Shown: one piece after another, positions 1 through 64,000 of the stretch | Position numbering within the stretch: position 1 is the stretch's first letter | Layout of the letters: every line of letters starts with the position of its first letter | Source of the DNA: Aneurinibacillus uraniidurans | Lineage (GTDB): Bacteria; Bacillota; Bacilli; Aneurinibacillales; Aneurinibacillaceae | Assembly: GCF_028471905.1 (NCBI RefSeq) | Contig: NZ_CP116902.1 | Location: 5,001 to 69,000, forward strand | Direction of reading: 5' to 3' | DNA: 64,000 nt | The notes under the pieces: model-generated | What the model was told of the DNA's origin: nothing | The model's input: the letters and a program-made list of their open reading frames with translations, nothing else | Database searches by the model: none | Program-made: the position numbers and the translations under genes

Positions 1-1200
1 CGACCGAATTGGACCTTGTCGATCCACGAGATCATCCACAATATCAATCGCTTTTAGTAGACCTTCAACAATATGAAGTCGGCTTTCTGCTTTCCGTAGT
101 TCGTATGCAGTACGACGACGAATAACTTCTTTCTGATGTTCCAAATAATAATAAAGCATCTCTTTCAAATTCAAAATACGCGGCTCATTATTCACAAGTG
201 CCAACATATTAATCCCAAAGCTTGTCTGCATCGCCGTATGACGGTACAAGTTGTTCAATACAACCTGTGGGTTTACGTCGCGTCGCAGGTCAATGACAAT
301 TCGCATACCCGTACGGTCAGATTCGTCCCGCAGATCTGTAATCCCTTCAAGCTTCTTCTCACGTACAAGCTCTGCAATCTTCTCAATCATCCGTGCTTTA
401 TTTACTTGGTATGGAATCTCTGACACAATGATTCGTGCTTTATTCCCTTGTTCTTCAATCTCTGCTTTCGCTCGAATTACAATCGATCCGCGTCCTGTTT
501 CAAATGCACGACGAATACCACTGCGTCCCATAATAAGAGCCCCTGTCGGGAAATCCGGTCCTGTAATGTACTCCATTAAATCTCGAACTGTACAATCCGG
601 ATTTTGAATGAGTAACAATACACCATTAATGATTTCTGTAAGGTTATGAGGAGGAATATTCGTTGCCATCCCTACCGCAATCCCTGCTGCTCCGTTTGCA
701 AGCAAGTGTGGGATACGCGCAGGCATCACAAGAGGTTCCTGTTCATTGCCGTCATAGTTTGGACCAAAATCAATCGTATCTTTGTTAATATCTCGCATAA
801 GTTCGGTCGCAATTTTAGACATCCGTGCTTCTGTATACCGCATGGCTGCTGCTGAATCACCATCAACGGAACCAAAGTTTCCATGTCCATCTACTAACGG
901 ATACCGATAAGAAAAATCTTGCGCCATCCGTACCATTGTTTCATAAACAGCTGCATCACCGTGCGGGTGATACTTACCAATTACATCCCCAACGATACGA
1001 GCTGATTTCTTATATGGCTTATCCGGTGTCACACCCATTTCATTCATTGCGTACAGAATACGGCGGTGTACCGGCTTCAGACCATCCCGTACGTCTGGAA
1101 GCGCACGACTGACAATAACGCTCATCGCATATTCCAGGAATGATTCGCGCATCTCCTGGTTTATATTAATGTCAATAACATTTGATTGTTGTTCGGACAT
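1..1200 (-). CDS. gyrA: DNA gyrase subunit A (5' part; runs off the left edge)
   Basis: Breakage-reunion subunit of DNA gyrase, which introduces negative supercoils with GyrB. The first ~400 residues are present; the C-terminal beta-pinwheel lies outside the window. The ATG at 1200 follows a GGAGGT Shine-Dalgarno. The protein opens [14 protein letters not shown]. The catalytic tyrosine is Tyr122 in AMRYTEARM. In the quinolone region the sequence is [10 protein letters not shown], so residue 83 is Ala rather than the usual Ser, while the acidic residue at 87 (Glu) is kept. It sits downstream of gyrB as in Bacillus, but a strong terminator separates the two genes. Confidence 0.97.
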
Positions 1201-1269
1201 AGCTACCTCCGTCTCTAACGTCTCCTTACTCCAAAAAACATAAGCCCAAACGTTTTATCCATACCTGTT

Positions 1270-1278
1270 ATTATACCA
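1270..1278 (-). promoter_or_regulatory. gyrA promoter, extended -10
   Basis: On the minus strand a perfect TATAAT (1275 to 1270) is preceded by TGG, giving the extended -10 form TGnTATAAT about 70 bases before the gyrA start. No good -35 box is visible at the right spacing. Because the gyrB terminator lies just upstream, gyrA probably depends on this promoter. Confidence 0.6.
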
Positions 1279-1290
1279 TTTTTCCCCGTT

Positions 1291-1335
1291 AAAACAAAAA
1301 AATAAGCCCTCCCGTTCAGAGAGGGGCTTATTTCG
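1291..1335 (-). terminator. gyrB transcription terminator
   Basis: Right after the gyrB stop the minus strand reads AAATAAGCCC ... GGGCTTATTT followed by a long T run (the A run at 1291-1300 on the plus strand). This is a classic intrinsic terminator. Confidence 0.85.
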
Positions 1336-1339
1336 TCAT

Positions 1340-3513
<2,174 letters not shown>

Positions 3514-3526
3514 ATAGTTCTCCCCC

Positions 3527-4642
3527 TTACGTTTCTCGCACAACTGTTCCCTGGTTAACCCGATAAAGAGCAGCCTGCTGAAGAGTTTGATGGTACAGTC
3601 CTTCTACGCCCGTTGTCGTTACAAACGTCTGTACTCGGTCTTTAATATTTTGTAGAAGATGGGACTGCCGATTCGCATCTAGTTCCGATAGCACATCATC
3701 AAGAAGAAGAAGCGGATATTCCCCCACTTCCTGATGAATCAGCTCGATCTCAGCTAATTTTAGGGATAAAGCAGTCGTTCGCTGCTGTCCCTGGGACCCG
3801 TACTGATGCACGTTTGTCCCATTAATAAAAAACTCGATATCATCGCGATGAGGACCGGCTAGACTCGTACCACGTGCAATCTCCCTATCCTGAATAGAGG
3901 TTAAATGCTGATAAATGACATCGCTTGCTTCCTGCCTGGACATGTCCTTTGTAACCGGTAGCGAATTGTGGTAAGCAAGCTGCAACCGTTCTTTTCCCTG
4001 TGTAATCTGAGCATGAATCTCCTGCCCCCACTGCTCCAGCTTTTCCATGAACCCGTACCGTTTTGCAAGAACTTCCGCCGCTATATTTGCCATTTGCATG
4101 TTGTACACATCTAACATATCACGATATGGCTTACCCATTTGTAGTTCTTTCATCGCCTGATTTCGCTGCTGGACAATTTTTTGATACTGTAAAATCGCAT
4201 GCAAATACGATTTCGAGACTTGTCCAATCTCCATATCAAGAAAACGGCGCCGAATATTCGGACTCCCCTTGACGATTCCAAGGTCTTCCGGGGCAAACAT
4301 TACCACATTCATTGCGCCGATATAATCGCTTAATTTTCTTTGCTCAAGACTATTAATTTTCGCCTTTTTTCCCTTGGGCGTCAACCTGATATCCAGTGAT
4401 ATGGCTCCATGCCGCCGCTCTGTGCGGCATGAAAGAGATGCATACTCCTGCTCCCACTGAATTAATTCTTTATCTTTACTAGTCCGATGCGACTTAGCCA
4501 TAGCCAATACGTAGATCGCTTCGAGCATATTTGTTTTTCCCTGTGCATTCTGCCCAACAAATAACACAATCGGCTGGTCAAACTGGACATGTGCATGCTC
4601 AAAGTTACGATATTGTGTTATTTCAAGTTCAGTAAGGATCAA
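3527..4642 (-). CDS. recF: DNA replication/repair protein RecF
   Basis: SMC-like ABC ATPase that helps load RecA on gapped DNA and restart forks. The Walker A motif is GQNAQGKT near residue 30, the signature is QYGSQGQQRTTALSLKLAE, and the Walker B is LLLLDDVLSELD. 371 residues, the family length. The start is a TTG at 4642, eight bases after GGAGGG; no ATG fits better. Confidence 0.96.
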   Translation of the reverse strand: MILTELEITQYRNFEHAHVQFDQPIVLFVGQNAQGKTNMLEAIYVLAMAKSHRTSKDKELIQWEQEYASLSCRTERRHGAISLDIRLTPKGKKAKINSLEQRKLSDYIGAMNVVMFAPEDLGIVKGSPNIRRRFLDMEIGQVSKSYLHAILQYQKIVQQRNQAMKELQMGKPYRDMLDVYNMQMANIAAEVLAKRYGFMEKLEQWGQEIHAQITQGKERLQLAYHNSLPVTKDMSRQEASDVIYQHLTSIQDREIARGTSLAGPHRDDIEFFINGTNVHQYGSQGQQRTTALSLKLAEIELIHQEVGEYPLLLLDDVLSELDANRQSHLLQNIKDRVQTFVTTTGVEGLYHQTLQQAALYRVNQGTVVRET

Positions 4643-4689
4643 AATGTATTCCCTCCCGGCGCTTCGCTGCTTCGTGCAAGCACTTCTGG

Positions 4690-4920
4690 TTATTGCACGG
4701 TTTGCCGAGAGACTTCAAACATTCCAAACCCTTCTACGTAAACCGTATCCCCATTATACAATTTTTTGCCGCGTCGGTTTTCACTTTCTCCATTTACTTT
4801 AATTTCTGCTTCCGCAAGGAGAATTTTAGCATGACCGCCCGTACTGGCAATTCCTGCCAGCTTTAAAAATTGTCCTAATTGGATATATTCTGTTGCGATT
4901 TCTACACTTGTCTTTTCCAT
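4690..4920 (-). CDS. yaaA: S4 domain-containing protein YaaA
   Basis: 76-residue protein made almost entirely of an S4 RNA-binding fold (QLGQFLKLAGIASTGGHAK, then IKVNGESENRRGKKLYNGD). This is the small S4 gene always found between dnaN and recF in Bacilli (also called rlbA), linked in B. subtilis to 50S ribosome assembly. ATG at 4920 after GGAGAGAG. It lies 12 bases after dnaN. Confidence 0.92.
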   Translation of the reverse strand: MEKTSVEIATEYIQLGQFLKLAGIASTGGHAKILLAEAEIKVNGESENRRGKKLYNGDTVYVEGFGMFEVSRQTVQ

Positions 4921-4931
4921 TTTTCTCTCTC

Positions 4932-6074
4932 CTATTGGTTGGTTCGAACAGGAAGGATCAGGTGTAAGATCCAGTCATGATCGGTTGGGCGAATAATAAA
5001 TGGACTCATGGCACCCGTAAATCCAATTCGAATCTCGGCACTATCTACTACTCGAAGCGAATCGATCATGTATTTTGCATTGAACGAAATTTTCACATCT
5101 TCACCTTCCATGGAAGATGGAACAATTTCTTCTGTCACCGTACCGACTTCCGGGATGTTGGATGAAATCTCGATTACACCATCCGGACGTGTAAACAGGC
5201 GAACAACATTATTTTTTCCATCCCTTGCTAACAAGCTTGCCCGTTCGATTGCTCCGAGAAACTCTTTTGTGGATAAAATCATTTCTGTTTTCATATGTTG
5301 TGGAATGATTCGGCTTGTATCCGGATATGTTCCATCAAGAATACGAGAGTAAAACAAAATATGGTTTACTTTCGCAAGAATCTGATTATCCGTAATTACG
5401 ATATCAACCAGTTTATCATCATCTGAGAGAATTTTACTTAATTCAAGTAAGCTTTTTCCTGGAATTACAACATTATGAAAACTAAGTCCTTCTGCTGATT
5501 CTACCGCTGCCTTGCGCGTAGTTAAGCGATGGCTGTCAGTTGCAACAAATGTTAATTCTCCGTTTTCAAGGCTCCACATGACTCCCGTTAAAATAGGCCG
5601 TGTTTCTGTTGTTGCAACCGCAAATACGGTTTGTCGAATCATTGTTTTCAACAGATCAGCTGGCATACTTAAAACTTGATTCTCCTCAATTTGTGGAAGA
5701 CGCGGATAATCCTCCGCATTCATTCCATTCAAATTAAATTGAGATCTTCCTGAAGAAATCGTTGTGACAAACCGGTCATGTACAGAAATGGTTACTTGTT
5801 CTCCCGGAAGCTTCTTAACGATTTCTCCTAGAAAACGAGAGGGAAGTACAATGCTGCCAGGGGTTATATTTTCGATCCATTGGTGTTCACCAGATTCAGC
5901 TGGAATATACTGTTCAATCGAAATGTCAGAATCACTAGCTGTTAATATAATGCCATCCTCATGAGCAACAATTTTGATACCAGTCAATATTGGAATTGTT
6001 GTACGTGAGGAAACAGCTTTGCTTACTGTGGTAATAGCATGTGTAAATTGGTCTCTTTGAATCGTAAATTCCAT
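4932..6074 (-). CDS. dnaN: DNA polymerase III subunit beta (sliding clamp)
   Basis: Processivity clamp that encircles DNA and tethers PolC and DnaE. 380 residues with three clamp repeats, starting MEFTIQRDQFTHAITTVSKA and ending in the hydrophobic-pocket strand FIIRPTDHDWILHLILPVR. The ATG at 6074 follows AAGGAGG. It sits directly after dnaA with the unwinding part of the origin between them. Confidence 0.97.
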   Translation of the reverse strand: MEFTIQRDQFTHAITTVSKAVSSRTTIPILTGIKIVAHEDGIILTASDSDISIEQYIPAESGEHQWIENITPGSIVLPSRFLGEIVKKLPGEQVTISVHDRFVTTISSGRSQFNLNGMNAEDYPRLPQIEENQVLSMPADLLKTMIRQTVFAVATTETRPILTGVMWSLENGELTFVATDSHRLTTRKAAVESAEGLSFHNVVIPGKSLLELSKILSDDDKLVDIVITDNQILAKVNHILFYSRILDGTYPDTSRIIPQHMKTEMILSTKEFLGAIERASLLARDGKNNVVRLFTRPDGVIEISSNIPEVGTVTEEIVPSSMEGEDVKISFNAKYMIDSLRVVDSAEIRIGFTGAMSPFIIRPTDHDWILHLILPVRTNQ

Positions 6075-6264
6075 TGTAGCCTCCTTGGAATGTTAAATGT
6101 ACATTCTACATACACTTATATTTTATACTCTTTTAAATACTAGTAGTAATAGGGGCGGTGGATATGTGCATAAGTAGCGATAGAGTAAAGAAATACAGCC
6201 TATACACATGTGGATAAGCTTGTGTACAGGCTGTAGCTGTTATTTTCATTTATACACAGATCGA
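6075..6264. other. oriC downstream half: unwinding region with DnaA-trio-like repeats
   Basis: The 190-base dnaA-dnaN spacer has an AT-rich stretch (6105-6140). It is followed by TAG TAG TAA TAG in register (6141-6152), a GC-rich block GGGCGG (6153-6158), a degenerate box GGTGGATAT (6157-6165), a perfect DnaA box TGTGGATAA (6209-6217) and a one-mismatch box TTATACACA (6250-6258). The order AT-rich / trios / GC / DnaA box is that of the basal unwinding module described in B. subtilis. Assignment as the melting site is inference from that similarity. Confidence 0.75.
6195..6234. repeat. Inverted repeat with a DnaA box in its loop
   Basis: ACAGCCTATACACA (6195-6208) is mirrored by TGTGTACAGGCTGT (6221-6234) with one mismatch. 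The loop is TGTGGATAAGCT and holds a perfect DnaA box. On the minus strand it follows dnaA, but only a weak T run comes after it, so it could be a poor terminator or part of the origin architecture. Confidence 0.75.
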
Positions 6265-7623
6265 TTACTGCCCTTTTCGAATCCGTTCAATTAAACCTTG
6301 AATGGTAGTTTGAAGCTGACTATCTGTCTGCAGGGCATGTGTAATTTTTTCGTGAGCGTGAATAACAGTTGTATGATCACGTCCACCAAATTCTTCCCCA
6401 ATCTTAGGTAACGAAAAATCAGTTAGCTCACGGGACAAGTACATCGCGATCTGACGTGGAAATGCTACTGATTTTGTCCGTTTTCTTGCTTTAAAGTCTT
6501 CCATCTTTAGGTTGAAATGTTCCCCTACTGCTTGCTGAATGGCGGGAATATTGATGACATGAGGTTTGCTAGATGGAATGATGTCTTTTAACGCTTCTAC
6601 AGCAAGCTCTGTATCGATATCACGATTAATAAGAGAGGAATAGGCTACTACACGAATAAGAGCCCCCTCAAGTTCACGTATATTTGTGTCAATTTGATTG
6701 GCTATGTATACCATAACCTCGTTTGGAATCTCTAAATTATCAGCCTTTGCTTTCTTCCGCAAAATCGCAATCCGTGTCTCTAGATCAGGAGGCTGGATAT
6801 CTGTAATCAATCCCCATTCAAAACGTGACCGAAGTCGGTCTTCTAGCGTCGGAATTTCTTTTGGTGGTCGGTCGCTTGAGATAATGATCTGTTTGCTTTC
6901 CTCATGTAAGGCGTTAAATGTATGGAAAAACTCTTCTTGTGTCTGCTCTTTTCCGGCCAGAAACTGAATATCATCAATCAGAAGAATATCTACGTTTCGA
7001 TATTTATTGCGGAAACTTCCTGTTTGATTGTCTCGAATTGAATTAATGAATTCATTCGTAAATTTCTCTGAAGAGAGATACACGACTGTCGCATTTGGAT
7101 TTTGTTCCAGCACATAGTGACCAATTCCATGCATGAGATGTGTCTTGCCAAGACCAACTCCTCCATAGATAAAAAGCGGATTGTATGCTTTAGCGGGCGC
7201 TTCTGCTACGGCTAGAGAAGCGGCATGCGCAAAACGATTACCGGCACCAATGACAAATGTATCAAACGTATACTTGGGATTTAGCATTGTTGGTGGAAAA
7301 TCATCGTTTCCACTTGATTTTTTTCCTTTTTTTGAAGGGGTAACTGCTACTGTGTCTTCTTGCTCATTTGTTGAAGTTGGAATCACAAATTTTACTGTAA
7401 TAACTTTACCCATAATTTCATAAAGTATCTCAAGAATAAGATCGGAATAGCGAGATTCGAGCCAGTCGCGTGTAAATTCATTGGGTGCTGTGATTAGAAG
7501 TGTGTTGTCATCAAGGGACGTAGCTTTTGTTGATTTTAGCCAAGTTTCAAAACTTGGTTTACTAATACGTTTCTGTATATGAGCAAGTGCAGTATCCCAC
7601 AAATCGTTTATATTTGTGACCAT
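6265..7623 (-). CDS. dnaA: Chromosomal replication initiator DnaA
   Basis: AAA+ initiator that binds DnaA boxes and melts the origin. Domain [18 protein letters not shown]; short variable domain II rich in Lys/Ser; AAA+ core beginning [10 protein letters not shown] with Walker [11 protein letters not shown] and Walker [12 protein letters not shown]-terminal helix-turn-helix with the family signature [15 protein letters not shown]. 452 residues. ATG at 7623 after GGGAGGAG. First gene of the dnaA-dnaN-yaaA-recF-remB-gyrB cluster, with DnaA boxes on both sides, so autoregulation is likely. Confidence 0.98.
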
Positions 7624-8100
7624 GAGTCTCCTCCCTTCTTCTCTTCCGCATACGTATGTTCAGCAGCGGACTGCTGTTTTGCTCAGCTAAGAAGAAGTTG
7701 AACAAGCGGAATGTGGATAAGATTTTTAATAAAAGTCAGCTATATTTCAAGATATTCTTATGGTTTTCGACAAAATCTTTAAAAGGTGTGGATATGTTTT
7801 TCCACACCTTTGTATAACTGTCCACAATATTATCCACAGTGTGTGGATAAACCATACTTTGAGTACCAGTTATCCACTGGTTAAAACAAAATCATGATAG
7901 CAGATAACTATACAAAGCGCAATGTTTTTTTAATACTTATCCACACACTCTACAACTTGTGCGAACCTGATATTCACAACACTAGATTTTGTGCACAAGC
8001 ATGGGAGAAGCTTGTCGATAATTGGCGTGCGGGAAATATTTTTGTCCACAAAAAGGTCGGGAAATAAAAAATGTGGATAGTGTGCGGGGGGTTAGGAAGA
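7624..8100. other. oriC upstream half: DnaA-box cluster
   Basis: No gene lies in this spacer between dnaA and rpmH. Perfect DnaA boxes (TTATCCACA or its complement) occur at 7712-7720, 7830-7838, 7842-7850 and 7937-7945. One-mismatch boxes occur at 7787-7795, 7798-7806, 7870-7878, 8042-8050 and 8072-8080. This is the dense box array of a Bacillus-type bipartite origin; with the dnaA-dnaN spacer it makes up oriC. Confidence 0.92.
7782..7881. repeat. Three consecutive DnaA-box palindromes in oriC
   Basis: Three dyads follow each other. The first is AAAGGTGTGGA (7782-7792) / TCCACACCTTT (7801-7811) with an 8-base loop. The second is TTATCCACA-GTG-TGTGGATAA (7830-7850), two perfect boxes facing each other. 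The third is ACCAGT-TATCC-ACTGGT (7865-7881) with a near-box in its middle. Each could pair DnaA monomers in inverted orientation or fold as a hairpin when single-stranded. Confidence 0.8.
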
Positions 8101-8103
8101 GAC

Positions 8104-8133
8104 TTGACATGATACATAACCGATCGATATAAT
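8104..8133 (+). promoter_or_regulatory. rpmH promoter
   Basis: TTGACA (8104-8109), 18-base spacer, TATAAT (8128-8133): a full-consensus housekeeping promoter about 55 bases before the rpmH start, facing away from the origin. Confidence 0.88.
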
Positions 8134-8189
8134 GATCAAGACTGTCTATATAACAGAGTGGATGGAACCTTCCCAAGGAGGTGGATATA

Positions 8190-8324
8190 ATGAAACCGAC
8201 ATTTAAACCGAACAACCGCAAACGCAGCAAAGTTCACGGCTTCCGTGCTCGCATGAGCTCTAAGAACGGTCGCAAAGTTTTGGCTGCACGTCGTAGAAAA
8301 GGAAGAAAAGTATTATCAGCATAA
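8190..8324 (+). CDS. rpmH: 50S ribosomal protein L34
   Basis: 44-residue, strongly basic protein beginning [18 protein letters not shown] and ending [11 protein letters not shown], the universal L34 pattern. ATG at 8190 follows AAGGAGGT. It lies between oriC and rnpA as in nearly all bacteria. Its own strong promoter and the following hairpin suit high expression compared with rnpA. Confidence 0.97.
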
Positions 8325-8347
8325 GGCCACTACTGAAGTGGCCTTTT
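8323..8347 (+). terminator. rpmH-rnpA terminator/attenuator
   Basis: AAGGCCACT / AGTGGCCTT stem right after the rpmH stop, followed by TTTTCT. The short T run suggests partial termination, letting a fraction of transcripts enter rnpA-yidC-jag. Confidence 0.75.
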
Positions 8348-8418
8348 CTACCGTTTGGTCAGGGACTTGTTCCCTGGCCAGAACGGAGAAGCAGAACAGC
8401 AGGTAAGGGGTGTGCCCT

Positions 8419-8781
8419 TTGTATCGCCAGAATCGATTACGAAAAAATGAAGAATTTCAGATGATCTTTAAAAAAGGAAAATCTGTGGCTAATCGCCAGT
8501 TCGTCATTTATTCGTTGCCAAAAGAAGGACAAGATTCATTTCGTGTAGGGGTATCGGTCAGCAAGAAGATGGGGAATGCTGTTGTGCGTAATCGCTTGCG
8601 CCGGCTCATAAAGGAAAGCATTCGCCTGCGTGCAGATGAGGTAAAATCAAATGTAGATTTCATTGTAATCTGCAGGCTTCCGGCAGTTGAGCTGGAATTC
8701 GATGCGTTTCAGGGAAGCTTATACCACTGCATGAGGAAGGCGAAGCTGTTTTCTTCTATACATAAAGAAGAAGGGAAGTAA
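8419..8781 (+). CDS. rnpA: Ribonuclease P protein component
   Basis: Protein subunit of RNase P, which trims 5' ends of tRNA precursors. Hallmarks: NRLRKNEEFQMIFKKGKS near the start and the basic RNR motif helix KKMGNAVVRNRLRRLIKES. The TTG at 8419 lies eight bases after AAGGGG. A GTG at 8410 is also open but would overlap that ribosome site, so I prefer TTG (120 residues). Confidence 0.94.
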   Translation: MYRQNRLRKNEEFQMIFKKGKSVANRQFVIYSLPKEGQDSFRVGVSVSKKMGNAVVRNRLRRLIKESIRLRADEVKSNVDFIVICRLPAVELEFDAFQGSLYHCMRKAKLFSSIHKEEGK

Positions 8782-8854
8782 ATTCCCTTCGTTTACGTCC
8801 AGAAAGTTCATATTTCTATCGGTCAACTATATGAGTTGCAAGGAGGAATTATTC

Positions 8855-9619
8855 TTGCTGCCTAAAAAAATAAAAATGGCGCTGTTGTTTCTTCTGATCG
8901 CCCTTTTGTCAGCAGGGTGTAGTGCGGCAAATCCAAAAAATCCGCTCCCGATTGATCCACACGGAGGCATATGGGATCGGTTTTTCGTATATCCGCTATC
9001 GTGGTTGCTGCAGGAAGCTGCGGCTCTAGTTGGCGGTAATTATGGTATCTCAATTTTAATTGCTACCGTTCTGGTTCGACTTCTTATTTTGCCGCTTATG
9101 ATCAAACAGATGAAGAGCAGCAAGAGAATGCAGGAACTGCAGCCTGAGATGGCTAAACTTAAGGATAAATACAAGAATGATCCGCAGAAATATCAGCAGG
9201 AAATGATCAAACTGTATCAGGTGCACCAGGTGAACCCGCTTTCGGGATGTCTTCCGATCTTGATTCAAATGCCGATCTTAATGGGATTTTATCATGCGAT
9301 TATTCGTACGGCCCCGATTCGGGAACATAATTTTCTGTGGCTTCAACTTGGACAGAAGGACCCGTTCTTTATCCTTCCAGTTCTAGCCGCAGCAACAACG
9401 TTCTTTCAACAATGGATGACAATGAGAAATAATGCAGCTATGGCAGATAATCCGCAGATGAAAATGATGCTGTATATTATGCCAGCCATGATTCTCTTTA
9501 TTTCCATTTCGCTTCCATCAGCACTTTCTCTTTACTGGGTGTACGGTAATATTTTTACAATTGTTCAGACATACTTCCTGTATCGTGATACGACACCTCA
9601 AGGAGGTAGTAAGAAGTGA
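8855..9619 (+). CDS. yidC: Membrane protein insertase YidC (SpoIIIJ type)
   Basis: Inserts and folds membrane proteins; SpoIIIJ-type members are also needed for forespore sigma-G activity. The N-terminal signal ends in the lipobox LSAGC, so the mature protein is a lipoprotein. Five membrane segments follow, with the family signature GCLPILIQMPILMGFYHAI. The TTG at 8855 has AGGAGG eight bases upstream; an upstream ATG at 8831 has no ribosome site. The stop overlaps the jag start by four bases. Confidence 0.95.
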   Translation: MLPKKIKMALLFLLIALLSAGCSAANPKNPLPIDPHGGIWDRFFVYPLSWLLQEAAALVGGNYGISILIATVLVRLLILPLMIKQMKSSKRMQELQPEMAKLKDKYKNDPQKYQQEMIKLYQVHQVNPLSGCLPILIQMPILMGFYHAIIRTAPIREHNFLWLQLGQKDPFFILPVLAAATTFFQQWMTMRNNAAMADNPQMKMMLYIMPAMILFISISLPSALSLYWVYGNIFTIVQTYFLYRDTTPQGGSKK

Positions 9620-10368
9620 ATCAGGTAACGGCAACGGGAAAAACAGTCGAAGATGCGATTCGTGTAGCGCTTGCTCAGTTGAATGCTAAGCGAGAAGATG
9701 TGAATTTTCGTGTGCTAGAGGAGCCAAGTAAAGGTTTTTTTGGCTTGATCGGAGTACGGCAAGCAAAGGTAGAAGTCACATTGGTAGAAAAAGAGGTGGC
9801 GAAAGAGATTTTGTCATCAGAAGAAGCGCACCCTGTTAGTGAACCATTGCCGGAACCTGAAAAGCTTGAGAAATCGGAAGAAACTCCGGTTTTAGAACAG
9901 GAAAGTCCTGCATTGGATATTGATCCGATTCAACAGGGACGAGCGTTTCTAGAAGAAATGTTAGCTGCAATGGAGATCAAAGCGGATATTCAGCTATCAG
10001 TTAAGCAGGGTACACCTGTTATCACGATTTTGGGTAAAGGCCTTGGTTTACTCATTGGACGACATGGGCAGACACTTGATTCCATTCAGTATTTGGTAAA
10101 TATTGTGGCGAATCGGAATGCGACAAAAAAAGTTCGTATTATAATTGATGCAGAAAATTATCGTCAGAAGCGGAAAGAGTCACTCGAGCAGATGGCGGAA
10201 CGGATGGCCAATCAAGTAATACGTACGAAAAAAGTAGTGCGGCTTGAGCCAATGGGCCCGACCGAACGTAAAGTTATTCACAGCCGCCTGCAAAAACATT
10301 CGCAGGTGCAGACATACAGTGAAGGAACAGAACCGTACCGTCGGGTCGTAATCGCGTTGAAAAAGTAA
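9616..10368 (+). CDS. jag: RNA-binding protein Jag/KhpB (SpoIIIJ-associated)
   Basis: 250 residues: an N-terminal Jag domain (ATGKTVEDAIRVALAQL, EEPSKGFFGLIG), an acidic Glu/Pro-rich linker (about 75-105), a KH domain with GRHGQTLDSIQYLVN and a C-terminal R3H domain (MGPTERKVIHSRLQ). KH and R3H bind RNA. GTG at 9616 after AAGGAGG. It overlaps yidC by four bases, so the two are translationally coupled. Confidence 0.94.
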   Translation: MNQVTATGKTVEDAIRVALAQLNAKREDVNFRVLEEPSKGFFGLIGVRQAKVEVTLVEKEVAKEILSSEEAHPVSEPLPEPEKLEKSEETPVLEQESPALDIDPIQQGRAFLEEMLAAMEIKADIQLSVKQGTPVITILGKGLGLLIGRHGQTLDSIQYLVNIVANRNATKKVRIIIDAENYRQKRKESLEQMAERMANQVIRTKKVVRLEPMGPTERKVIHSRLQKHSQVQTYSEGTEPYRRVVIALKK

Positions 10369-10387
10369 ACATAGTGATTATCCACAG

Positions 10388-10418
10388 CCCCCTCTCGTAC
10401 TAGAGAGGGGGTTTTTTT
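10388..10418 (+). terminator. Terminator after jag
   Basis: CCCCCTCTC / GAGAGGGGG with a 6-base loop and seven Ts. It ends the rpmH-rnpA-yidC-jag unit. Confidence 0.93.
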
Positions 10419-10446
10419 GTCAAATATTCATAGAGTATGGTATTCT
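10417..10446 (+). promoter_or_regulatory. mnmE promoter
   Basis: TTGTCA (10417-10422), 18-base spacer, TATTCT (10441-10446), directly after the jag terminator and 55 bases before mnmE. Both boxes deviate by one or two bases from consensus. Confidence 0.55.
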
Positions 10447-10500
10447 ATACATTTAGGGAAAGCTTTAAAAAAACATGTCTTTACTGAGTGGTGACATATA

Positions 10501-11877
10501 ATGATGGATTTCGATACAATTGCAGCGGTTGCTACGCCACTGGGCGAAGGTGGGATTGCCATTATTCGTGTGAGTGGACCGCAGGCTGTAGAAGCTGTGG
10601 ATAAAATTTATAAAGGGCGACACAAGTTGTTAACTGTGGATACCCATACGATTCATTACGGCCACCTTGTGGATAGTGAGGGGGACGTACTGGAGGAAGT
10701 GATGGTGTCTGTTATGCGGGCGCCGCGTACATTTACTAGGGAAGACGTAGTAGAGATTAACTGTCATGGCGGGATTGTTTCGGTGAAGCGAGTGCTTGAT
10801 CTTGTTCTTGAACAAGGGGTAAGGATGGCAGAGCCAGGTGAGTTTACAAAACGTGCATTTTTGAACGGACGAATTGACCTTTCTCAGGCGGAAGCGGTCA
10901 TTGATTTAATTCGTGCAAAAACAGATAAAGCCATGAAGGTCGCGCTGCATCAGGTTCAGGGCAAATTATCCCTTCTGATTGAAGATTTGCGCCGTCAATT
11001 AATTGAATTAATGGCGCATATTGAAGTCACCATTGATTATCCAGAGCATGACGTAGATGATGTGACACGTAATCTCCTGTCAGAGAAGAGCCGCTGGGTA
11101 CAGGAAGAGATTGAGAAGCTGTTGCGTACCGCTAAGCAGGGGAAAATCCTCAGGGAAGGTTTATCAACCGTTATTGTTGGGCGACCGAATGTTGGGAAGT
11201 CCTCGCTGTTAAATAGCTTGCTGCAGGAAGTCAAGGCGATTGTCACAGACATTCCAGGGACAACCCGTGACATTATAGAGGAATACGTCAACGTACGCGG
11301 CATTCCGCTTCGACTTGTTGATACGGCTGGCATTCGAGATACAGAAGATATTGTGGAGCGAATCGGTGTCGAAAAATCGCGGGAAATGTTGAGTAAAGCA
11401 GATCTCGTGCTGCTTGTGTTGAATTATGGCGAAGAGTTAACCGAAGAAGACCGGAACCTGCTGCAGGTCGTTCAACCGATGAACGCCATTATCATTGTGA
11501 ATAAGGTAGACTTGCCACAGCGTATTGACCTGAGTGACGTTCAGCAGATGGTCGGTACTATGCCTATAGTGATGATGTCGATTGCTAAGGAAGAAGGAAT
11601 TGAACGATTGGAAGAAGCGATTGCTAGTAAATTCTTCTCTGGTTCGATTCAGAGTGATGATCTTACGTATGTGAGTAATGCCCGCCATATTCAGCTGCTG
11701 CGAGAAGCTTCTCAGGTGATTGGGGAAGCGATTGAGGCAGTGGAAAGTGGTCTGCCTGTTGATATGGTTGCATTCGATATTCGGCGCACATGGGAATTGC
11801 TTGGCGAGGTAATTGGTGATACCGTAAGTGATGACCTAATCAGTCAGATCTTTGCACAGTTTTGTCTCGGCAAATAG
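10501..11877 (+). CDS. mnmE: tRNA uridine-5-carboxymethylaminomethyl(34) synthesis GTPase MnmE
   Basis: With MnmG it modifies the wobble uridine (cmnm5U34) of several tRNAs. N-terminal tetrahydrofolate-binding domain ([22 protein letters not shown]), helical domain, an inserted G domain with [13 protein letters not shown] and NKVD motifs, and the C-terminal catalytic FCLGK. 458 residues. Tandem ATGs at 10501 and 10504 follow GGTGA; the first is used here. Confidence 0.97.
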
Positions 11878-11916
11878 GAAAGGACGCGCCATCTGGCGTA
11901 GAGGAGGACATATAAA

Positions 11917-13800
11917 GTGGGATATAAGGCAGGTTCGTTTGACGTCATTGTAGTTGGTGCCGGTCATGCGGGAGTAGAAGCAGCGCTTGCTTCTGCACGA
12001 ATGGGATGTTCAACACTGCTGTTGACGATTAATCTTGATATGATTGCCTATATGCCGTGCAACCCATCTATCGGGGGACCGGCAAAAGGGCACGTTGTGC
12101 GTGAAATTGATGCTCTCGGCGGAGAAATGGGTCGAAACATTGATAAAACATACATTCAAATGCGGATGCTGAATACAGGGAAAGGACCAGCTGTTCATGC
12201 GTTACGTGCACAAGCGGATAAGTTCCTGTATCAACATGAAATGAAGAAAACAATCGAAGCAACCGATAATCTGGTACTTCGTCAGGGAATGGTTGAGAGC
12301 CTTCTTGTAGAGAATGGCGTATGCAATGGGGTAGTAACCAAAACAGGGGCAGAATACGATGCTAAAGCGGTTGTACTGACAACGGGCACGTATTTGCGCG
12401 GCAAAATCATTATCGGAGACTTACAGTATGAGAGTGGCCCGAACAACATGCAGCCGTCTGTTGAATTGTCTCATCATCTGCGTGAACTTGGGCTGGAGCT
12501 TGTCCGTTTCAAAACCGGGACACCACCGCGTGTGCATGGCAGTACCATTGATTATGCACAGACAGAAATTCAGCCGGGTGATGATGTCCCGCGTGCTTTC
12601 TCGTATGAAACAACGGAATTCCGCGTGGAAGATCAGCTTCCTTGCTGGCTGACGTACACAAGCGAAGATACGCATACGATTATTAATTCTAATCTGCACC
12701 GTGCTCCGATGTTTTCTGGCGTAATTGAAGGGACGGGTCCGCGCTATTGCCCGTCTATTGAAGATAAAATTGTTCGCTTCAGTGACAAGCCGCGTCATCA
12801 ATTGTTCCTGGAGCCAGAGGGGCGTAATACGGAAGAAGTATACGTGCAGGGATTATCCACAAGCATGCCAGAAGAGGTACAGCTTGATATTCTTAAATCC
12901 ATTCCAGGATTGGAAAATGTCAAAATGATGCGTCCTGGTTATGCCATTGAGTATGATTCAGTCGTACCAAGCCAGCTCTGGCCAACTTTGGAGACGAAGC
13001 AGGTACAGGGATTGTATACCGCTGGACAGCTGAATGGAACATCTGGTTATGAAGAAGCAGCTGGTCAGGGATTGCTAGCAGGTATTAACGCAGCTTGCAA
13101 AGTACAAGGCCATGATCCGATTATTCTCGATCGTTCTCAGGCATACATTGGGGTCATGATCGATGACTTGGTAACCAAAGGAACGAATGAGCCGTATCGT
13201 CTGCTCACGTCCCGTGCGGAATATCGCTTGCTACTTCGTCATGATAACGCGGATATGCGCCTGACTGAAATCGGCCATAAGATCGGCCTGATACCTGATG
13301 AACGTTTTACACGTTTTGAGATGAAAAAGGCGCAGATCGAAGTAGAAAAAGAACGTCTGCAGGCAACAAAGATCGGCCCAACACCTGAAGTTCAGCAACT
13401 GCTGCGTGAAGTCGGCTCCAAAGAACTTGATAATGGCATTGATCTATACTCGTTGCTGAAGCGTCCAGAAGTATCGTATGCGCGAGTTGTTGAGCTGTTC
13501 CCAGCAGAAGTAGATGTACCAGCTGATGTAGCGGAGCAGGTGGAAATTCAAATTAAATACGAGGGATACATCCGTAAGCAGCTGCAGGATGTAGAGCGTC
13601 TGAAGAAGATGGAACAGAAGCGTCTCCCGCAGGATCTTGACTATCTCAATATCCATGGATTAGCGATGGAAGCTCGTCAAAAACTCGATAAGGTGAAGCC
13701 ATTGTCTATTGGTCAAGCATCACGCATCTCTGGTGTTACACCGGCGGATATCTCTGTATTACTGGTTTACCTTGAGACATACAATAAAGTTGCGAAGTAG
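11917..13800 (+). CDS. mnmG: tRNA uridine-5-carboxymethylaminomethyl(34) synthesis enzyme MnmG
   Basis: FAD-dependent partner of MnmE. Rossmann FAD motif [18 protein letters not shown] near residue 13, the GidA signatures [12 protein letters not shown] and [17 protein letters not shown], and a C-terminal helical domain for MnmE contact. 627 residues. GTG at 11917 after GAGGAGG. It lies 39 bases after mnmE, the usual pairing. Confidence 0.97.
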
Positions 13801-13810
13801 GGGACAAATC

Positions 13811-14527
13811 ATGGATGCACAGATGTTTAGGCAGCTCGCTTCTGATCACGGGATTTCATTGTCAGAGGAACAGTTGTCACAGTTTCATCGATATTATGAA
13901 CTGCTTGTCGAATGGAATGAAAAAATGAATCTGACGGGGATTACAGAGCAGGGACAAGTGTATGAGAAGCATTTTTATGACTCCATTACCCCCGCCTTTT
14001 ATCACGATTTCAGTGCCATTCAGACAGTAATTGATGTCGGATCCGGTGCAGGATTTCCAGGTGTGCCGCTTAAGATTTGCTTTCCGCATCTGAAACTGAC
14101 CATTCTGGATTCACTGAATAAACGCCTGGTGTTTCTACAGGAGGTAACAAAAGAGCTTGGCCTGCAAAACGTATCCTTCCTTCATAGTCGAGCAGAGGAT
14201 GCAGGACGGGACGTAAAATATCGGGAAGCATTTGATATGGCTACAGCCCGTGCTGTGGCGCGTATGAACGTTCTGTCTGAACTGTGTATGCCGTTTGTTA
14301 AACAGGGCGGTGTATTCCTCGTTATGAAAGGCCAAAACGTTGAAGAAGAGCTTGCTGAAGGTAAAAAAGCGATCAAGGTGCTTGGCGGAAAAACAGAAAA
14401 GGTAGAGACGTTCCAGCTCCCAGAAGAGCAATCCGAACGTAATGTTATTAGCATTCGTAAGCAGCAGAAAACACCGGGCACGTACCCACGCAAAGCGGGT
14501 ACACCGGCAAAAAAACCGATTGTGTAA
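13811..14527 (+). CDS. rsmG: 16S rRNA (guanine(527)-N(7))-methyltransferase RsmG
   Basis: SAM-dependent methyltransferase of 16S rRNA G527. GidB fold with the SAM motif VIDVGSGAGFPGVPLKI and the family segment NEKMNLTGI near the N-terminus. 238 residues from the ATG at 13811, ten bases after the mnmG stop with a weak GGGG ribosome site. The C-terminus has a basic tail rich in Lys and Pro. In related bacteria, loss of this gene gives low-level streptomycin resistance. Confidence 0.95.
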   Translation: MDAQMFRQLASDHGISLSEEQLSQFHRYYELLVEWNEKMNLTGITEQGQVYEKHFYDSITPAFYHDFSAIQTVIDVGSGAGFPGVPLKICFPHLKLTILDSLNKRLVFLQEVTKELGLQNVSFLHSRAEDAGRDVKYREAFDMATARAVARMNVLSELCMPFVKQGGVFLVMKGQNVEEELAEGKKAIKVLGGKTEKVETFQLPEEQSERNVISIRKQQKTPGTYPRKAGTPAKKPIV

Positions 14528-14535
14528 GTAAGTAA

Positions 14536-14564
14536 GAAAAGGCAGTCGTTTTGGCTGCCTTTTC
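14536..14564 (+). terminator. Terminator after rsmG
   Basis: GAAAAGGCAG / CTGCCTTTTC stem with a 9-base loop. It ends the mnmE-mnmG-rsmG unit just before the parS site. Confidence 0.8.
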
Positions 14565-14583
14565 TTCTGTGTATTTTTTGCAA

Positions 14584-14599
14584 TGTTTCACGTGAAACA
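14584..14599. other. parS: parS centromere site (perfect)
   Basis: TGTTTCACGTGAAACA, a perfect 16-base match to the ParB-binding consensus, in the spacer between rsmG and noc. ParB loads and spreads from such sites to organise and segregate the origin region. Confidence 0.95.
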
Positions 14600-14678
14600 T
14601 GGAAGAGGGCAGGAAATAAAAAAGTAAATGGCGAAATAGGACAGAAGCGGAAAGAAGGAGAGTGGGTGGTGTGAGTTT

Positions 14679-15506
14679 ATGAAGGATCAGTTTTCCCGTT
14701 TGTTTGGGTTAACAGAGCGGACGGAGCATGAAGAAATCAAACAGATTCCTGTTACACAGATTGTTCCCAATCCTTATCAGCCACGAACAGTATTTAATAC
14801 CGACAAAATTGATGAATTATGCGAAACGATAAAAATACATGGAGTCATTCAACCTATTGTTGTCCGGGAGCGTAACGGTGTATTTGAAATCATCGCAGGG
14901 GAGCGTCGTTGGCGGGCGGTAACTAAACTTGGCATGGAAAAAATTCCAGCGATTGTGAAGGATTTCAACAACGAGCAAGCAGCATCAATTGCCTTAATTG
15001 AAAACTTGCAGCGAGAAGGACTAACTCCGATTGAAGAGGCGCTTGCTTATCAAAAACTAATTGATATTCATGGCCTGACGCAAGAGAATCTGGCTAATCG
15101 ACTGGGAAAAGGTCAGTCGACGGTTGCGAATAAACTTCGTCTCCTACATTTGCCGGATGCGGTACAAGAAGCGCTGCTCGGTCGGAAGATTTCAGAACGC
15201 CATGCTCGTGCACTGCTTTCCTTAAAAAATGAAGAGATGCAGTTGAAGGTTCTTCAGGAAATCATAGATAAGAGCTGGAATGTCAAACAGACAGAACAGC
15301 GAGTAAAACTATTGCTGGAAAAACAGCAAGAGAGAAAAGGGTCGCAACGACGGTCCTTCTCAAAGGATATGCGGCTTGCCATTAACACGGTGCGTCAGTC
15401 GGTTGATATGGTTGTGCAGAGTGGTCTACAGATTGAAACAGAGGAAGAAGATCATGATGAATTTTATCAGTTTGTGATCAAAATCCCGAAAAAAAAGCAT
15501 ACGTAA
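14679..15506 (+). CDS. noc: Nucleoid occlusion protein Noc
   Basis: ParB-family DNA-binding CTPase that blocks septum formation over the nucleoid. The N-terminus [14 protein letters not shown] is the short amphipathic membrane-targeting helix of Noc. Next come the ParB N-domain ([21 protein letters not shown]), the helix-turn-helix [22 protein letters not shown] and a C-terminal dimer domain. 275 residues. The ATG at 14679 is about 18 bases after AGGAG, a long spacing. It lies 32 bases before parA and is paralogous to parB. Confidence 0.92.
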
Positions 15507-15538
15507 AAATCCCGATAAGTGAAGCAGAGGTGTAACGG

Positions 15539-16300
15539 ATGGGGAAAATTATTGCAGTCACGAATCAAAAAGGCGGCGTAGGCAAAACAACTACCTCTGT
15601 CAATCTCAGCGCCTGCATCGCACAAGAAGGAAGGAAAGTTCTGCTTGTTGATATTGATGCGCAAGGAAATGCCACAAGCGGAATCGGAATCGAAAAAGCA
15701 AATGTGAGCTACTGTGTGTATGATGTTTTAATTAACGATATTAATACGATAGATGCAGTTCTGCCTACAGAAATTCCGCACTTATTTGTACTTCCAGCAA
15801 CGATTCAGCTAGCAGGAGCCGAGATTGAGCTTGTCCCCGTATATGCACGTGAGAAGCGGTTAAAAAAGGCGCTTGATCTTGTTCGAGATAAGTATGATTA
15901 TATTATTATTGATTGTCCGCCTTCACTTGGTATTTTAACGATAAATGCGCTAACAGCAGCTGATTCGGTATTGATTCCGATTCAGTGTGAATATTATGCC
16001 CTCGAAGGACTCAGCCAGCTGTTAAATACGATTCGTCTTGTTCAAAAGCAATTGAATCGAAATCTTTATATTGAAGGTGTATTACTAACCATGCTGGATG
16101 CCAGAACAAATCTAGGGATTCAGGTGATTGATGAAGTAAAGAAATACTTCCAGGAAAAAGTGTACGGAACCATCATCCCACGCAATGTGCGGCTTAGTGA
16201 AGCGCCAAGCCACGGGCAGGCGATTATTACATATGACCGCCGTTCTAAGGGAGCGGAAGTATATAGTGACCTGGCCAGAGAGGTGATTGGAATTGAGTAA
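15539..16300 (+). CDS. parA: Chromosome partitioning ATPase ParA/Soj
   Basis: Deviant Walker A ATPase (NQKGGVGKTTTSVNLSA) that cooperates with ParB and regulates DnaA in B. subtilis (Soj). It also shows the IDCPPSLGILTINAL motif. 253 residues. ATG at 15539 after an AGAGGTG ribosome site. Its end overlaps the parB start by 8 bases. Confidence 0.96.
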   Translation: MGKIIAVTNQKGGVGKTTTSVNLSACIAQEGRKVLLVDIDAQGNATSGIGIEKANVSYCVYDVLINDINTIDAVLPTEIPHLFVLPATIQLAGAEIELVPVYAREKRLKKALDLVRDKYDYIIIDCPPSLGILTINALTAADSVLIPIQCEYYALEGLSQLLNTIRLVQKQLNRNLYIEGVLLTMLDARTNLGIQVIDEVKKYFQEKVYGTIIPRNVRLSEAPSHGQAIITYDRRSKGAEVYSDLAREVIGIE

Positions 16301-17150
16301 ACGACTAGGTCGCGGTTTAGATGCACTCATTCCTGCGGTTGAGGTAGAAGAAGGGGACCAAATCCTCCATGCTGACGTTCAAAAAATCCGACCTAATCCG
16401 TATCAGCCGCGCAAGCATTTTGCCGAGGATACACTTCGTGAATTGGCTGATTCCATTCAAGAACATGGAATTATTCAGCCGCTTGTTGTTCGCAAAAGTA
16501 TTAAAGGATATGAGCTTGTTGCTGGGGAGCGTCGATTACGTGCAGCTAAATCACTTAAATTAGACTACGTGCCTGTTGTCGTTAAAGATTTTACAGACGA
16601 ACAGGTTATGCAGATTGCTCTGATTGAAAATTTACAGCGGGAAGATTTGAATGCGATTGAGGTTGCACAAGCGTATCAGAAGCTGATGGAGACTTTTTCG
16701 ATGAAGCAGGAGGAATTGGCAAAGCGTGTAGGAAAAAGCCGTCCGCATATCGCGAATTTCCTGCGCCTTCTTCATCTTCCCCATGAAATCCAGGAAAGTG
16801 TTTCACATGGAACATTATCTATGGGGCATGCCCGAACTCTTCTTGCGGTTGAAAATGATGAGATAAAACTAGAGCTTGCCCGAGAAGTGGAAGCAAAGTT
16901 GATGAGTGTACGTGAACTTGAAGAGATTGTTCAAAGACTGAATGAAAAGAAAAAAGTTTCACGTGAAACAAAAACAAATGAGAATGAGCGATTTGTTAAA
17001 GCGCTTGAGGAACGATTGCGCATGACATTTGGGACATCTGTCAGTATTAAGCCAGCTCGTAATAAACGAAAAGGAAAAATCGAGATTGCCTATTTTTCAG
17101 AAGAAGATCTGGAGCGCATTCTCGAAATTATTGAAAAAAGTAGTGTATAA
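16293..17150 (+). CDS. parB: Chromosome partitioning protein ParB/Spo0J
   Basis: CTP-dependent clamp that loads at parS. N-terminal MSKRLGRGLDALIP is the Soj-stimulating region. Then the ParB domain (NPYQPRKHF, GERRLRAAKSL), helix-turn-helix QEELAKRVGKSRPHIANFLRLL and a C-terminal dimerisation domain. The TTG at 16293 has AGAGGTGA six bases upstream; a TTG at 16287 would abut that site. 285 residues. The coding region itself contains a parS site at 16955-16970. Confidence 0.95.
   Translation: MSKRLGRGLDALIPAVEVEEGDQILHADVQKIRPNPYQPRKHFAEDTLRELADSIQEHGIIQPLVVRKSIKGYELVAGERRLRAAKSLKLDYVPVVVKDFTDEQVMQIALIENLQREDLNAIEVAQAYQKLMETFSMKQEELAKRVGKSRPHIANFLRLLHLPHEIQESVSHGTLSMGHARTLLAVENDEIKLELAREVEAKLMSVRELEEIVQRLNEKKKVSRETKTNENERFVKALEERLRMTFGTSVSIKPARNKRKGKIEIAYFSEEDLERILEIIEKSSV
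16955..16970. other. parS: parS centromere site inside parB
   Basis: AGTTTCACGTGAAACA, one mismatch (first base) from consensus, in the linker before the ParB C-terminal domain. B. subtilis also has a parS within spo0J. A weaker relative, TGTTTCACATGGAACA (two mismatches), lies at 16799-16814 in the same gene. Confidence 0.9.
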
Positions 17151-17153
17151 ACA

Positions 17154-17182
17154 GGCAACCTGCAGTCTACAGGTTGCCTTTC
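17154..17182 (+). terminator. Terminator after parB
   Basis: GGCAACCTG / CAGGTTGCC with a 7-base loop and a short T run. It closes the noc-parA-parB operon. Confidence 0.8.
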
Positions 17183-17230
17183 ATTCTGATTCGGGGATAC
17201 TTGTAAGAAAGAGAGAAAAGGAGTGATTAG

Positions 17231-18388
17231 GTGCGTACTATTTATCTGGACAATGCAGCTTCGACCTGGCCAAAACCAGTGGGAGTAAGTCAGGCAATGT
17301 TAGAATGTGTGGAGGGATATGGCGCAAATCCAGGGAGAGGCGGCCATAGGCTCTCCATGAAAGCAAGCAAGGCTGTATATGGAACGAGAGTAAAGCTTGC
17401 TCAACTTTTTGGCATTCGTAATCCGAATGATATTTTTTTTACAGCAAATGCAACACAGGCACTCAATCAGGCGATTAAAGGCTTTTGTAAGCCAGGGATG
17501 CATGTCATTACGACGGCCTTGGAGCATAATTCAGTTCGTCGTCCACTTGAATTTATGAGACGAGAGTACGGTATCGAAATTACATATAGTAAGCCTGATG
17601 ATAATCATTTGTTTTCTGTTGAAGAAATCAGAAAAGCAATTCGCCCGGAAACAGGATTGATTGTAGTAACACATGGCTCCAATTTGCTCGGAACCATTAC
17701 GCCTATCGCCGAGATTGGTAAATTAGCACGCGAACATGGGATCACTTATCTGGTGGATGCAGCACAAACGGCTGGTGTACTTCCCATTCATGTAGAAGAG
17801 ATGCATATTGATATGCTGGCTTTTCCGGGGCATAAAGGCTTGTATGGTCCGCAGGGGACGGGTGGATTGTACGTATGCCCTGATCTTTCGCTTGTACCGC
17901 TTCTTCATGGGGGAACCGGTGGTCAATCAGAGTTGGCTGATCAGCCGGAAACAAGGCCTGATCGATATGAAAGCGGTACGCTGAATACACCAGGAATTGC
18001 TGGTTTGGGAGTTGGCGTAGAATTTGTCCTTCAGACCGGTGTTGATGCAATTCGTGAAAAAGAGTGGAAGTTAACACAGCTCGCGCTAGAGGAACTGACA
18101 CAAATACCAGGCATTCATGTATACGGACCGGATAAGCAGGTCGAGCGCCTGGCTGTGATTGCATTTACAGTAGATGGAGTTGAGGCATCTGAATTTGCAT
18201 ATATCCTGGATCAGCAGTATAACATTGCCGTACGCTCTGGATTTCACTGTACACCACTTGCACATGAGACAGTAGGTACAACTGAAACAGGAGCGGTTCG
18301 AATAAGTTTCGGATATTTTAATGAGGAAGAGGATGTGTGGGCGCTCATTGCGGCGCTTAAGGAGATTCAAGAAGCATTTGGTATGTAG
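17231..18388 (+). CDS. Cysteine desulfurase-like class V aminotransferase
   Basis: PLP enzyme of the NifS/SufS fold: YLDNAASTWPKP at the N-terminus, ALEHNSVRRPL, the PLP lysine in FPGHKGLYGPQGTGG, and a catalytic Cys in SGFHCTPLAHETVGT. 385 residues. The likely reaction is removal of sulfur (or selenium) from cysteine. It is the stand-alone group often found near DUF3343 genes, and a DUF3343 gene lies three genes downstream. GTG at 17231 after AAGGAGTGA. Substrate and acceptor cannot be read from sequence. Confidence 0.88.
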   Translation: MRTIYLDNAASTWPKPVGVSQAMLECVEGYGANPGRGGHRLSMKASKAVYGTRVKLAQLFGIRNPNDIFFTANATQALNQAIKGFCKPGMHVITTALEHNSVRRPLEFMRREYGIEITYSKPDDNHLFSVEEIRKAIRPETGLIVVTHGSNLLGTITPIAEIGKLAREHGITYLVDAAQTAGVLPIHVEEMHIDMLAFPGHKGLYGPQGTGGLYVCPDLSLVPLLHGGTGGQSELADQPETRPDRYESGTLNTPGIAGLGVGVEFVLQTGVDAIREKEWKLTQLALEELTQIPGIHVYGPDKQVERLAVIAFTVDGVEASEFAYILDQQYNIAVRSGFHCTPLAHETVGTTETGAVRISFGYFNEEEDVWALIAALKEIQEAFGM

Positions 18389-18406
18389 GTAAAGGAGCGA
18401 ATATGA

Positions 18407-19141
18407 GTGGTACTACTTGGGGCGATCGTCAATGCGTTGACGATTATCATCGGCGCGCTGCTTGGTTCCAGGCTTTCCGGTATTCCAGAGAGTACAAGGG
18501 CGACAGTCATGCAGGGGCTTTCACTTGCGGTTTTAGTGTTAGGTGTACAAATGGGCATGAAATCAGACAATTTTTTGCTCGTTATTTTTAGTCTAGTTGT
18601 CGGTTCTATTCTTGGAGAGTGGTGGAAGCTGGAGGATAAGCTTCATCAGCTTGGGCAGTTTCTAGAAAATAGAGTTGGGAGCAACGGGAAGGGGAGTATC
18701 GCTACAGCTTTTGTTACCGCTACGCTCGTATATTGTGTAGGGGCGATGGCGATTCTTGGTTCACTGGACAGCGGCCTGCGGAATAATCATCAGATTCTAT
18801 TTACAAAAGCAATGCTGGATGGTTTCTCGGCGGTAATCTTTGCATCTGGGCTTGGAATTGGTGTATTATTCTCGGCTGTTCCCGTTTTTCTATACGAAGC
18901 AGCACTTTCACTGGGCGCTCATTTTATTAATCAGCTTGTAAGCGAGGAAATGTTGATGCTGATTGTGAAAGAAGTGACAGCAACTGGTGGGATTATGATT
19001 ATGGCGATTTCTTTGAACTTGCTTGGTGTTGTTAAAATTAGAACAGCAAATATGCTGCCGGCTCTTCTCGTTGTGACAGTGGGTGTACCCGTTATGAAAA
19101 ACTGGTCTGCTGTTCAAGGGTGGTTTATGTCGATATTTTAA
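18407..19141 (+). CDS. DUF554 family membrane protein
   Basis: 244-residue integral membrane protein with about six to seven hydrophobic segments (LGAIVNALTIIIGALLGS, then VGSILGEWW and IASGLGIGVLFSAVPVF-type segments). DUF554 proteins (YdfK in B. subtilis) have no settled function; transport is suspected. The GTG at 18407 is nine bases after AGGAG; the nearby ATG at 18403 is in another frame. It follows the desulfurase by 18 bases, so cotranscription is likely. Confidence 0.88.
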   Translation: MVLLGAIVNALTIIIGALLGSRLSGIPESTRATVMQGLSLAVLVLGVQMGMKSDNFLLVIFSLVVGSILGEWWKLEDKLHQLGQFLENRVGSNGKGSIATAFVTATLVYCVGAMAILGSLDSGLRNNHQILFTKAMLDGFSAVIFASGLGIGVLFSAVPVFLYEAALSLGAHFINQLVSEEMLMLIVKEVTATGGIMIMAISLNLLGVVKIRTANMLPALLVVTVGVPVMKNWSAVQGWFMSIF

Positions 19142-19149
19142 TAAGGAAG

Positions 19150-19209
19150 GAGCATACGTTTCTCTGCATGATATCGAAAGACATGCGAGATGAATCATAT
19201 GCTCTTTTT
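19150..19209 (+). terminator. Two-part hairpin terminator after DUF554 gene
   Basis: Outer stem GAGCATA / TATGCTC enclosing an inner GCATG / CATGC stem, followed by TTTTTG. It separates the plus-strand operon from the convergent yyaC gene. Confidence 0.65.
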
Positions 19210-19210
19210 G

Positions 19211-19849
19211 TTATTCGGATGCACTTTGATAAAAAGGACTAGAAGATAAGTGTGACATAAAGCGTGTTGGGGATTCTTTGGCGGAAGTAATAGCTTGAGC
19301 AATAGAGGTTGCAATTACTTCGCTCATTTTCATTACGATACTGAGGCGAGTATTTTGAAGCACGAAGTATTCCATGAAGCCGCCAATGTTAACAATGCCG
19401 GTAATATGGAACGTTCCTACTTCGGGAAGTTGCTTTTTCACACCTGCACCGGGCTTAATAGGGCCGTGGGCAACTGTGATTTTTCCTACACTATTTAGTT
19501 GACCCAAACAGGCATCTACGGCGATAATGAGTGGGTTTTTATGTTTTCTCTGCACCTGTTCAATCGTTTCCTGCAAGTTAACGGCGTGAACAGGCGACTC
19601 TAGTGTGCCGTATACCGTAATGTTGTTCAGATACATTTTTTCAAGATGAGAGCCGACAATCGGCCCTAGTGCATCTCCAGTAGATCGGTCCGTTCCAATA
19701 CAGAAAACGACGATATCTGAATAGTTGCGATATGAGTGAAGTCGCTGCCCGATATGTTCTGTGAGCAAAGCGCCTGCTTGATCCGCTGTATAATCAACTC
19801 GATACGGTGTGAGCGGGTACATGTGTACCATATTGTTGTCGTTAATCAT
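19211..19849 (-). CDS. yyaC: Spore protease YyaC
   Basis: 212-residue member of the YyaC family, related in fold to the germination protease/hydrogenase-maturation group. Seen: VVFCIGTDRSTGDALGPIVGS near residue 47, LIIAVDACLGQ, and GPIKPGAGVKKQLPEVGT. It is transcribed against its neighbours, and a sigma-G-like promoter lies upstream. ATG at 19849 after GGGAGGT. The proteolytic role is inferred from the family. Confidence 0.88.
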   Translation of the reverse strand: MINDNNMVHMYPLTPYRVDYTADQAGALLTEHIGQRLHSYRNYSDIVVFCIGTDRSTGDALGPIVGSHLEKMYLNNITVYGTLESPVHAVNLQETIEQVQRKHKNPLIIAVDACLGQLNSVGKITVAHGPIKPGAGVKKQLPEVGTFHITGIVNIGGFMEYFVLQNTRLSIVMKMSEVIATSIAQAITSAKESPTRFMSHLSSSPFYQSASE

Positions 19850-19877
19850 GTGTACCTCCCGCTAAAAATAATAGTAA

Positions 19878-19907
19878 TAGTATATGCGTAATCTATTACA
19901 AATATAC
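19878..19907 (-). promoter_or_regulatory. Sigma-G-like forespore promoter for yyaC
   Basis: On the minus strand GTATA (-35), an 18-base spacer and TATACTA (-10) match the forespore consensus GHATR-N18-CATnnTA except for one base. It ends about 30 bases before the yyaC start. Confidence 0.5.
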
Positions 19908-20065
19908 CTTTTGCTGTAATGTATTCGTAAAGTAGAAAAAGGGGACAAAATATGGAAATATTGTGAGATCTGTATGAGCATTTCTGGATGTGCGAACTGT
20001 ACTGATTTTTGGTATAGTCGTTAACAGAAGCGGATGAGGCAGAAAGGATAGGCGAAGAGCAGGAA

Positions 20066-20326
20066 ATGGAACTTTTGATTTTGATTGCATTTGATTCCAC
20101 GCAGCAGGCATTGCGTGCAGAGATGCTGCTAGAGTACGCCGATATTGAGATTGATACGCGGCCAACCCCGAAAGAAGTGACAGCAGGCTGCGCTTTATCC
20201 ATTGATATTCCAGCATCGGAGTTTGAAAAGGCGGATCAGATTATTCGCCAGGAGCAAGTAGAGATTAAAGGGTATTACTATAAGGATAACGGTACATATA
20301 GGTTGTATAAACCGTATGAAAGATAA
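20066..20326 (+). CDS. DUF3343 protein (putative Se/S carrier-like)
   Basis: 86 residues. Family features: FDSTQQALRAEMLLEYADIE and RPTPKEVTAGCALSI with the conserved Cys. DUF3343 proteins are proposed sulfur/selenium carriers and often sit near cysteine desulfurases; one is encoded at 17231. ATG at 20066. It lies 20 bases before the MscS gene. The function is inference from family context. Confidence 0.85.
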   Translation: MELLILIAFDSTQQALRAEMLLEYADIEIDTRPTPKEVTAGCALSIDIPASEFEKADQIIRQEQVEIKGYYYKDNGTYRLYKPYER

Positions 20327-20346
20327 AATGGAGAGGGGTGATTCGA

Positions 20347-21270
20347 ATGAGCTTCGAAAAATATTATGATAGCTTGGTGGCATATGTTACCGATTTGAAC
20401 AAATGGGAGACGTTAGGGATCATTACGCTGAAAATTATTGTGATGTTTATTGCCGCTAATTTGATCGTGAAGATCGCGAGTGCTGCGGTGAACCGTATCT
20501 TTCAGCAACGGGAGAGCGGAGGAAGATTTGAGCGGTTGCGTCTGGACACACGACGTAGTGAAACGATGCGAACGCTCATTAATAACATCATTAAATACAC
20601 GATTTATTTTATTGCGTTTTTGAATGTCTTTACGTTCCTTGGATATAATCCGCAGCCGCTATTGGCAAGTGCTGGGGTGCTTGGATTGGCCATCGGTTTT
20701 GGAGCACAGAACCTTGTGCGCGATGTAATTACCGGTTTTTTTATTATTTTTGAAGATCAATTTGCCGTTGGAGATGTGGTTACGATTGGAAAGGTAACTG
20801 GAACAGTACAGGAAATCGGATTACGTGTAACCAGAATTAAAGTATGGACAGGAGAAGTTCATATTATTCCAAACGGCCAAATTACGGAAGTAACCAACAT
20901 GTCCTTAGCAAACTCGATTGCAGTAGTCGATATTAGTGTAGGGTATGAACAGGACATTACTCATGTGGTGGAATTGCTGAAAGAAGCAGCACCAAGATGG
21001 AAAGAAACGATTGAAGCAATTGTAGAAATCCCATCTGTGCTTGGCGTGGAGCGATTCGGTCCATCAGAAGTGGTCATTCGTATCATTGCAGAATGTGAAG
21101 CCGCACAGCATGCTCCTGTAATGCGAGCACTTCGAGCCGATATTAAGGAGATGTTCGATGCGAATGGCATTGAAATTCCGTATCCGCACATGGTTATGAT
21201 GAATGGGGAAAAAGGGACAAACATCGAGCAGACAGAAGAAAGTTCGCGACAAAAGCAAACGTCAGTGTAA
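20347..21270 (+). CDS. MscS-family mechanosensitive ion channel
   Basis: 307 residues. Three N-terminal membrane helices, the last being the pore-lining LASAGVLGLAIGFGAQNLVRDVITG with its Gly/Ala packing, then the beta domain (FAVGDVVTIGKVTGTVQEIGLR) and the C-terminal domain ending NGIEIPYPHMVM. Relieves pressure on osmotic downshock. ATG at 20347 after GAGAGGGG; a GTG at 20338 is less likely. Confidence 0.93.
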   Translation: MSFEKYYDSLVAYVTDLNKWETLGIITLKIIVMFIAANLIVKIASAAVNRIFQQRESGGRFERLRLDTRRSETMRTLINNIIKYTIYFIAFLNVFTFLGYNPQPLLASAGVLGLAIGFGAQNLVRDVITGFFIIFEDQFAVGDVVTIGKVTGTVQEIGLRVTRIKVWTGEVHIIPNGQITEVTNMSLANSIAVVDISVGYEQDITHVVELLKEAAPRWKETIEAIVEIPSVLGVERFGPSEVVIRIIAECEAAQHAPVMRALRADIKEMFDANGIEIPYPHMVMMNGEKGTNIEQTEESSRQKQTSV

Positions 21271-21285
21271 TAAAGGAGGGGTAGT

Positions 21286-21489
21286 GTGGAACGTAAGGTG
21301 TTCGGATTAGGTGACGTTGTAGAAATGAAGAAGCCTCATCCATGTGGAACAAATCGCTGGAAGATTATTCGGATGGGAATGGATATACGTGTTAAGTGTC
21401 TTGGATGTGAGCATAGTGTGATGATCCCACGTGTAAAATTCGAGAAGCGGTTAAAAAAGATTGTAGAGACAGCAAAACCTGAAGAATAG
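21286..21489 (+). CDS. DUF951 family protein
   Basis: 67-residue basic protein with the DUF951 pattern FGLGDVVEMKKPHPCGTNRW and VKCLGCEHSVMIPR; the Cys residues in HPCG and CLGC suggest a small metal- or nucleic-acid-binding fold. GTG at 21286 after AAAGGAGGGG. DUF951 genes lie next to mscS and ychF across Bacilli (yyzM in B. subtilis). Function unknown. Confidence 0.9.
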   Translation: MERKVFGLGDVVEMKKPHPCGTNRWKIIRMGMDIRVKCLGCEHSVMIPRVKFEKRLKKIVETAKPEE

Positions 21490-21492
21490 AGC

Positions 21493-21534
21493 GGCATGAA
21501 AAAAGCGAAGGGCGTCCTTCGCTTTTTTCATGCC
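21493..21534. terminator. Bidirectional terminator
   Basis: Perfect 19-base stem beginning GGCATGAAAAAAGCG and ending CGCTTTTTTCATGCC, with loop GCGT. The A and T runs inside the stem let it work for the DUF951 gene (plus) and the small gene at 21539 (minus). Confidence 0.9.
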
Positions 21535-21538
21535 ATCC

Positions 21539-21682
21539 TTATGCATTCGCTTTTTCGTATGCCAGTAAGATAATGTCTTTGTTCGTTTCCTGAGATAGCT
21601 GGCGCTCAAAAGATTGCAGCTGTTCCACTTCTTTGCCTGACAGTTCTGCTGGTGGGAACGTATTTACGGATTCGGTTGCCAT
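21539..21682 (-). CDS. 47-residue hypothetical protein
   Basis: Too short for usual gene callers, but it has a strong ribosome site (GGGAGGTG, six bases before the ATG at 21682), a clean stop and a shared bidirectional terminator. It starts MATESVNTFPPAELSG and ends DIILLAYEKANA; the middle (KEVEQLQSFERQLSQE) is predicted helical and acidic/polar. No signal peptide or membrane segment. I do not recognise the family. It is divergent from ychF. Confidence 0.7.
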   Translation of the reverse strand: MATESVNTFPPAELSGKEVEQLQSFERQLSQETNKDIILLAYEKANA

Positions 21683-21734
21683 GTTCGTCACCTCCCTGCT
21701 CCTAGTATGCTTCTTTTTTTCACAGAATAACTCA

Positions 21735-21743
21735 TGCTATAAT
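21735..21743 (+). promoter_or_regulatory. ychF promoter, extended -10
   Basis: TGCTATAAT: a perfect -10 hexamer (21738-21743) with the TGn extension, 45 bases before ychF. A T-rich tract occupies the -35 position. Confidence 0.6.
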
Positions 21744-21787
21744 GGTAAAAGTGTTTTTGGAAACTAATCTGAGGAGTGTTTATATAC

Positions 21788-22894
21788 ATGGCAAATTCTT
21801 GTGGAATCGTCGGACTTCCAAATGTAGGGAAATCGACGTTATTTAATGCGATTACACAGGCGGGGGCAGAATCTGCTAACTATCCGTTCTGTACGATTGA
21901 ACCAAACGTAGGCATCGTAGAAGTTCCTGATCCGCGCCTGAACAAACTTACAGAAATTGTTATCCCGAAGAAAACGGTACCAACAGCGTTCCAGTTCGTG
22001 GATATTGCAGGGCTTGTGCGTGGCGCAAGTAAAGGGGAAGGCCTTGGCAACCAGTTCTTGTCTCATATTCGTGAAGTCGATGCCATTGCTCACGTTGTTC
22101 GCTGCTTTGAAGATGAGAACATTACGCACGTAGAAGGAAAAATCGATCCGATCAATGATATTACGACTATCAATCTTGAGCTGATTCTAGCTGATCTTGA
22201 ATCAGTAGACCGCCGTATTGATCGTCTTGGACGTAAAGTAAAGTCAGGCGATAAAGAAGCAAAAGTCGAATATGATCTACTGGTAAAGGTAAAAGATGCA
22301 CTGGAGAACGAGAAACCAGCTCGCAGTCTTGATCTAACGGATGATGAGCACAAAATGATTCATCACTTCCACATGCTGACGATGAAACCAGTTCTATATG
22401 TAGCGAATGTAAGTGAAGATGGGATTCATGAGGCGGAAGCAGGGGAAAACCCGTATGTGGAAAAAGTACGCGAGTATGCGGCTGCAGAAGGTTCTGCGGT
22501 TGTCGTGATTTCGGCAAAAGTGGAGTCTGAGATTGCTGAAATGGACGATGAAGATAAAGCGATGTTCTTAGAAGAGCTGGGTCTTCAGGAATCTGGCCTA
22601 GATCGCCTCATTCGGGAAGCATATACGCTTCTTGGTTTGATTACGTACTTTACAGCTGGTGTGCAGGAAGTGCGAGCTTGGACGATTCGCCGTGGCACAA
22701 AAGCACCACAGGCAGCAGCTGTTATTCATAATGACTTTGAACGTGGCTTTATTCGGGCAGAAGTGGTGGCCTATAACGACTTAATCGATGCTGGCTCCAT
22801 GAACCAGGCAAAGGAAAACGGTAAGTTCCGTCTTGAAGGTAAAGAGTATGTCGTAGTAGATGGCGACATTATGCACTTCCGTTTCAACGTGTAA
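21788..22894 (+). CDS. ychF: Redox-regulated ATPase YchF
   Basis: OBG-like P-loop protein that prefers [18 protein letters not shown] (Walker A), the switch [19 protein letters not shown], a coiled-coil insert around residues 120-200 and a C-terminal TGS domain ([15 protein letters not shown]). 368 residues from the ATG at 21788, after GAGGAG. A GTG at 21776 overlaps the ribosome site and is unlikely. Confidence 0.96.
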
Positions 22895-22960
22895 AATATC
22901 GCTGGACAAACATGTAAATAAATGGTAAATTAAATACAGGAAGGGCAAATAATTAACACC

Positions 22961-22989
22961 TTGCTATTATCTGCTCTTTTTATTATAAT
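22961..22989 (+). promoter_or_regulatory. rpsF operon promoter
   Basis: TTGCTA (22961-22966), 17-base spacer, perfect TATAAT (22984-22989), giving a leader of about 90 bases before rpsF. Confidence 0.75.
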
Positions 22990-23025
22990 AGTGAAATGCG
23001 AGTTTAGAATTGCCACGTGTAATAC

Positions 23026-23066
23026 GGGCTCGCTCCTTGTCCCGCAGTCGCGGGGCCGCTTAGTCC
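23026..23066 (+). ncRNA. S6:S18 (rpsF) leader RNA
   Basis: In the rpsF leader GGGCT pairs with AGTCC and encloses the hairpin CCCGC-AGTC-GCGGG followed by a CCGC segment. This is the layout of the known rpsF-leader element, where an S6:S18 complex binds a CCG bulge and shuts down its own operon. Folding by eye; the identity follows from gene context plus the CCG element. Confidence 0.6.
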
Positions 23067-23083
23067 AAAAGGAGGTGAAAGGT

Positions 23084-23374
23084 ATGCGCAAATACGAAGT
23101 TATGTACATTTTACGCCCAGACCTTCAGGAAGAGGCTGCTAAAGCAAACGTTGAACGTTTCTCTGGCGTCCTTACTGAGAACGGTGCTGAGCTTGAAAAA
23201 GTTAACGAAATGGGTAAAAAACGTCTGGCGTATGAAATCAACGATCATCGTGAAGGTTTCTACGTGCTCATGAACTTCCAATCCGAGCCGCAGGCTGTTA
23301 ACGAGATGGAACGTCTGATGAAGATCAGCGACGACGTCATTCGTTACTTAGTTGTTCGTGAAGACGAAAAATAA
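23084..23374 (+). CDS. rpsF: 30S ribosomal protein S6
   Basis: 96 residues, [17 protein letters not shown] to VVREDEK; binds 16S rRNA together with S18. ATG at 23084 after AAAAGGAGGTG. First gene of rpsF-ssb-rpsR. Confidence 0.97.
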
Positions 23375-23403
23375 GTTCGATTGATTTTATAAAGGGGGTT
23401 ATC

Positions 23404-23889
23404 GTGTTGAATCGAGCGATATTGCTAGGTCGTTTAACGAAAGATCCGGAATTGCGCTACACGCAGAACGGAACAGCTGTAGCTACGTTTTCGCTGGCTA
23501 TAGATCGGAGAACGACTAACCAGCAGGGTGAAAGAGAAACCGATTTTCTCAACATCGTAGTCTGGAGCAAGCTGGCTGAGCTTTGTGCTCAGTATTTGAA
23601 GAAAGGTCGTCAGGCAGCTGTCGAAGGCCGGATTCAGACACGCAACTATGAGAACAAGGAAGGCCGACGCGTCTATGTTACAGAGATTGTGGCAGAGAAC
23701 GTACAGTTTATCGGTGGACAAGGTCAGGGCCAAGGTGGTTCAGGCTTCCAGGATGAGTCGTACGGTGGTGGATTCGGTCAGGCTCCTTCTTCTAGTGGCG
23801 GCAGCCGTTCGCGCGATGCATTTAATGATAATCCCTTTGCTGATACTCAAAAACCGATTGATATCTCGGATGATGATTTACCATTCTAG
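23404..23889 (+). CDS. ssb: Single-stranded DNA-binding protein
   Basis: 161 residues: OB-fold ([19 protein letters not shown] ... [17 protein letters not shown]), a Gly/Ser/Gln-rich flexible linker (about 108-145) and the acidic partner-binding tip [12 protein letters not shown] at 23404 after GGGGG. Lies between rpsF and rpsR, the standard Firmicute arrangement. Confidence 0.97.
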
Positions 23890-23928
23890 AAAGCTACCGG
23901 CAAACTATTAATCAAGGAGGGAACTATC

Positions 23929-24159
23929 ATGGCACAACGTCGTGGACGCGGCAAACGCCGTAAGGTTTGTTACTTTACTTCAAACAAAATCACGCACATT
24001 GACTATAAAGACATTGATTTGCTCAAGAAGTTCATCAGCGAGCGCGGAAAGATTTTACCGCGCCGTGTAACAGGTACTTCTGCTAAATATCAGCGCATGC
24101 TGACAGTAGCAATCAAACGTTCTCGTCAAATCGCCCTGTTACCATACGTGACAGAGTAG
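23929..24159 (+). CDS. rpsR: 30S ribosomal protein S18
   Basis: 76-residue basic protein, [19 protein letters not shown] and [29 protein letters not shown]; heterodimer partner of S6. ATG at 23929 after AAGGAGGG. Confidence 0.97.
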
Positions 24160-24173
24160 GATATAAATACATG

Positions 24174-24206
24174 AGAGGCAGGGGAATGATTCTTCTGCCT
24201 CTTTTT
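24174..24206 (+). terminator. Terminator after rpsR
   Basis: AGAGGCAG / CTGCCTCT stem with a T run. Ends the rpsF-ssb-rpsR operon. Confidence 0.8.
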
Positions 24207-24252
24207 GTTGTATAGTAATAGGAATGAACAAGAAAGAGAGGTGAAGTGTTAT

Positions 24253-25248
24253 ATGCAGGGTAACGTACGAGGGCTTCTGGAAGGTGCGTTTATGAGCGCT
24301 ATTTTTTTGGTGCTTTTTCTGATTTCGTTCTATACACCATTCGGGCTCATTGTGATTATGGCACTGCCAATTCCGATGACAGTATACGGATATCGACATT
24401 CGCTAAAGCAGGGGTTATTAACGGTATTAGCAGCAGTATTGTTGACATTTGTATCAGCGGCTGGTGTAGCAGGAGTGCTGATATCCTTGCCAGCAGCTTT
24501 AGTCGGTCTGGGAATGGGATATATATATAAGAAGAAAAACAGTGCGGGTCAAGCGCTTATTACGGGAACTGTAATTGCATTAATTATGACCTTTATCAGT
24601 ATTGGAATCTCGCTTTCATTTCTCCAGACTAATCCAATCGATAAGGCCGTTACAACGATGAAACAGGGAATCGAAACGATGTTTCAAGAAGCGGAAGCAA
24701 AGTTAACGACTTCTCTCCAGCAACTTCCACAGGCACAGCGAGAGGGTGAGCAGGGGCATCAGATTATGGCGATGCAAGAGAGAATCAAGATGATGAAGCA
24801 AGAGCTTCCTCCTATGGTATCGATGATTATCCCTGCGTCATTAATCGCATCATCGCTATTAACTGCGTTTTTGAATCATGTGTTGTCTCGCCGCGTCTTA
24901 CAGCGTATGGGTGCCAATGCTCCTGCTTTGCCTGCAATTCGACATTTGCGCTTTCCGCGTTCAGTTTTGTATTATTATCTTATTGCGCTCATTATCCCGG
25001 CATTTATAGACCCGGTGAAATATTCGTTTATAAGAATGGCTGTTATGAACGTTAGTATACTTCTTCATTATGCGGTAACCATTCAAGGATTTGCGGTATT
25101 TGCATATTGGGCGCATCAGAGGAATTGGAAAAGGGCGGGGCTTATTATGGCTGGATGTATATTTCTTCTTCCGCCGTTTACCTTTATACTAACATTAATA
25201 GGTATCATGGATGCCGGATTGGACCTGCGAGGTCGATTTCTTCAATAA
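24253..25248 (+). CDS. yybS: YybS family (DUF2232) membrane protein
   Basis: 331 residues with about eight hydrophobic segments, a Gly-rich N-terminal half (GLLEGAFMSAIFLVLFLIS) and a polar coiled stretch around 150-190 rich in Gln/Glu. Matches YybS/DUF2232 in the conserved rpsR-yybS-gdpP-rplI order. Function unknown. The ATG at 24253 follows AGAGGTGA; an open TTG at 24205 lies in the preceding terminator and is rejected. Confidence 0.88.
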   Translation: MQGNVRGLLEGAFMSAIFLVLFLISFYTPFGLIVIMALPIPMTVYGYRHSLKQGLLTVLAAVLLTFVSAAGVAGVLISLPAALVGLGMGYIYKKKNSAGQALITGTVIALIMTFISIGISLSFLQTNPIDKAVTTMKQGIETMFQEAEAKLTTSLQQLPQAQREGEQGHQIMAMQERIKMMKQELPPMVSMIIPASLIASSLLTAFLNHVLSRRVLQRMGANAPALPAIRHLRFPRSVLYYYLIALIIPAFIDPVKYSFIRMAVMNVSILLHYAVTIQGFAVFAYWAHQRNWKRAGLIMAGCIFLLPPFTFILTLIGIMDAGLDLRGRFLQ

Positions 25249-25262
25249 TAGGAGCTGAGTAT

Positions 25263-27224
25263 ATGCCTAAGTTCCTGGCAAAACGCTGGTTTGGATCGCA
25301 TATGATACTGGCTCTCATTTTTGGGCTGATGGCAACGGGGCTGCTTGCGTTTTATGTTCACTGGATATTCGGGCTGCTTGGTATCCTGGGGCTGGTTCTT
25401 ATCATATACGTCACACTGCAGAATAAAAAGCAATTTCTCGATGAGGTAGAATCGTATGCCACCTCACTTGGCCATCGAATTCAACATGCAGGCGATGACG
25501 TGATTCAATCTATGCCAGTTGGAATTGTGCTTGTAAACGATAACCAGTCGATTGAATGGCACAATCAGTATGTACAGATGATGACAGGTAGAACGAACTT
25601 AATTGGTGAGACGTTGCTTGAGGTTTTTCCTCCGCTTGCAGATGTGAAGCTAGGAAAAGAGAAAGCAGAAATTACCTATCAGAAGCGTATTTATGACGTG
25701 GAGATCCGCTCAGATGAGCGTCTGTTTTATTTTACTGATATCACACTGTATAAAGAGCTGCAGATGCACTACGAGGATGAGAAGCTGGTAATGGGAATTG
25801 TCCATCTAGATAATCTGGATGAAGTAGTGCAGGGGATGGATGAACAAAGTCAGAGCATCCTACTCACAAATGTAACCGGTGCGATTACCAAATGGGCACA
25901 GCAATATGATATTTATTTACGACGCTTCGCCTCGGATAAGTTCTTTGCTGTACTCGATCACGGAACGCTGCAACAATTAGAAGCTACACGCTTCGATGTT
26001 CTCGATGTCGTTCGGGAGATGACTACGAAAAATAAGATTCCGATTACCCTTAGCATTGGGATTGGCGCAGGTGTTGACGGATTGATTGAACTCGGCGAGA
26101 TGGCGCAGTCAAGCCTTGATGTGGCGCTTGGCCGGGGTGGGGATCAGGCTGCTGTAAAAGTAAGAGATAAGCTTACGTTCTACGGTGGCAAATCTAATGC
26201 AGTTGAGAAGCGCAACCGTGTTCGCGCCCGTGTGATTGCCCATGCACTCCGGGATTTAATGCTTGAGAGTGATCTCGTATTGATCATGGGTCATAAAATG
26301 CCTGACATGGATGCGATTGGTGCTGCAATTGGTGTATTGAAAGCTGTACATGCAGCGGATAAACAAGGATACATTTTGCTTGATGAAAGTAACCCGGCGA
26401 TTGAGCGGCTAATGCAGGCTGTAGAAGAGCATGAAGACCTGAATGATTACTTTATTACAAGTGATCAGGCGATCCAGATGGTGACACAGCGGACGCTTGT
26501 TGTCGTAGTAGACACACATCGTCCATCGATGACCATTGAACCTCGTTTGTTAAATATGACGAGCAAAGTCGTGCTCATTGATCATCACCGTCGCTCAGAA
26601 GAATTTATTGCTGATCCTGTTCTGATCTATCTGGAGCCATATGCATCGTCTACAAGCGAACTTGTAACCGAACTATTGCAGTATCAAGGTGAGAGTCTTT
26701 CCCTTGATGTGCTAGAAGCGACAGCACTTCTGGCGGGGATTGTTGTGGATACGAAAAGTTTTGCTTTCCGAACCGGCTCACGTACGTTTGAAGCGGCATC
26801 GTTCTTACGTCGTAAAGGAGCCGATACAGCTCTCGTGCAGATTTTGCTGAAGGAAGATCTGACACAGTATATTCGCCGTGCTGAAATTGTTCAGCAAACG
26901 GAGATTATCGGAAAAAATATTGCCATCGCCCAGGGGAAAAATGATGAGAAGTACGGGCAGCTACTTATCGCGCAGGCTGCGGATACGTTGCTTACAATGG
27001 CGGGAATAGATGCTTCTTTTGTGATTTGCCGCAGGCCAGATGATATGATTGGGATTAGTGCCCGCTCACTCGGTGACTTCAATGTTCAAGTTGTGATGGA
27101 GGAGATGGGTGGCGGTGGACATCTCAATAATGCGGCTACTCAGCTTAAGGAAGTCACGGTAGCTGAAGCAGTTGAACAGCTTAAACAAGTATTAAAAAAT
27201 TACCAGGGAGGGAAACCGAAATGA
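25263..27224 (+). CDS. gdpP: Cyclic-di-AMP phosphodiesterase GdpP
   Basis: Hydrolyses c-di-AMP to pApA. Two N-terminal membrane helices (to about residue 55), a PAS-like domain ([20 protein letters not shown]), a degenerate GGDEF domain without an intact GGDEF loop ([13 protein letters not shown]), then DHH ([34 protein letters not shown]) and DHHA1 ([13 protein letters not shown]). 653 residues. ATG at 25263 after AGGAG; stop overlaps rplI by four bases. Confidence 0.95.
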
Positions 27225-27664
27225 AAGTAATTTTCTTGCAAGATGTAAAAGGACAGGGGAAAAAAGGGGAAATTAAAGAGGTCTCTGAGGGATATGCTCG
27301 CAATTTCTTGCTAAAAAAGGGTCTTGCTCAAGTGGCGACTGAGGGCAACATGAAGATGCAACAGGCTCACCAAAAGAGTGAGGCAAAGCGTAAGCAGGAA
27401 GAGCTTGAAGAAGCGAAGAAGCTTGCTAAGATTATGGAAGAAACAGAGATTACGATTAAGGCAAAATCAGGCGAAGGTGGCCGCTTGTTTGGAGGCGTGA
27501 GCACGAAGCAAATTGCCGAAGAGCTAAAAAAGGCAGGCTTCAAAGTCGACAAGCGTAAAATTTTGCTTGATGACCCGATTCGTACGCTTGGCTATACAAA
27601 TGTGCCGATCAAAGTACACCAAGAGGTAACAACAACGATGAAAGTACATGTCGTTGAAGAATAG
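27221..27664 (+). CDS. rplI: 50S ribosomal protein L9
   Basis: 147 residues: N-terminal rRNA-binding domain [21 protein letters not shown], long central helix ([21 protein letters not shown]) and C-terminal domain. ATG at 27221 overlaps the gdpP stop. Confidence 0.96.
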
Positions 27665-27679
27665 AATTGAGGGATCCTA

Positions 27680-29023
27680 ATGAGTGATATTTTCCTCGAT
27701 CGTATTCCGCCCCAAAACATCGAGGCTGAACAAGCCGTTTTGGGGGCTATTTTTTTGGAGAGAGAAGCGTTAATTGCCGCGACGGATATTTTGGTGGCAG
27801 AAGATTTCTATCGGACATCACACCAGCGTATTTTTCAGGTAATGACCGATCTCGGAGAGCGGAATGAACCGGTTGATCTTGTAACGGTAACGGCAGAACT
27901 TGAGAACCGCAAACAGCTTGATGAGGTGGGCAGTGTTTCATATCTGACCGATCTGGCAACGTCTGTTCCGACTGCGTCGAACATCGAGTACTATGCCAAA
28001 ATTGTGGAGGAGAAATCCACCCTTCGTCGACTGATTCGTGCAGCTACTAAAATTGTGACGGACGGGTATACAGGCGGAGAAGATATTCCGGCTCTCTTGG
28101 GTGATGCAGAACGGCACATTATGCAGATCTCGCAGCGTCAGCGTACATCAAGCTTTATGCATATTAAAGATGTGCTCATGGATACGTATGAGTACATTGA
28201 GACGCTGTCTGAGAGCAAAGGTGAAATCACGGGTCTGCCGACAGGGTATCCAGACCTTGATAAGATGACAGCCGGTTTGAAGCCGTCTGAGCTGATTATT
28301 CTAGCTGCTCGTCCGGCAGTTGGAAAGACGGCGTTTGCCTTGAACGTGGCACAGAATGTGGCCGCACGTGCCGGAGCGCCGGTGGCAATCTTTAGTCTGG
28401 AGATGTCAGCGACTCAGCTGGTGCAGCGGATGATCTGTGCGGAAGGGAATATTGATGCGCAGCGAATGCGTACCGGTTATTTTGCGGATGATGATTGGCA
28501 TAAGTTAACGATGGCGATTGGTACGCTGGCCAGTGCACCGATCTACATTGATGATACACCAGGGATTACGATTACAGATATTCGGTCGAAGTGCCGTCGC
28601 TTGAAAGCAGAAGCCGGGCTGGGATTGATTTTGATTGATTACTTGCAGTTGATTACAGGACGGAAAGGCGGCGGAGATAACCGCCAGCAGGAGATCTCTG
28701 AGATCTCGCGTACACTGAAGCTCATTGCCCGTGAGCTGGAGTGCCCGGTTATTGCCCTGTCACAGCTAAGCCGTGCGGTGGAGCAGCGCCAGGATAAGCG
28801 TCCGATGCTCTCTGATATTCGGGAGAGTGGGAGTATTGAACAGGATGCCGACATGGTGGCGTTTTTATACCGTGATGACTACTACGATAAAGAGACTGAG
28901 AAGAAGAATATTATTGAGGTTATCATTGGCAAGCAGCGAAGCGGTCCGACAGGGACAGTAGAGCTGGCATTCCTTAAGGAATACAATAAATTCGTCAGTC
29001 TGAGCCACCATGATGAAGGGTAA
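27680..29023 (+). CDS. dnaB: Replicative DNA helicase (DnaB family; DnaC of B. subtilis)
   Basis: Hexameric fork helicase. N-terminal DnaG-binding domain (PPQNIEAEQAVLGAIFL) and RecA-like C-terminal motor with Walker A ARPAVGKTAFALN, Walker B LGLILIDYLQLI and SDIRESGSIEQDADMV. 447 residues, no intein. ATG at 27680. In B. subtilis this gene is dnaC. It is 15 bases from rplI. Confidence 0.96.
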   Translation: MSDIFLDRIPPQNIEAEQAVLGAIFLEREALIAATDILVAEDFYRTSHQRIFQVMTDLGERNEPVDLVTVTAELENRKQLDEVGSVSYLTDLATSVPTASNIEYYAKIVEEKSTLRRLIRAATKIVTDGYTGGEDIPALLGDAERHIMQISQRQRTSSFMHIKDVLMDTYEYIETLSESKGEITGLPTGYPDLDKMTAGLKPSELIILAARPAVGKTAFALNVAQNVAARAGAPVAIFSLEMSATQLVQRMICAEGNIDAQRMRTGYFADDDWHKLTMAIGTLASAPIYIDDTPGITITDIRSKCRRLKAEAGLGLILIDYLQLITGRKGGGDNRQQEISEISRTLKLIARELECPVIALSQLSRAVEQRQDKRPMLSDIRESGSIEQDADMVAFLYRDDYYDKETEKKNIIEVIIGKQRSGPTGTVELAFLKEYNKFVSLSHHDEG

Positions 29024-29038
29024 TGCATACATTTCATG

Positions 29039-29072
29039 AAAACTCCTTATCCTACAGGATAGGGAGTTTTTT
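29039..29072 (+). terminator. Terminator after the helicase gene
   Basis: AAAACTCCTTATCC / GGATAGGGAGTTTT stem (one bulged base) followed by T run. Confidence 0.88.
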
Positions 29073-29086
29073 CGTGATGCATATAA

Positions 29087-29132
29087 ATTAATCGAACAAA
29101 TATTGTTGAAGTATCTTGATTGTTCGGTTTTT
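29087..29132. promoter_or_regulatory. PurR operator (inverted PurBox pair)
   Basis: CGAAC (29093-29097) and GTTCG (29122-29126) face each other with exactly 24 bases between, in A/T-rich flanks. The same core spacing occurs in the B. subtilis pur operon operator as I recall it. The site lies just upstream of the purA -35 box, so adenine/PRPP control through PurR is expected. Confidence 0.75.
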
Positions 29133-29133
29133 A

Positions 29134-29162
29134 TTGACACAGGGAGACCAGATTGCTAAACT
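29134..29162 (+). promoter_or_regulatory. purA promoter
   Basis: TTGACA (29134-29139), 17-base spacer, TAAACT (29157-29162), 33 bases before purA. Confidence 0.75.
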
Positions 29163-29195
29163 TAGTATGTTAAAAAAGTAGGAGGTGCCCAACCA

Positions 29196-30485
29196 ATGTC
29201 AACTGTAGTAGTTGTAGGTTCCCAATGGGGAGATGAAGGGAAAGGTAAAGTAACCGACTTTCTCGCGGAAAAAGCAGAAGTAGTGGCACGTTATCAGGGC
29301 GGAGACAATGCGGGTCATACTATTGTTTTTGGTGGGACTAAATATAAATTACATTTGATTCCTTCGGGGATTTTTTACAGTGATAAAATTTGCGTGATCG
29401 GAAACGGAATGGTTGTAAATCCGAAATCGTTAATTAAAGAGTTAGAATACTTACATAGTCATGGTGTGAGCACAGACAATCTGCGCATTAGCGACCGCGC
29501 TCATGTTATCATGCCATACCACATCAAAATTGATGGTGCAGAAGAAGCGAACAAAGGTGACAACAAGATTGGTACAACACTAAAAGGTATTGGACCAGCT
29601 TACATGGACAAGGCTGCTCGTATCGGTATTCGCATGGCTGATCTGATGGATAAAGCCGAGTTCGAGAAAAAACTGCGCCGCAATCTTGAAGAGAAAAACC
29701 GTCTGTTCGAAAAAGTATACGAAGTAGAAGGCTGCAACTTCGATGAAATCTTCGAAGAGTACCTCGGTTATGCAGATCAAATTCGCAAGTATGTAACAGA
29801 CACATCCGTTGTGCTGAACGATTCTATCGACGCAGGCAAACGTGTTCTGTTCGAAGGTGCACAGGGCGTTATGCTTGATATCGACCAAGGTACATTCCCA
29901 TTCGTTACTTCATCAAATCCGGTAGCAGGCGGTGTCTGCATCGGTTCAGGTGTTGGACCGACGAAAATCCATCATGTTGTTGGGGTAGCGAAAGCATACA
30001 CAAGCCGTGTAGGCGATGGCCCATTCCCAACAGAGCTTCATGACGAGATCGGTCACCATATCCGTGAAGTAGGTCGCGAATACGGTACAACAACAGGTCG
30101 TCCACGCCGTGTAGGTTGGTTTGACAGTGTCGTTGTACGTCATGCACGTCGCGTAAGTGGAATCACAGCACTGTCTTTAAACTCTGTAGACGTTTTGACA
30201 GGACTTGAGACAGTTAAGATTTGTGCGGCTTACCGTTATAAAGGTGAAGTTATTGAGCACTATCCAGCTAACTTGAACGTTCTGGCTGAATGTGAGCCGG
30301 TATATGAAGAACTGCCAGGCTGGACAGAGGATATTACAAAATGCCGTTCGCTTGATGAACTGCCGGAAAATGCACGCCACTACATTGAGCGTGTGACACA
30401 ACTGACAGGTATTTCACTGTCTATGTTCTCCGTAGGTCCAGACCGCGATCAAACAAATATTGTTCGCAGTGTATATGCGCTGTAG
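29196..30485 (+). CDS. purA: Adenylosuccinate synthase
   Basis: First committed step of AMP synthesis: IMP + Asp + [20 protein letters not shown] at the N-terminus, [12 protein letters not shown], and [21 protein letters not shown]. 429 residues. ATG at 29196 after AGGAGGTG. The only purine gene here, under its own PurBox. Confidence 0.97.
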
Positions 30486-30495
30486 AATTTAGATG

Positions 30496-30527
30496 ACATC
30501 CTGCCTGTAATCGGGCAGGATGTTTTT
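30496..30527 (+). terminator. purA terminator
   Basis: ACATCCTGCC / GGGCAGGATGT stem with following Ts. Confidence 0.9.
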
Positions 30528-30616
30528 ATTTTTATGGGTGTAAATCATTTCTAATGTATATTTTTTTTTCCATGACTAACAATAGACAAGTAGCAACGAT
30601 CATATAGGAGGTTATG

Positions 30617-31252
30617 ATGTTACTTGAACGAATCGCGTCATGGAAGAAGAAAGAGTTTGCGGATGACGCGTTACAAAATGAACCTGGCTATTTCGTATAC
30701 CGACTCGCAACAGGTGCCGCTACAAGTGCTCTGTTGACAGTTGCATGCGGACAGATGCTTATAATGGCTTGGCCTTATATAACGGATGCACCAAAACCGG
30801 ATAAACAAGCTGTCTATACAGACCAGATCGCCAAGCCAGAAGAGAAAGTGGCATGGAGTGTACGAGAAAAGCCTTCGCATGGTGACGGGCACTTCCTTAT
30901 GCCGGCCCCGGGGCCGCTTAGCTCGCCGTTTGGTATGCGCTGGGGACGAATGCATCAAGGAATTGACATTGCAAGCCCAATTGGAACACCCGTTACAGCA
31001 GCTGATAATGGACGTATTACATTTGCAGGTGTGAAAACAGGATACGGCAATTGTATGATTATCGACCATGGTAATGGATACGAGACCGTATACGGACATC
31101 TAGATACGCTAGTTGCTTCAGAGGGGGATATCGTAGAAAAGAAGGAACTGGTCGCTTATTCTGGCAATACAGGACGCTCGACGGGACCCCACCTTCATTT
31201 TGAAATCAGAAAGCATGGGGAACCTATTGATCCCCGTCCATTTTTGCAGTAG
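30617..31252 (+). CDS. M23 family metallopeptidase
   Basis: 211 residues. One N-terminal hydrophobic anchor (ATGAATSALLTVACGQMLIMAW), a linker, then a lysostaphin-type zinc endopeptidase domain with HQGIDIASPIGTPV (first His and Asp ligands) and TGPHLHFEIRKHG (HxH ligand). Likely acts on peptidoglycan cross-bridges outside the membrane. Of tandem ATGs at 30614 and 30617 the second has the better spacing (five bases) from AGGAGG. It precedes the walRK cell-wall operon. Confidence 0.9.
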   Translation: MLLERIASWKKKEFADDALQNEPGYFVYRLATGAATSALLTVACGQMLIMAWPYITDAPKPDKQAVYTDQIAKPEEKVAWSVREKPSHGDGHFLMPAPGPLSSPFGMRWGRMHQGIDIASPIGTPVTAADNGRITFAGVKTGYGNCMIIDHGNGYETVYGHLDTLVASEGDIVEKKELVAYSGNTGRSTGPHLHFEIRKHGEPIDPRPFLQ

Positions 31253-31264
31253 GATAAGCAGGAC

Positions 31265-31297
31265 AAAAAGCCGATGGAAGAGGAGCATCGGCTTTTT
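31265..31297 (+). terminator. Terminator after M23 gene
   Basis: AAAAAGCCGATG / CATCGGCTTTTT perfect 12-base stem. Confidence 0.9.
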
Positions 31298-31371
31298 CCT
31301 ATTCTTGCATGTACGAATAGAGCAGGAATTCATCTGTTAGGGTGGAAGAAAAGGAAGAGAGGTGGGAAAGA

Positions 31372-32091
31372 ATGAAACAGAAAGTATTAGTAGTAGATGA
31401 TGAACGTCCAATAGCAGACATTCTAAAGTTCACGTTGGAGAAAGAAGGATATGACGTACAGTGTGCGTATGATGGCTATGAGGCACTTGATGTTGCCAAT
31501 AAATATGAACCGGATATGATCCTGCTTGATATTATGCTGCCGGGCAAAGATGGAATCGAAGTCTGCCGCTTAATCCGACAGACTTCCGATGTTCCGATTA
31601 TTATGCTGACTGCCAAAGATAGTGAGTTAGACAAAGTGCTTGGACTTGAACTTGGAGCGGACGACTATGTAACTAAGCCGTTTAGCAGTCGGGAACTACT
31701 CGCTCGTATCAAGGCAAATTTGCGTCGGCATACGAAGGTTACCAAGCCAGAAGGAAGGGAAGAAGCAGATGAAGCAAGAATCTCAGTCGGTACATTGATT
31801 ATCGACATGAAATCATATACCGTAGAAAAACGCGGACAGCCCATTGAGACTACACACCGTGAATTTGTACTGCTGCATTATCTCGCTCAACATCTGGATC
31901 AAGTGCTGACACGTGATCACCTGCTTCAGGCTGTCTGGGGGTTTGATTATTTCGGTGATGCACGGACGGTGGACGTGACGATTCGGCGTCTCCGTGAAAA
32001 GATAGAGGATGATCCAAGTTCACCTCAATACATCATTACACGACGCAGCCTTGGCTATATGATGCGCAACCCGGTAGAGGATGTGCGATGA
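31372..32091 (+). CDS. walR: Response regulator WalR (YycF)
   Basis: Essential OmpR-family regulator of cell-wall metabolism. Receiver with acidic pocket DD (9-10), phospho-acceptor Asp53 in [11 protein letters not shown] and the VTKPF lysine; C-terminal winged helix ([23 protein letters not shown] without gaps in the fold). 239 residues. ATG at 31372 after GAGAGGTGGG. Stop overlaps walK by four bases. Confidence 0.96.
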
Positions 32092-33902
32092 AGCGGGTTG
32101 GTTTTTTTCAGACGGTACAGTGGAAGGTCGTCATTTTGTATTTGCTGCTTATTTTGATTGCCATGCAGGTGATCGGTGCGTACTTCATTCGCACAGCTGA
32201 ATCGTACTATGTGAACAACTTTACTGAAACATTAAATACACAGGCCAATCTGCTTGCAATGAATATTGAAAAATATCTTGAGGGAGATACAGTGCCCAGA
32301 GAAGATGTGGACAACTTGATCCGTAATCTGTTCGTGCTGCGCAATGCGGACGTACAGTTACTTGATCAGAACGGGATTGTACTGACGACAACAGAAGAAA
32401 ATAAATCAGTCATTGGGCAGAAAAATACACGGGCTGAAGTGAATATGGCATTGCTTGGCACACGAAGTGAATCTGTACAGTATAATCCAGAGACTCACCA
32501 GCGTGTCAAAGTGCTTGCGTTTCCGATTAAAAAAGGAGCACGGATTCTCGGAGCTCTTTATCTGGTTGCTTCCATGGAAGAGATGTATCAAACGATGAAC
32601 CAGATTAACAAAATCCTGGCGACCGGAACGGGAATAGCCCTCCTGCTTACCGCTGCGCTCGGCATTGTGCTCGCCCGAACCATTACAACACCTGTTAAAG
32701 AAATTACCAGGCAGGCGACCGCAATGGCGAACGGAGATTTTAATGGAAGTGTCCGCGTGTATTCCGAGGACGAGATTGGGCAGCTTGGTGAGACATTCAA
32801 TTTACTTACCAGTCGTCTTAGGCGAGCCATTTCTCAGAACGAAGCAGAGAAAGAAAAGCTTGCCTCTATTCTTACACATATGAGCGACGGAGTAATCGCG
32901 ACAGACGGGGATTATAACATTATGTTGATCAATCGTCCTGCCCAGCGTCTGCTTGGTGTTGACTATGAGGAAACGATTGGGCGCAGTCTGTATGAGGTAC
33001 TTTCGATTCCAGAGGATCAGGAAGAAGGCGATGCCTTTTTTCAACCGGCAGCTCCAGTCATTGTGGATATGAACGTCGAAGGGGAAGAACGACTCATTCG
33101 TTTTAGTTTTAATATGCTGACAAGCCATGAAGCAGAGCAGAAGCCGGGCATTATCGCGGTGCTTCAGGATGTAACAGAACAGGAGGAGCTAGAGCGTGTT
33201 CGGCAAGAGTTTGTAGCGAATGTATCACATGAGCTGCGAACACCGCTTACAACGCTTAAGAGTTACCTAGAGGCATTGGAGGAAGGTGCCATGCATGACC
33301 CGGCCATTGCCGGGAAATTCCTTCAGGTATTGCTTAGTGAGACAGACAGGATGACGCGCCTTGTGCATGATCTCTTGCAGCTTTCCCGATACGATGCCCG
33401 GCAGCAATTGCTTGATATGCGTCCGATTGACGTAGCGCAACTGCTATGGGATGTACGGGAGAGGTTTCGGATTCCAATTCAACAGGAACGAATTGACTTG
33501 AACCTGGAGTTGTCTGATCAAGGTCTCCCCCTTGTCCGTGCTGATCGTGACGCGGTCATTCAAGTTCTGGATAATTTGTTATCGAATGCGATGAAATACT
33601 CGAATGAAAACACAACGGTTACGGTGCGTGCTGCACAGGAAGGGAACCTGGTGCGGATTGAGGTAGAGGATGAAGGCGTTGGGATTCGGCAGCGTGATCT
33701 AAAACGTATTTTTGAACGGTTCTATCGTGTAGACAAGGCACGCAGCCGCAGCATGGGCGGAACGGGACTCGGGCTGTCCATTGCCCGGCAAATCGTACTG
33801 GCGCATGGCGGGACGATCGAGATGACAAGTGAATGGCAGAAAGGAACAAAAGTAAGCTTCACGCTTCCAATCGAGGAGGATAGGGAACATGAAGCAACTT
33901 GA
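32088..33902 (+). CDS. walK: Sensor histidine kinase WalK (YycG)
   Basis: 604 residues: TM1 (about 13-34), extracellular Cache-like domain, TM2 (about 178-197), HAMP, PAS (about 258-370), HisKA with phospho-acceptor His381 in [13 protein letters not shown], and HATPase ([23 protein letters not shown]). Phosphorylates WalR. First gene overlap with walR and 14-base overlap with walH indicate one tightly coupled operon. Confidence 0.96.
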
Positions 33903-35253
33903 GCAGATCAAAACGGTTGTACTGGTCGTGTTGATCATTATAAGCCTTCTATTGTCGGGAGTCTTGTGGAATACGATGCCGCATCTCGATAGTTTAAGTT
34001 CAGCCAACTATGTAGCTCCCCAGCCATTCGGACGTACGTATGAAGCGGAAGCGCTTGTACAACCTGCTTATGCGCGTGTTCATACAGGGGACGGCAGGCA
34101 TTTTCAGGCACGCACAGATACGAACTTGTATAAGAAACTTGTGGCAAACATGAAGCAATGGAACGTGTATTCGTTTACTCCGATGTCCTGGAATAAGGAA
34201 GATTGGGAGAGCATCGAGGGGAAAAAGCGTGGGATTGAACTTGTCTACAGTGGCGATGTGCTTGAAGATACGTTAGGAGAACGGTTGACGATTCGGGGAC
34301 AGGCTATTAGCGGAATCCTGTCTGCTAACCGAATCTGGTTGTATAGTAATAAAGAGGATGGAACCGTGCAGGCGTTGTTTATCTCAGATAGTCGGCAGCG
34401 TATCACCAAGGCGCGTACATCGCTTACACCAGCAGAGTTAGAAGCATATTTGCAACCGTCTCTGTTGGCTTCTCTCACTGAGCAAATCGTATATCGTCCT
34501 TTTAACGAGAAAACCGGAAATCCGGCAGTGTATATGCCAAAAGAGCGTTTGAAGATGTATCGTTATCGCTATTTTTATCAGCCGATTACCGCCCAGAACA
34601 TGCTATCCTTTTTATTTACGGATGCAGGTCTGGCTCGGGAAGTAACGGAACGCGACGGAACACAAATCTATACGAATGGAAGTCAGACGGTCTCGATTCC
34701 TAAGCATCATAATTACTTATTGTATCGCAATCCAGTTCAGGTGCCAAAAGAAACGGGAGAGGACCATAACTTCAATGATTCTCTTCATGCAGCGGTATCG
34801 TTTATGAACAAGCATGGAGGATGGCCAGGAACGTATCAATTTGCGAGTGTGGATACCGCGTTGCCGGGCAAAAGCCGGGCAGCGGTATACCGATTCCGCC
34901 AACATGTTGGTCCTTATCCGCTTTATAGTGAAAATGATGGAGAAACGGTTGTGGTAATCGAGACAACGGACGATAGCATAGCGCAGGCACAGTATCCGAT
35001 GCGTCAGCTCGATACGTATTTTGAGCGGACTGCTACTCTGGTAATGAACGGCGGGGAAGTTGCCCGGCAATTAGAACGGAAAGGGATACCAAAGGATCAA
35101 GTCATCGGGATTGAACTGGCGATGTATGCGGGGAAACGCTATGACTTTATCGAGATGAATCCCGTATGGGTGGTTCAGCAAAAAAATAAGCCGCCCCTGT
35201 ACTTGCCGGCTGCTGTATCAGGTGGAAGAGGTGACGGTAATGGATTGGAGTAA
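33889..35253 (+). CDS. walH: Two-component system regulator WalH (YycH)
   Basis: 454-residue membrane-anchored protein with one N-terminal helix (TVVLVVLIIISLLLSGVLW) and a large extracellular part. YycH proteins act with YycI to restrain WalK. Sequence is poorly conserved, so the call rests on topology, length and position. Confidence 0.9.
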   Translation: MKQLEQIKTVVLVVLIIISLLLSGVLWNTMPHLDSLSSANYVAPQPFGRTYEAEALVQPAYARVHTGDGRHFQARTDTNLYKKLVANMKQWNVYSFTPMSWNKEDWESIEGKKRGIELVYSGDVLEDTLGERLTIRGQAISGILSANRIWLYSNKEDGTVQALFISDSRQRITKARTSLTPAELEAYLQPSLLASLTEQIVYRPFNEKTGNPAVYMPKERLKMYRYRYFYQPITAQNMLSFLFTDAGLAREVTERDGTQIYTNGSQTVSIPKHHNYLLYRNPVQVPKETGEDHNFNDSLHAAVSFMNKHGGWPGTYQFASVDTALPGKSRAAVYRFRQHVGPYPLYSENDGETVVVIETTDDSIAQAQYPMRQLDTYFERTATLVMNGGEVARQLERKGIPKDQVIGIELAMYAGKRYDFIEMNPVWVVQQKNKPPLYLPAAVSGGRGDGNGLE

Positions 35254-36019
35254 AGCCAAAACCATTCTGATTCTAACGTTTTTGCTTCTGGATTTGTTCC
35301 TTGGCTATCAAATCATTTATAGCTACAACCGTGACCGTGCAGGGATGCCGCAGGGGGAACTGATTCCTTCTAGTATGGAGGAATTACTACAGTCTCGTCA
35401 TATCAAATTGACAGTAGATATTCCATCTGGAACACCAGAAATGTATTACATGTACGTAAAGTTTACCGGATTTTCTGCGCATCTGGCACGGCTTACCGGA
35501 CAATCAGAAACGGAAAGCCAGGGAAATGGTGTGATTGTTACGTTTGATGGTCCGCTTCTCGTTCCTAATTCGGAGGATCGAGTGGATTTGCTGAAGGTTA
35601 TGGAACCGTATGTCCCTTTTGCACGTGAATATGTCTATGATACTCGTTCTAGTAGCGCGTACACGGCCCACTATGTCCAAACGTATCAGCGTTATCCGCT
35701 ATTCAGTGTGCCTATGGATATTAGAGTGAAAGGAAGCCGGGTATTCGGTTATAGCCAGACACATGTTCAGATTATTAGCCAGGGAAATGGTCGCCGGGTC
35801 ATCCCGGCACTAACAGCTGTTCGAACATTGCTTGATAATGGTTATATCCGATACGGGGAATCGATCTCTGATATTTCGATTGGTTATTACGGTCATATGT
35901 ATGATGCAGACATTCAAGTGCTTGCTCCTGTCTGGCGGATTGTTCACACGAATGGCATGCAATATGTAAATGGAATTACTGGGGCAATTGAACAAATTCA
36001 GGCACTTGAAAAAAAATGA
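35240..36019 (+). CDS. walI: Two-component system regulator WalI (YycI)
   Basis: 259 residues: N-terminal helix (TILILTFLLLDLFLGYQIIY) and an extracellular YycI domain. The ATG at 35240 has GAGGTGA five bases upstream and overlaps walH by 14 bases; a GTG at 35222 is less likely. Works with WalH on WalK. Confidence 0.9.
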   Translation: MDWSKAKTILILTFLLLDLFLGYQIIYSYNRDRAGMPQGELIPSSMEELLQSRHIKLTVDIPSGTPEMYYMYVKFTGFSAHLARLTGQSETESQGNGVIVTFDGPLLVPNSEDRVDLLKVMEPYVPFAREYVYDTRSSSAYTAHYVQTYQRYPLFSVPMDIRVKGSRVFGYSQTHVQIISQGNGRRVIPALTAVRTLLDNGYIRYGESISDISIGYYGHMYDADIQVLAPVWRIVHTNGMQYVNGITGAIEQIQALEKK

Positions 36020-36070
36020 AACATCCCTAATAATAATTGAGTATGAAAGAGGTAGGGAAGCGAGGAAGCT

Positions 36071-36868
36071 ATGAAATTCAGTGTATTAGCCAGTGGGAGT
36101 ACAGGGAATTCTTTTTATATTGAAGGAAAAAGTGGGAAAGTATTGGTCGATGCAGGCTTAAGCGGCAAGCAGGTTGAGAAATTGCTTACGGAAGTAGGAG
36201 CGGATGCGTCGGAGCTTGATGCCATTCTCATTACACATGAGCATTCTGACCATATTAAAGGAGTCGGAGTGCTGGCCCGTCGCTATCAGCTTCCGGTGTA
36301 TGCGAACACTAAAACATGGGAGCAGCTAGATCGCCAGCTAGGAACGCTTGCGGAAGATCAGCGCAAGCTTATGGAGGCGGGAGAGACGATTGATTTTGGC
36401 ACGATGAAAGTCGAATCATACGGTATATCACATGATGCGGCCGAGCCGATGGGATTTTGTTTTCATGAAGAAGATGCCAAAGTCAGCCTGACGACCGATC
36501 TTGGGTATGTCAGTCAGCGTATTAAAGACACGGTGCGTGGATCAGATGCTTACATTTTTGAAGCGAACCATGATGTTGAGATGCTGCGTATGGGAAGCTA
36601 CCCGTGGAACACGAAGCGCCGCATTTTGAGTGATGTGGGCCATTTGTCCAACGATACGGCAGGGGAAGCTCTGACTGAGATTTTGGAGGGAAAAGGAGAG
36701 ACGGTGTACTTGGCACATCTGAGCAAAGAAAACAACATGACGGAGTTGGCACGTCTGACTGTGAAAAACATTCTGGAGGAAAGCGGGTTTCATGATGGAA
36801 CTCATGTCCAGCTAAAAGACACATCCCCCATTCATCCTACTGCCATGCAGGAGATTATTCGTAAATAA
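36071..36868 (+). CDS. walJ: MBL-fold hydrolase WalJ (YycJ)
   Basis: 265-residue metallo-beta-lactamase-fold protein, FSVLASGSTGNSFYIEG and the metal motif ITHEHSDHIKGV, with later His/Asp ligands (SHD, TTDLGY, FEANHD, LAHLSKENN). YycJ has been described as a DNA 5'-3' exonuclease in some bacilli. ATG at 36071. Sits in the wal operon. Confidence 0.94.
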   Translation: MKFSVLASGSTGNSFYIEGKSGKVLVDAGLSGKQVEKLLTEVGADASELDAILITHEHSDHIKGVGVLARRYQLPVYANTKTWEQLDRQLGTLAEDQRKLMEAGETIDFGTMKVESYGISHDAAEPMGFCFHEEDAKVSLTTDLGYVSQRIKDTVRGSDAYIFEANHDVEMLRMGSYPWNTKRRILSDVGHLSNDTAGEALTEILEGKGETVYLAHLSKENNMTELARLTVKNILEESGFHDGTHVQLKDTSPIHPTAMQEIIRK

Positions 36869-36894
36869 GAGTACGTACAGAAAGGAGCAGTCAT

Positions 36895-38106
36895 ATGAGT
36901 TATTACGATGAGGAGCACAAAGATACACGGCGTACAGGCGGACGCGGTTCAATTTTTTTCACCGCGCTAATTTCTTCTATTATTGGCGGCCTGATCGTGT
37001 TAATGCTGGTACCGACATTGCTTAAGTCCGGTTATTTACCAGGTTGGGGTGCACAGTCACCAAATGGGGATAACACAGCAAATTTGCCAGGCCCAACAGC
37101 TAATTATTCAGTTAATGTAGATACGGCAGTTACGAAAGCTGTACAAAAAGTAGAAAATGCAGTTGTAGGTGTTATCAATATTCAAAGTACACAAAACTTT
37201 TTTGGACAAGTAAAAGAAGGAGAAGCGGGTACTGGTTCCGGTATCGTATTCCGTAAGGCCAATGGTAAGGCATATATTGTAACGAACAATCATGTGATTG
37301 AAGGGGCGCAGCGTGTACAAGTATCGCTGACTACAGGAGAGAAGTACATTGATGCCCGTGTTGTTGGACAGGATGCTTTAACCGACTTGGCAGTACTTGA
37401 AATTGATGGCTCTAAAGTAACACAAGTAGCAGAGTTCGGAAGTTCCTCTGCATTAAAAGTCGGGGAACCAGCAATTGCGATTGGAAATCCTCTTGGTTTG
37501 AAATTCTCTCGTACCGTTACAGAAGGGATTATTAGCTCGACTGAGCGTACGATGCCAGTTGATCTTAATGGAGATGGAGAACCAGACTACGAGACGAACG
37601 TACTACAGACAGATGCAGCAATTAACCCGGGTAACAGCGGGGGAGCGCTTGTGAATATTGCTGGACAGGTTATTGGGATTAACAGCTTGAAAATATCGAA
37701 AGCTGGTGTCGAGGGCTTAGGATTCGCGATTCCGATTGACGATGCGAGCAAAATCATTGATGATTTGATTAAATATCATACGGTACAGCGTCCGCAGTTG
37801 GGAATCATCCCGATTGATCTACAGGCAGTGCCTACCGACGCTTGGAAAGATCCACTTAAGCTTCCAGACTCAGTGAATAGTGGTGTTGTCGTGAAAGATA
37901 CACCGGCACTTCTTCCAGAAAACAAGGGCGGATTGAAGAAATACGATGTGATCGTAGCGATCGATGGTCAGAAGATCGAAAATCAGGCACAGCTCCGCAA
38001 ATATGTGTTTAAGAAAAATGTTGGAGATACAGTGAGAGTAACTGTCTATCGCGATGGTAAGCAGCAAACAGTAAATGTAGTGCTGTCTAAGCAGCAGAGT
38101 TCCTAG
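36895..38106 (+). CDS. htrC: HtrA-type serine protease (S1C family)
   Basis: 403 residues: membrane anchor (FFTALISSIIGGLIVLMLV, about 21-40), trypsin-like domain with the triad His (TNNHVIEGA), Asp (LTDLAVLEID) and Ser (NPGNSGGAL), then one PDZ domain. Quality control of extracytoplasmic proteins. Last gene of the wal operon, matching yyxA/htrC of B. subtilis. ATG at 36895 after AAAGGAG. Confidence 0.92.
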   Translation: MSYYDEEHKDTRRTGGRGSIFFTALISSIIGGLIVLMLVPTLLKSGYLPGWGAQSPNGDNTANLPGPTANYSVNVDTAVTKAVQKVENAVVGVINIQSTQNFFGQVKEGEAGTGSGIVFRKANGKAYIVTNNHVIEGAQRVQVSLTTGEKYIDARVVGQDALTDLAVLEIDGSKVTQVAEFGSSSALKVGEPAIAIGNPLGLKFSRTVTEGIISSTERTMPVDLNGDGEPDYETNVLQTDAAINPGNSGGALVNIAGQVIGINSLKISKAGVEGLGFAIPIDDASKIIDDLIKYHTVQRPQLGIIPIDLQAVPTDAWKDPLKLPDSVNSGVVVKDTPALLPENKGGLKKYDVIVAIDGQKIENQAQLRKYVFKKNVGDTVRVTVYRDGKQQTVNVVLSKQQSS

Positions 38107-38110
38107 GGAG

Positions 38111-38153
38111 AAACGAGTGCGAGCGCACACGCGTCTATTCGCACTCGTTTTTT
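38111..38153 (+). terminator. wal operon terminator
   Basis: AAACGAGTGCGA / TCGCACTCGTTT perfect 12-base stem with a 16-base loop and T run. Confidence 0.92.
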
Positions 38154-38220
38154 GTGCTGTCTGGGCGTATAGTTGACAGGAACATACGACATAATGAGGG
38201 TGAAAACAGGAGGAATGAAA

Positions 38221-38436
38221 ATGTTAAGCGCGGAAAAAAAGCAGTATCTTGAAGAAGGCGGCCAGAATTTTATTGTATGTGATGAAGAACATATGGAAGT
38301 AGCGCTTGATGAATTTGTAGATGAGTTTGAAGAAGCGCCGGATGTGGTATTGCTTGAGCAAGAAGTATTCCATTCCTGGAACAAACCTGTAAGCTGCCGG
38401 TACTGTGGACAAACACCGAAGTACTTACTTGTATAA
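38221..38436 (+). CDS. CxxH/CxxC family protein
   Basis: 71-residue acidic protein, MLSAEKKQYLEEGGQNF ... CDEEH ... CRYCGQTPKYLLV. The CDEEH and CRYC pairs fit the small CxxH/CxxC family found between htrA and rlmH in Bacilli; a zinc site is likely, function unknown. The ATG at 38221 is seven bases after AGGAGG; the ATG at 38215 is too close. Confidence 0.85.
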   Translation: MLSAEKKQYLEEGGQNFIVCDEEHMEVALDEFVDEFEEAPDVVLLEQEVFHSWNKPVSCRYCGQTPKYLLV

Positions 38437-38610
38437 ATTGGTTTCCCACAAAAGTAAACAAGATATAGAGAAAATGGTGCTGTGGATTGTTGATAACTTG
38501 TTGGTAAAACCCTGTGTATTACAAATTATTCTTGTTAACAACTGCATTCTTCTTGAAAAAATCCTGTAATACCAAGGATTTTTATTGGATAGTGAAACTT
38601 ATATATTCAC

Positions 38611-38650
38611 AAAATGAGGTTATCCACACCTGTGTATAACCTCATTTTTT
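38611..38650. repeat. Hairpin built from two opposed DnaA boxes
   Basis: 18-base arms, 38611-38628 and 38631-38648, with one mismatch. They contain a perfect DnaA box TTATCCACA (38620-38628) and an inverted near-box TGTGTATAA (38631-38639), followed by a T run. It could be a terminator, a DnaA-binding site or both. The rest of the 38437-38701 spacer shows no gene. Confidence 0.75.
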
Positions 38651-38701
38651 TCGGGGATAAGTATACGAAAGAGTTTGAAAAAAGTGAAAGGAAAATAAGT
38701 T

Positions 38702-39181
38702 ATGCACATTGCCATTATATCGGTTGGTAAACTAAAAGAGAAATATTTGAAGCTGGGGATTGAGGAATATGCGAAGCGGTTGTCTGCGTATGCGAAGATT
38801 GATTTGGTAGAAGTGGCGGATGAGAAAGCACCGGAGAATCTGAGTGTGGCGGATATGGAGCGTGTAAAGCAGAAGGAAGGCGAGCGGATTCTGGCTGCGC
38901 TGAAGTCAGATCAGCATGTGGTAGCACTGGCGATTGACGGGGAGATGTGGTCGTCGGAGAAGCTGGCACAGAAGCTAGATCAGTGGGCGACATATGGGAA
39001 GAGTTCGGTTGCGTTTGTGATCGGTGGCTCGCTCGGGTTGTCAGATGCGGTGATGAAGCGAGCGGATGAGAAGCTGTCGTTTTCGAAGATGACGTTTCCT
39101 CATCAACTGATGCGGATGATTTTGCTGGAGCAGGTGTATCGAGGGTTTCGGATTAATCGGAATGAACCTTATCACAAATGA
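38702..39181 (+). CDS. rlmH: 23S rRNA (pseudouridine(1915)-N(3))-methyltransferase RlmH
   Basis: 159-residue SPOUT methyltransferase ([48 protein letters not shown]). Modifies helix 69 of 23S rRNA. ATG at 38702. In staphylococci this gene (orfX) carries the SCC attachment site in its last codons; here conserved synteny stops exactly at its stop codon. Confidence 0.97.
39162..39181 (+). other. SCC-type attachment-site copy 1 (rlmH 3' end)
   Basis: ATGAACCTTATCACAAATGA covers the last codons of rlmH. The core TATCAnAAATGA is like that of the staphylococcal SCC site (TATCATAAATGA). A second copy matching at 18 of 20 positions lies at 42257-42276 in the same orientation. Confidence 0.7.
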
Positions 39182-39194
39182 CACAAATAAAAGA

Positions 39195-39222
39195 TCGCAA
39201 GACCTCCTAGGAGGTCTTGCGA
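39195..39222. repeat. Perfect 28-base palindrome
   Basis: Arms TCGCAAGACCTCCT / AGGAGGTCTTGCGA with no loop, 13 bases after the rlmH stop. No T run on the plus strand; a weak TCTTTTATTT on the minus strand. Confidence 0.9.
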
Positions 39223-39271
39223 CAATAGTCAAAAATGCGAGACTATCTGTACTAGTTCTGGTTTGTTACTA

Positions 39272-39508
39272 AGTTTTGCTGCTGTAAGGTACTTGTCCAT
39301 CTTGACGCAGCTATTCCAAGATGATTGGTTTAACGGATTCAATTACTGGTTTCGGCTTTGGTTTGGAAAGCTTGTATACAGGAACTTTTGTTGTTGTTAA
39401 GGCTTTACGTATGACTTGCCGAGAATATCCTGTCTCTCTAGAAATTTGACGAATCGACTTTCCAAGAAAGAAGCAATTCAGCCATCCCAAGGATACAAGG
39501 TCAACCAA
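39272..39508 (-). pseudogene. IS21-family transposase (IstA) N-terminal remnant
   Basis: A helix-turn-helix segment, GKSIRQISRETGYSRQVIRKAL, typical of the IstA N-terminus. An in-frame TAG (39311-39313) follows, then a short further in-frame run (LRQDGQVPY) to another stop at 39269. The catalytic DDE domain and istB are absent. The residues before GKSIRQ (VSLGWLNCFFL) look altered from the normal helix. Confidence 0.6.
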
Positions 39509-39511
39509 TGA

Positions 39512-39826
39512 TTAGGATTGTGCCTTATTTGTTTGAACATAAAATAATTTTTGAAGCTTTAAAACACAAAATTTTATTGAGCGTTTTACATAGAGCGAAC
39601 ACTTTATTAGAAGGAAAGAAACAACAAGTGATAATGGAATACTTAAAGAGACAGGGAGATCAATGCCATGCCAAATACTCATTTTGATTTGTTCAAAACC
39701 GAGAGTTCGCAATATACCAGCAAGTAGTGAGATTAACGCACTCAATACTAACCCTGCGTACAGGACGGATAGGACAGGGATTGTTAGCGAGATCAAAAAA
39801 GTGCAAATCATTTTTTTTATTTTCAT
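39512..39826 (-). CDS. Small membrane protein, unrecognised
   Basis: 104 residues with two to three hydrophobic segments (MICTFLISLTIPVLSVLYAGLVLSAL split by polar residues; LPVSLSIPLSLVVSFLLI) and a basic C-terminal tail (KRSIKFCVLKLQKLF). The ATG at 39826 overlaps the stop of the upstream gene (TAATG), so translation is coupled to the bactofilin-like protein. I do not recognise a family. Confidence 0.6.
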   Translation of the reverse strand: MKIKKMICTFLISLTIPVLSVLYAGLVLSALISLLAGILRTLGFEQIKMSIWHGIDLPVSLSIPLSLVVSFLLIKCSLYVKRSIKFCVLKLQKLFYVQTNKAQS

Positions 39827-40491
39827 TACTGTTCATTCCTTAGGATATGTTGGACTTTAGCGCCTGGAGAGATTGAATAGTTTTCTTTATAATAAAGCGT
39901 TTGTATCGTGCAATTTTTGCCGATTACCGCAACATCTGCCTCAACAATCTCCGCATCTGTATTTATAAGATGTAAGTTGTTTCCTTTTATATATTGGCAA
40001 ATCAGCTTTTTCTTTGATAAAGAAAAAGATTTCCAATCCTTTTCTACATATGCTTCATCTGTAATAAGTCGTTCGATCTTACTTTTACCTGACAATTTTA
40101 GATGAAAGTGTTTTGTATGCATTTCTTTCGCCTGAACAATGCCGATTGATTCAAATTGTTCCGCCTGAAGAAGCTGATTGATTGTCAGCTTTCCCGAACT
40201 GATCACCTTTGTTGTTTGTCCATTATTTATTTTTAAATTCCCTGCATTCACAATCTCTTTAACCGCACAATTGCCTTTAATGACACATGATCCTGAGTTT
40301 TTTAGTACGTCTGCCTCAACATGAGAATGAAAAGAGCTGTAGCCATGAGAATAGATTTCTTTTAAGTGGACTTCTTGAAGTAAAGAAACAGAACCACGAA
40401 TTTTTAATAATTCACATTCTGATGCCAAGTCTTTGATATTGCCACTTGAAAGGGTAATACTATGTAGTTTCTTACTTTGAATATTAGTCAC
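39826..40491 (-). CDS. Bactofilin-like (polymer-forming cytoskeletal) protein
   Basis: 221 residues with short repeated beta-strand units (GSVSLLQEVHLKEIYS, GSCVIKGNCAVKEIVNAG, NLKINNGQTTKVISSG, KLTINQLLQAEQFESIG) as expected for a right-handed beta-helix of the bactofilin type; no membrane segment. GTG start at 40491. Family call is by pattern, and the C-terminal third is less regular. Coupled to the membrane protein downstream, which could anchor it. Confidence 0.6.
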   Translation of the reverse strand: MTNIQSKKLHSITLSSGNIKDLASECELLKIRGSVSLLQEVHLKEIYSHGYSSFHSHVEADVLKNSGSCVIKGNCAVKEIVNAGNLKINNGQTTKVISSGKLTINQLLQAEQFESIGIVQAKEMHTKHFHLKLSGKSKIERLITDEAYVEKDWKSFSLSKKKLICQYIKGNNLHLINTDAEIVEADVAVIGKNCTIQTLYYKENYSISPGAKVQHILRNEQ

Positions 40492-40633
40492 TCATAGACA
40501 CCACCAAAATTACTTTAATAATTAAAATATATATTGATTAAAATATAATCACTGCTATTTGTCAAGGACAAAAGTCTGTGTCACCATAATCTCTGGAAGC
40601 AACTTAGCAAGGCCTTTACGCTTAAGCAATAAA

Positions 40634-40660
40634 AAAAGGATTTCATGATTTGAAATCCTT
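40634..40660 (-). terminator. marR terminator
   Basis: On the minus strand AAGGATTTCA / TGAAATCCTT with a 5-base loop followed by seven Ts; it overlaps the marR stop codon. Confidence 0.88.
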
Positions 40661-41072
40661 AAAAGATCGTACTCATTAATTTATTTACGTCTATTAAAAC
40701 TTTTTTAATATCTGTTAGTTTTTCATGCGAAAATTTCAAAAATATTTCGCGGACATTATTATCACCATTTTTTGTTAAGACCATTTTTACGACTCGGCGG
40801 TCCTCACTTTCTCTTACCCGTTGTACTAAATTCAATTTTTCTAGTTTATCGCACATCGAAGTAATAGCTCCCGGGGTTAGATTGAAAAAATCAGCAATTT
40901 CAGTTGCTTTCATTCCACCATTGAATTTCAATTGAAGAAGGAGAATAAGCTGGTTTTGGGATAGTGGCTCTCCTTCAGAGAGAAAATTTATAAACCTCTT
41001 GGACTTTTGTTGTATTTCAAGCATTTCTCTTAAAATAATTTCTACATTTTGAATTTCACTATGGTTAGACAT
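40659..41072 (-). CDS. MarR family transcriptional regulator
   Basis: 137-residue winged-helix dimer: QNQLILLLQLKFNGGMKATEIADFFNLTPGAITSMCDKLEKLNLVQR, then the wing RESEDRRVVKMVLTKNG. ATG at 41072. Its own terminator separates it from the bactofilin-like gene, though both face the same way. A dyad GATTA-AAATA-TAATC (40536-40550) lies before the bactofilin-like gene. Confidence 0.9.
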   Translation of the reverse strand: MSNHSEIQNVEIILREMLEIQQKSKRFINFLSEGEPLSQNQLILLLQLKFNGGMKATEIADFFNLTPGAITSMCDKLEKLNLVQRVRESEDRRVVKMVLTKNGDNNVREIFLKFSHEKLTDIKKVLIDVNKLMSTIF

Positions 41073-41095
41073 ATGATCACAGCCTATTATAATAT

Positions 41096-41121
41096 TTACT
41101 TATTGAAATATATAGTAAGTA
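41096..41121. promoter_or_regulatory. Inverted repeat upstream of marR (candidate operator)
   Basis: TACTTA (41097-41102) and TAAGTA (41116-41121) with 13 A/T-rich bases between, 25 bases before the marR start. Suits a MarR dimer site; inference only. Confidence 0.4.
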
Positions 41122-41172
41122 TATAATTAACTTTGGCCACTGCCAATACCTCATTCCGCCAATACAAAAAGA

Positions 41173-41388
41173 GTGTTGAATGAATTGAATGCACAATTTG
41201 AGGACGGCAAGATCTTGTTATTTTTAGCCGTTATAGCGTATACGGTGAACCGCATCATAAATAAGGGCAAGTTTTTAAATCATAAACAAGCAAGAAGAGA
41301 GCAACACGTTGCGGCATTCACACGTGTTGCTCTCATTGCCGATGGTGATAAAATCGACCTGATCCTCAAAAGCAAGAATCGCCCTTAA
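41173..41388 (+). CDS. Short open frame, doubtful
   Basis: 71 codons, starting LNELNAQFEDGKILLF and ending LILKSKNRP. No convincing ribosome site and no family recognised; it may be a fragment of a decayed gene. The stretch 41073-41514 otherwise holds only the marR upstream region and a terminator. Confidence 0.2.
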   Translation: MLNELNAQFEDGKILLFLAVIAYTVNRIINKGKFLNHKQARREQHVAAFTRVALIADGDKIDLILKSKNRP

Positions 41389-41425
41389 TCAAAGTCGGCC
41401 AATTAAAAGTCAAAGGACGACAAAA

Positions 41426-41458
41426 CGGTGGTGCAAGGATATCATCCTCGCACCACCG
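41426..41458 (-). terminator. Terminator of the GNAT gene
   Basis: CGGTGGTGC / GCACCACCG stem with an inner AGGAT/ATCCT pairing. On the minus strand it is followed by TTTTG. Confidence 0.8.
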
Positions 41459-41514
41459 CTACTTTAGACGAAGTGAACCAATGTGAAGTTTGACTCTTCG
41501 CATTGCAGAAGAAA

Positions 41515-42090
41515 TCAATTACACAACAATGCCATTAAGATTACGTTCATAAAGGTTTTACTTGATTCATGCATCAAATATTGATTGAGCAGTCCTTCTT
41601 TGTGGAAACCTAATTTTTCCAATAACCTAAGCGAGGCTTTATTCTCCGGTAGAACCTCTGCTTGAATTCTGTGCACGTCAGGTTCCTTTTTGCAGAAATT
41701 AAGAGCGGCTTTGAGAGCCTCGGTCATAAAGCCTTTGTTCCAAAACTCCATTTCTAGATCATAAGCGAGCGTAAAAGGATAACGAGGTGCATCTTCGAAA
41801 GTTCCACGAATTGGCATAATAATAATAGTTCCTATGAGCTTGTCGTTATTGCGTGTTGAAATTCCCCAAGGAAGCACTCTTTTCTCTTCGAAGCTGCGAT
41901 TCCAGAAATCAATCATATTTAGGCATTCATCAATAGAACTAGGACCATTCCAGTCTAAATATTGTTTGAACTTAGCGTCGTTATAAAAGCAATAAAGATC
42001 CTCGGCATCGGCCGCAACGATTTGACGCAGGAATAACCTCTCTGTCTGGATGCTCGGGAATGTGCTGAAAAAGTTATCCCACTTGTTCAT
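41515..42090 (-). CDS. GNAT family N-acetyltransferase (RimJ/RimL-like)
   Basis: 191 residues: TERLFLRQIVAADAEDLYCFYND, GTIIIMPI, YDLEMEFWNKGFMTEALKAAL (acetyl-CoA loop region), VLPENKASLRLLEKLGFHKEG and a C-terminal strand. The full motif set points to acetylation of an amino group on a protein or small molecule; substrate unknown. ATG at 42090 with TAGGAG upstream. Confidence 0.9.
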   Translation of the reverse strand: MNKWDNFFSTFPSIQTERLFLRQIVAADAEDLYCFYNDAKFKQYLDWNGPSSIDECLNMIDFWNRSFEEKRVLPWGISTRNNDKLIGTIIIMPIRGTFEDAPRYPFTLAYDLEMEFWNKGFMTEALKAALNFCKKEPDVHRIQAEVLPENKASLRLLEKLGFHKEGLLNQYLMHESSKTFMNVILMALLCN

Positions 42091-42256
42091 ATATCGTACA
42101 TATCTCCTATCTGTAATCTCGAATCAATCATATAGCGGCTATCTTAAAATCAGATTAATATTCCATAAGTTTTTTCCACTAGAATAGCTAGGGAAGCTTG
42201 CCGTCGATGATTCCGCCCAGATAGGTGATTTTCGAATTCGCGCTAAAGATGTTACG

Positions 42257-42276
42257 ATGAACCTTATCATAAATAA
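42257..42276 (+). other. SCC-type attachment-site copy 2
   Basis: ATGAACCTTATCATAAATAA, 18/20 identical to the rlmH 3' end and in the same orientation. In the matching frame it reads DEPYHK then TAA, although no rlmH lies upstream of it. Flanking bases 42091-42256 hold no recognisable gene. Confidence 0.65.
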
Positions 42277-42357
42277 CGGAAATCTATTAAGGTAAATAGT
42301 GGCATAACTAAGGTAGTGACTGATAGAATATTGGTGAAAATGGATGGGAGGTATAGA

Positions 42358-43695
42358 ATGGTTACTCATTTGCTTGAACAAGTAAAGAAAACAAGAAAAA
42401 CCTTACGCCAGCAGATCATCGCAGCCGTGTTAAATCAGTTTGATGAGCAGAGTATGAAGTTAGATCGAAGCATGAGACAAGAGAAATATAGCAAAATGAT
42501 GGAAAATCCTTTCCGCTTCTATAGAGGGAGTGCCTATTTATTTTATTATGATGTAACAAATGTTCCATTTTCTTTTCATACACCAGAGGATAAACCGACA
42601 TGGATTCAAGGAGATTTGCATTTCGAGAACTTCGGTGCCTTTCAGAATGAGCAAGGGCATATCGTGTATGATGTGAATGATTTTGACGAAGGATATATGG
42701 GGTCTTATTTATACGACATTTTGCGTATGACGACAAGCATTGCGCTGTTTTGTGAAGGACAGGGGCTCGGTGAGGATGAGCAGACAGAAAGTATTGCAGC
42801 GTATGTAGCTGCTTATTACAAGCAGCTACTGCGATTTGAACGGAAAAAAGAAGATCCTGTTACGTTATTTTTCACCAAAGATAATACAGAAGGGCCGATA
42901 CGCAAAGTATTGAAGAAGCTAGAGAAGCGACAAGCGAGCGAATGGCTTGAAGGAATTACATATGTTGGAGAAGACAATCGCCGTTGTTTCGTGTGGACAG
43001 ATGAAATCCAACCTGCGAGCAATGAAGAGCGTGCTGCACTTGAACAAGTATGGATAGAGTATGTGGAGAGTCTGGATGTAGAAGATCGGCGTGCCCGTGA
43101 GTTCTACCGAATTAAAGATATGGCATGCAAGCATGGTTCTGGAACGGCTTCCATAGGCCTTTCACGATATTATGTGCTTGTGGAGGGAGATGGACAAGGG
43201 GAGCTGGATGATCTTGTACTAGAAGTAAAAGAGGTGCGTACACCCATTCCAGCATATTTCTTGCCGTATAACGAAGGATTCTGGCAGCGTCATTCCCATC
43301 AAGGGGAAAGAGTTATTACTACACAGAAAGCCATGCATCATCATGAGGACCCGTACCTTGGATTTATTACTATAGGGGATCAACATTTTTATGTACGGGA
43401 ACGTTCACCATTCAAGAAGCGGGTAAAAGCGAAGCATTTGACGGGTGTGAAAGAAATCAATTCGACAGTAGAGATTATGGGACGGATCACGGCAAAAATT
43501 CATGCGCGTGCGGATGCAGATGTGCAGCGAGATCTTCTTCCTTATCATAGTGAAGAAGAGATTCTACGTGCGATTGGTGAGGATTTTGAAGCCTTTTGTG
43601 CACAGATAATATTTTGGTCAATGATGTATAAGCAGCAAGTGAAAGAAGACTACGTGTTGTTTTGTGATTGGTGCAGGGAAGAATTTGATATATAA
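42358..43695 (+). CDS. DUF2252 family protein
   Basis: 445 residues with kinase-like-fold motifs: FYRGSAYLFYYDV, IQGDLHFENFGAFQ (HGD-like catalytic loop), YDVNDFDEGYMGSYLYDILRM (DFDE metal site) and VRERSPFKKRVK. DUF2252 proteins resemble aminoglycoside/choline kinases; no function is established. ATG at 42358 after GGGAGG. First gene right of the putative insertion. Confidence 0.9.
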   Translation: MVTHLLEQVKKTRKTLRQQIIAAVLNQFDEQSMKLDRSMRQEKYSKMMENPFRFYRGSAYLFYYDVTNVPFSFHTPEDKPTWIQGDLHFENFGAFQNEQGHIVYDVNDFDEGYMGSYLYDILRMTTSIALFCEGQGLGEDEQTESIAAYVAAYYKQLLRFERKKEDPVTLFFTKDNTEGPIRKVLKKLEKRQASEWLEGITYVGEDNRRCFVWTDEIQPASNEERAALEQVWIEYVESLDVEDRRAREFYRIKDMACKHGSGTASIGLSRYYVLVEGDGQGELDDLVLEVKEVRTPIPAYFLPYNEGFWQRHSHQGERVITTQKAMHHHEDPYLGFITIGDQHFYVRERSPFKKRVKAKHLTGVKEINSTVEIMGRITAKIHARADADVQRDLLPYHSEEEILRAIGEDFEAFCAQIIFWSMMYKQQVKEDYVLFCDWCREEFDI

Positions 43696-43717
43696 GTAGA
43701 GTAAAAATGGATACGAT

Positions 43718-43755
43718 AAAAAAGGACAACCTACCTAGATGGTTGTCCTTTTTTT
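43718..43755 (+). terminator. Terminator after DUF2252 gene
   Basis: AAAAAAGGACAACC / GGTTGTCCTTTTTTT. Confidence 0.93.
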
Positions 43756-43830
43756 ATGCCCTTTCTGATTGGGCTATCCGGAATGACAAACGAAACGTTT
43801 TTCCCTTTATTTACCCCCAGTAATCAAAAA

Positions 43831-43859
43831 TCAAACTTTTTAAGATGCTCATACGTCTT
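43831..43859 (+). promoter_or_regulatory. ECF-type promoter of sigV
   Basis: TCAAACTTTT (-35, AAC core) and CGTCTT (-10, CGTC core) with 17 bases between the AAAC and CGTC cores, about 50 bases before sigV. This is the shape of Bacillus ECF promoters and suggests autoregulation. Confidence 0.6.
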
Positions 43860-43910
43860 TCATTTGTAAGGCAAGTGATTGGTGCGCGCGTATCAAAGGA
43901 GAGTATTCAA

Positions 43911-44414
43911 ATGAATAGGAAGTTAGAAAAATTACTTATACGTTTAATTACGGAAAATAAAGAGAATGTGTATCGATTAGCTTTCAGCTATGTAAAGAAT
44001 GCAGAAGATGCGCTCGATATTGTTCAGGATTCTATCCATAAGGCTTTGTCATCATCAGAAACCCTAAAATCCGAAGGTTCGATGAAAGGCTGGTTTTACA
44101 GGATCGTGGTGAATACATCGCTCGATTTTCTGAGAAAACAGGGGAAAATTCAACCTATGGATGATAAAACGTTAGAATTTCATAGCCCTATAAGCGAAGA
44201 CGCTTATCATGATATTGATTTGGAGCGAGCTCTGGATGAATTACCCCATGCCTTTCGGACCGTGGTTATACTTAGATACTTTGAAGATTTAAAAATTGAA
44301 GAAATTGCGGAAGTGCTGGATGAAAACATCAGCACCGTAAAAACACGATTGTATACAGCACTTCGTAAACTGCGAATTAAAATGGGCGATGAACTTCTGG
44401 AGGAGGCAAAGTAA
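43911..44414 (+). CDS. sigV: ECF sigma factor SigV
   Basis: 167 residues: sigma region 2 (NVYRLAFSYVKNAEDALDIVQDSIHKAL), MKGWFYRIVVNTSLDFLRK, and region 4 (ALDELPHAFRTVVILRYFEDLKIEEIAEVLDENISTVKTRLY in parts). Very close to B. subtilis SigV, which answers lysozyme through RsiV. The ATG at 43911 follows AAAGGAGAG; the long upstream open frame has no ribosome site. Confidence 0.9.
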   Translation: MNRKLEKLLIRLITENKENVYRLAFSYVKNAEDALDIVQDSIHKALSSSETLKSEGSMKGWFYRIVVNTSLDFLRKQGKIQPMDDKTLEFHSPISEDAYHDIDLERALDELPHAFRTVVILRYFEDLKIEEIAEVLDENISTVKTRLYTALRKLRIKMGDELLEEAK

Positions 44415-44415
44415 C

Positions 44416-45294
44416 ATGAGCGAAAAGCTGGAACAATTGAAACGGAAATATGAGAATATACCGATCCCGGATGAACTGGATTTCGTTGTGAAGAAAGCCC
44501 TCAAGCAAAAAAAGAAAAGATATGTGAAGACGAAGAGTCTTGCTGGGGTCGGTGCAGCGGCTATTGTATTGATCGCAGGGATCAATACTAGCCCTACCTT
44601 TGCAAAAGTCTTATCAGAAGTGCCTTTGGTTGACTCGCTTGTCAAGGTGGTAACTTTTAAAGAATTTAAAGTAGATGACGGAGATGCTCAAGCCAATTTT
44701 AAAGTACCGGCCATTACGAACATGGGAAATAAAGACTTAGAAGCTACTTTAAACAACAAATATCTGGAAGAAAATAAAAAGATGTACAATGATTTCATGG
44801 CTGAAATGAAGGAAGTAAACGAAAATGGCGGAGGTCATGTAGGTGTGGATAGCGGTTATGTGGTCAAAACCAACAATGATCGGATCCTTGCTGTGGGCAG
44901 GTATGTTGTAAATACAGTTGGTTCCTCTTCAACAACATTTAAATACGATACGGTAGACAAGAAAAATCAACTTTTGATTACCTTACCAAGTCTATTTAAA
45001 GATGACAGCTATATAAGCCGGATCAGTGAAAATATTAAGGAACAGATGAGACAGCAGATGAAGAAAGATCCCGATAAGTTTTATTGGGTAGAAGGTACAG
45101 GGAGTAAGGACTCTACGATAGACTACTTTAAAACGATTTCTAAAGATCAAGCCTTTTATATTAACAATGAAGGAAAGCTGGTTATCTCCTTTGATAAATA
45201 CGAAGTCGCTCCAGGGTATATGGGCGTGTTAGAGTTTATCATACCGACCAACACAATTGCTGATTTATTAGTTAGTAACGAATATATAAAATAG
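44416..45294 (+). CDS. rsiV: Anti-sigma-V factor RsiV (lysozyme sensor)
   Basis: 292 residues: cytoplasmic sigma-binding part (MSEKLEQLKRKYENIPIPDELD), one membrane helix (about 48-66) and a large extracellular DUF3298/RsiV domain (YLEENKKMYNDFMAEM, LITLPSLFKDDSYI, VISFDKYEVAPGYMGVLEF). Extracellular lysozyme binding triggers cleavage in the B. subtilis homologue. ATG at 44416, two bases after sigV, with GGAGGAG upstream. Confidence 0.9.
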   Translation: MSEKLEQLKRKYENIPIPDELDFVVKKALKQKKKRYVKTKSLAGVGAAAIVLIAGINTSPTFAKVLSEVPLVDSLVKVVTFKEFKVDDGDAQANFKVPAITNMGNKDLEATLNNKYLEENKKMYNDFMAEMKEVNENGGGHVGVDSGYVVKTNNDRILAVGRYVVNTVGSSSTTFKYDTVDKKNQLLITLPSLFKDDSYISRISENIKEQMRQQMKKDPDKFYWVEGTGSKDSTIDYFKTISKDQAFYINNEGKLVISFDKYEVAPGYMGVLEFIIPTNTIADLLVSNEYIK

Positions 45295-45377
45295 GCTATT
45301 GGATCTGCCATCTGTGGAAGTTCTTCGAACAGCCAGGTGAAATATATAACACAAGCAACAAGAAGGGACGAATAGAA

Positions 45378-45944
45378 ATGATGAACGTAAAAAAAGTTGT
45401 ATTAGGAACATTTACTACTGCATTACTGTTAATATCCAACTCACTTACACCTGTTTTAGCTGATTCTACAAAACATGTTTCGCAAACACAAAGGCAAACG
45501 ATAGATATGCAAACAACAAAAGCGATTCAAAATATCATACAGCTTGCTAAACAAGGGAAATTACCAAACGTACCATTCCAAATCGGGACCCAAAAATCTA
45601 CGATAATTAAACAGTGGGGCATGCCTAAATATGGAGCAGAAGGGGCTAAGAGCAATAAGTATAGCTTTTTAGACTATACCAATAAAAAACATACAAGTTT
45701 TGAAGCAAATGACAAATTACTTCGTATTGATTTACAAGATCCAACGTTAAACAAGAGAGTGACCATGTCTAAACTGAAACAAGTAGTAGGAAAACCTGTT
45801 TCGGTAGATGGCTCAGCTAACACAAAATATCTGACTTACAAAGCTGGCGGCTATACGATTAAGTTTGTCTTTGATGTAATAAAAAAAGGAGAAGATCCAA
45901 AATTAATGACGGTAATCTTAACAGGATCTAACTATTGGAAATAA
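45378..45944 (+). CDS. YjgB-like secreted protein (DUF4309)
   Basis: 188 residues with an N-terminal signal peptide (VVLGTFTTALLLISNSLTPVLA, cleavage after AxA-like VLA). Mature part matches the YjgB/DUF4309 pattern: IQLAKQGKLPNVPFQIGT, IIKQWGMPKYG and KLKQVVGKPVS. Function unknown. It takes the place that oatA holds after sigV-rsiV in B. subtilis, so SigV control is possible. ATG pair at 45378/45381. Confidence 0.8.
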   Translation: MMNVKKVVLGTFTTALLLISNSLTPVLADSTKHVSQTQRQTIDMQTTKAIQNIIQLAKQGKLPNVPFQIGTQKSTIIKQWGMPKYGAEGAKSNKYSFLDYTNKKHTSFEANDKLLRIDLQDPTLNKRVTMSKLKQVVGKPVSVDGSANTKYLTYKAGGYTIKFVFDVIKKGEDPKLMTVILTGSNYWK

Positions 45945-45976
45945 GGAAGTTGTATGTTCGGATATAATTTATACAC

Positions 45977-46020
45977 AAATCAACCGACTCTCTTTACGTT
46001 AAGGAGTCGGTTGATTTTTT
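45977..46020 (+). terminator. Terminator after YjgB-like gene
   Basis: AAATCAACCGACTC / GAGTCGGTTGATTT perfect 14-base stem with T run. Confidence 0.93.
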
Positions 46021-46129
46021 ATATATAAAATTAATTCACGTAAAAAGAAAAATTTTACACAAATTTTATTTGAAGTGAAACCGATTTCTCACTTAGAGTA
46101 AAGAATATTTCTAATAAGGGAGAACTTCT

Positions 46130-47845
46130 ATGAACTTCATCAAAAATTCGAAAGTAAGTCAAAAGATTTTTGGATTGATTATTTTAGCAGGAATCTTTCT
46201 CATAGCTGTTGGTTATGCAGGATATTATTCTATTCAACAGCTAAAGATCCATTCAAATGAAACATATAATGACAGGCTTGTTCCCATGCAATGGTTCAGC
46301 CAAATTAGCACTAATACGCGTTCTGTTGACGCATATATACTAGAACTAATGCTGACTACTGATCATGCAAAAAACCAAGAATTAAAAGGCGAGATTGCAA
46401 AAACAGCTCAATCAACAGATGAGTTACTGGCTAATTTAAGGCAATCAAAACTATATGAAGCATCAAAGGACAGAATGACTTCTCTTCAAGAACAAATAAC
46501 CATATACAGAAGCGGGCGTGAAGAAACGCTAAAATTAGCTCTGGATAACCGAAATGCAGAAGCTTACCAAACTTATTTATCCAAAATGGTTCCTGCTCGC
46601 AATAACCTTAATAAAATTTTAAATGATATTGCAATATATAATCAGGATTTAGCTCACAAGACAAACGAAGAAAGTAATGCAAAGAGTACAAAAATCATAG
46701 ACCTTATGATTTTTTTGACCGTAGTATCATTGGTTTTATGCTCTGGTATTGGGGTTCTAATTTCTCGGATGATTACTCGTCCTTTGAAAGAAATACAGGT
46801 TCTAATGCAAAAGGCAAAAGAAGGAGATCTAACGGTATACGGTGCCTATCAATCAAAAGATGAAATTGGAATGTTAACAACTGATTTTAATGATATGATC
46901 GTACAGCTACGAGGAATCGTTAAACAAGTAAGTGACAATGCTGTAAATTTATCAGCAAGTGCACAGGAACTTTCTGCTAGTAGCGAACAAACATCACAAG
47001 CAACTCAACACATCGCTGCTGCAATTCAAGAAGTAGCCAGTGGAGCCGAAACACAGGTAAAAGGTACGGAAGAAAGTGCACGTGCGATAGAGGAAATGGC
47101 AATTGGTATAAACAAAATCGCTGAATCATCTTCTTTTGCCGCTGAATCTTCAAATGAAGCAATAAAAAATGCAGAGAACGGAAATCAAATTGTACAAAAA
47201 GCTATTGAACAGATGCGAGATATCCACTCTTCTGTAGGTGAATCAGCAGAAACAGTAAAACAATTGGGACTACGTTCGAATGAAATTGGTAAAATCGTTG
47301 AGGTGATTACTGGTATTGCAGCTCAAACAAATCTTCTTGCTTTAAACGCAGCGATTGAATCGGCGCGTGCGGGTGAGCATGGCCGGGGATTCGCTGTAGT
47401 AGCAGATGAAGTGAGAAAGTTAGCGGAGCAATCAAAAGAATCAGCAGAGAGCATTGCTTTAATCATTGAACAAATCCAAGGTGAAACTGCTACTGCTGTA
47501 GCTACAATGGAAAAAGGAACTCAAGATGTAGAAAATGGGGTTAACATTGTACAAAAAGCAGAGGAGGCGTTCGGACACATTGTACGATCTATTGAAAATA
47601 TCGCCTCTGAAATTCAAGAGGTGTCAGCAGCTTCACAACAAATGGCAGCTGGTTCAGAACAAGTAAGTGCTTCTGTGGTAGAAATCGAAAATAGTGCCAA
47701 GATCTCTCATGATCATTCGCAACGAGTAGCATCATCTTCAGAGGAGCAGTTAGCTTCTATTGAAGAAGTAACGGCGTCAATACAAGAATTAAGTCAAATG
47801 GCGCAAGGGCTGCAGCAAATGACCAGCCGATTTATATTACGATAA
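46130..47845 (+). CDS. Methyl-accepting chemotaxis protein
   Basis: 571 residues: TM1 (about 13-33), extracellular four-helix-bundle sensor (4HB_MCP, 34-188), TM2 (about 189-210), HAMP, then a long coiled signalling domain whose hairpin tip reads [22 protein letters not shown] before [15 protein letters not shown]. Ligand unknown. ATG at 46130 after AAGGGAG. Stand-alone, no che genes nearby. Confidence 0.94.
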
Positions 47846-47861
47846 GATATTATAGATAATC

Positions 47862-47900
47862 AAAAGGCTGTACTCTTATATATGGGAGTGCAGCCTTTGA
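47862..47900. terminator. Terminator between convergent chemoreceptor and exporter genes
   Basis: AAAGGCTGTACTC / GAGTGCAGCCTTT, one mismatch. Confidence 0.8.
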
Positions 47901-47912
47901 TATTTTCCCCGC

Positions 47913-48839
47913 TCATGATCTTGCTTTTGCTTTTTTAGGTTTAAGAAGATTGGTGCCGACGACTCCTAAAATGATCATGAAGGCCCCAATGAGATGGAAG
48001 TATTCCAGTTTTTCCTGCAAAAATATAACCCCTGCAACAATGGTGACAAGAGTGGATAAATTGTTGAATACACTTATCTTAGAGGCTTCTATTTGTGATA
48101 ACGCATAGTTCGACAAGAAAGATGTAACGAGAGAAGATAATACACCTAAAAAAAAGATAGACATTACAAACAGTGGATTTGAAAAAGGGGCAAAGAAGAG
48201 CGTGAGCGTCCCCTCCGAAACATGACGGATCACAGACATGCCATTGAAGAACAGAAAACCGATCGTTGTCATCATGTACGTTAAATCTATAACACTGAAC
48301 TTTTGTGACATCTTTCTGGCTAGCACGCTATATCCAGCGAAAGAAAGCGCTGATAATAGGATTAAAATAGTTCCTTTGCTGTTCATTGTTTCAAGATTGA
48401 TGCCTTTCATAGCAAAAATATAGGTCACACCGACAACCGACAATAGGGTGAATATCTTTTGCCATTGACTGGTGTATTCTTTCAAGAAATAAGTTGCCAA
48501 AATCATCGTGAAGATGGGCACAGTGGCATGAATAATTCCTGCTTCCGAAGAGGAGGTATAGACCAATCCGAAAACCTGGAAAGTGAAGAATAATGCCGGG
48601 TAGAACAAAGCTAAAGGTAAGATCGAAAATATGCCTTTGACTGTAATATTTAATCGGATCCATCCAAAAATGATAGGAATCGAAGCTACCACAAACGATA
48701 CGGTAAAACGATGCGCCAAAGTGTCCACCGGGTTCGTTATTGTCAATGCCAATTTGACAAAAATAAACGAGAAGCCAATGATGAACGCATTCAATACAGC
48801 AGCGAGATAAGCTTTTTTATGTTGTTTATATTCAGTCAT
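47913..48839 (-). CDS. EamA/DMT family transporter
   Basis: 308 residues with ten predicted membrane helices in two EamA repeats (AYLAAVLNAFIIGFSFIFVK; GTILILLSALSFAGYSVLA) and a Lys-rich C-terminus. Likely a small-metabolite exporter. The ATG at 48839 follows AGGAG at nine bases. It is divergent from a MocR regulator, the same arrangement as ydfC-ydfD of B. subtilis. Confidence 0.9.
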   Translation of the reverse strand: MTEYKQHKKAYLAAVLNAFIIGFSFIFVKLALTITNPVDTLAHRFTVSFVVASIPIIFGWIRLNITVKGIFSILPLALFYPALFFTFQVFGLVYTSSSEAGIIHATVPIFTMILATYFLKEYTSQWQKIFTLLSVVGVTYIFAMKGINLETMNSKGTILILLSALSFAGYSVLARKMSQKFSVIDLTYMMTTIGFLFFNGMSVIRHVSEGTLTLFFAPFSNPLFVMSIFFLGVLSSLVTSFLSNYALSQIEASKISVFNNLSTLVTIVAGVIFLQEKLEYFHLIGAFMIILGVVGTNLLKPKKAKARS

Positions 48840-48879
48840 GTAGATATAACTCCTAAGCATGCATGCAATGCTTTTCATT

Positions 48880-48952
48880 TACCGGTATAGCTCAATACTA
48901 AGGGGAGAATATGTATGATACAATGTGAAAAACAGTTATCTGTACCGGTACA
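48880..48952. promoter_or_regulatory. Twin TACCGGTA palindromes (candidate MocR operator)
   Basis: TACCGGTA at 48880-48887 and again at 48943-48950, the second widened to TGTACCGGTACA. The start-to-start distance of 63 bases equals six helical turns, so both copies face the same side of DNA in the divergent promoter region. Confidence 0.7.
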
Positions 48953-48975
48953 AACTACTCGTGAGGGATCAAAAA

Positions 48976-50325
48976 ATGCACAAATACCTACAGTTGTTGA
49001 ATGATCTTGAGATGTTGATTGGAGAACGCCCATACAAAGAAGGAGAGAGGCTTCCTTCCATTCGAGCTCTCGCACAGCAGTATCGATGCAGCAAAAGCAC
49101 CGTCATTCGGGCAATGGATGAGCTCGAAAAGCGGCATATGATTTATTCAGTTCCGAAGAGCGGATATTATGTGGTCAAGAGAATAAAAGCCCGTAAGGAA
49201 GAAGGATCGCAGGTTATCGATTTTGCGACTTCTGCCCCTGATCCAGATGTTTTTCCTTATTTGGATTTTCAACATTGCATTAACAAGGCAATTGATACGT
49301 ATAAAAATGATCTATTTATCTATGGCATGCCTCAAGGCCTTTCTTCTCTGATTCAGGTTGTTCAACAGCAGTTGACTAACTATCAGGTCTTCACTAGCGA
49401 ACGTAATATTTTCATCACGTCGGGTGTTCAACAGGCACTGTCTTTGCTAACGATGATTCCGTTTCCGAATCAAAAGAAGAAAATAGTAATAGAGCAGCCT
49501 GGATACCATTTATTCATTGAACATCTGGAAATTCACAAATGCCCGGTAATCGGAATAAAAAGAACGGCGAAAGGGATTGATTTGCAGGAATTGGAGAGGA
49601 TCTTTCAAACGGAAGATATCAAATTTTTTTACGCGATTCCAAGATTTCATAATCCGTTAGGCACCTGTTATACGAAAGAGGAGAAAATAAAAATTGTGGA
49701 ATTGGCTCAAAAATATGATGTTTTTATTGTTGAGGATGACCAGATGGCCGATTTGGAACAGGACAGCAAAGCGGACCCTTTATACGCCTACGATACTTCG
49801 TCCCGTGTCATTTATCTGAAGAGTTATTCCAAAATTATTTTTCCTGGCATGCGTATCGGGGTGGCGGTCATTCCCGATGCATTGGTTGATATGTTCAATC
49901 AGTATAAGAAACTGCTTGATATTGATAGCTCTATGCTGTCGCAAGGAGCATTGGAAATCTATCTGAAGAGCGGGATGTTCGAGCGGCACAAACAAAAAAT
50001 CCGCTCGGCGTATGCACGTAGGGCAAAGATTATGGCTGCTTCATTAACGCAACAATCCGAACGTAGCGGTGGAATTTTTACCTATCACGCTACGAAGCAG
50101 CCGTGTGTTCATACGCATATTTTGCTGGATAAAAAGGTGTCGCTACCTCAAATGATGGCCAGGCTCAAAAAGCAGTCTATTCTGCTGGACCCGATCGATA
50201 AGCATTACTTGTCATTTTTTCCAAAAGAAAAAATAGTAAAGCTGAATGTTTCCAATGTCAAAGAAGAAGACATTGAACGAGGAATCGAGCAACTGGTTAA
50301 AGAGCTCAAAAGAGTATTTTGTTAG
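48976..50325 (+). CDS. MocR/GabR-type PLP-dependent transcriptional regulator
   Basis: 449 residues: N-terminal GntR winged helix (GERLPSIRALAQQYRCSKSTVIRAMDEL) and an aminotransferase-fold effector domain (FITSGVQQALSLL, the Asp/Tyr PLP contacts, and YLKSYSKIIFPGMRIGV with the PLP lysine). The ATG at 48976 follows GAGGGATC. Probably controls the divergent exporter. Its 3' half is partly duplicated at 51221-51825. Confidence 0.9.
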   Translation: MHKYLQLLNDLEMLIGERPYKEGERLPSIRALAQQYRCSKSTVIRAMDELEKRHMIYSVPKSGYYVVKRIKARKEEGSQVIDFATSAPDPDVFPYLDFQHCINKAIDTYKNDLFIYGMPQGLSSLIQVVQQQLTNYQVFTSERNIFITSGVQQALSLLTMIPFPNQKKKIVIEQPGYHLFIEHLEIHKCPVIGIKRTAKGIDLQELERIFQTEDIKFFYAIPRFHNPLGTCYTKEEKIKIVELAQKYDVFIVEDDQMADLEQDSKADPLYAYDTSSRVIYLKSYSKIIFPGMRIGVAVIPDALVDMFNQYKKLLDIDSSMLSQGALEIYLKSGMFERHKQKIRSAYARRAKIMAASLTQQSERSGGIFTYHATKQPCVHTHILLDKKVSLPQMMARLKKQSILLDPIDKHYLSFFPKEKIVKLNVSNVKEEDIERGIEQLVKELKRVFC

Positions 50326-50432
50326 TTAGCAGGGGGATCTTTGAGTGACCAATCGTAAAAAAAAGGGACTGGATCACAAGTCTAACTAGACGACTGGATG
50401 ACAGCCCCTTACATATTTTTATTTGTAGTACT

Positions 50433-50813
50433 CTATCTATTACTTTTAATTTTATGAATAATTTCGTATTCAATAGCATCATTTAACTTTTCTACCCTTC
50501 GACTAAGGAAAAAGGCATCGATCCCGCCCCATATTATTGAACTGGCTATCAGGAGCATAGAAAAGGGAAATAAGAAACTATGATTAGTAGGTGCTGGTAG
50601 AAGAATAGTCATGAAGATAGGAGAAGTAATGATGAGAAGCATTGCGCTTGCAGAAACGTAATTTTCTGTATAAAAACGATGAGCACCAAAAAAGGAAAGA
50701 AAAGCCCATAATCCCCATGCTACTGCTTTACTTTTTCTCCTTTTTAGCATCTCTGATTCAAGAATGTATAGTTCTTCTAATGTTAAGTCCTTCTTTGAAA
50801 AAGTGTTATTCAT
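50433..50813 (-). CDS. TM2 domain-containing protein (copy A2)
   Basis: 126 residues. N-terminal LTLEELYILESEMLKRRKS, then TM2 domain with the signature FFGAHRFYTENY, three hydrophobic segments and a polar C-terminal helix (RVEKLNDAIEYEIIHKIK). It follows the A1 gene by 6 bases. TM2 proteins are small membrane proteins without a clear bacterial role. Paralogous to 51901-52293. Confidence 0.82.
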   Translation of the reverse strand: MNNTFSKKDLTLEELYILESEMLKRRKSKAVAWGLWAFLSFFGAHRFYTENYVSASAMLLIITSPIFMTILLPAPTNHSFLFPFSMLLIASSIIWGGIDAFFLSRRVEKLNDAIEYEIIHKIKSNR

Positions 50814-50819
50814 GAAACA

Positions 50820-51164
50820 TCACCGATTAACACGAGGGATAGCTCTCGTGTTAGAATTTTGTTTTGCGTTTTTAACTAATTTTATTTCTGCTAGAATTTC
50901 GTTTTCAATTTTTTTATTTGTCTCTCTGACCATACCACTGATCAAGAATAAATCAATAAATGACCAGATTCCTAATCCTCCAAGTGTTAGTAGCATTGCG
51001 ACTGCTGTACCGGTTTTTCCTAAGTAGAATCGATGTCCACCAAGAGGTGCAGTGAATACCCAGAGCAACCACGTTGTACCACTTGATTTTTGCTTTATCA
51101 TCATTTCTGAATTTAATAATTGCAGTTCTTCAGATGTTAGTCCTTGCTTGTTTAAGATAGACAT
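50820..51164 (-). CDS. TM2 domain-containing protein (copy A1)
   Basis: 114 residues: [40 protein letters not shown] (TM2 signature), [18 protein letters not shown] and a charged tail. ATG at 51164 after GGGGG. Differs from its copy at 52300-52644 at only four residues, unlike the fast-diverging partner gene. Confidence 0.85.
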
Positions 51165-51220
51165 ATGTTACCCCCTAATAATAGTGTATATATGTAAATA
51201 TTATACAATATATTTTCATT

Positions 51221-51825
51221 CAGGTCTTCACCAGTGAACGTAATATTTTCATCACATTGGGTGTTCAACAGGCGCTATCTTTGCTGATCATGATTCCTTT
51301 TCCGAATCAAAAGAAGAAAATAGTAGTGGAACAGCCGGGATACCATTTATTCGTTGAATATCTTGAAACTCACAAATGTCCGGTAGTGGGAATCAAAAGA
51401 ACGGCGGAAGGTATTGATTTGCAGGAATTGGAGAGGATCTTTCAAACGGAAGATATCAAATTTATCTGAAGAGCGGGATGTTCGAGCGACACAAACAAAA
51501 AATTCGCTCGGCGTATGCATGTAGGGCAAAGATTATGGCTGCCTCATTAACGCAACAATCTGAACGTAGCGGTGGAATCTTTACCTATCACGCTACGAAG
51601 CAGCCGTGTGTTCATACGCATATTTTGCTGGATAAAAAGGTATCGCTGCCTCAAATGATGGCCAGGCTCAAAAAGCAGTCTATTCTGCTGGACCCGATCG
51701 ATAAGCATTACTTGTCATTTTTTCCAAAAGAAAAAATAGTAAAGCTGAATGTTTCCAACGTAAAAGAAGAAGATATTGAACGAGGAATCGAGCAAATGGT
51801 TGAAGAACTCAAAAGAGTATTGTAA
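51221..51825 (+). pseudogene. Deleted copy of the MocR regulator 3' region
   Basis: Two pieces of the MocR gene joined in the same orientation. Sequence matching 49384-49626 is followed directly by sequence matching 49961 to the stop. The missing 334 bases are not a multiple of three and shift the frame (stop near 51469). The N-terminal DNA-binding domain is also absent, so no regulator can be made. Confidence 0.9.
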
Positions 51826-51900
51826 AAAAAGAGGGGCTGCACCACAAGTCTAACTAGGCGAATGGGTGACGGCCCCTTACATACTTTTATTTGTAATACT

Positions 51901-52293
51901 CTATCTATCACTTTTAATTTTATGAATAATTTCGCATTCAATAGCATCGTTTAACTGCTCTACCCTTCGATTAAGGAAAAGGGCATCTATCCAACTCCAT
52001 ATTACTGAACCAATTAACAGAAATACGGAAAAGAAAAACAAGAAATTACTAAAACCAGTAAGATCAGTAGTTAATGATAAAAGAATAATGACTACGATGG
52101 GAAGGGCACTGGTTAGAAGCATCGCACTTGCATAACCATAATTCTCCGTATAAAAACGATGAGCGCCAAAAAAGGAAAGACCAGCCCATAATCCCCAAGC
52201 TGCTTCTTTGTTTTTTCTCTTTTTTAGCATCTCTGATTCAAGAATGCCTAGTTCTTCTAATGTTAAGTCCTTCTTTGAAAAAGTATTATTCAT
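51901..52293 (-). CDS. TM2 domain-containing protein (copy B2)
   Basis: 130 residues, ends like A2 (MNNTFSKKDLTLEEL at the start, CEIIHKIKSDR at the end). The middle hydrophobic region has changed and gained four residues. Keeps FFGAHRFYTENY. Follows B1 by 6 bases. Confidence 0.82.
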   Translation of the reverse strand: MNNTFSKKDLTLEELGILESEMLKKRKNKEAAWGLWAGLSFFGAHRFYTENYGYASAMLLTSALPIVVIILLSLTTDLTGFSNFLFFFSVFLLIGSVIWSWIDALFLNRRVEQLNDAIECEIIHKIKSDR

Positions 52294-52299
52294 GCAACA

Positions 52300-52644
52300 T
52301 CACCGATTAACATTAGGGATAGCTTTTGTGTTAGAATTTTGTTTTGCGTTTTTAACTAACTTTATTTCTGCTAGAATTTCGTTTTCAATTTTTTTATTTG
52401 TATCTCTGACCATACCACTGATCAAGAATAAATCAATAAATGACCAGATTCCTAATCCTCCAAGTGTTAGTAGCATTGCGACTGCTGTACCGGTTTTTCC
52501 TAAGTAGAATCGATGTCCACCAAGAGGTGCAGTGAATACCCAGAGCAACCACGTTGTCCCACTTGATTTTTGCTTTATCATCATTTCTGAATTTAATAAT
52601 TGCAGTTCTTCAGATGTTAGTCCTTGCTTGTTTAAAACAGACAT
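52300..52644 (-). CDS. TM2 domain-containing protein (copy B1)
   Basis: 114 residues, four substitutions from A1 (Ile3Val, Glu/Asp, Arg/Lys, Arg/Asn near the C-terminus). ATG at 52644 after GGAGGA; a longer frame upstream to 52683 has no ribosome site. Confidence 0.85.
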
Positions 52645-52778
52645 ATATTTCCTCCCCCAATAATAGTATATATATGTAAGCATTATACAATAATTTTTCG
52701 TTTTTTACCCTATTTTTATTAAATTTTACAATATTATTGGAGGTTATCTCCTATATTTCATTATGCTGGTGATCGAAG

Positions 52779-53468
52779 TTAAAAAATCACCAGCATAATA
52801 GACATCAACCATGGTGTCAAACAAAGCGTAATGAGTGCAGCGATGATCATGGACAAGCTGGAAATCGTCCCCGCAATGGAGCTAAATTCAAATGCTTTAG
52901 ACGTACCTGCACCATGTGCAGCTGTACCGAGAAGTGCACCCTGGGCAATGGCATTCTCAATGCGTAATAATCGGATAAGAATAGGGCCAATGACGGCACC
53001 TAACAGTCCAGTCATAATGACGAATACAGCTGTAATTGTAGGGACACCACCAATGCTTGTGGAAACCCCCATGGCAATCGGTGTCGTAACCGAACGGGGG
53101 ATCAGACTGTTCACAATTTGTGTATTTAAATGCAACCCTTCGGCAATCAACATCGATGATATGATGGCTACAACAGAGCCCGATAGCACGCTGACAATAA
53201 TTTCAGTCGCGTGCTTTTTTAATAGATTGAAGTATTTATAGAGTGGCACAGCGAATGCGATGGTTGCTGGCTGCAGCATGTCGCTGAGCCATTTCGCGCC
53301 TGTATTGTATGAGTCATACGAGATATGAGTCCAAAGTAAAAAAGCGATAATAAGTAATGGTGTAAGGATAAGTGGGGACAAATAAACTTTTGGTTTATGT
53401 TGATAACACCATTTTGCTCCTACGTAGAGCATAACCGTAAGAATGAGGCTGAAAAATGCGAGCATCAT
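52779..53468 (-). CDS. cidB: LrgB/CidB family membrane protein
   Basis: 229 residues with about six to seven helices. Family motifs: LQPATIAFAVPLYK, RSVTTPIAMGVS, and GTAAHGAGTSKAFE. Partner of CidA in holin-like or pyruvate-transport functions. ATG at 53468 overlaps the cidA stop (ATGA). Matches ywbG of B. subtilis. Confidence 0.92.
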   Translation of the reverse strand: MMLAFFSLILTVMLYVGAKWCYQHKPKVYLSPLILTPLLIIAFLLWTHISYDSYNTGAKWLSDMLQPATIAFAVPLYKYFNLLKKHATEIIVSVLSGSVVAIISSMLIAEGLHLNTQIVNSLIPRSVTTPIAMGVSTSIGGVPTITAVFVIMTGLLGAVIGPILIRLLRIENAIAQGALLGTAAHGAGTSKAFEFSSIAGTISSLSMIIAALITLCLTPWLMSIMLVIF

Positions 53469-53836
53469 GAAAGCTTCTGCTCCTTTCGTTCCGCGATTTT
53501 TTTTGCGATGAGTCCGGTACAGGCCATGACTGCAATTGTACTAAAAATGATCGCGCAGACCACGCGCACCCCATCATCGACCAAAAGATGCGGGTATTTC
53601 ATAATCCCGACAGCTGATGGAACAAAAAATAACAGTAGCTCTGCCAGCAGCCATTTTGCGCCTAGCTCAATCCATTCCAGGCGAATGATTTTAGCTTGCA
53701 GCAGAATAAAAACAACCCCAATACCTAAAATACTACCGGGGATTTTTAAATGAAATATATCGACTAGCTTGTTCGTAATAAGTGAAAACATACATAAAAG
53801 AATGATCTGTCCTGTGCCTTTGATTATGGTTGCCAC
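53465..53836 (-). CDS. cidA: CidA/LrgA family holin-like protein
   Basis: About 123 residues with four helices: KLVDIFHLKIPGSILGIGVVF and LLLFFVPSAVGIMKY are the LrgA signature. Two GTG starts are open (53842, 53836); the second has a nine-base spacing from GGAG. First gene of the cidAB pair, divergent from the LysR regulator. Confidence 0.9.
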   Translation of the reverse strand: MATIIKGTGQIILLCMFSLITNKLVDIFHLKIPGSILGIGVVFILLQAKIIRLEWIELGAKWLLAELLLFFVPSAVGIMKYPHLLVDDGVRVVCAIIFSTIAVMACTGLIAKKIAERKEQKLS

Positions 53837-53873
53837 GTTCACTCGCTCCTCTCAGTGAAAAGTGTACATCATC

Positions 53874-53892
53874 CATTTTCATAGGTAAAATG
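53874..53892. promoter_or_regulatory. Dyad between cidA and cidR (candidate LysR site)
   Basis: CATTTT-N7-AAAATG, which contains the T-N11-A pattern typical of LysR-type binding sites, in the middle of the divergent spacer. Confidence 0.4.
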
Positions 53893-53947
53893 CATATATA
53901 GAATGTGTATCATTCCTTTTATCTATAGTTGGCAGAGGGGATATGAG

Positions 53948-54829
53948 ATGGATATACGACACTTGCAATATTTCGTGAAAGTAGCACAGCTTAAAAGCTT
54001 TACGAAAGCTGCACAAGCTTTATATATCACGCAACCGACCATTAGCAAAATGATTAAAAGTATTGAAGAAGAGTTGGGGATTGTGCTGTTTAACCGTTTA
54101 GGAAAACAGGTGGAATTAACCGATGCGGGGCACGTTATGTTTGTTCAGGCGCAGGATATTGTCCATTCCTTTCAGAATTTGTCGTCTGAGCTCGATGATC
54201 TTATGAGTGTAAAAAAAGGGCATATTCGTATTGGATTGCCCCCGATGATCGGGTCAAGCTTTTTTCCGAAAGTGCTTGGAAAGTTCCGTGAACAGTATCC
54301 AGATGTTACAATTCAGCTTTTGGAAGACGGGGCGAAGAAAGTAGAAGCAGATGTTGAAAATGGTGCACTCGATATCGGGGTTGTGTTATCCCCGACGAAT
54401 GAAGAGCTGTTTCATTCGTTTTCACTTGTAAAAGAAAAACTGATGCTGCTTGTTCATCCATCCCATTCACTGGCAGACAGGGAGAGGGTATCTCTATCTG
54501 AGTTAGCACACGAGTCGTTTGTTTTTTTTCGTGAGGATTTTGCGCTTCATGATCGGATTATTGCGGAATGCGTGCAGACAGGGTTTCAGCCGCATGTGAT
54601 CTATGAGAGCTCACAATGGGATTTTATTAGCGAGATGGTGGCAGCTAATCTGGGCATCGCTTTTCTGCCGGAGCCGATTTGCCGAGAGCTTGATACGGAG
54701 CGTATTCGGATTCTTCCGCTTATTGAACCGATTATTCCATGGCATTTGATCATGATTTGGCGAAAAGATCGCTATCTTTCGTTTGCGGCACGAGAATGGA
54801 TCCGATTTACACAGGATCTTTTTGTATAA
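53948..54829 (+). CDS. cidR: LysR family regulator (CidR-like)
   Basis: 293 residues: N-terminal helix-turn-helix MDIRHLQYFVKVAQLKSFTKAA ... ALYITQPTISKMIKSIEEELG written in two parts, then a periplasmic-binding-protein-like effector domain (GHIRIGLPPMIGSSFFPKVL). Divergent from cidAB as ywbI is in B. subtilis; in relatives CidR responds to acetate/overflow metabolism. ATG at 53948 after GAGGGG. Confidence 0.88.
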   Translation: MDIRHLQYFVKVAQLKSFTKAAQALYITQPTISKMIKSIEEELGIVLFNRLGKQVELTDAGHVMFVQAQDIVHSFQNLSSELDDLMSVKKGHIRIGLPPMIGSSFFPKVLGKFREQYPDVTIQLLEDGAKKVEADVENGALDIGVVLSPTNEELFHSFSLVKEKLMLLVHPSHSLADRERVSLSELAHESFVFFREDFALHDRIIAECVQTGFQPHVIYESSQWDFISEMVAANLGIAFLPEPICRELDTERIRILPLIEPIIPWHLIMIWRKDRYLSFAAREWIRFTQDLFV

Positions 54830-54852
54830 AATTGTAGAATAAACATTCATAA

Positions 54853-54894
54853 AAGGCCTGACATATTCCTCTATTTAGGAAGATATCAGGCCTT
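54853..54894. terminator. Bidirectional terminator cidR / sspH
   Basis: AAGGCCTGA ... TCAGGCCTT long stem with inner TTCCT / AGGAA pairing, shared by convergent genes. Confidence 0.85.
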
Positions 54895-54915
54895 CATACG
54901 ACTTATTCGTTTACT

Positions 54916-55095
54916 TTAATGTTCTACCAGGCTGTTTACCGGCACTTGTTGTTCATTTTCTGGTTGATCAAGAGGATAAATTCTAGCTGTTTCGTTTTTT
55001 TCATCTACAGTTTGAATGTAGATAGGGGTTCCTTGATACGTAACATTAGCCATAACAGGTGAGGCAGCGATTTCTTGAGCGCGTTGCTTGTTCAT
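54916..55095 (-). CDS. sspH: Small acid-soluble spore protein, H type
   Basis: 59 residues, starting MNKQRAQEIAASPVMANV and continuing TPIYIQTVDEKNETARIYPLD to NSLVEH, a clear SspH-family protein, made in the forespore. ATG at 55095 after AAGGAGGG. A sigma-G-like promoter lies upstream. Direct evidence that the host makes endospores. Confidence 0.93.
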   Translation of the reverse strand: MNKQRAQEIAASPVMANVTYQGTPIYIQTVDEKNETARIYPLDQPENEQQVPVNSLVEH

Positions 55096-55119
55096 TCTTG
55101 ATACCCTCCTTAATACATC

Positions 55120-55149
55120 GTAACAGTTATAATATTTGCTCTAAACGGG
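55120..55149 (-). promoter_or_regulatory. Sigma-G-like promoter of sspH
   Basis: On the minus strand GAATA (-35), 18-base spacer, AATATTA (-10): one base from the GHATR-N18-CATnnTA consensus, about 25 bases before sspH. Confidence 0.6.
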
Positions 55150-55342
55150 GTGAGTATTCTTACGCTACGATAATCTATAGGTTAAAGAGCTTAAAAAGCA
55201 TGTTCATGAAACTGTACTAACTCCCGTTCATTCCATTGTAAATTTTATGCTACTATCTATAGTAAGAATAATTCGTAAAAGTATACATTGTATGAAACAC
55301 TGAGCAATTCTTATGACACATGATGAATTAGGGGTGAGTAAG

Positions 55343-55537
55343 TTGCAAAAAAATGTTGGGGGTATTGATCGTATTCTTCGTGTTATTTTAGGGGTTGTAC
55401 TTATTTCTTTACTATTTATTTTACATGGTGGAGTTAAATGGATTGGCCTTTTAGGTTTGGTGATGTTTTTTACTGCATTCGTGGGATGGTGTCCATTGTA
55501 TAAGCCATTTGGAATTAATACGTGCAAACGAAAATAA
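55343..55537 (+). CDS. DUF2892 membrane protein
   Basis: 64 residues: QKNVGGIDRILRVILGVVLI then KWIGLLGLVMFFTAFVGWCPLYKPFGINTC, the DUF2892 (YgaP-like) pattern with two helices and the conserved GWCPLY Cys. TTG at 55343 after AGGGGTGA. Often linked to rhodanese/sulfur metabolism; here it stands alone. Confidence 0.88.
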   Translation: MQKNVGGIDRILRVILGVVLISLLFILHGGVKWIGLLGLVMFFTAFVGWCPLYKPFGINTCKRK

Positions 55538-55555
55538 CGAATCAAAAGGATGATA

Positions 55556-55597
55556 AGAAAAAAGACGAGCGGAAAAATCCCTTCGTCTTATTTTTTT
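55556..55597. terminator. Terminator after DUF2892 gene
   Basis: AAGACGA / TCGTCTT with flanking A and T runs; lies between convergent genes. Confidence 0.75.
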
Positions 55598-55613
55598 GCC
55601 TCTTAATAGGCAT

Positions 55614-56993
55614 CTATACACAATTATCTTCATTGTTACAATACTTGACGGCTTCTTCCCAACTCATGGCTAAACGAACGATATCTTCTTCTACAAGCTC
55701 CGTTCCGATTTGAACTTCGATTAATTCGAGAGGGGTAGTAGCCTTTAAGCCGTGTTTTGCACCAAGAGGAATTTGCAGAACATCACCCGTTTTAATGGAA
55801 TAAAGTTTGTTCTCTAAAATAAACTCTCCAGAACCAGAAATAATAATCCAAACTTCCCTTCTTTTATGATGCAGTTGATAGCTGATATTTTTTCCGGGCA
55901 ATAATTTGATTTTTTTTGTGAGAGTCTCGATTTCATTTTCTGCTTTCGAGTGGTCTAAAACGCGATATGTTCCCCATCTTTTCTCTTCATACAATGGTCT
56001 TTGCTGAGGAGGAGGAAGTATTTGTTTAATCCGATTTGCATTTTTTTTGCTGGCAATCAGAATCCCATCCAGGCTGGCGGCTACGATAATGTTGGATACA
56101 TCGATCACCGTAATCGGATAAGAAAGTTCATTTACGATATGGGTATTGACTGAGTCTTCGGTAATTTGGCCGGAACCGAGGATATTACTTTCAAGATGAC
56201 CTACTAGTGCCTCCCAACTACCTAAATCATTCCAGGATCCATCATATGGAACAACAACAGAATGATGAATCTTTTCTACGACTTCATGATCAAAGCTTAA
56301 TTCAGGTAGCTGTTCATATTGAGCTAGTATTTCCTCATGAACAAGAGGCAGCTTTTTCTCTGTTAAGTGAGAAAGCATGAATTTTAGTGGAAAGGCGAAA
56401 ACACCACAATTCCACAGGGCATTATTTTTTAGTAGAGTACGTGCTTTTTGCTCATCAGGTTTTTCAACGAAGTGGGCAACAGGATAATAGTCCGTCGAAT
56501 CGGTTCTTTTTGGCACAATATAGCCGAATTGATTAGAGGGGGATTTAGGAATGGTTCCAAGAAGAGCAAGATTGGCCTGAGATTGAGTGAGGATGTGCGG
56601 AAGTTTGTGCAGTAGGTCGAAGAAAGCAGCTTCAGTAAGTAAATCGACGGGAATGACACACACCATTTCATTTGGGTCTACATGAACTTTTGAATGGAGA
56701 TACGCTATGGCTAAAGAAATGGCAGTGAATGTACCCTTTTTATATGGTTCGCTGATAATTGGAATATGCTCACCAATCTGATTTTTCATAATTTCAATTT
56801 GGCTTTGATGCGTCACAATATAAGTGGATGAAAGTAATCCAGCCGCATCCAATTGCCTGCAAATTCTTTGTATCATAGATTCTCTGCCGCCGTCTTCTGT
56901 TCGGAGTAATGTCAGAAATATTTTGGATCGAATCTCATTTGATAGCGGCCACAGCCTTTTTCCAGAACCACCAGCTAATAAGATGATTTTCAA
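55614..56993 (-). CDS. Mannose-1-phosphate guanylyltransferase-like protein
   Basis: 459 residues: nucleotidyltransferase domain (ILLAGGSGKRLWPLSN, IPVDLLTEAAFF, HFVEKPDEQKAR, NCGVFAFPLKFM) and a C-terminal mannose-6-P isomerase-like cupin (RPLYEEKRWGTYRVLD, QLHHKRREVWIIISG). Makes GDP-mannose for surface glycans. The usual GGxGTRLWPLS has Lys for Thr. TTG at 56993, six bases after GGAGGA. Follows the DUF6492 gene by 23 bases. Confidence 0.88.
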   Translation of the reverse strand: MKIILLAGGSGKRLWPLSNEIRSKIFLTLLRTEDGGRESMIQRICRQLDAAGLLSSTYIVTHQSQIEIMKNQIGEHIPIISEPYKKGTFTAISLAIAYLHSKVHVDPNEMVCVIPVDLLTEAAFFDLLHKLPHILTQSQANLALLGTIPKSPSNQFGYIVPKRTDSTDYYPVAHFVEKPDEQKARTLLKNNALWNCGVFAFPLKFMLSHLTEKKLPLVHEEILAQYEQLPELSFDHEVVEKIHHSVVVPYDGSWNDLGSWEALVGHLESNILGSGQITEDSVNTHIVNELSYPITVIDVSNIIVAASLDGILIASKKNANRIKQILPPPQQRPLYEEKRWGTYRVLDHSKAENEIETLTKKIKLLPGKNISYQLHHKRREVWIIISGSGEFILENKLYSIKTGDVLQIPLGAKHGLKATTPLELIEVQIGTELVEEDIVRLAMSWEEAVKYCNNEDNCV

Positions 56994-57016
56994 GTGAATT
57001 CCTCCTGTTGCGATAA

Positions 57017-57790
57017 TCAACGGTGTTTTTTTCGTACGTGTAAAGATATGGATCTATATTTTTTTGCGAGTTTACTTATGTTTAATCTTGATAATCTCGT
57101 TACACTCCTCGGTAAGCTTCGGTTCAAGGTTCTCTTTATAACAAATTGTCCAGGGTAATTCGAGTATATGAAATTCCCGTATGTTTCAAATTCGGAGAAG
57201 GTTATTTTCTTGGATTTATTAATGCTTCGTATGATAGCTTTGTACCAGCTTGTATTGTGTTTAGCTGCAATGGCTCTTTTTAGTTTTCTAACTTTTGCTT
57301 TCTCAAAGAGCATATAGTGGGCAACAAAATAGGTAGGGGCGGTAGCTCTTCTCCCCATTAGCTTTTTGTATGTTCTAAAATATTCTGCGCGACTCCAACT
57401 TCTGCAATAGAATATGGTCTTCTGATTTTGTCGAAAGCGATGCGGACGAATTAATACGGTATCGGCATCAATGACGAGATAGAATTTCTGAGAGCATAAT
57501 GAATCGCCGCTTAATTTTAGCAGCTGTTGAAAAAGCCAACCGGAGCGATCCCATTTATTTGTCCGATAATTAATATTCTTTTTTGTGATAGGGAGGACCT
57601 TATTTTCATTGATGAATTTGCAGTGTTTTTGCTTGCATACATTTTTTATTTTTTCACTTGGGGGGGCAACAATGAATATGTTTCCGATCGGATGTTGTAC
57701 ATGTTTTCGTACACTATCAATCACAAAGGGGAGGGTCCCCAAGTCTTTCTCAATAACCGGGATTAACACATCGATTTTTGTTTTCTGCAT
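57017..57790 (-). CDS. DUF6492 family protein (glycosyltransferase-like)
   Basis: 257 residues: TKIDVLIPVIEKDLGTLPFVIDSVRKHV resembles a GT-A start (given here as the family pattern), with the DxD-like metal motif FYLVIDADTVLIRP and a very basic C-terminal third (KLAKKYRSISLHVRKKHR). No signal or membrane helix. In an operon with the GDP-mannose enzyme, so a sugar-transfer role is likely but unproven. ATG at 57790. Confidence 0.75.
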   Translation of the reverse strand: MQKTKIDVLIPVIEKDLGTLPFVIDSVRKHVQHPIGNIFIVAPPSEKIKNVCKQKHCKFINENKVLPITKKNINYRTNKWDRSGWLFQQLLKLSGDSLCSQKFYLVIDADTVLIRPHRFRQNQKTIFYCRSWSRAEYFRTYKKLMGRRATAPTYFVAHYMLFEKAKVRKLKRAIAAKHNTSWYKAIIRSINKSKKITFSEFETYGNFIYSNYPGQFVIKRTLNRSLPRSVTRLSRLNISKLAKKYRSISLHVRKKHR

Positions 57791-57878
57791 CGTTTTTACC
57801 CCCGCTTACATGTATTTGCATCATCTTATGTTGAGGAAGAGGTAAGAAATTGTGCGAATGCTGAGAATGGAAAAAATG

Positions 57879-57904
57879 TGTCACAAGGCCCGCATTATCG
57901 TGTA
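57879..57904 (+). promoter_or_regulatory. Possible ECF promoter for the sigma/DUF4179 operon
   Basis: TGTCACA (57879-57885) and CGTGTA (57899-57904) with 13 bases between. It resembles ECF promoters but is slightly short; weak support. Confidence 0.25.
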
Positions 57905-57945
57905 TCTCTAATTGGGATGCTAAGCCGAAGAAGAGGGGCAAAAAA

Positions 57946-58575
57946 TTGAACCATATGCCGATTTCTTACGCCAATAGTATAGAGAAGAGGGAAGGAAGTG
58001 GGGGCGTGGATTTAGAAGCAGAGCGGCATTTGTTGGATGAAATACGACGAGGAAATAAAGGAGCTTTCCAGAATTTGGTCAGTCCATTAATTGCGAAGTC
58101 CTATCGATCTGCGTTAGCAATTTTGGGATCAACGCAATTGGCAGAGGAAGCTGTACAAAATTCGTTAATTGAATCGTATTCAACGATTATGAGTGGGAAA
58201 GAGATCTTCAACTTTCGAGGCTGGTTTAGTCGCGTTATTGCACATCGATCATTAGATATCGCAAGAAAGGAGAAAAACTATAAAAACAACGTAGATATTG
58301 GTGAGATAGAGCTCGAGGATGCATCGGCTTCTCCTGTGGAAAATGTTCTAAGGAAAGAGCAGTCTAAGCAGATTATCGAGGCTATTATGAATTTAGAACT
58401 CCAGCAGCGTATTGTAGTGGGACTATATTATTTTCAGGAACTAAAAATTGAAGAAATTGCTACAATGCTAGCTATAAAAGAGGGGACGGTCAAATCTCGA
58501 CTTTATCATGCCAGACTGAAGCTAAATCATATCCTTCATAGTTCAAATCCGCATGTAAAGGAGGGCCTGATATGA
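57946..58575 (+). CDS. RNA polymerase sigma factor, ECF/sigma-70 family
   Basis: Up to 209 residues: region 2 (LAILGSTQLAEEAVQNSLIESY, FRGWFSRVIAHRSLDIARK) and region 4 (LELQQRIVVGLYYFQELKIEE, then IATMLAIKEGTVKSRLYHAR). A TTG at 57946 after AGAGGGG is used; a GTG at 58006 would give 189 residues and is also plausible. Overlaps its likely anti-sigma gene by four bases. Confidence 0.85.
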   Translation: MNHMPISYANSIEKREGSGGVDLEAERHLLDEIRRGNKGAFQNLVSPLIAKSYRSALAILGSTQLAEEAVQNSLIESYSTIMSGKEIFNFRGWFSRVIAHRSLDIARKEKNYKNNVDIGEIELEDASASPVENVLRKEQSKQIIEAIMNLELQQRIVVGLYYFQELKIEEIATMLAIKEGTVKSRLYHARLKLNHILHSSNPHVKEGLI

Positions 58576-60074
58576 AAAGTGAAAGTGATCTTAAAGTAAG
58601 CTTAGAACAATCCTTCGATCAAATTCATGTTCCAGAATCGTTGTATCAATTTGCTGAAGAATTGCCGGAACGATTTGAGGCAGGAGAGTATGAGAATATT
58701 GCCCAGCATGTTCCAACCTCGACTACTGTTCGTCCGTCTCGATTTTTATCAGGTCTGGTTAAAAGCGCTACTGTTGCGGCAATTTTAGTGCTTGCGTTTC
58801 CTACTAGTGCGACAATATCATCTGCTTTTGCCACATTAGTAAAAGGGGTGCCAGGCATAGAAATCGCAGTCGATTGGCTGAGGCATGTCAGAGAGAATGA
58901 TGGTGTCCAAAATGCAATAGACAATGAATACATTCCGATTGAACCAGTTACACGCCAGATCGGTGGAACAACGATAACAATCAGTGATATTTATCTGACA
59001 GATGAGGAACTGTTATTCAAAACATTCATTCGTACGAATGAATTTGATGTAACAGATACCAGAGGGACAGTTCGACTTAATGTATATCCTGATCCAGAGA
59101 ATTTGCGTGGAGGAGGATCAACCACTGCTTCTTCCCTGGTAAAGACAACAGATGGTAACAATAAACCAGTTCTACAAGAGTCGTATAAATATCAATTGGA
59201 GGAGGGTGCTGCTGCAGATTTTTTAGCAAAGAATAGAAAACTCACCTTAGTAGTAGATAAAAATACGTTTAATCACGGGTCGAAAAAGCTGCAAAGTAAA
59301 GAGTTAGGCAAGATTGTTATACCACTAGAACCAAACAAGTTACTGCATAATAAGGTAGTTGAAACCAAGCAAATACTCCCTATCGACGACCGGGATTGGG
59401 AGGGGTTAACGCTAGAAAAACTAACGATCCAGCCGACAACGATGAACGTGATTATGAAAGGAAAAAAGGAATGGAACGTATATTTCCCTTGGGAGGAAAA
59501 TATAGCACCATATTTAAAGGATGACAAGGGAAAGATATATCGTTACGATCCATCTGGCCCAGGCCTGCTACTGGAAGCGGGTAAGCAACAACTTTCTTTT
59601 TCTTCATCGGTTTTCTTTGATTCTGATGTTCGTACGATGTACTTACATGTGGGGGAGATTTTTGTGACCGAGCATACTCCGAGTGGGAGTTTCAACTTGT
59701 CCATGAATGATACATTCCCCAAAACCGTTCGCTTTAAAAATCATGATATCGTAATTGAGGGAGTAGAATACCACCCAGAAGGATATATTCATGTGAAAAT
59801 AAGAAAAGAGAATGCCAAGCAAAAGTATTTGGAGGGCCTATACTTTGATAGCATAGAAAATAAGAATGTAAATCGTGACGAGTTGAACGAAAAGATCGAG
59901 AGACTTATGAAGATGTTAAAGATTGATGGATTGGGGCATGCGAAAGACTATCATAAAACACCATACCTGAGTCTTTATATTCCTGTATCCCATCAAGGGC
60001 GGTATACGATTTCTATATCTCGTGCTAATGATAGGATTATCGTTAATAAAGATTACCCCATTCAATTAAAATAG
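58572..60074 (+). CDS. DUF4179 membrane anti-sigma factor
   Basis: 500 residues: short cytoplasmic N-terminus (about 1-60), one membrane helix (SATVAAILVLAFPTSATISS), then DUF4179 (FATLVKGVPGIEIAVDWL) and a long beta-rich extracellular part. Such proteins, coupled to an ECF sigma gene, hold it inactive at the membrane. Longer than RsiV and not lysozyme-receptor-like. ATG overlaps the sigma stop (ATGA). Confidence 0.82.
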   Translation: MKSESDLKVSLEQSFDQIHVPESLYQFAEELPERFEAGEYENIAQHVPTSTTVRPSRFLSGLVKSATVAAILVLAFPTSATISSAFATLVKGVPGIEIAVDWLRHVRENDGVQNAIDNEYIPIEPVTRQIGGTTITISDIYLTDEELLFKTFIRTNEFDVTDTRGTVRLNVYPDPENLRGGGSTTASSLVKTTDGNNKPVLQESYKYQLEEGAAADFLAKNRKLTLVVDKNTFNHGSKKLQSKELGKIVIPLEPNKLLHNKVVETKQILPIDDRDWEGLTLEKLTIQPTTMNVIMKGKKEWNVYFPWEENIAPYLKDDKGKIYRYDPSGPGLLLEAGKQQLSFSSSVFFDSDVRTMYLHVGEIFVTEHTPSGSFNLSMNDTFPKTVRFKNHDIVIEGVEYHPEGYIHVKIRKENAKQKYLEGLYFDSIENKNVNRDELNEKIERLMKMLKIDGLGHAKDYHKTPYLSLYIPVSHQGRYTISISRANDRIIVNKDYPIQLK

Positions 60075-60114
60075 CAAAATCATCATAACATAGTAGTAGG
60101 ATGAACTGAGTGAG

Positions 60115-60146
60115 TACTCCCTGGTATATATCAGGGGGTATTTTTA
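60115..60146 (+). terminator. Terminator after DUF4179 gene
   Basis: TACTCCCTG / CAGGGGGTA stem (one G-T pair) followed by TTTTTATT. Confidence 0.82.
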
Positions 60147-60183
60147 TTATAGGAGGACTTTCGCAACCCCAAAAAGTCCAAGT

Positions 60184-60271
60184 TTAAGAAAGTCTTAAGA
60201 ATTATGCCGACTTACTATTAAGAATTACATTTTACAATGTAGAAAATCCCAGAGATTACAGATGTTATAAT
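60184..60271 (+). promoter_or_regulatory. Response-regulator promoter with TTAAGAA repeats
   Basis: TTAAGAA at 60184-60190, 60195-60201 (11 bases apart) and 60218-60224. An extended -10, TGTTATAAT (60263-60271), ends 22 bases before the regulator start; no -35 is visible. An 11-base tandem repeat suits an OmpR-family dimer, here perhaps the adjacent regulator itself. Confidence 0.5.
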
Positions 60272-60293
60272 TTTGAAAGGAGCGTGAAAAAAG

Positions 60294-60986
60294 ATGAACC
60301 ATTATTCCATATTAGTTGTCGATGATGAGAAAGAGATCCGCGATGCGATCGCAATTTATTTAAAAAATGAAGGCATGACTGTTATACAAGCAAAAGACGG
60401 CATTGAGGCTGTTGAGAAGTTGAACGAACAAGTCGTTCATCTCATTATTTTAGACATTATGATGCCGAAGATGGATGGGATCGCTACAACATGCAAAATA
60501 CGTGAGGAAAAAAATATCCCGATTATTATCCTCAGTGCCAAAAGTGAAGACATGGATAAAATTTTAGGGCTTCAGGTTGGTGCCGATGACTATGTCACAA
60601 AACCATTTAATCCATTAGAGTTGATTGCCCGGGTGAAATCACAGCTAAGAAGATACGTGACTCTGGGTACATATGAGGGGAAAGAGGCCGTCATTCACAT
60701 TAATGGTCTTGCATTGGATACGTCCGCAAAAGAAGTAACTGTAGATGGTGAGGTCGTGAAGTTAACACCGACTGAATATAAGATTGTCGAATTACTTATG
60801 ACGAATGCGGGGCGTGTATTTTCTATTACGGAAATTTATGAACGGGTGTGGAAAGAACCGGGTTTTAATGTAGAGAATACGGTAGCCGTTCACATTCGTA
60901 AGATTCGGGAAAAAATTGAAATCAATCCGAAACAGCCGAAATATGTAAAGGTGGTATGGGGAATTGGATATAAAATCGAAAAATAA
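60294..60986 (+). CDS. OmpR-family response regulator
   Basis: 230 residues: receiver with DD (10-11), phospho-acceptor Asp54 in LDIMMPKMDG, VTKPF lysine, and winged-helix DNA-binding domain (LTPTEYKIVELLMTNAGRVF, NTVAVHIRKIREKIE). VanR-like in overall pattern. ATG at 60294 after AAAGGAG. Overlaps the kinase gene by 23 bases. Confidence 0.93.
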   Translation: MNHYSILVVDDEKEIRDAIAIYLKNEGMTVIQAKDGIEAVEKLNEQVVHLIILDIMMPKMDGIATTCKIREEKNIPIIILSAKSEDMDKILGLQVGADDYVTKPFNPLELIARVKSQLRRYVTLGTYEGKEAVIHINGLALDTSAKEVTVDGEVVKLTPTEYKIVELLMTNAGRVFSITEIYERVWKEPGFNVENTVAVHIRKIREKIEINPKQPKYVKVVWGIGYKIEK

Positions 60987-63165
60987 AATAAGATTTGTTA
61001 CGTGGATTTTGTTGTTTACGTTCGGAGTAAGCGGTATCGTTATGGGTATATGCAATGGAAAAGATTATATGGAAAAAGACTATTTTCATACACAACAGTT
61101 TGAGGATCAGTTGAATCGATTTGTTGAGCATCTCAAGCTATTTGAGATCGGTCGTATAAATAAAGAAGATCTAAAAAAGAAAATCACCGTCACAGCAGAG
61201 GAAATTAATGAACATCGTTATCGTTACGGGGATTTATCGACACAAATTACCAATATAAAAGGTCAATATGAAGACAAAATTAAAGAGGCATTGTCAGCAC
61301 ACAATAAAGAAATAGTCGATATGTATGTGGCCGAAAGGGATAAGAAAATAGCAGATATTACGAACAATTTCAAAAGCGATGAATATGTTCGAGCAAAAAT
61401 TGTGAAGGAAAAAGAGCAACGTATAGATCAGTATCTTCAGGGAATCGAAAGTTATCGTTCAGAATTCATGAATGACAAAGCAATTTTTACGTATTATTTA
61501 AAGAATACAACAACAGGGGAAGTTTATACAAATGTAGATACAAGTAGGGGAAGTGTAGCAGACGATACAGCTATAAATAACAAAAATATGCTATTTATTC
61601 AAAGCTATCCTTCGGAGAAGTATGGTGGACTTTCCAATCGAGAGCCATCTAGCTTACTTAATTATAATGATGTGGTAACCCCGTTATTAGAAAAGGGAGA
61701 AGTCAGCACATTTGAAGGAAAGATTGGTGTGCCTAACGGAGGTGCTTCGACCAATCCGATTCTAGCAAACTATCATGATTTTCTACAAAAACAAAAAGTT
61801 TTCTTTATATACGTCATCAGTAGTATTTTTACCTTTGTATTAAGTTTGTATCTGAATAAAAGAACACCTATCATGCAGCTTATTCCCACAGCGAGATGGC
61901 AGTCTTACTATAACCGTATTCCGCTGGATGTAGCGGGAATCATCTTAGCATTTACAGGGCTTTTGACATTTTTTCTTTTTGTAGTGGATAACAATTTTCA
62001 CCTGCAACGGGATTTGTATGATTATGGTAGAGGTGCACTGGTCAGGGGAATGGTTACCGCATTTTTCGTTGCACTTGTACTTATTCAACGAAAATTTTGG
62101 ACAGAGCGAGCAAAAGAGCGAATCGATATAAAGTCAGACTGGCAAAAGAGTTTACTGTACAGGATGTATAAGAAAATACGAGAAGCATTTGCGATTCGGA
62201 GTATCGGTACGCAAATACTCATTCTGGTAGCGATTGTATTCATCTGTGGTGCAGGTTCCATAATATTTTTCCCGCTATTTGGTTTAATAGGGATTCTCGT
62301 TCTGATCGTTATCATAAATGGTGCTGGCTATTTTAATCGCATCGTTATTACCACTAACGGATTAGTACGCGGAAATTCTGAGCCAGATTTACCTATAACG
62401 GGAAAATCAGCATTAGCTGTTCTCGCCGGTAACATTAATACCTTAAAGCATGGGATTAAAGTATCTCAAAAAGAGCAGGCGAAAAGTGAACGATTAAAAA
62501 CGGAGCTAATTACAAATGTAAGTCATGATCTGCGTACGCCACTTACATCGATTATTACGTACACTGAGCTGCTGAAGACACCAAACTTGGCAGATGAAGA
62601 ACGGGATACGTATATTGAGATCATTGATCGTAAATCAAAACGATTACAAGTGCTTATCGATGACCTATTCGAAGCATCAAAAATGGCAAGCGGGAATATT
62701 GAGCTTGTAAAAGAAAAGGTAGACCTTGTCCAGCTTTTGCAGCAAGCACTTGCTGAACATAATGAAACAATTCAACAATCAACATTACAATTTCGTGTTA
62801 CGCATCCTGAGACATCCGTGTATGCCGTTGTTGATGGACAAAAGTTATGGCGCGTGTTTGATAACCTGATTGGCAATATACTTAAGTATTCACTGGAAAA
62901 TACGCGTGTATATATCTCGATGAAACCATTGCAGGAAGACGTAGTGATTACGTTTAAAAATGTTGCTAAATATGAGCTAGGTGAGAATATCGACGAGTTG
63001 TTTGAGCGATTTAAACGGGGGGACACATCCCGCCATACGGAAGGATCAGGACTTGGACTAGCTATTGCTAAATCAATTATTGATCTCCACGAAGGCAGTA
63101 TGGATATTGAAGTGGATGGCGATTTATTTAAAGTAACAGTTGTATTGAATAGTAGAGGAAGCTAA
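60964..63165 (+). CDS. Sensor histidine kinase with multi-helix membrane domain
   Basis: 733 residues. TM1 (about 11-28), a 250-residue extracellular region with coiled-coil-like charged stretches, then about five more helices (around 278-457), HisKA with His521 in NVSHDLRTPLTSI, and HATPase (DNLIGNILKYS, GSGLGLAIAKSII). Catalytic residues are intact. TTG start at 60964 inside the regulator gene. The stimulus cannot be read from sequence. No van resistance genes are near. Confidence 0.9.
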   Translation: MDIKSKNKIRFVTWILLFTFGVSGIVMGICNGKDYMEKDYFHTQQFEDQLNRFVEHLKLFEIGRINKEDLKKKITVTAEEINEHRYRYGDLSTQITNIKGQYEDKIKEALSAHNKEIVDMYVAERDKKIADITNNFKSDEYVRAKIVKEKEQRIDQYLQGIESYRSEFMNDKAIFTYYLKNTTTGEVYTNVDTSRGSVADDTAINNKNMLFIQSYPSEKYGGLSNREPSSLLNYNDVVTPLLEKGEVSTFEGKIGVPNGGASTNPILANYHDFLQKQKVFFIYVISSIFTFVLSLYLNKRTPIMQLIPTARWQSYYNRIPLDVAGIILAFTGLLTFFLFVVDNNFHLQRDLYDYGRGALVRGMVTAFFVALVLIQRKFWTERAKERIDIKSDWQKSLLYRMYKKIREAFAIRSIGTQILILVAIVFICGAGSIIFFPLFGLIGILVLIVIINGAGYFNRIVITTNGLVRGNSEPDLPITGKSALAVLAGNINTLKHGIKVSQKEQAKSERLKTELITNVSHDLRTPLTSIITYTELLKTPNLADEERDTYIEIIDRKSKRLQVLIDDLFEASKMASGNIELVKEKVDLVQLLQQALAEHNETIQQSTLQFRVTHPETSVYAVVDGQKLWRVFDNLIGNILKYSLENTRVYISMKPLQEDVVITFKNVAKYELGENIDELFERFKRGDTSRHTEGSGLGLAIAKSIIDLHEGSMDIEVDGDLFKVTVVLNSRGS

Positions 63166-63176
63166 CTAGCAAGAGA

Positions 63177-63220
63177 TAAAACGGTTCGCAGTAGAAGCCT
63201 ATCATGCGAACCGTTTTATT
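63177..63220. terminator. Bidirectional terminator
   Basis: AAAACGGTTCGCA / TGCGAACCGTTTT 13-base stem between convergent genes. Confidence 0.92.
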
Positions 63221-63232
63221 TATTTGGGCATA

Positions 63233-64000
63233 CTAGGCCCGTTTTGCCATATGAATGGAAAGATTTTTATACGTATTCGCCTCGTCCTTCATTCCCTTTT
63301 CTTTATAGAGTTTACTTAACCAGCGTACGGGACCGAGTTCATCAGGTTTTAGCTCCATCTCCCAGGTGAAGGCCTCGATTGATTGATCAAGTAGACCAAA
63401 TTGATAATATAGTTCGCCTAGGCGTGTAAGCTGGTCGAGATCTTGCGATAAGGAGATGAGTTGATCGATGTCCCTAACTACAGGCAGGCGAGGACTTGTT
63501 AACCGAATTGGTTGTAACCATTCCTGTACCTGGCACGGTTCAGCTTGTGTGAGTAAACAAGTAACCAAACGGCGGACAAGCGTTTCTTTTTTTTCGGGCT
63601 CAGCAGGATAAAGGTGACAAATGACTTGATTGATGGCTGGCAGACGTATGATGTAGGCAGGTTCTACCTGTTCGACCATCATTTCGATTAGTGAATAATC
63701 GTCGGAAGAGAGTGTGGAGGAATGCGTAATGAGGAATGATAATGCCTCCGAATACTGTTTGAGCTGAATCATTTCCTGGAGGAAGTGTTGCGATAATGGG
63801 GCATAAGTGGTTGAGCGTTCACACAAAAATTGTAATGTTTTATAACGTTCTTCTGGGGTAAGTGCTTGTTTTACCAGATGAGTAAACGATTCGTAATCAG
63901 AGAAGTCATGTTTCATCTCGAACAGATTCATGAATAAAAGGAGTCGCTCCAGATGGCGTGATTGTTCGTGTAATAATTGATGAAGGTGGCGTTCAGCGGT
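63233..64000 (-). CDS. TPR-like helical-repeat protein (5' end outside the window)
   Basis: At least 255 codons. The ATG at 63931 has no ribosome site and the frame stays open to the right edge (TAERHLHQLLHEQS and on), so the true start is probably beyond 64000. Helical-pair pattern throughout; the last part, LGELYYQFGLLDQSIEAF, then LGPVRWLSKLYKEKGMKDEA, fits tetratricopeptide repeats. No catalytic motif. Possibly a spore- or stress-related scaffold; the function is unknown. Confidence 0.7.
   Translation of the reverse strand, partial: TAERHLHQLLHEQSRHLERLLLFMNLFEMKHDFSDYESFTHLVKQALTPEERYKTLQFLCERSTTYAPLSQHFLQEMIQLKQYSEALSFLITHSSTLSSDDYSLIEMMVEQVEPAYIIRLPAINQVICHLYPAEPEKKETLVRRLVTCLLTQAEPCQVQEWLQPIRLTSPRLPVVRDIDQLISLSQDLDQLTRLGELYYQFGLLDQSIEAFTWEMELKPDELGPVRWLSKLYKEKGMKDEANTYKNLSIHMAKRA

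Follow-up and report, generated by a model that had tools for sequence, protein, structure and literature searches.

A DnaA-box cluster upstream of rlmH in Aneurinibacillus uraniidurans that probably doubles as a terminator-like hairpin

The window analysed here, a 64-kb stretch of the genome of Aneurinibacillus uraniidurans (genome G000 in our comparisons), contains dnaA and dnaN and, at higher coordinates, the gene order HtrA-type protease, yyzF and rlmH (Table 1). We take yydA of B. subtilis to be rlmH, and an HtrA-type protease presumably neighbours yyzF in Bacillus as well. In the interval between yyzF and rlmH, 174 nt behind the yyzF stop codon, lies a hairpin with two 18-base arms separated by positions 38629-38630. 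Each arm is made up in equal parts of a DnaA box and an outer arm (AAAATGAGG in the 5' arm, CCTCATTTT in the 3' arm). A sequence-only reading of the window had described two opposed DnaA boxes, one perfect and one near-perfect, in hairpin arms ending in a T run about 30 kb from oriC. This description was confirmed: the element spans 38611-38651 and ends in seven Ts (T7), TTATCCACA is a perfect box and TTATACACA differs from it by a single mismatch. The box cluster upstream of dnaA, presumably part of oriC, is located at about 7.7-8.1 kb, which places the hairpin approximately 31 kb from the presumed origin. Downstream of rlmH, a short minus-strand ORF (39311-39508) yielded a weak match to IS21-type transposases (25.8 bits vs. 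a cut-off of 160) and is perhaps a remnant of such a gene.

Table 1 Genes, DnaA boxes and hairpin parts in the window, and box clusters elsewhere in the genome. Positions refer to the window unless a contig or locus is named.
Feature	Position	Strand	Remarks
dnaN	4932-6074	-	TIGR00663
dnaA-dnaN cluster	6165-6258		three boxes between the genes
dnaA	6265-7623	-	TIGR00362
trmE cluster	10274-10676		jag/trmE (mnmE) junction, into trmE start
HtrA-type serine protease gene	36895-38106	+	5' of yyzF; every match under its curated cut-off
yyzF, CxxH/CxxC protein	38221-38436	+	TIGR04129, PF14116 YyzF
DnaA box TTGTCCACA	38404-38412	-	within yyzF 3' end
DnaA box TTATCAACA	38488-38496	-	same-strand box at -211 to -215 in 10/11 family genomes
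Weak box ATATTCACA	38603-38611	+	2 mismatches; TATTCAC here in 7/11 family genomes
5' hairpin arm	38611-38628	+	outer arm AAAATGAGG and DnaA box TTATCCACA
DnaA box 1 TTATCCACA	38620-38628	+	perfect; first of opposed pair
DnaA box 2 TTATACACA	38631-38639	-	second of opposed pair; start 11 bp past box 1 start
3' hairpin arm	38631-38648	+	box 2 and outer arm CCTCATTTT
T7 run	38645-38651	+	terminator-like tail of hairpin
Weak box TTATCCCCG	38652-38660	-	2 mismatches
DnaA box TTATGCACA	38700-38708	+	overlaps rlmH start codon; exact in 9/11 family genomes
rlmH (yydA), 23S rRNA pseudouridine-1915 N3-methyltransferase	38702-39181	+	NF000985, TIGR00246 (NCBIfam)
ywlC cluster	G000:C1:208131-208734, outside window		three TTATNCACA boxes before ywlC-type gene (TIGR00057); gene match from 208763
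sda cluster	L141 1436-1524 = G000:C1:1324509-1324597		three DnaA boxes directly before sda (PF08970)
gcp (tsaD) cluster	L142 1449-1543 = G000:C1 ~3449327-3449421		six boxes in ~95 bases directly downstream

RNA folding of the hairpin (41 nt) gave -17.8 kcal/mol with a z-score of -6.5, a value equalled by none of 200 shuffles, and -22.7 kcal/mol (z -5.1) for a stretch of 71 nt. The predicted stem is A+T rich and consists of 16 pairs and a single internal C/U mismatch, which falls on the degenerate position of the DnaA box. Box 2 fully matches TTATNCACA, the consensus quoted in PMC4447404, and the opposed pattern TTATNCACA-N0-6-TGTGNATAA occurs at four sites in the 3.85-Mb genome vs. none for the reversed control pattern, indicating that the opposed pair did not arise by chance. 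The pair is embedded in a wider cluster of five DnaA boxes with at most one mismatch (38404-38708), on which the sequence-only reading was silent. Boxes of this quality are more numerous than expected in the whole window including oriC (51 vs. 18.9), and the interval holds several boxes, more than expected by chance.

Comparison within the family showed that the boxes and the outer arms differ in conservation. All 11 family genomes have the opposed pair, the first box being located at -80 to -87; nine of them have at most one mismatch per box and two have two mismatches in one box. In contrast, nine complementary outer pairs together with T7 are present in just two genomes, that of the window and its nearest relative (G005), which also share a gap of 2 bases between the boxes, as opposed to 3 bases in the remaining nine. 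These counts suggest, from sequence comparison, that the boxes arose before the hairpin. A recent origin of the hairpin may be too simple a picture, since a member of another genus of the family (G009) has three outer pairs, an unbroken 11-pair stem of -14.3 kcal/mol and a T-rich tail, and may thus form a terminator-like hairpin as well; the other eight family genomes have 0-4 outer pairs. Many of the columns invariant in the 11 genomes lie in the boxes, in the box at the start codon and in GGGGATAA, which directly follows the hairpin, at the weak box TTATCCCCG, and has seven invariant columns and one nearly so. Some conserved columns between hairpin and rlmH match no box, and the outer arms contain a single near-invariant column, the first base past box 2. 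The DnaA boxes before rlmH are more strongly conserved than the flanking outer arms of the hairpin.

A comparison of the window's genome with its nearest relative shows differences in 4 of the 18 outer-arm positions, in 2 of the 18 box positions and in 47 of 241 positions of the surroundings. The outer arms thus change at nearly the rate of their surroundings, yet all nine pairs are kept, as the four changes make up two compensated pairs. Had four changes been placed randomly, pairing would have been kept with a probability of 0.0013 (Watson-Crick pairs) or 0.0069 (G-U allowed) in this one comparison of two sister species. Both changes in the boxes affect the degenerate fifth base, and the mismatch at this position persists in both genomes. 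Given the compensated pairs, the hairpin itself appears to be under selection; its most likely role between the two genes is that of a terminator, either full or partial.

For a broader comparison, 61 genomes were searched for rlmH; 59 matched, of which 50 were examined and the nine weakest matches left out. A further set comprised named loci, the best 80 of at least 581 confirmed matches (588 stretches), all 80 of which were counted. Boxes with at most one mismatch were counted in a 462-bp stretch spanning the start of rlmH (450 bp before it and 12 bp inside the gene; 424 bases for L097), with equally long stretches downstream of rlmH and within rlmH as controls. The 50 genomes, in which the rlmH start is possibly 3 bases off in a few reverse-strand loci, gave 181 boxes around the start vs. 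11 downstream and 6 in the gene, and the best 80 of the at least 581 named matches gave 386 vs. 23 and 7. Shuffled upstream stretches contained 8.75 and 17.7 boxes, respectively (means of 20 rounds). Both totals keep two duplicates, without which the 130 loci are reduced to 128 distinct ones. At least three boxes around the rlmH start were found in 87 of these 128 (including the best 80 of at least 581), compared to a mean of 0.15 loci and never more than one per round in the shuffled sets, and we regard the cluster as conserved in related genomes. The other 41 of the 128 loci, again with the best 80 of at least 581 included, have fewer than three boxes and count against the reading favoured below. 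Among the best 80 named loci of at least 581, boxes around the rlmH start are absent from all four of Brevibacillus (L085, L090, L094 and L101), both of Paenibacillus (L122 and L138), three of Halobacillus and one of Oceanobacillus. In another locus with zero boxes, L109 of a Peribacillus sp., a cluster sits farther upstream, at about 450-770 bases. Of the 128 loci, 22 contain opposed boxes separated by a gap of 0-7; 16 of these 22 have at most two outer pairs, and solely the window's genome and its nearest relative have more than five (all three counts including the best 80 of at least 581).

The same interval is a known target of DnaA in B. subtilis. According to PMC4447404, the yyzF-yydA interval belongs to a group of eight prominent DnaA-binding regions; it is listed as number 8 among the top regions bound by DnaA in vitro ('upstream of yydA; downstream of yyzF'), with seven sites and an apparent Kd of 0.16 uM for ATP-DnaA. 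PMC13220808 also mentions eight regions and credits them to Ishikawa 2007. The yyzF-yydD (yyzF-yydABCD) operon is apparently repressed directly by DnaA, according to PMC4447404 and PMC8203912. The cluster described here likewise has several DnaA boxes and lies in the identical yyzF-yydA (rlmH) interval. It differs from the B. subtilis-type region in that its opposed pair is framed by nine complementary outer pairs and followed by T7. Five named Bacillus loci (mojavensis, halotolerans, glycinifermentans, stratosphericus and pumilus; B. subtilis itself not included) have an opposed pair with a 2-bp gap, 0-2 outer pairs and at most four Ts in any 8 bases directly past the pair. The sequence-only reading had proposed that rlmH expression may be linked to DnaA, a proposal that gains support by orthology to the B. 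subtilis region with its published in-vitro binding and apparent repression (PMC4447404).

Further clusters are present in this genome. The comparison covered seven of the eight regions of PMC4447404 (all but ywcI/vpr), and by gene neighbourhood each of the seven has a counterpart among the clusters found here. The gcp/tsaD cluster resembles the B. subtilis gcp/ydiF region, and the jag/trmE cluster is the counterpart of the trmE DnaA region. Opposed TTATNCACA pairs with a gap of 0-6 were found at only four places, namely in the dnaA-upstream cluster (oriC), before rlmH, upstream of sda and downstream of gcp/tsaD; in the sequences of the oriC, sda and gcp pairs, five or more Ts directly after the pair are absent. 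The sda gene is flanked by a ComM/YifB-like ATPase gene upstream and a sucC-like gene downstream, presumably unlike in B. subtilis. In E. coli, datA and DARS are likewise DnaA-box clusters that lie away from oriC and affect how much DnaA is available, and their defining features are IHF/Fis sites and an effect on the DnaA nucleotide state; the likeness drawn here refers to box clustering alone. The sequence-only reading also raised titration of DnaA, which the clusters as a set could plausibly bring about: as reported in the review PMC5295017, which cites Okumura 2012, deletion of six non-origin clusters in B. subtilis led to early initiation, strong only when all six were gone.

The remaining suggestion of the sequence-only reading was transcription termination. 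As in Rho-independent (intrinsic) terminators, a stable hairpin is directly followed by a T run, and its stem was kept by compensatory change, i.e. two compensated pairs in two species. Unlike in such terminators, a DnaA box makes up half of each arm and a mismatch interrupts the A+T-rich stem; termination here is predicted. A consensus scan for terminators did not list the hairpin, and a looser scan for hairpins followed by T runs placed it, at -16.2 kcal/mol, approximately 19th of 127 in the window (both strands), which also counts against a terminator. The suggestion is supported mainly for this lineage, where nine outer pairs and T7 occur in two of 11 genomes and a shorter version in a third, and the sequence-only interpretation as a whole is partly supported. 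The distance of 174 nt from the yyzF stop is far for a simple yyzF terminator and counts against our favoured reading, as does the promoter scan, which found no plus-strand promoter-like site between hairpin and rlmH. The sole plus-strand candidate of the interval (38535-38562, 9/12, TG before the second hexamer) lies upstream of the hairpin, in a scan (36000-39600) that gave 7 sites vs. 7.0 in shuffles. Transcription of rlmH from a start upstream of the hairpin would place the latter in the leader of rlmH; a partial terminator that allows read-through would in that case be as likely as a full one.

Is the element then simply an ordinary intrinsic terminator of yyzF, with DnaA boxes in its arms by coincidence? 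The stable hairpin with T7 and the compensated outer arms would fit, but the opposed boxes are far more widespread in the family than the outer pairs and T7, the interval contains additional boxes, and box clusters are again found ahead of rlmH in distant genera; we consider this explanation quite improbable. The opposite view, a pure DnaA site at which the hairpin is a by-product of opposed boxes and transcription does not end, would agree with the many opposed pairs that have few or no outer pairs and with the result of the consensus scan. It is nevertheless unlikely, as nine pairs located outside the boxes survive four substitutions and T7 is found in both species. A separate structured RNA, e.g. 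a riboswitch or small RNA, would account for the conserved intergenic stretch and for some conserved non-box columns between hairpin and gene. Against it, Rfam searches of 38100-39300 gave just two matches up to E 1 (E 0.58 and 0.68), both far below the gathering scores, by which a riboswitch or known small RNA was rejected, and we regard this possibility as highly improbable.

We favour, as the probable explanation, that the element is the rlmH (yydA) DnaA-box cluster, the counterpart of the B. subtilis high-affinity region, which doubles as a terminator-like hairpin in this lineage. DnaA would most likely bind at least five boxes from the end of yyzF to the start of rlmH, including the opposed pair with its boxes about one helical turn apart. 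Bound DnaA would hold down transcription into rlmH, and the cluster would sequester some of the DnaA close to the origin. In this lineage, the sequence flanking the opposed pair presumably turned complementary and acquired a T run, whereby the same bases would form an RNA hairpin resembling an intrinsic terminator after yyzF. The DnaA region studied in B. subtilis is now extended to other genera, and the locus is a concrete example of bases that apparently have two roles, as protein-binding sites at the DNA level and as the stem of a terminator at the RNA level. This dual use makes a control of DnaA over termination testable. In titles and the beginnings of abstracts (subscription journals being mostly outside reach), no DnaA-box terminator or rlmH hairpin was named. 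In a DnaA-gated terminator, a DnaA roadblock would slow RNA polymerase as the box hairpin forms, and the DnaA level would tune read-through from yyzF to rlmH. We give this idea little credence; if true, it would link an enzyme of rRNA modification with the replication cycle.

In two further loci, L053 and L056, rlmH is preceded by 8 and 9 boxes, respectively. We take their RlmH to be of staphylococcal look; rlmH is also called orfX and is the gene into which SCC elements insert.
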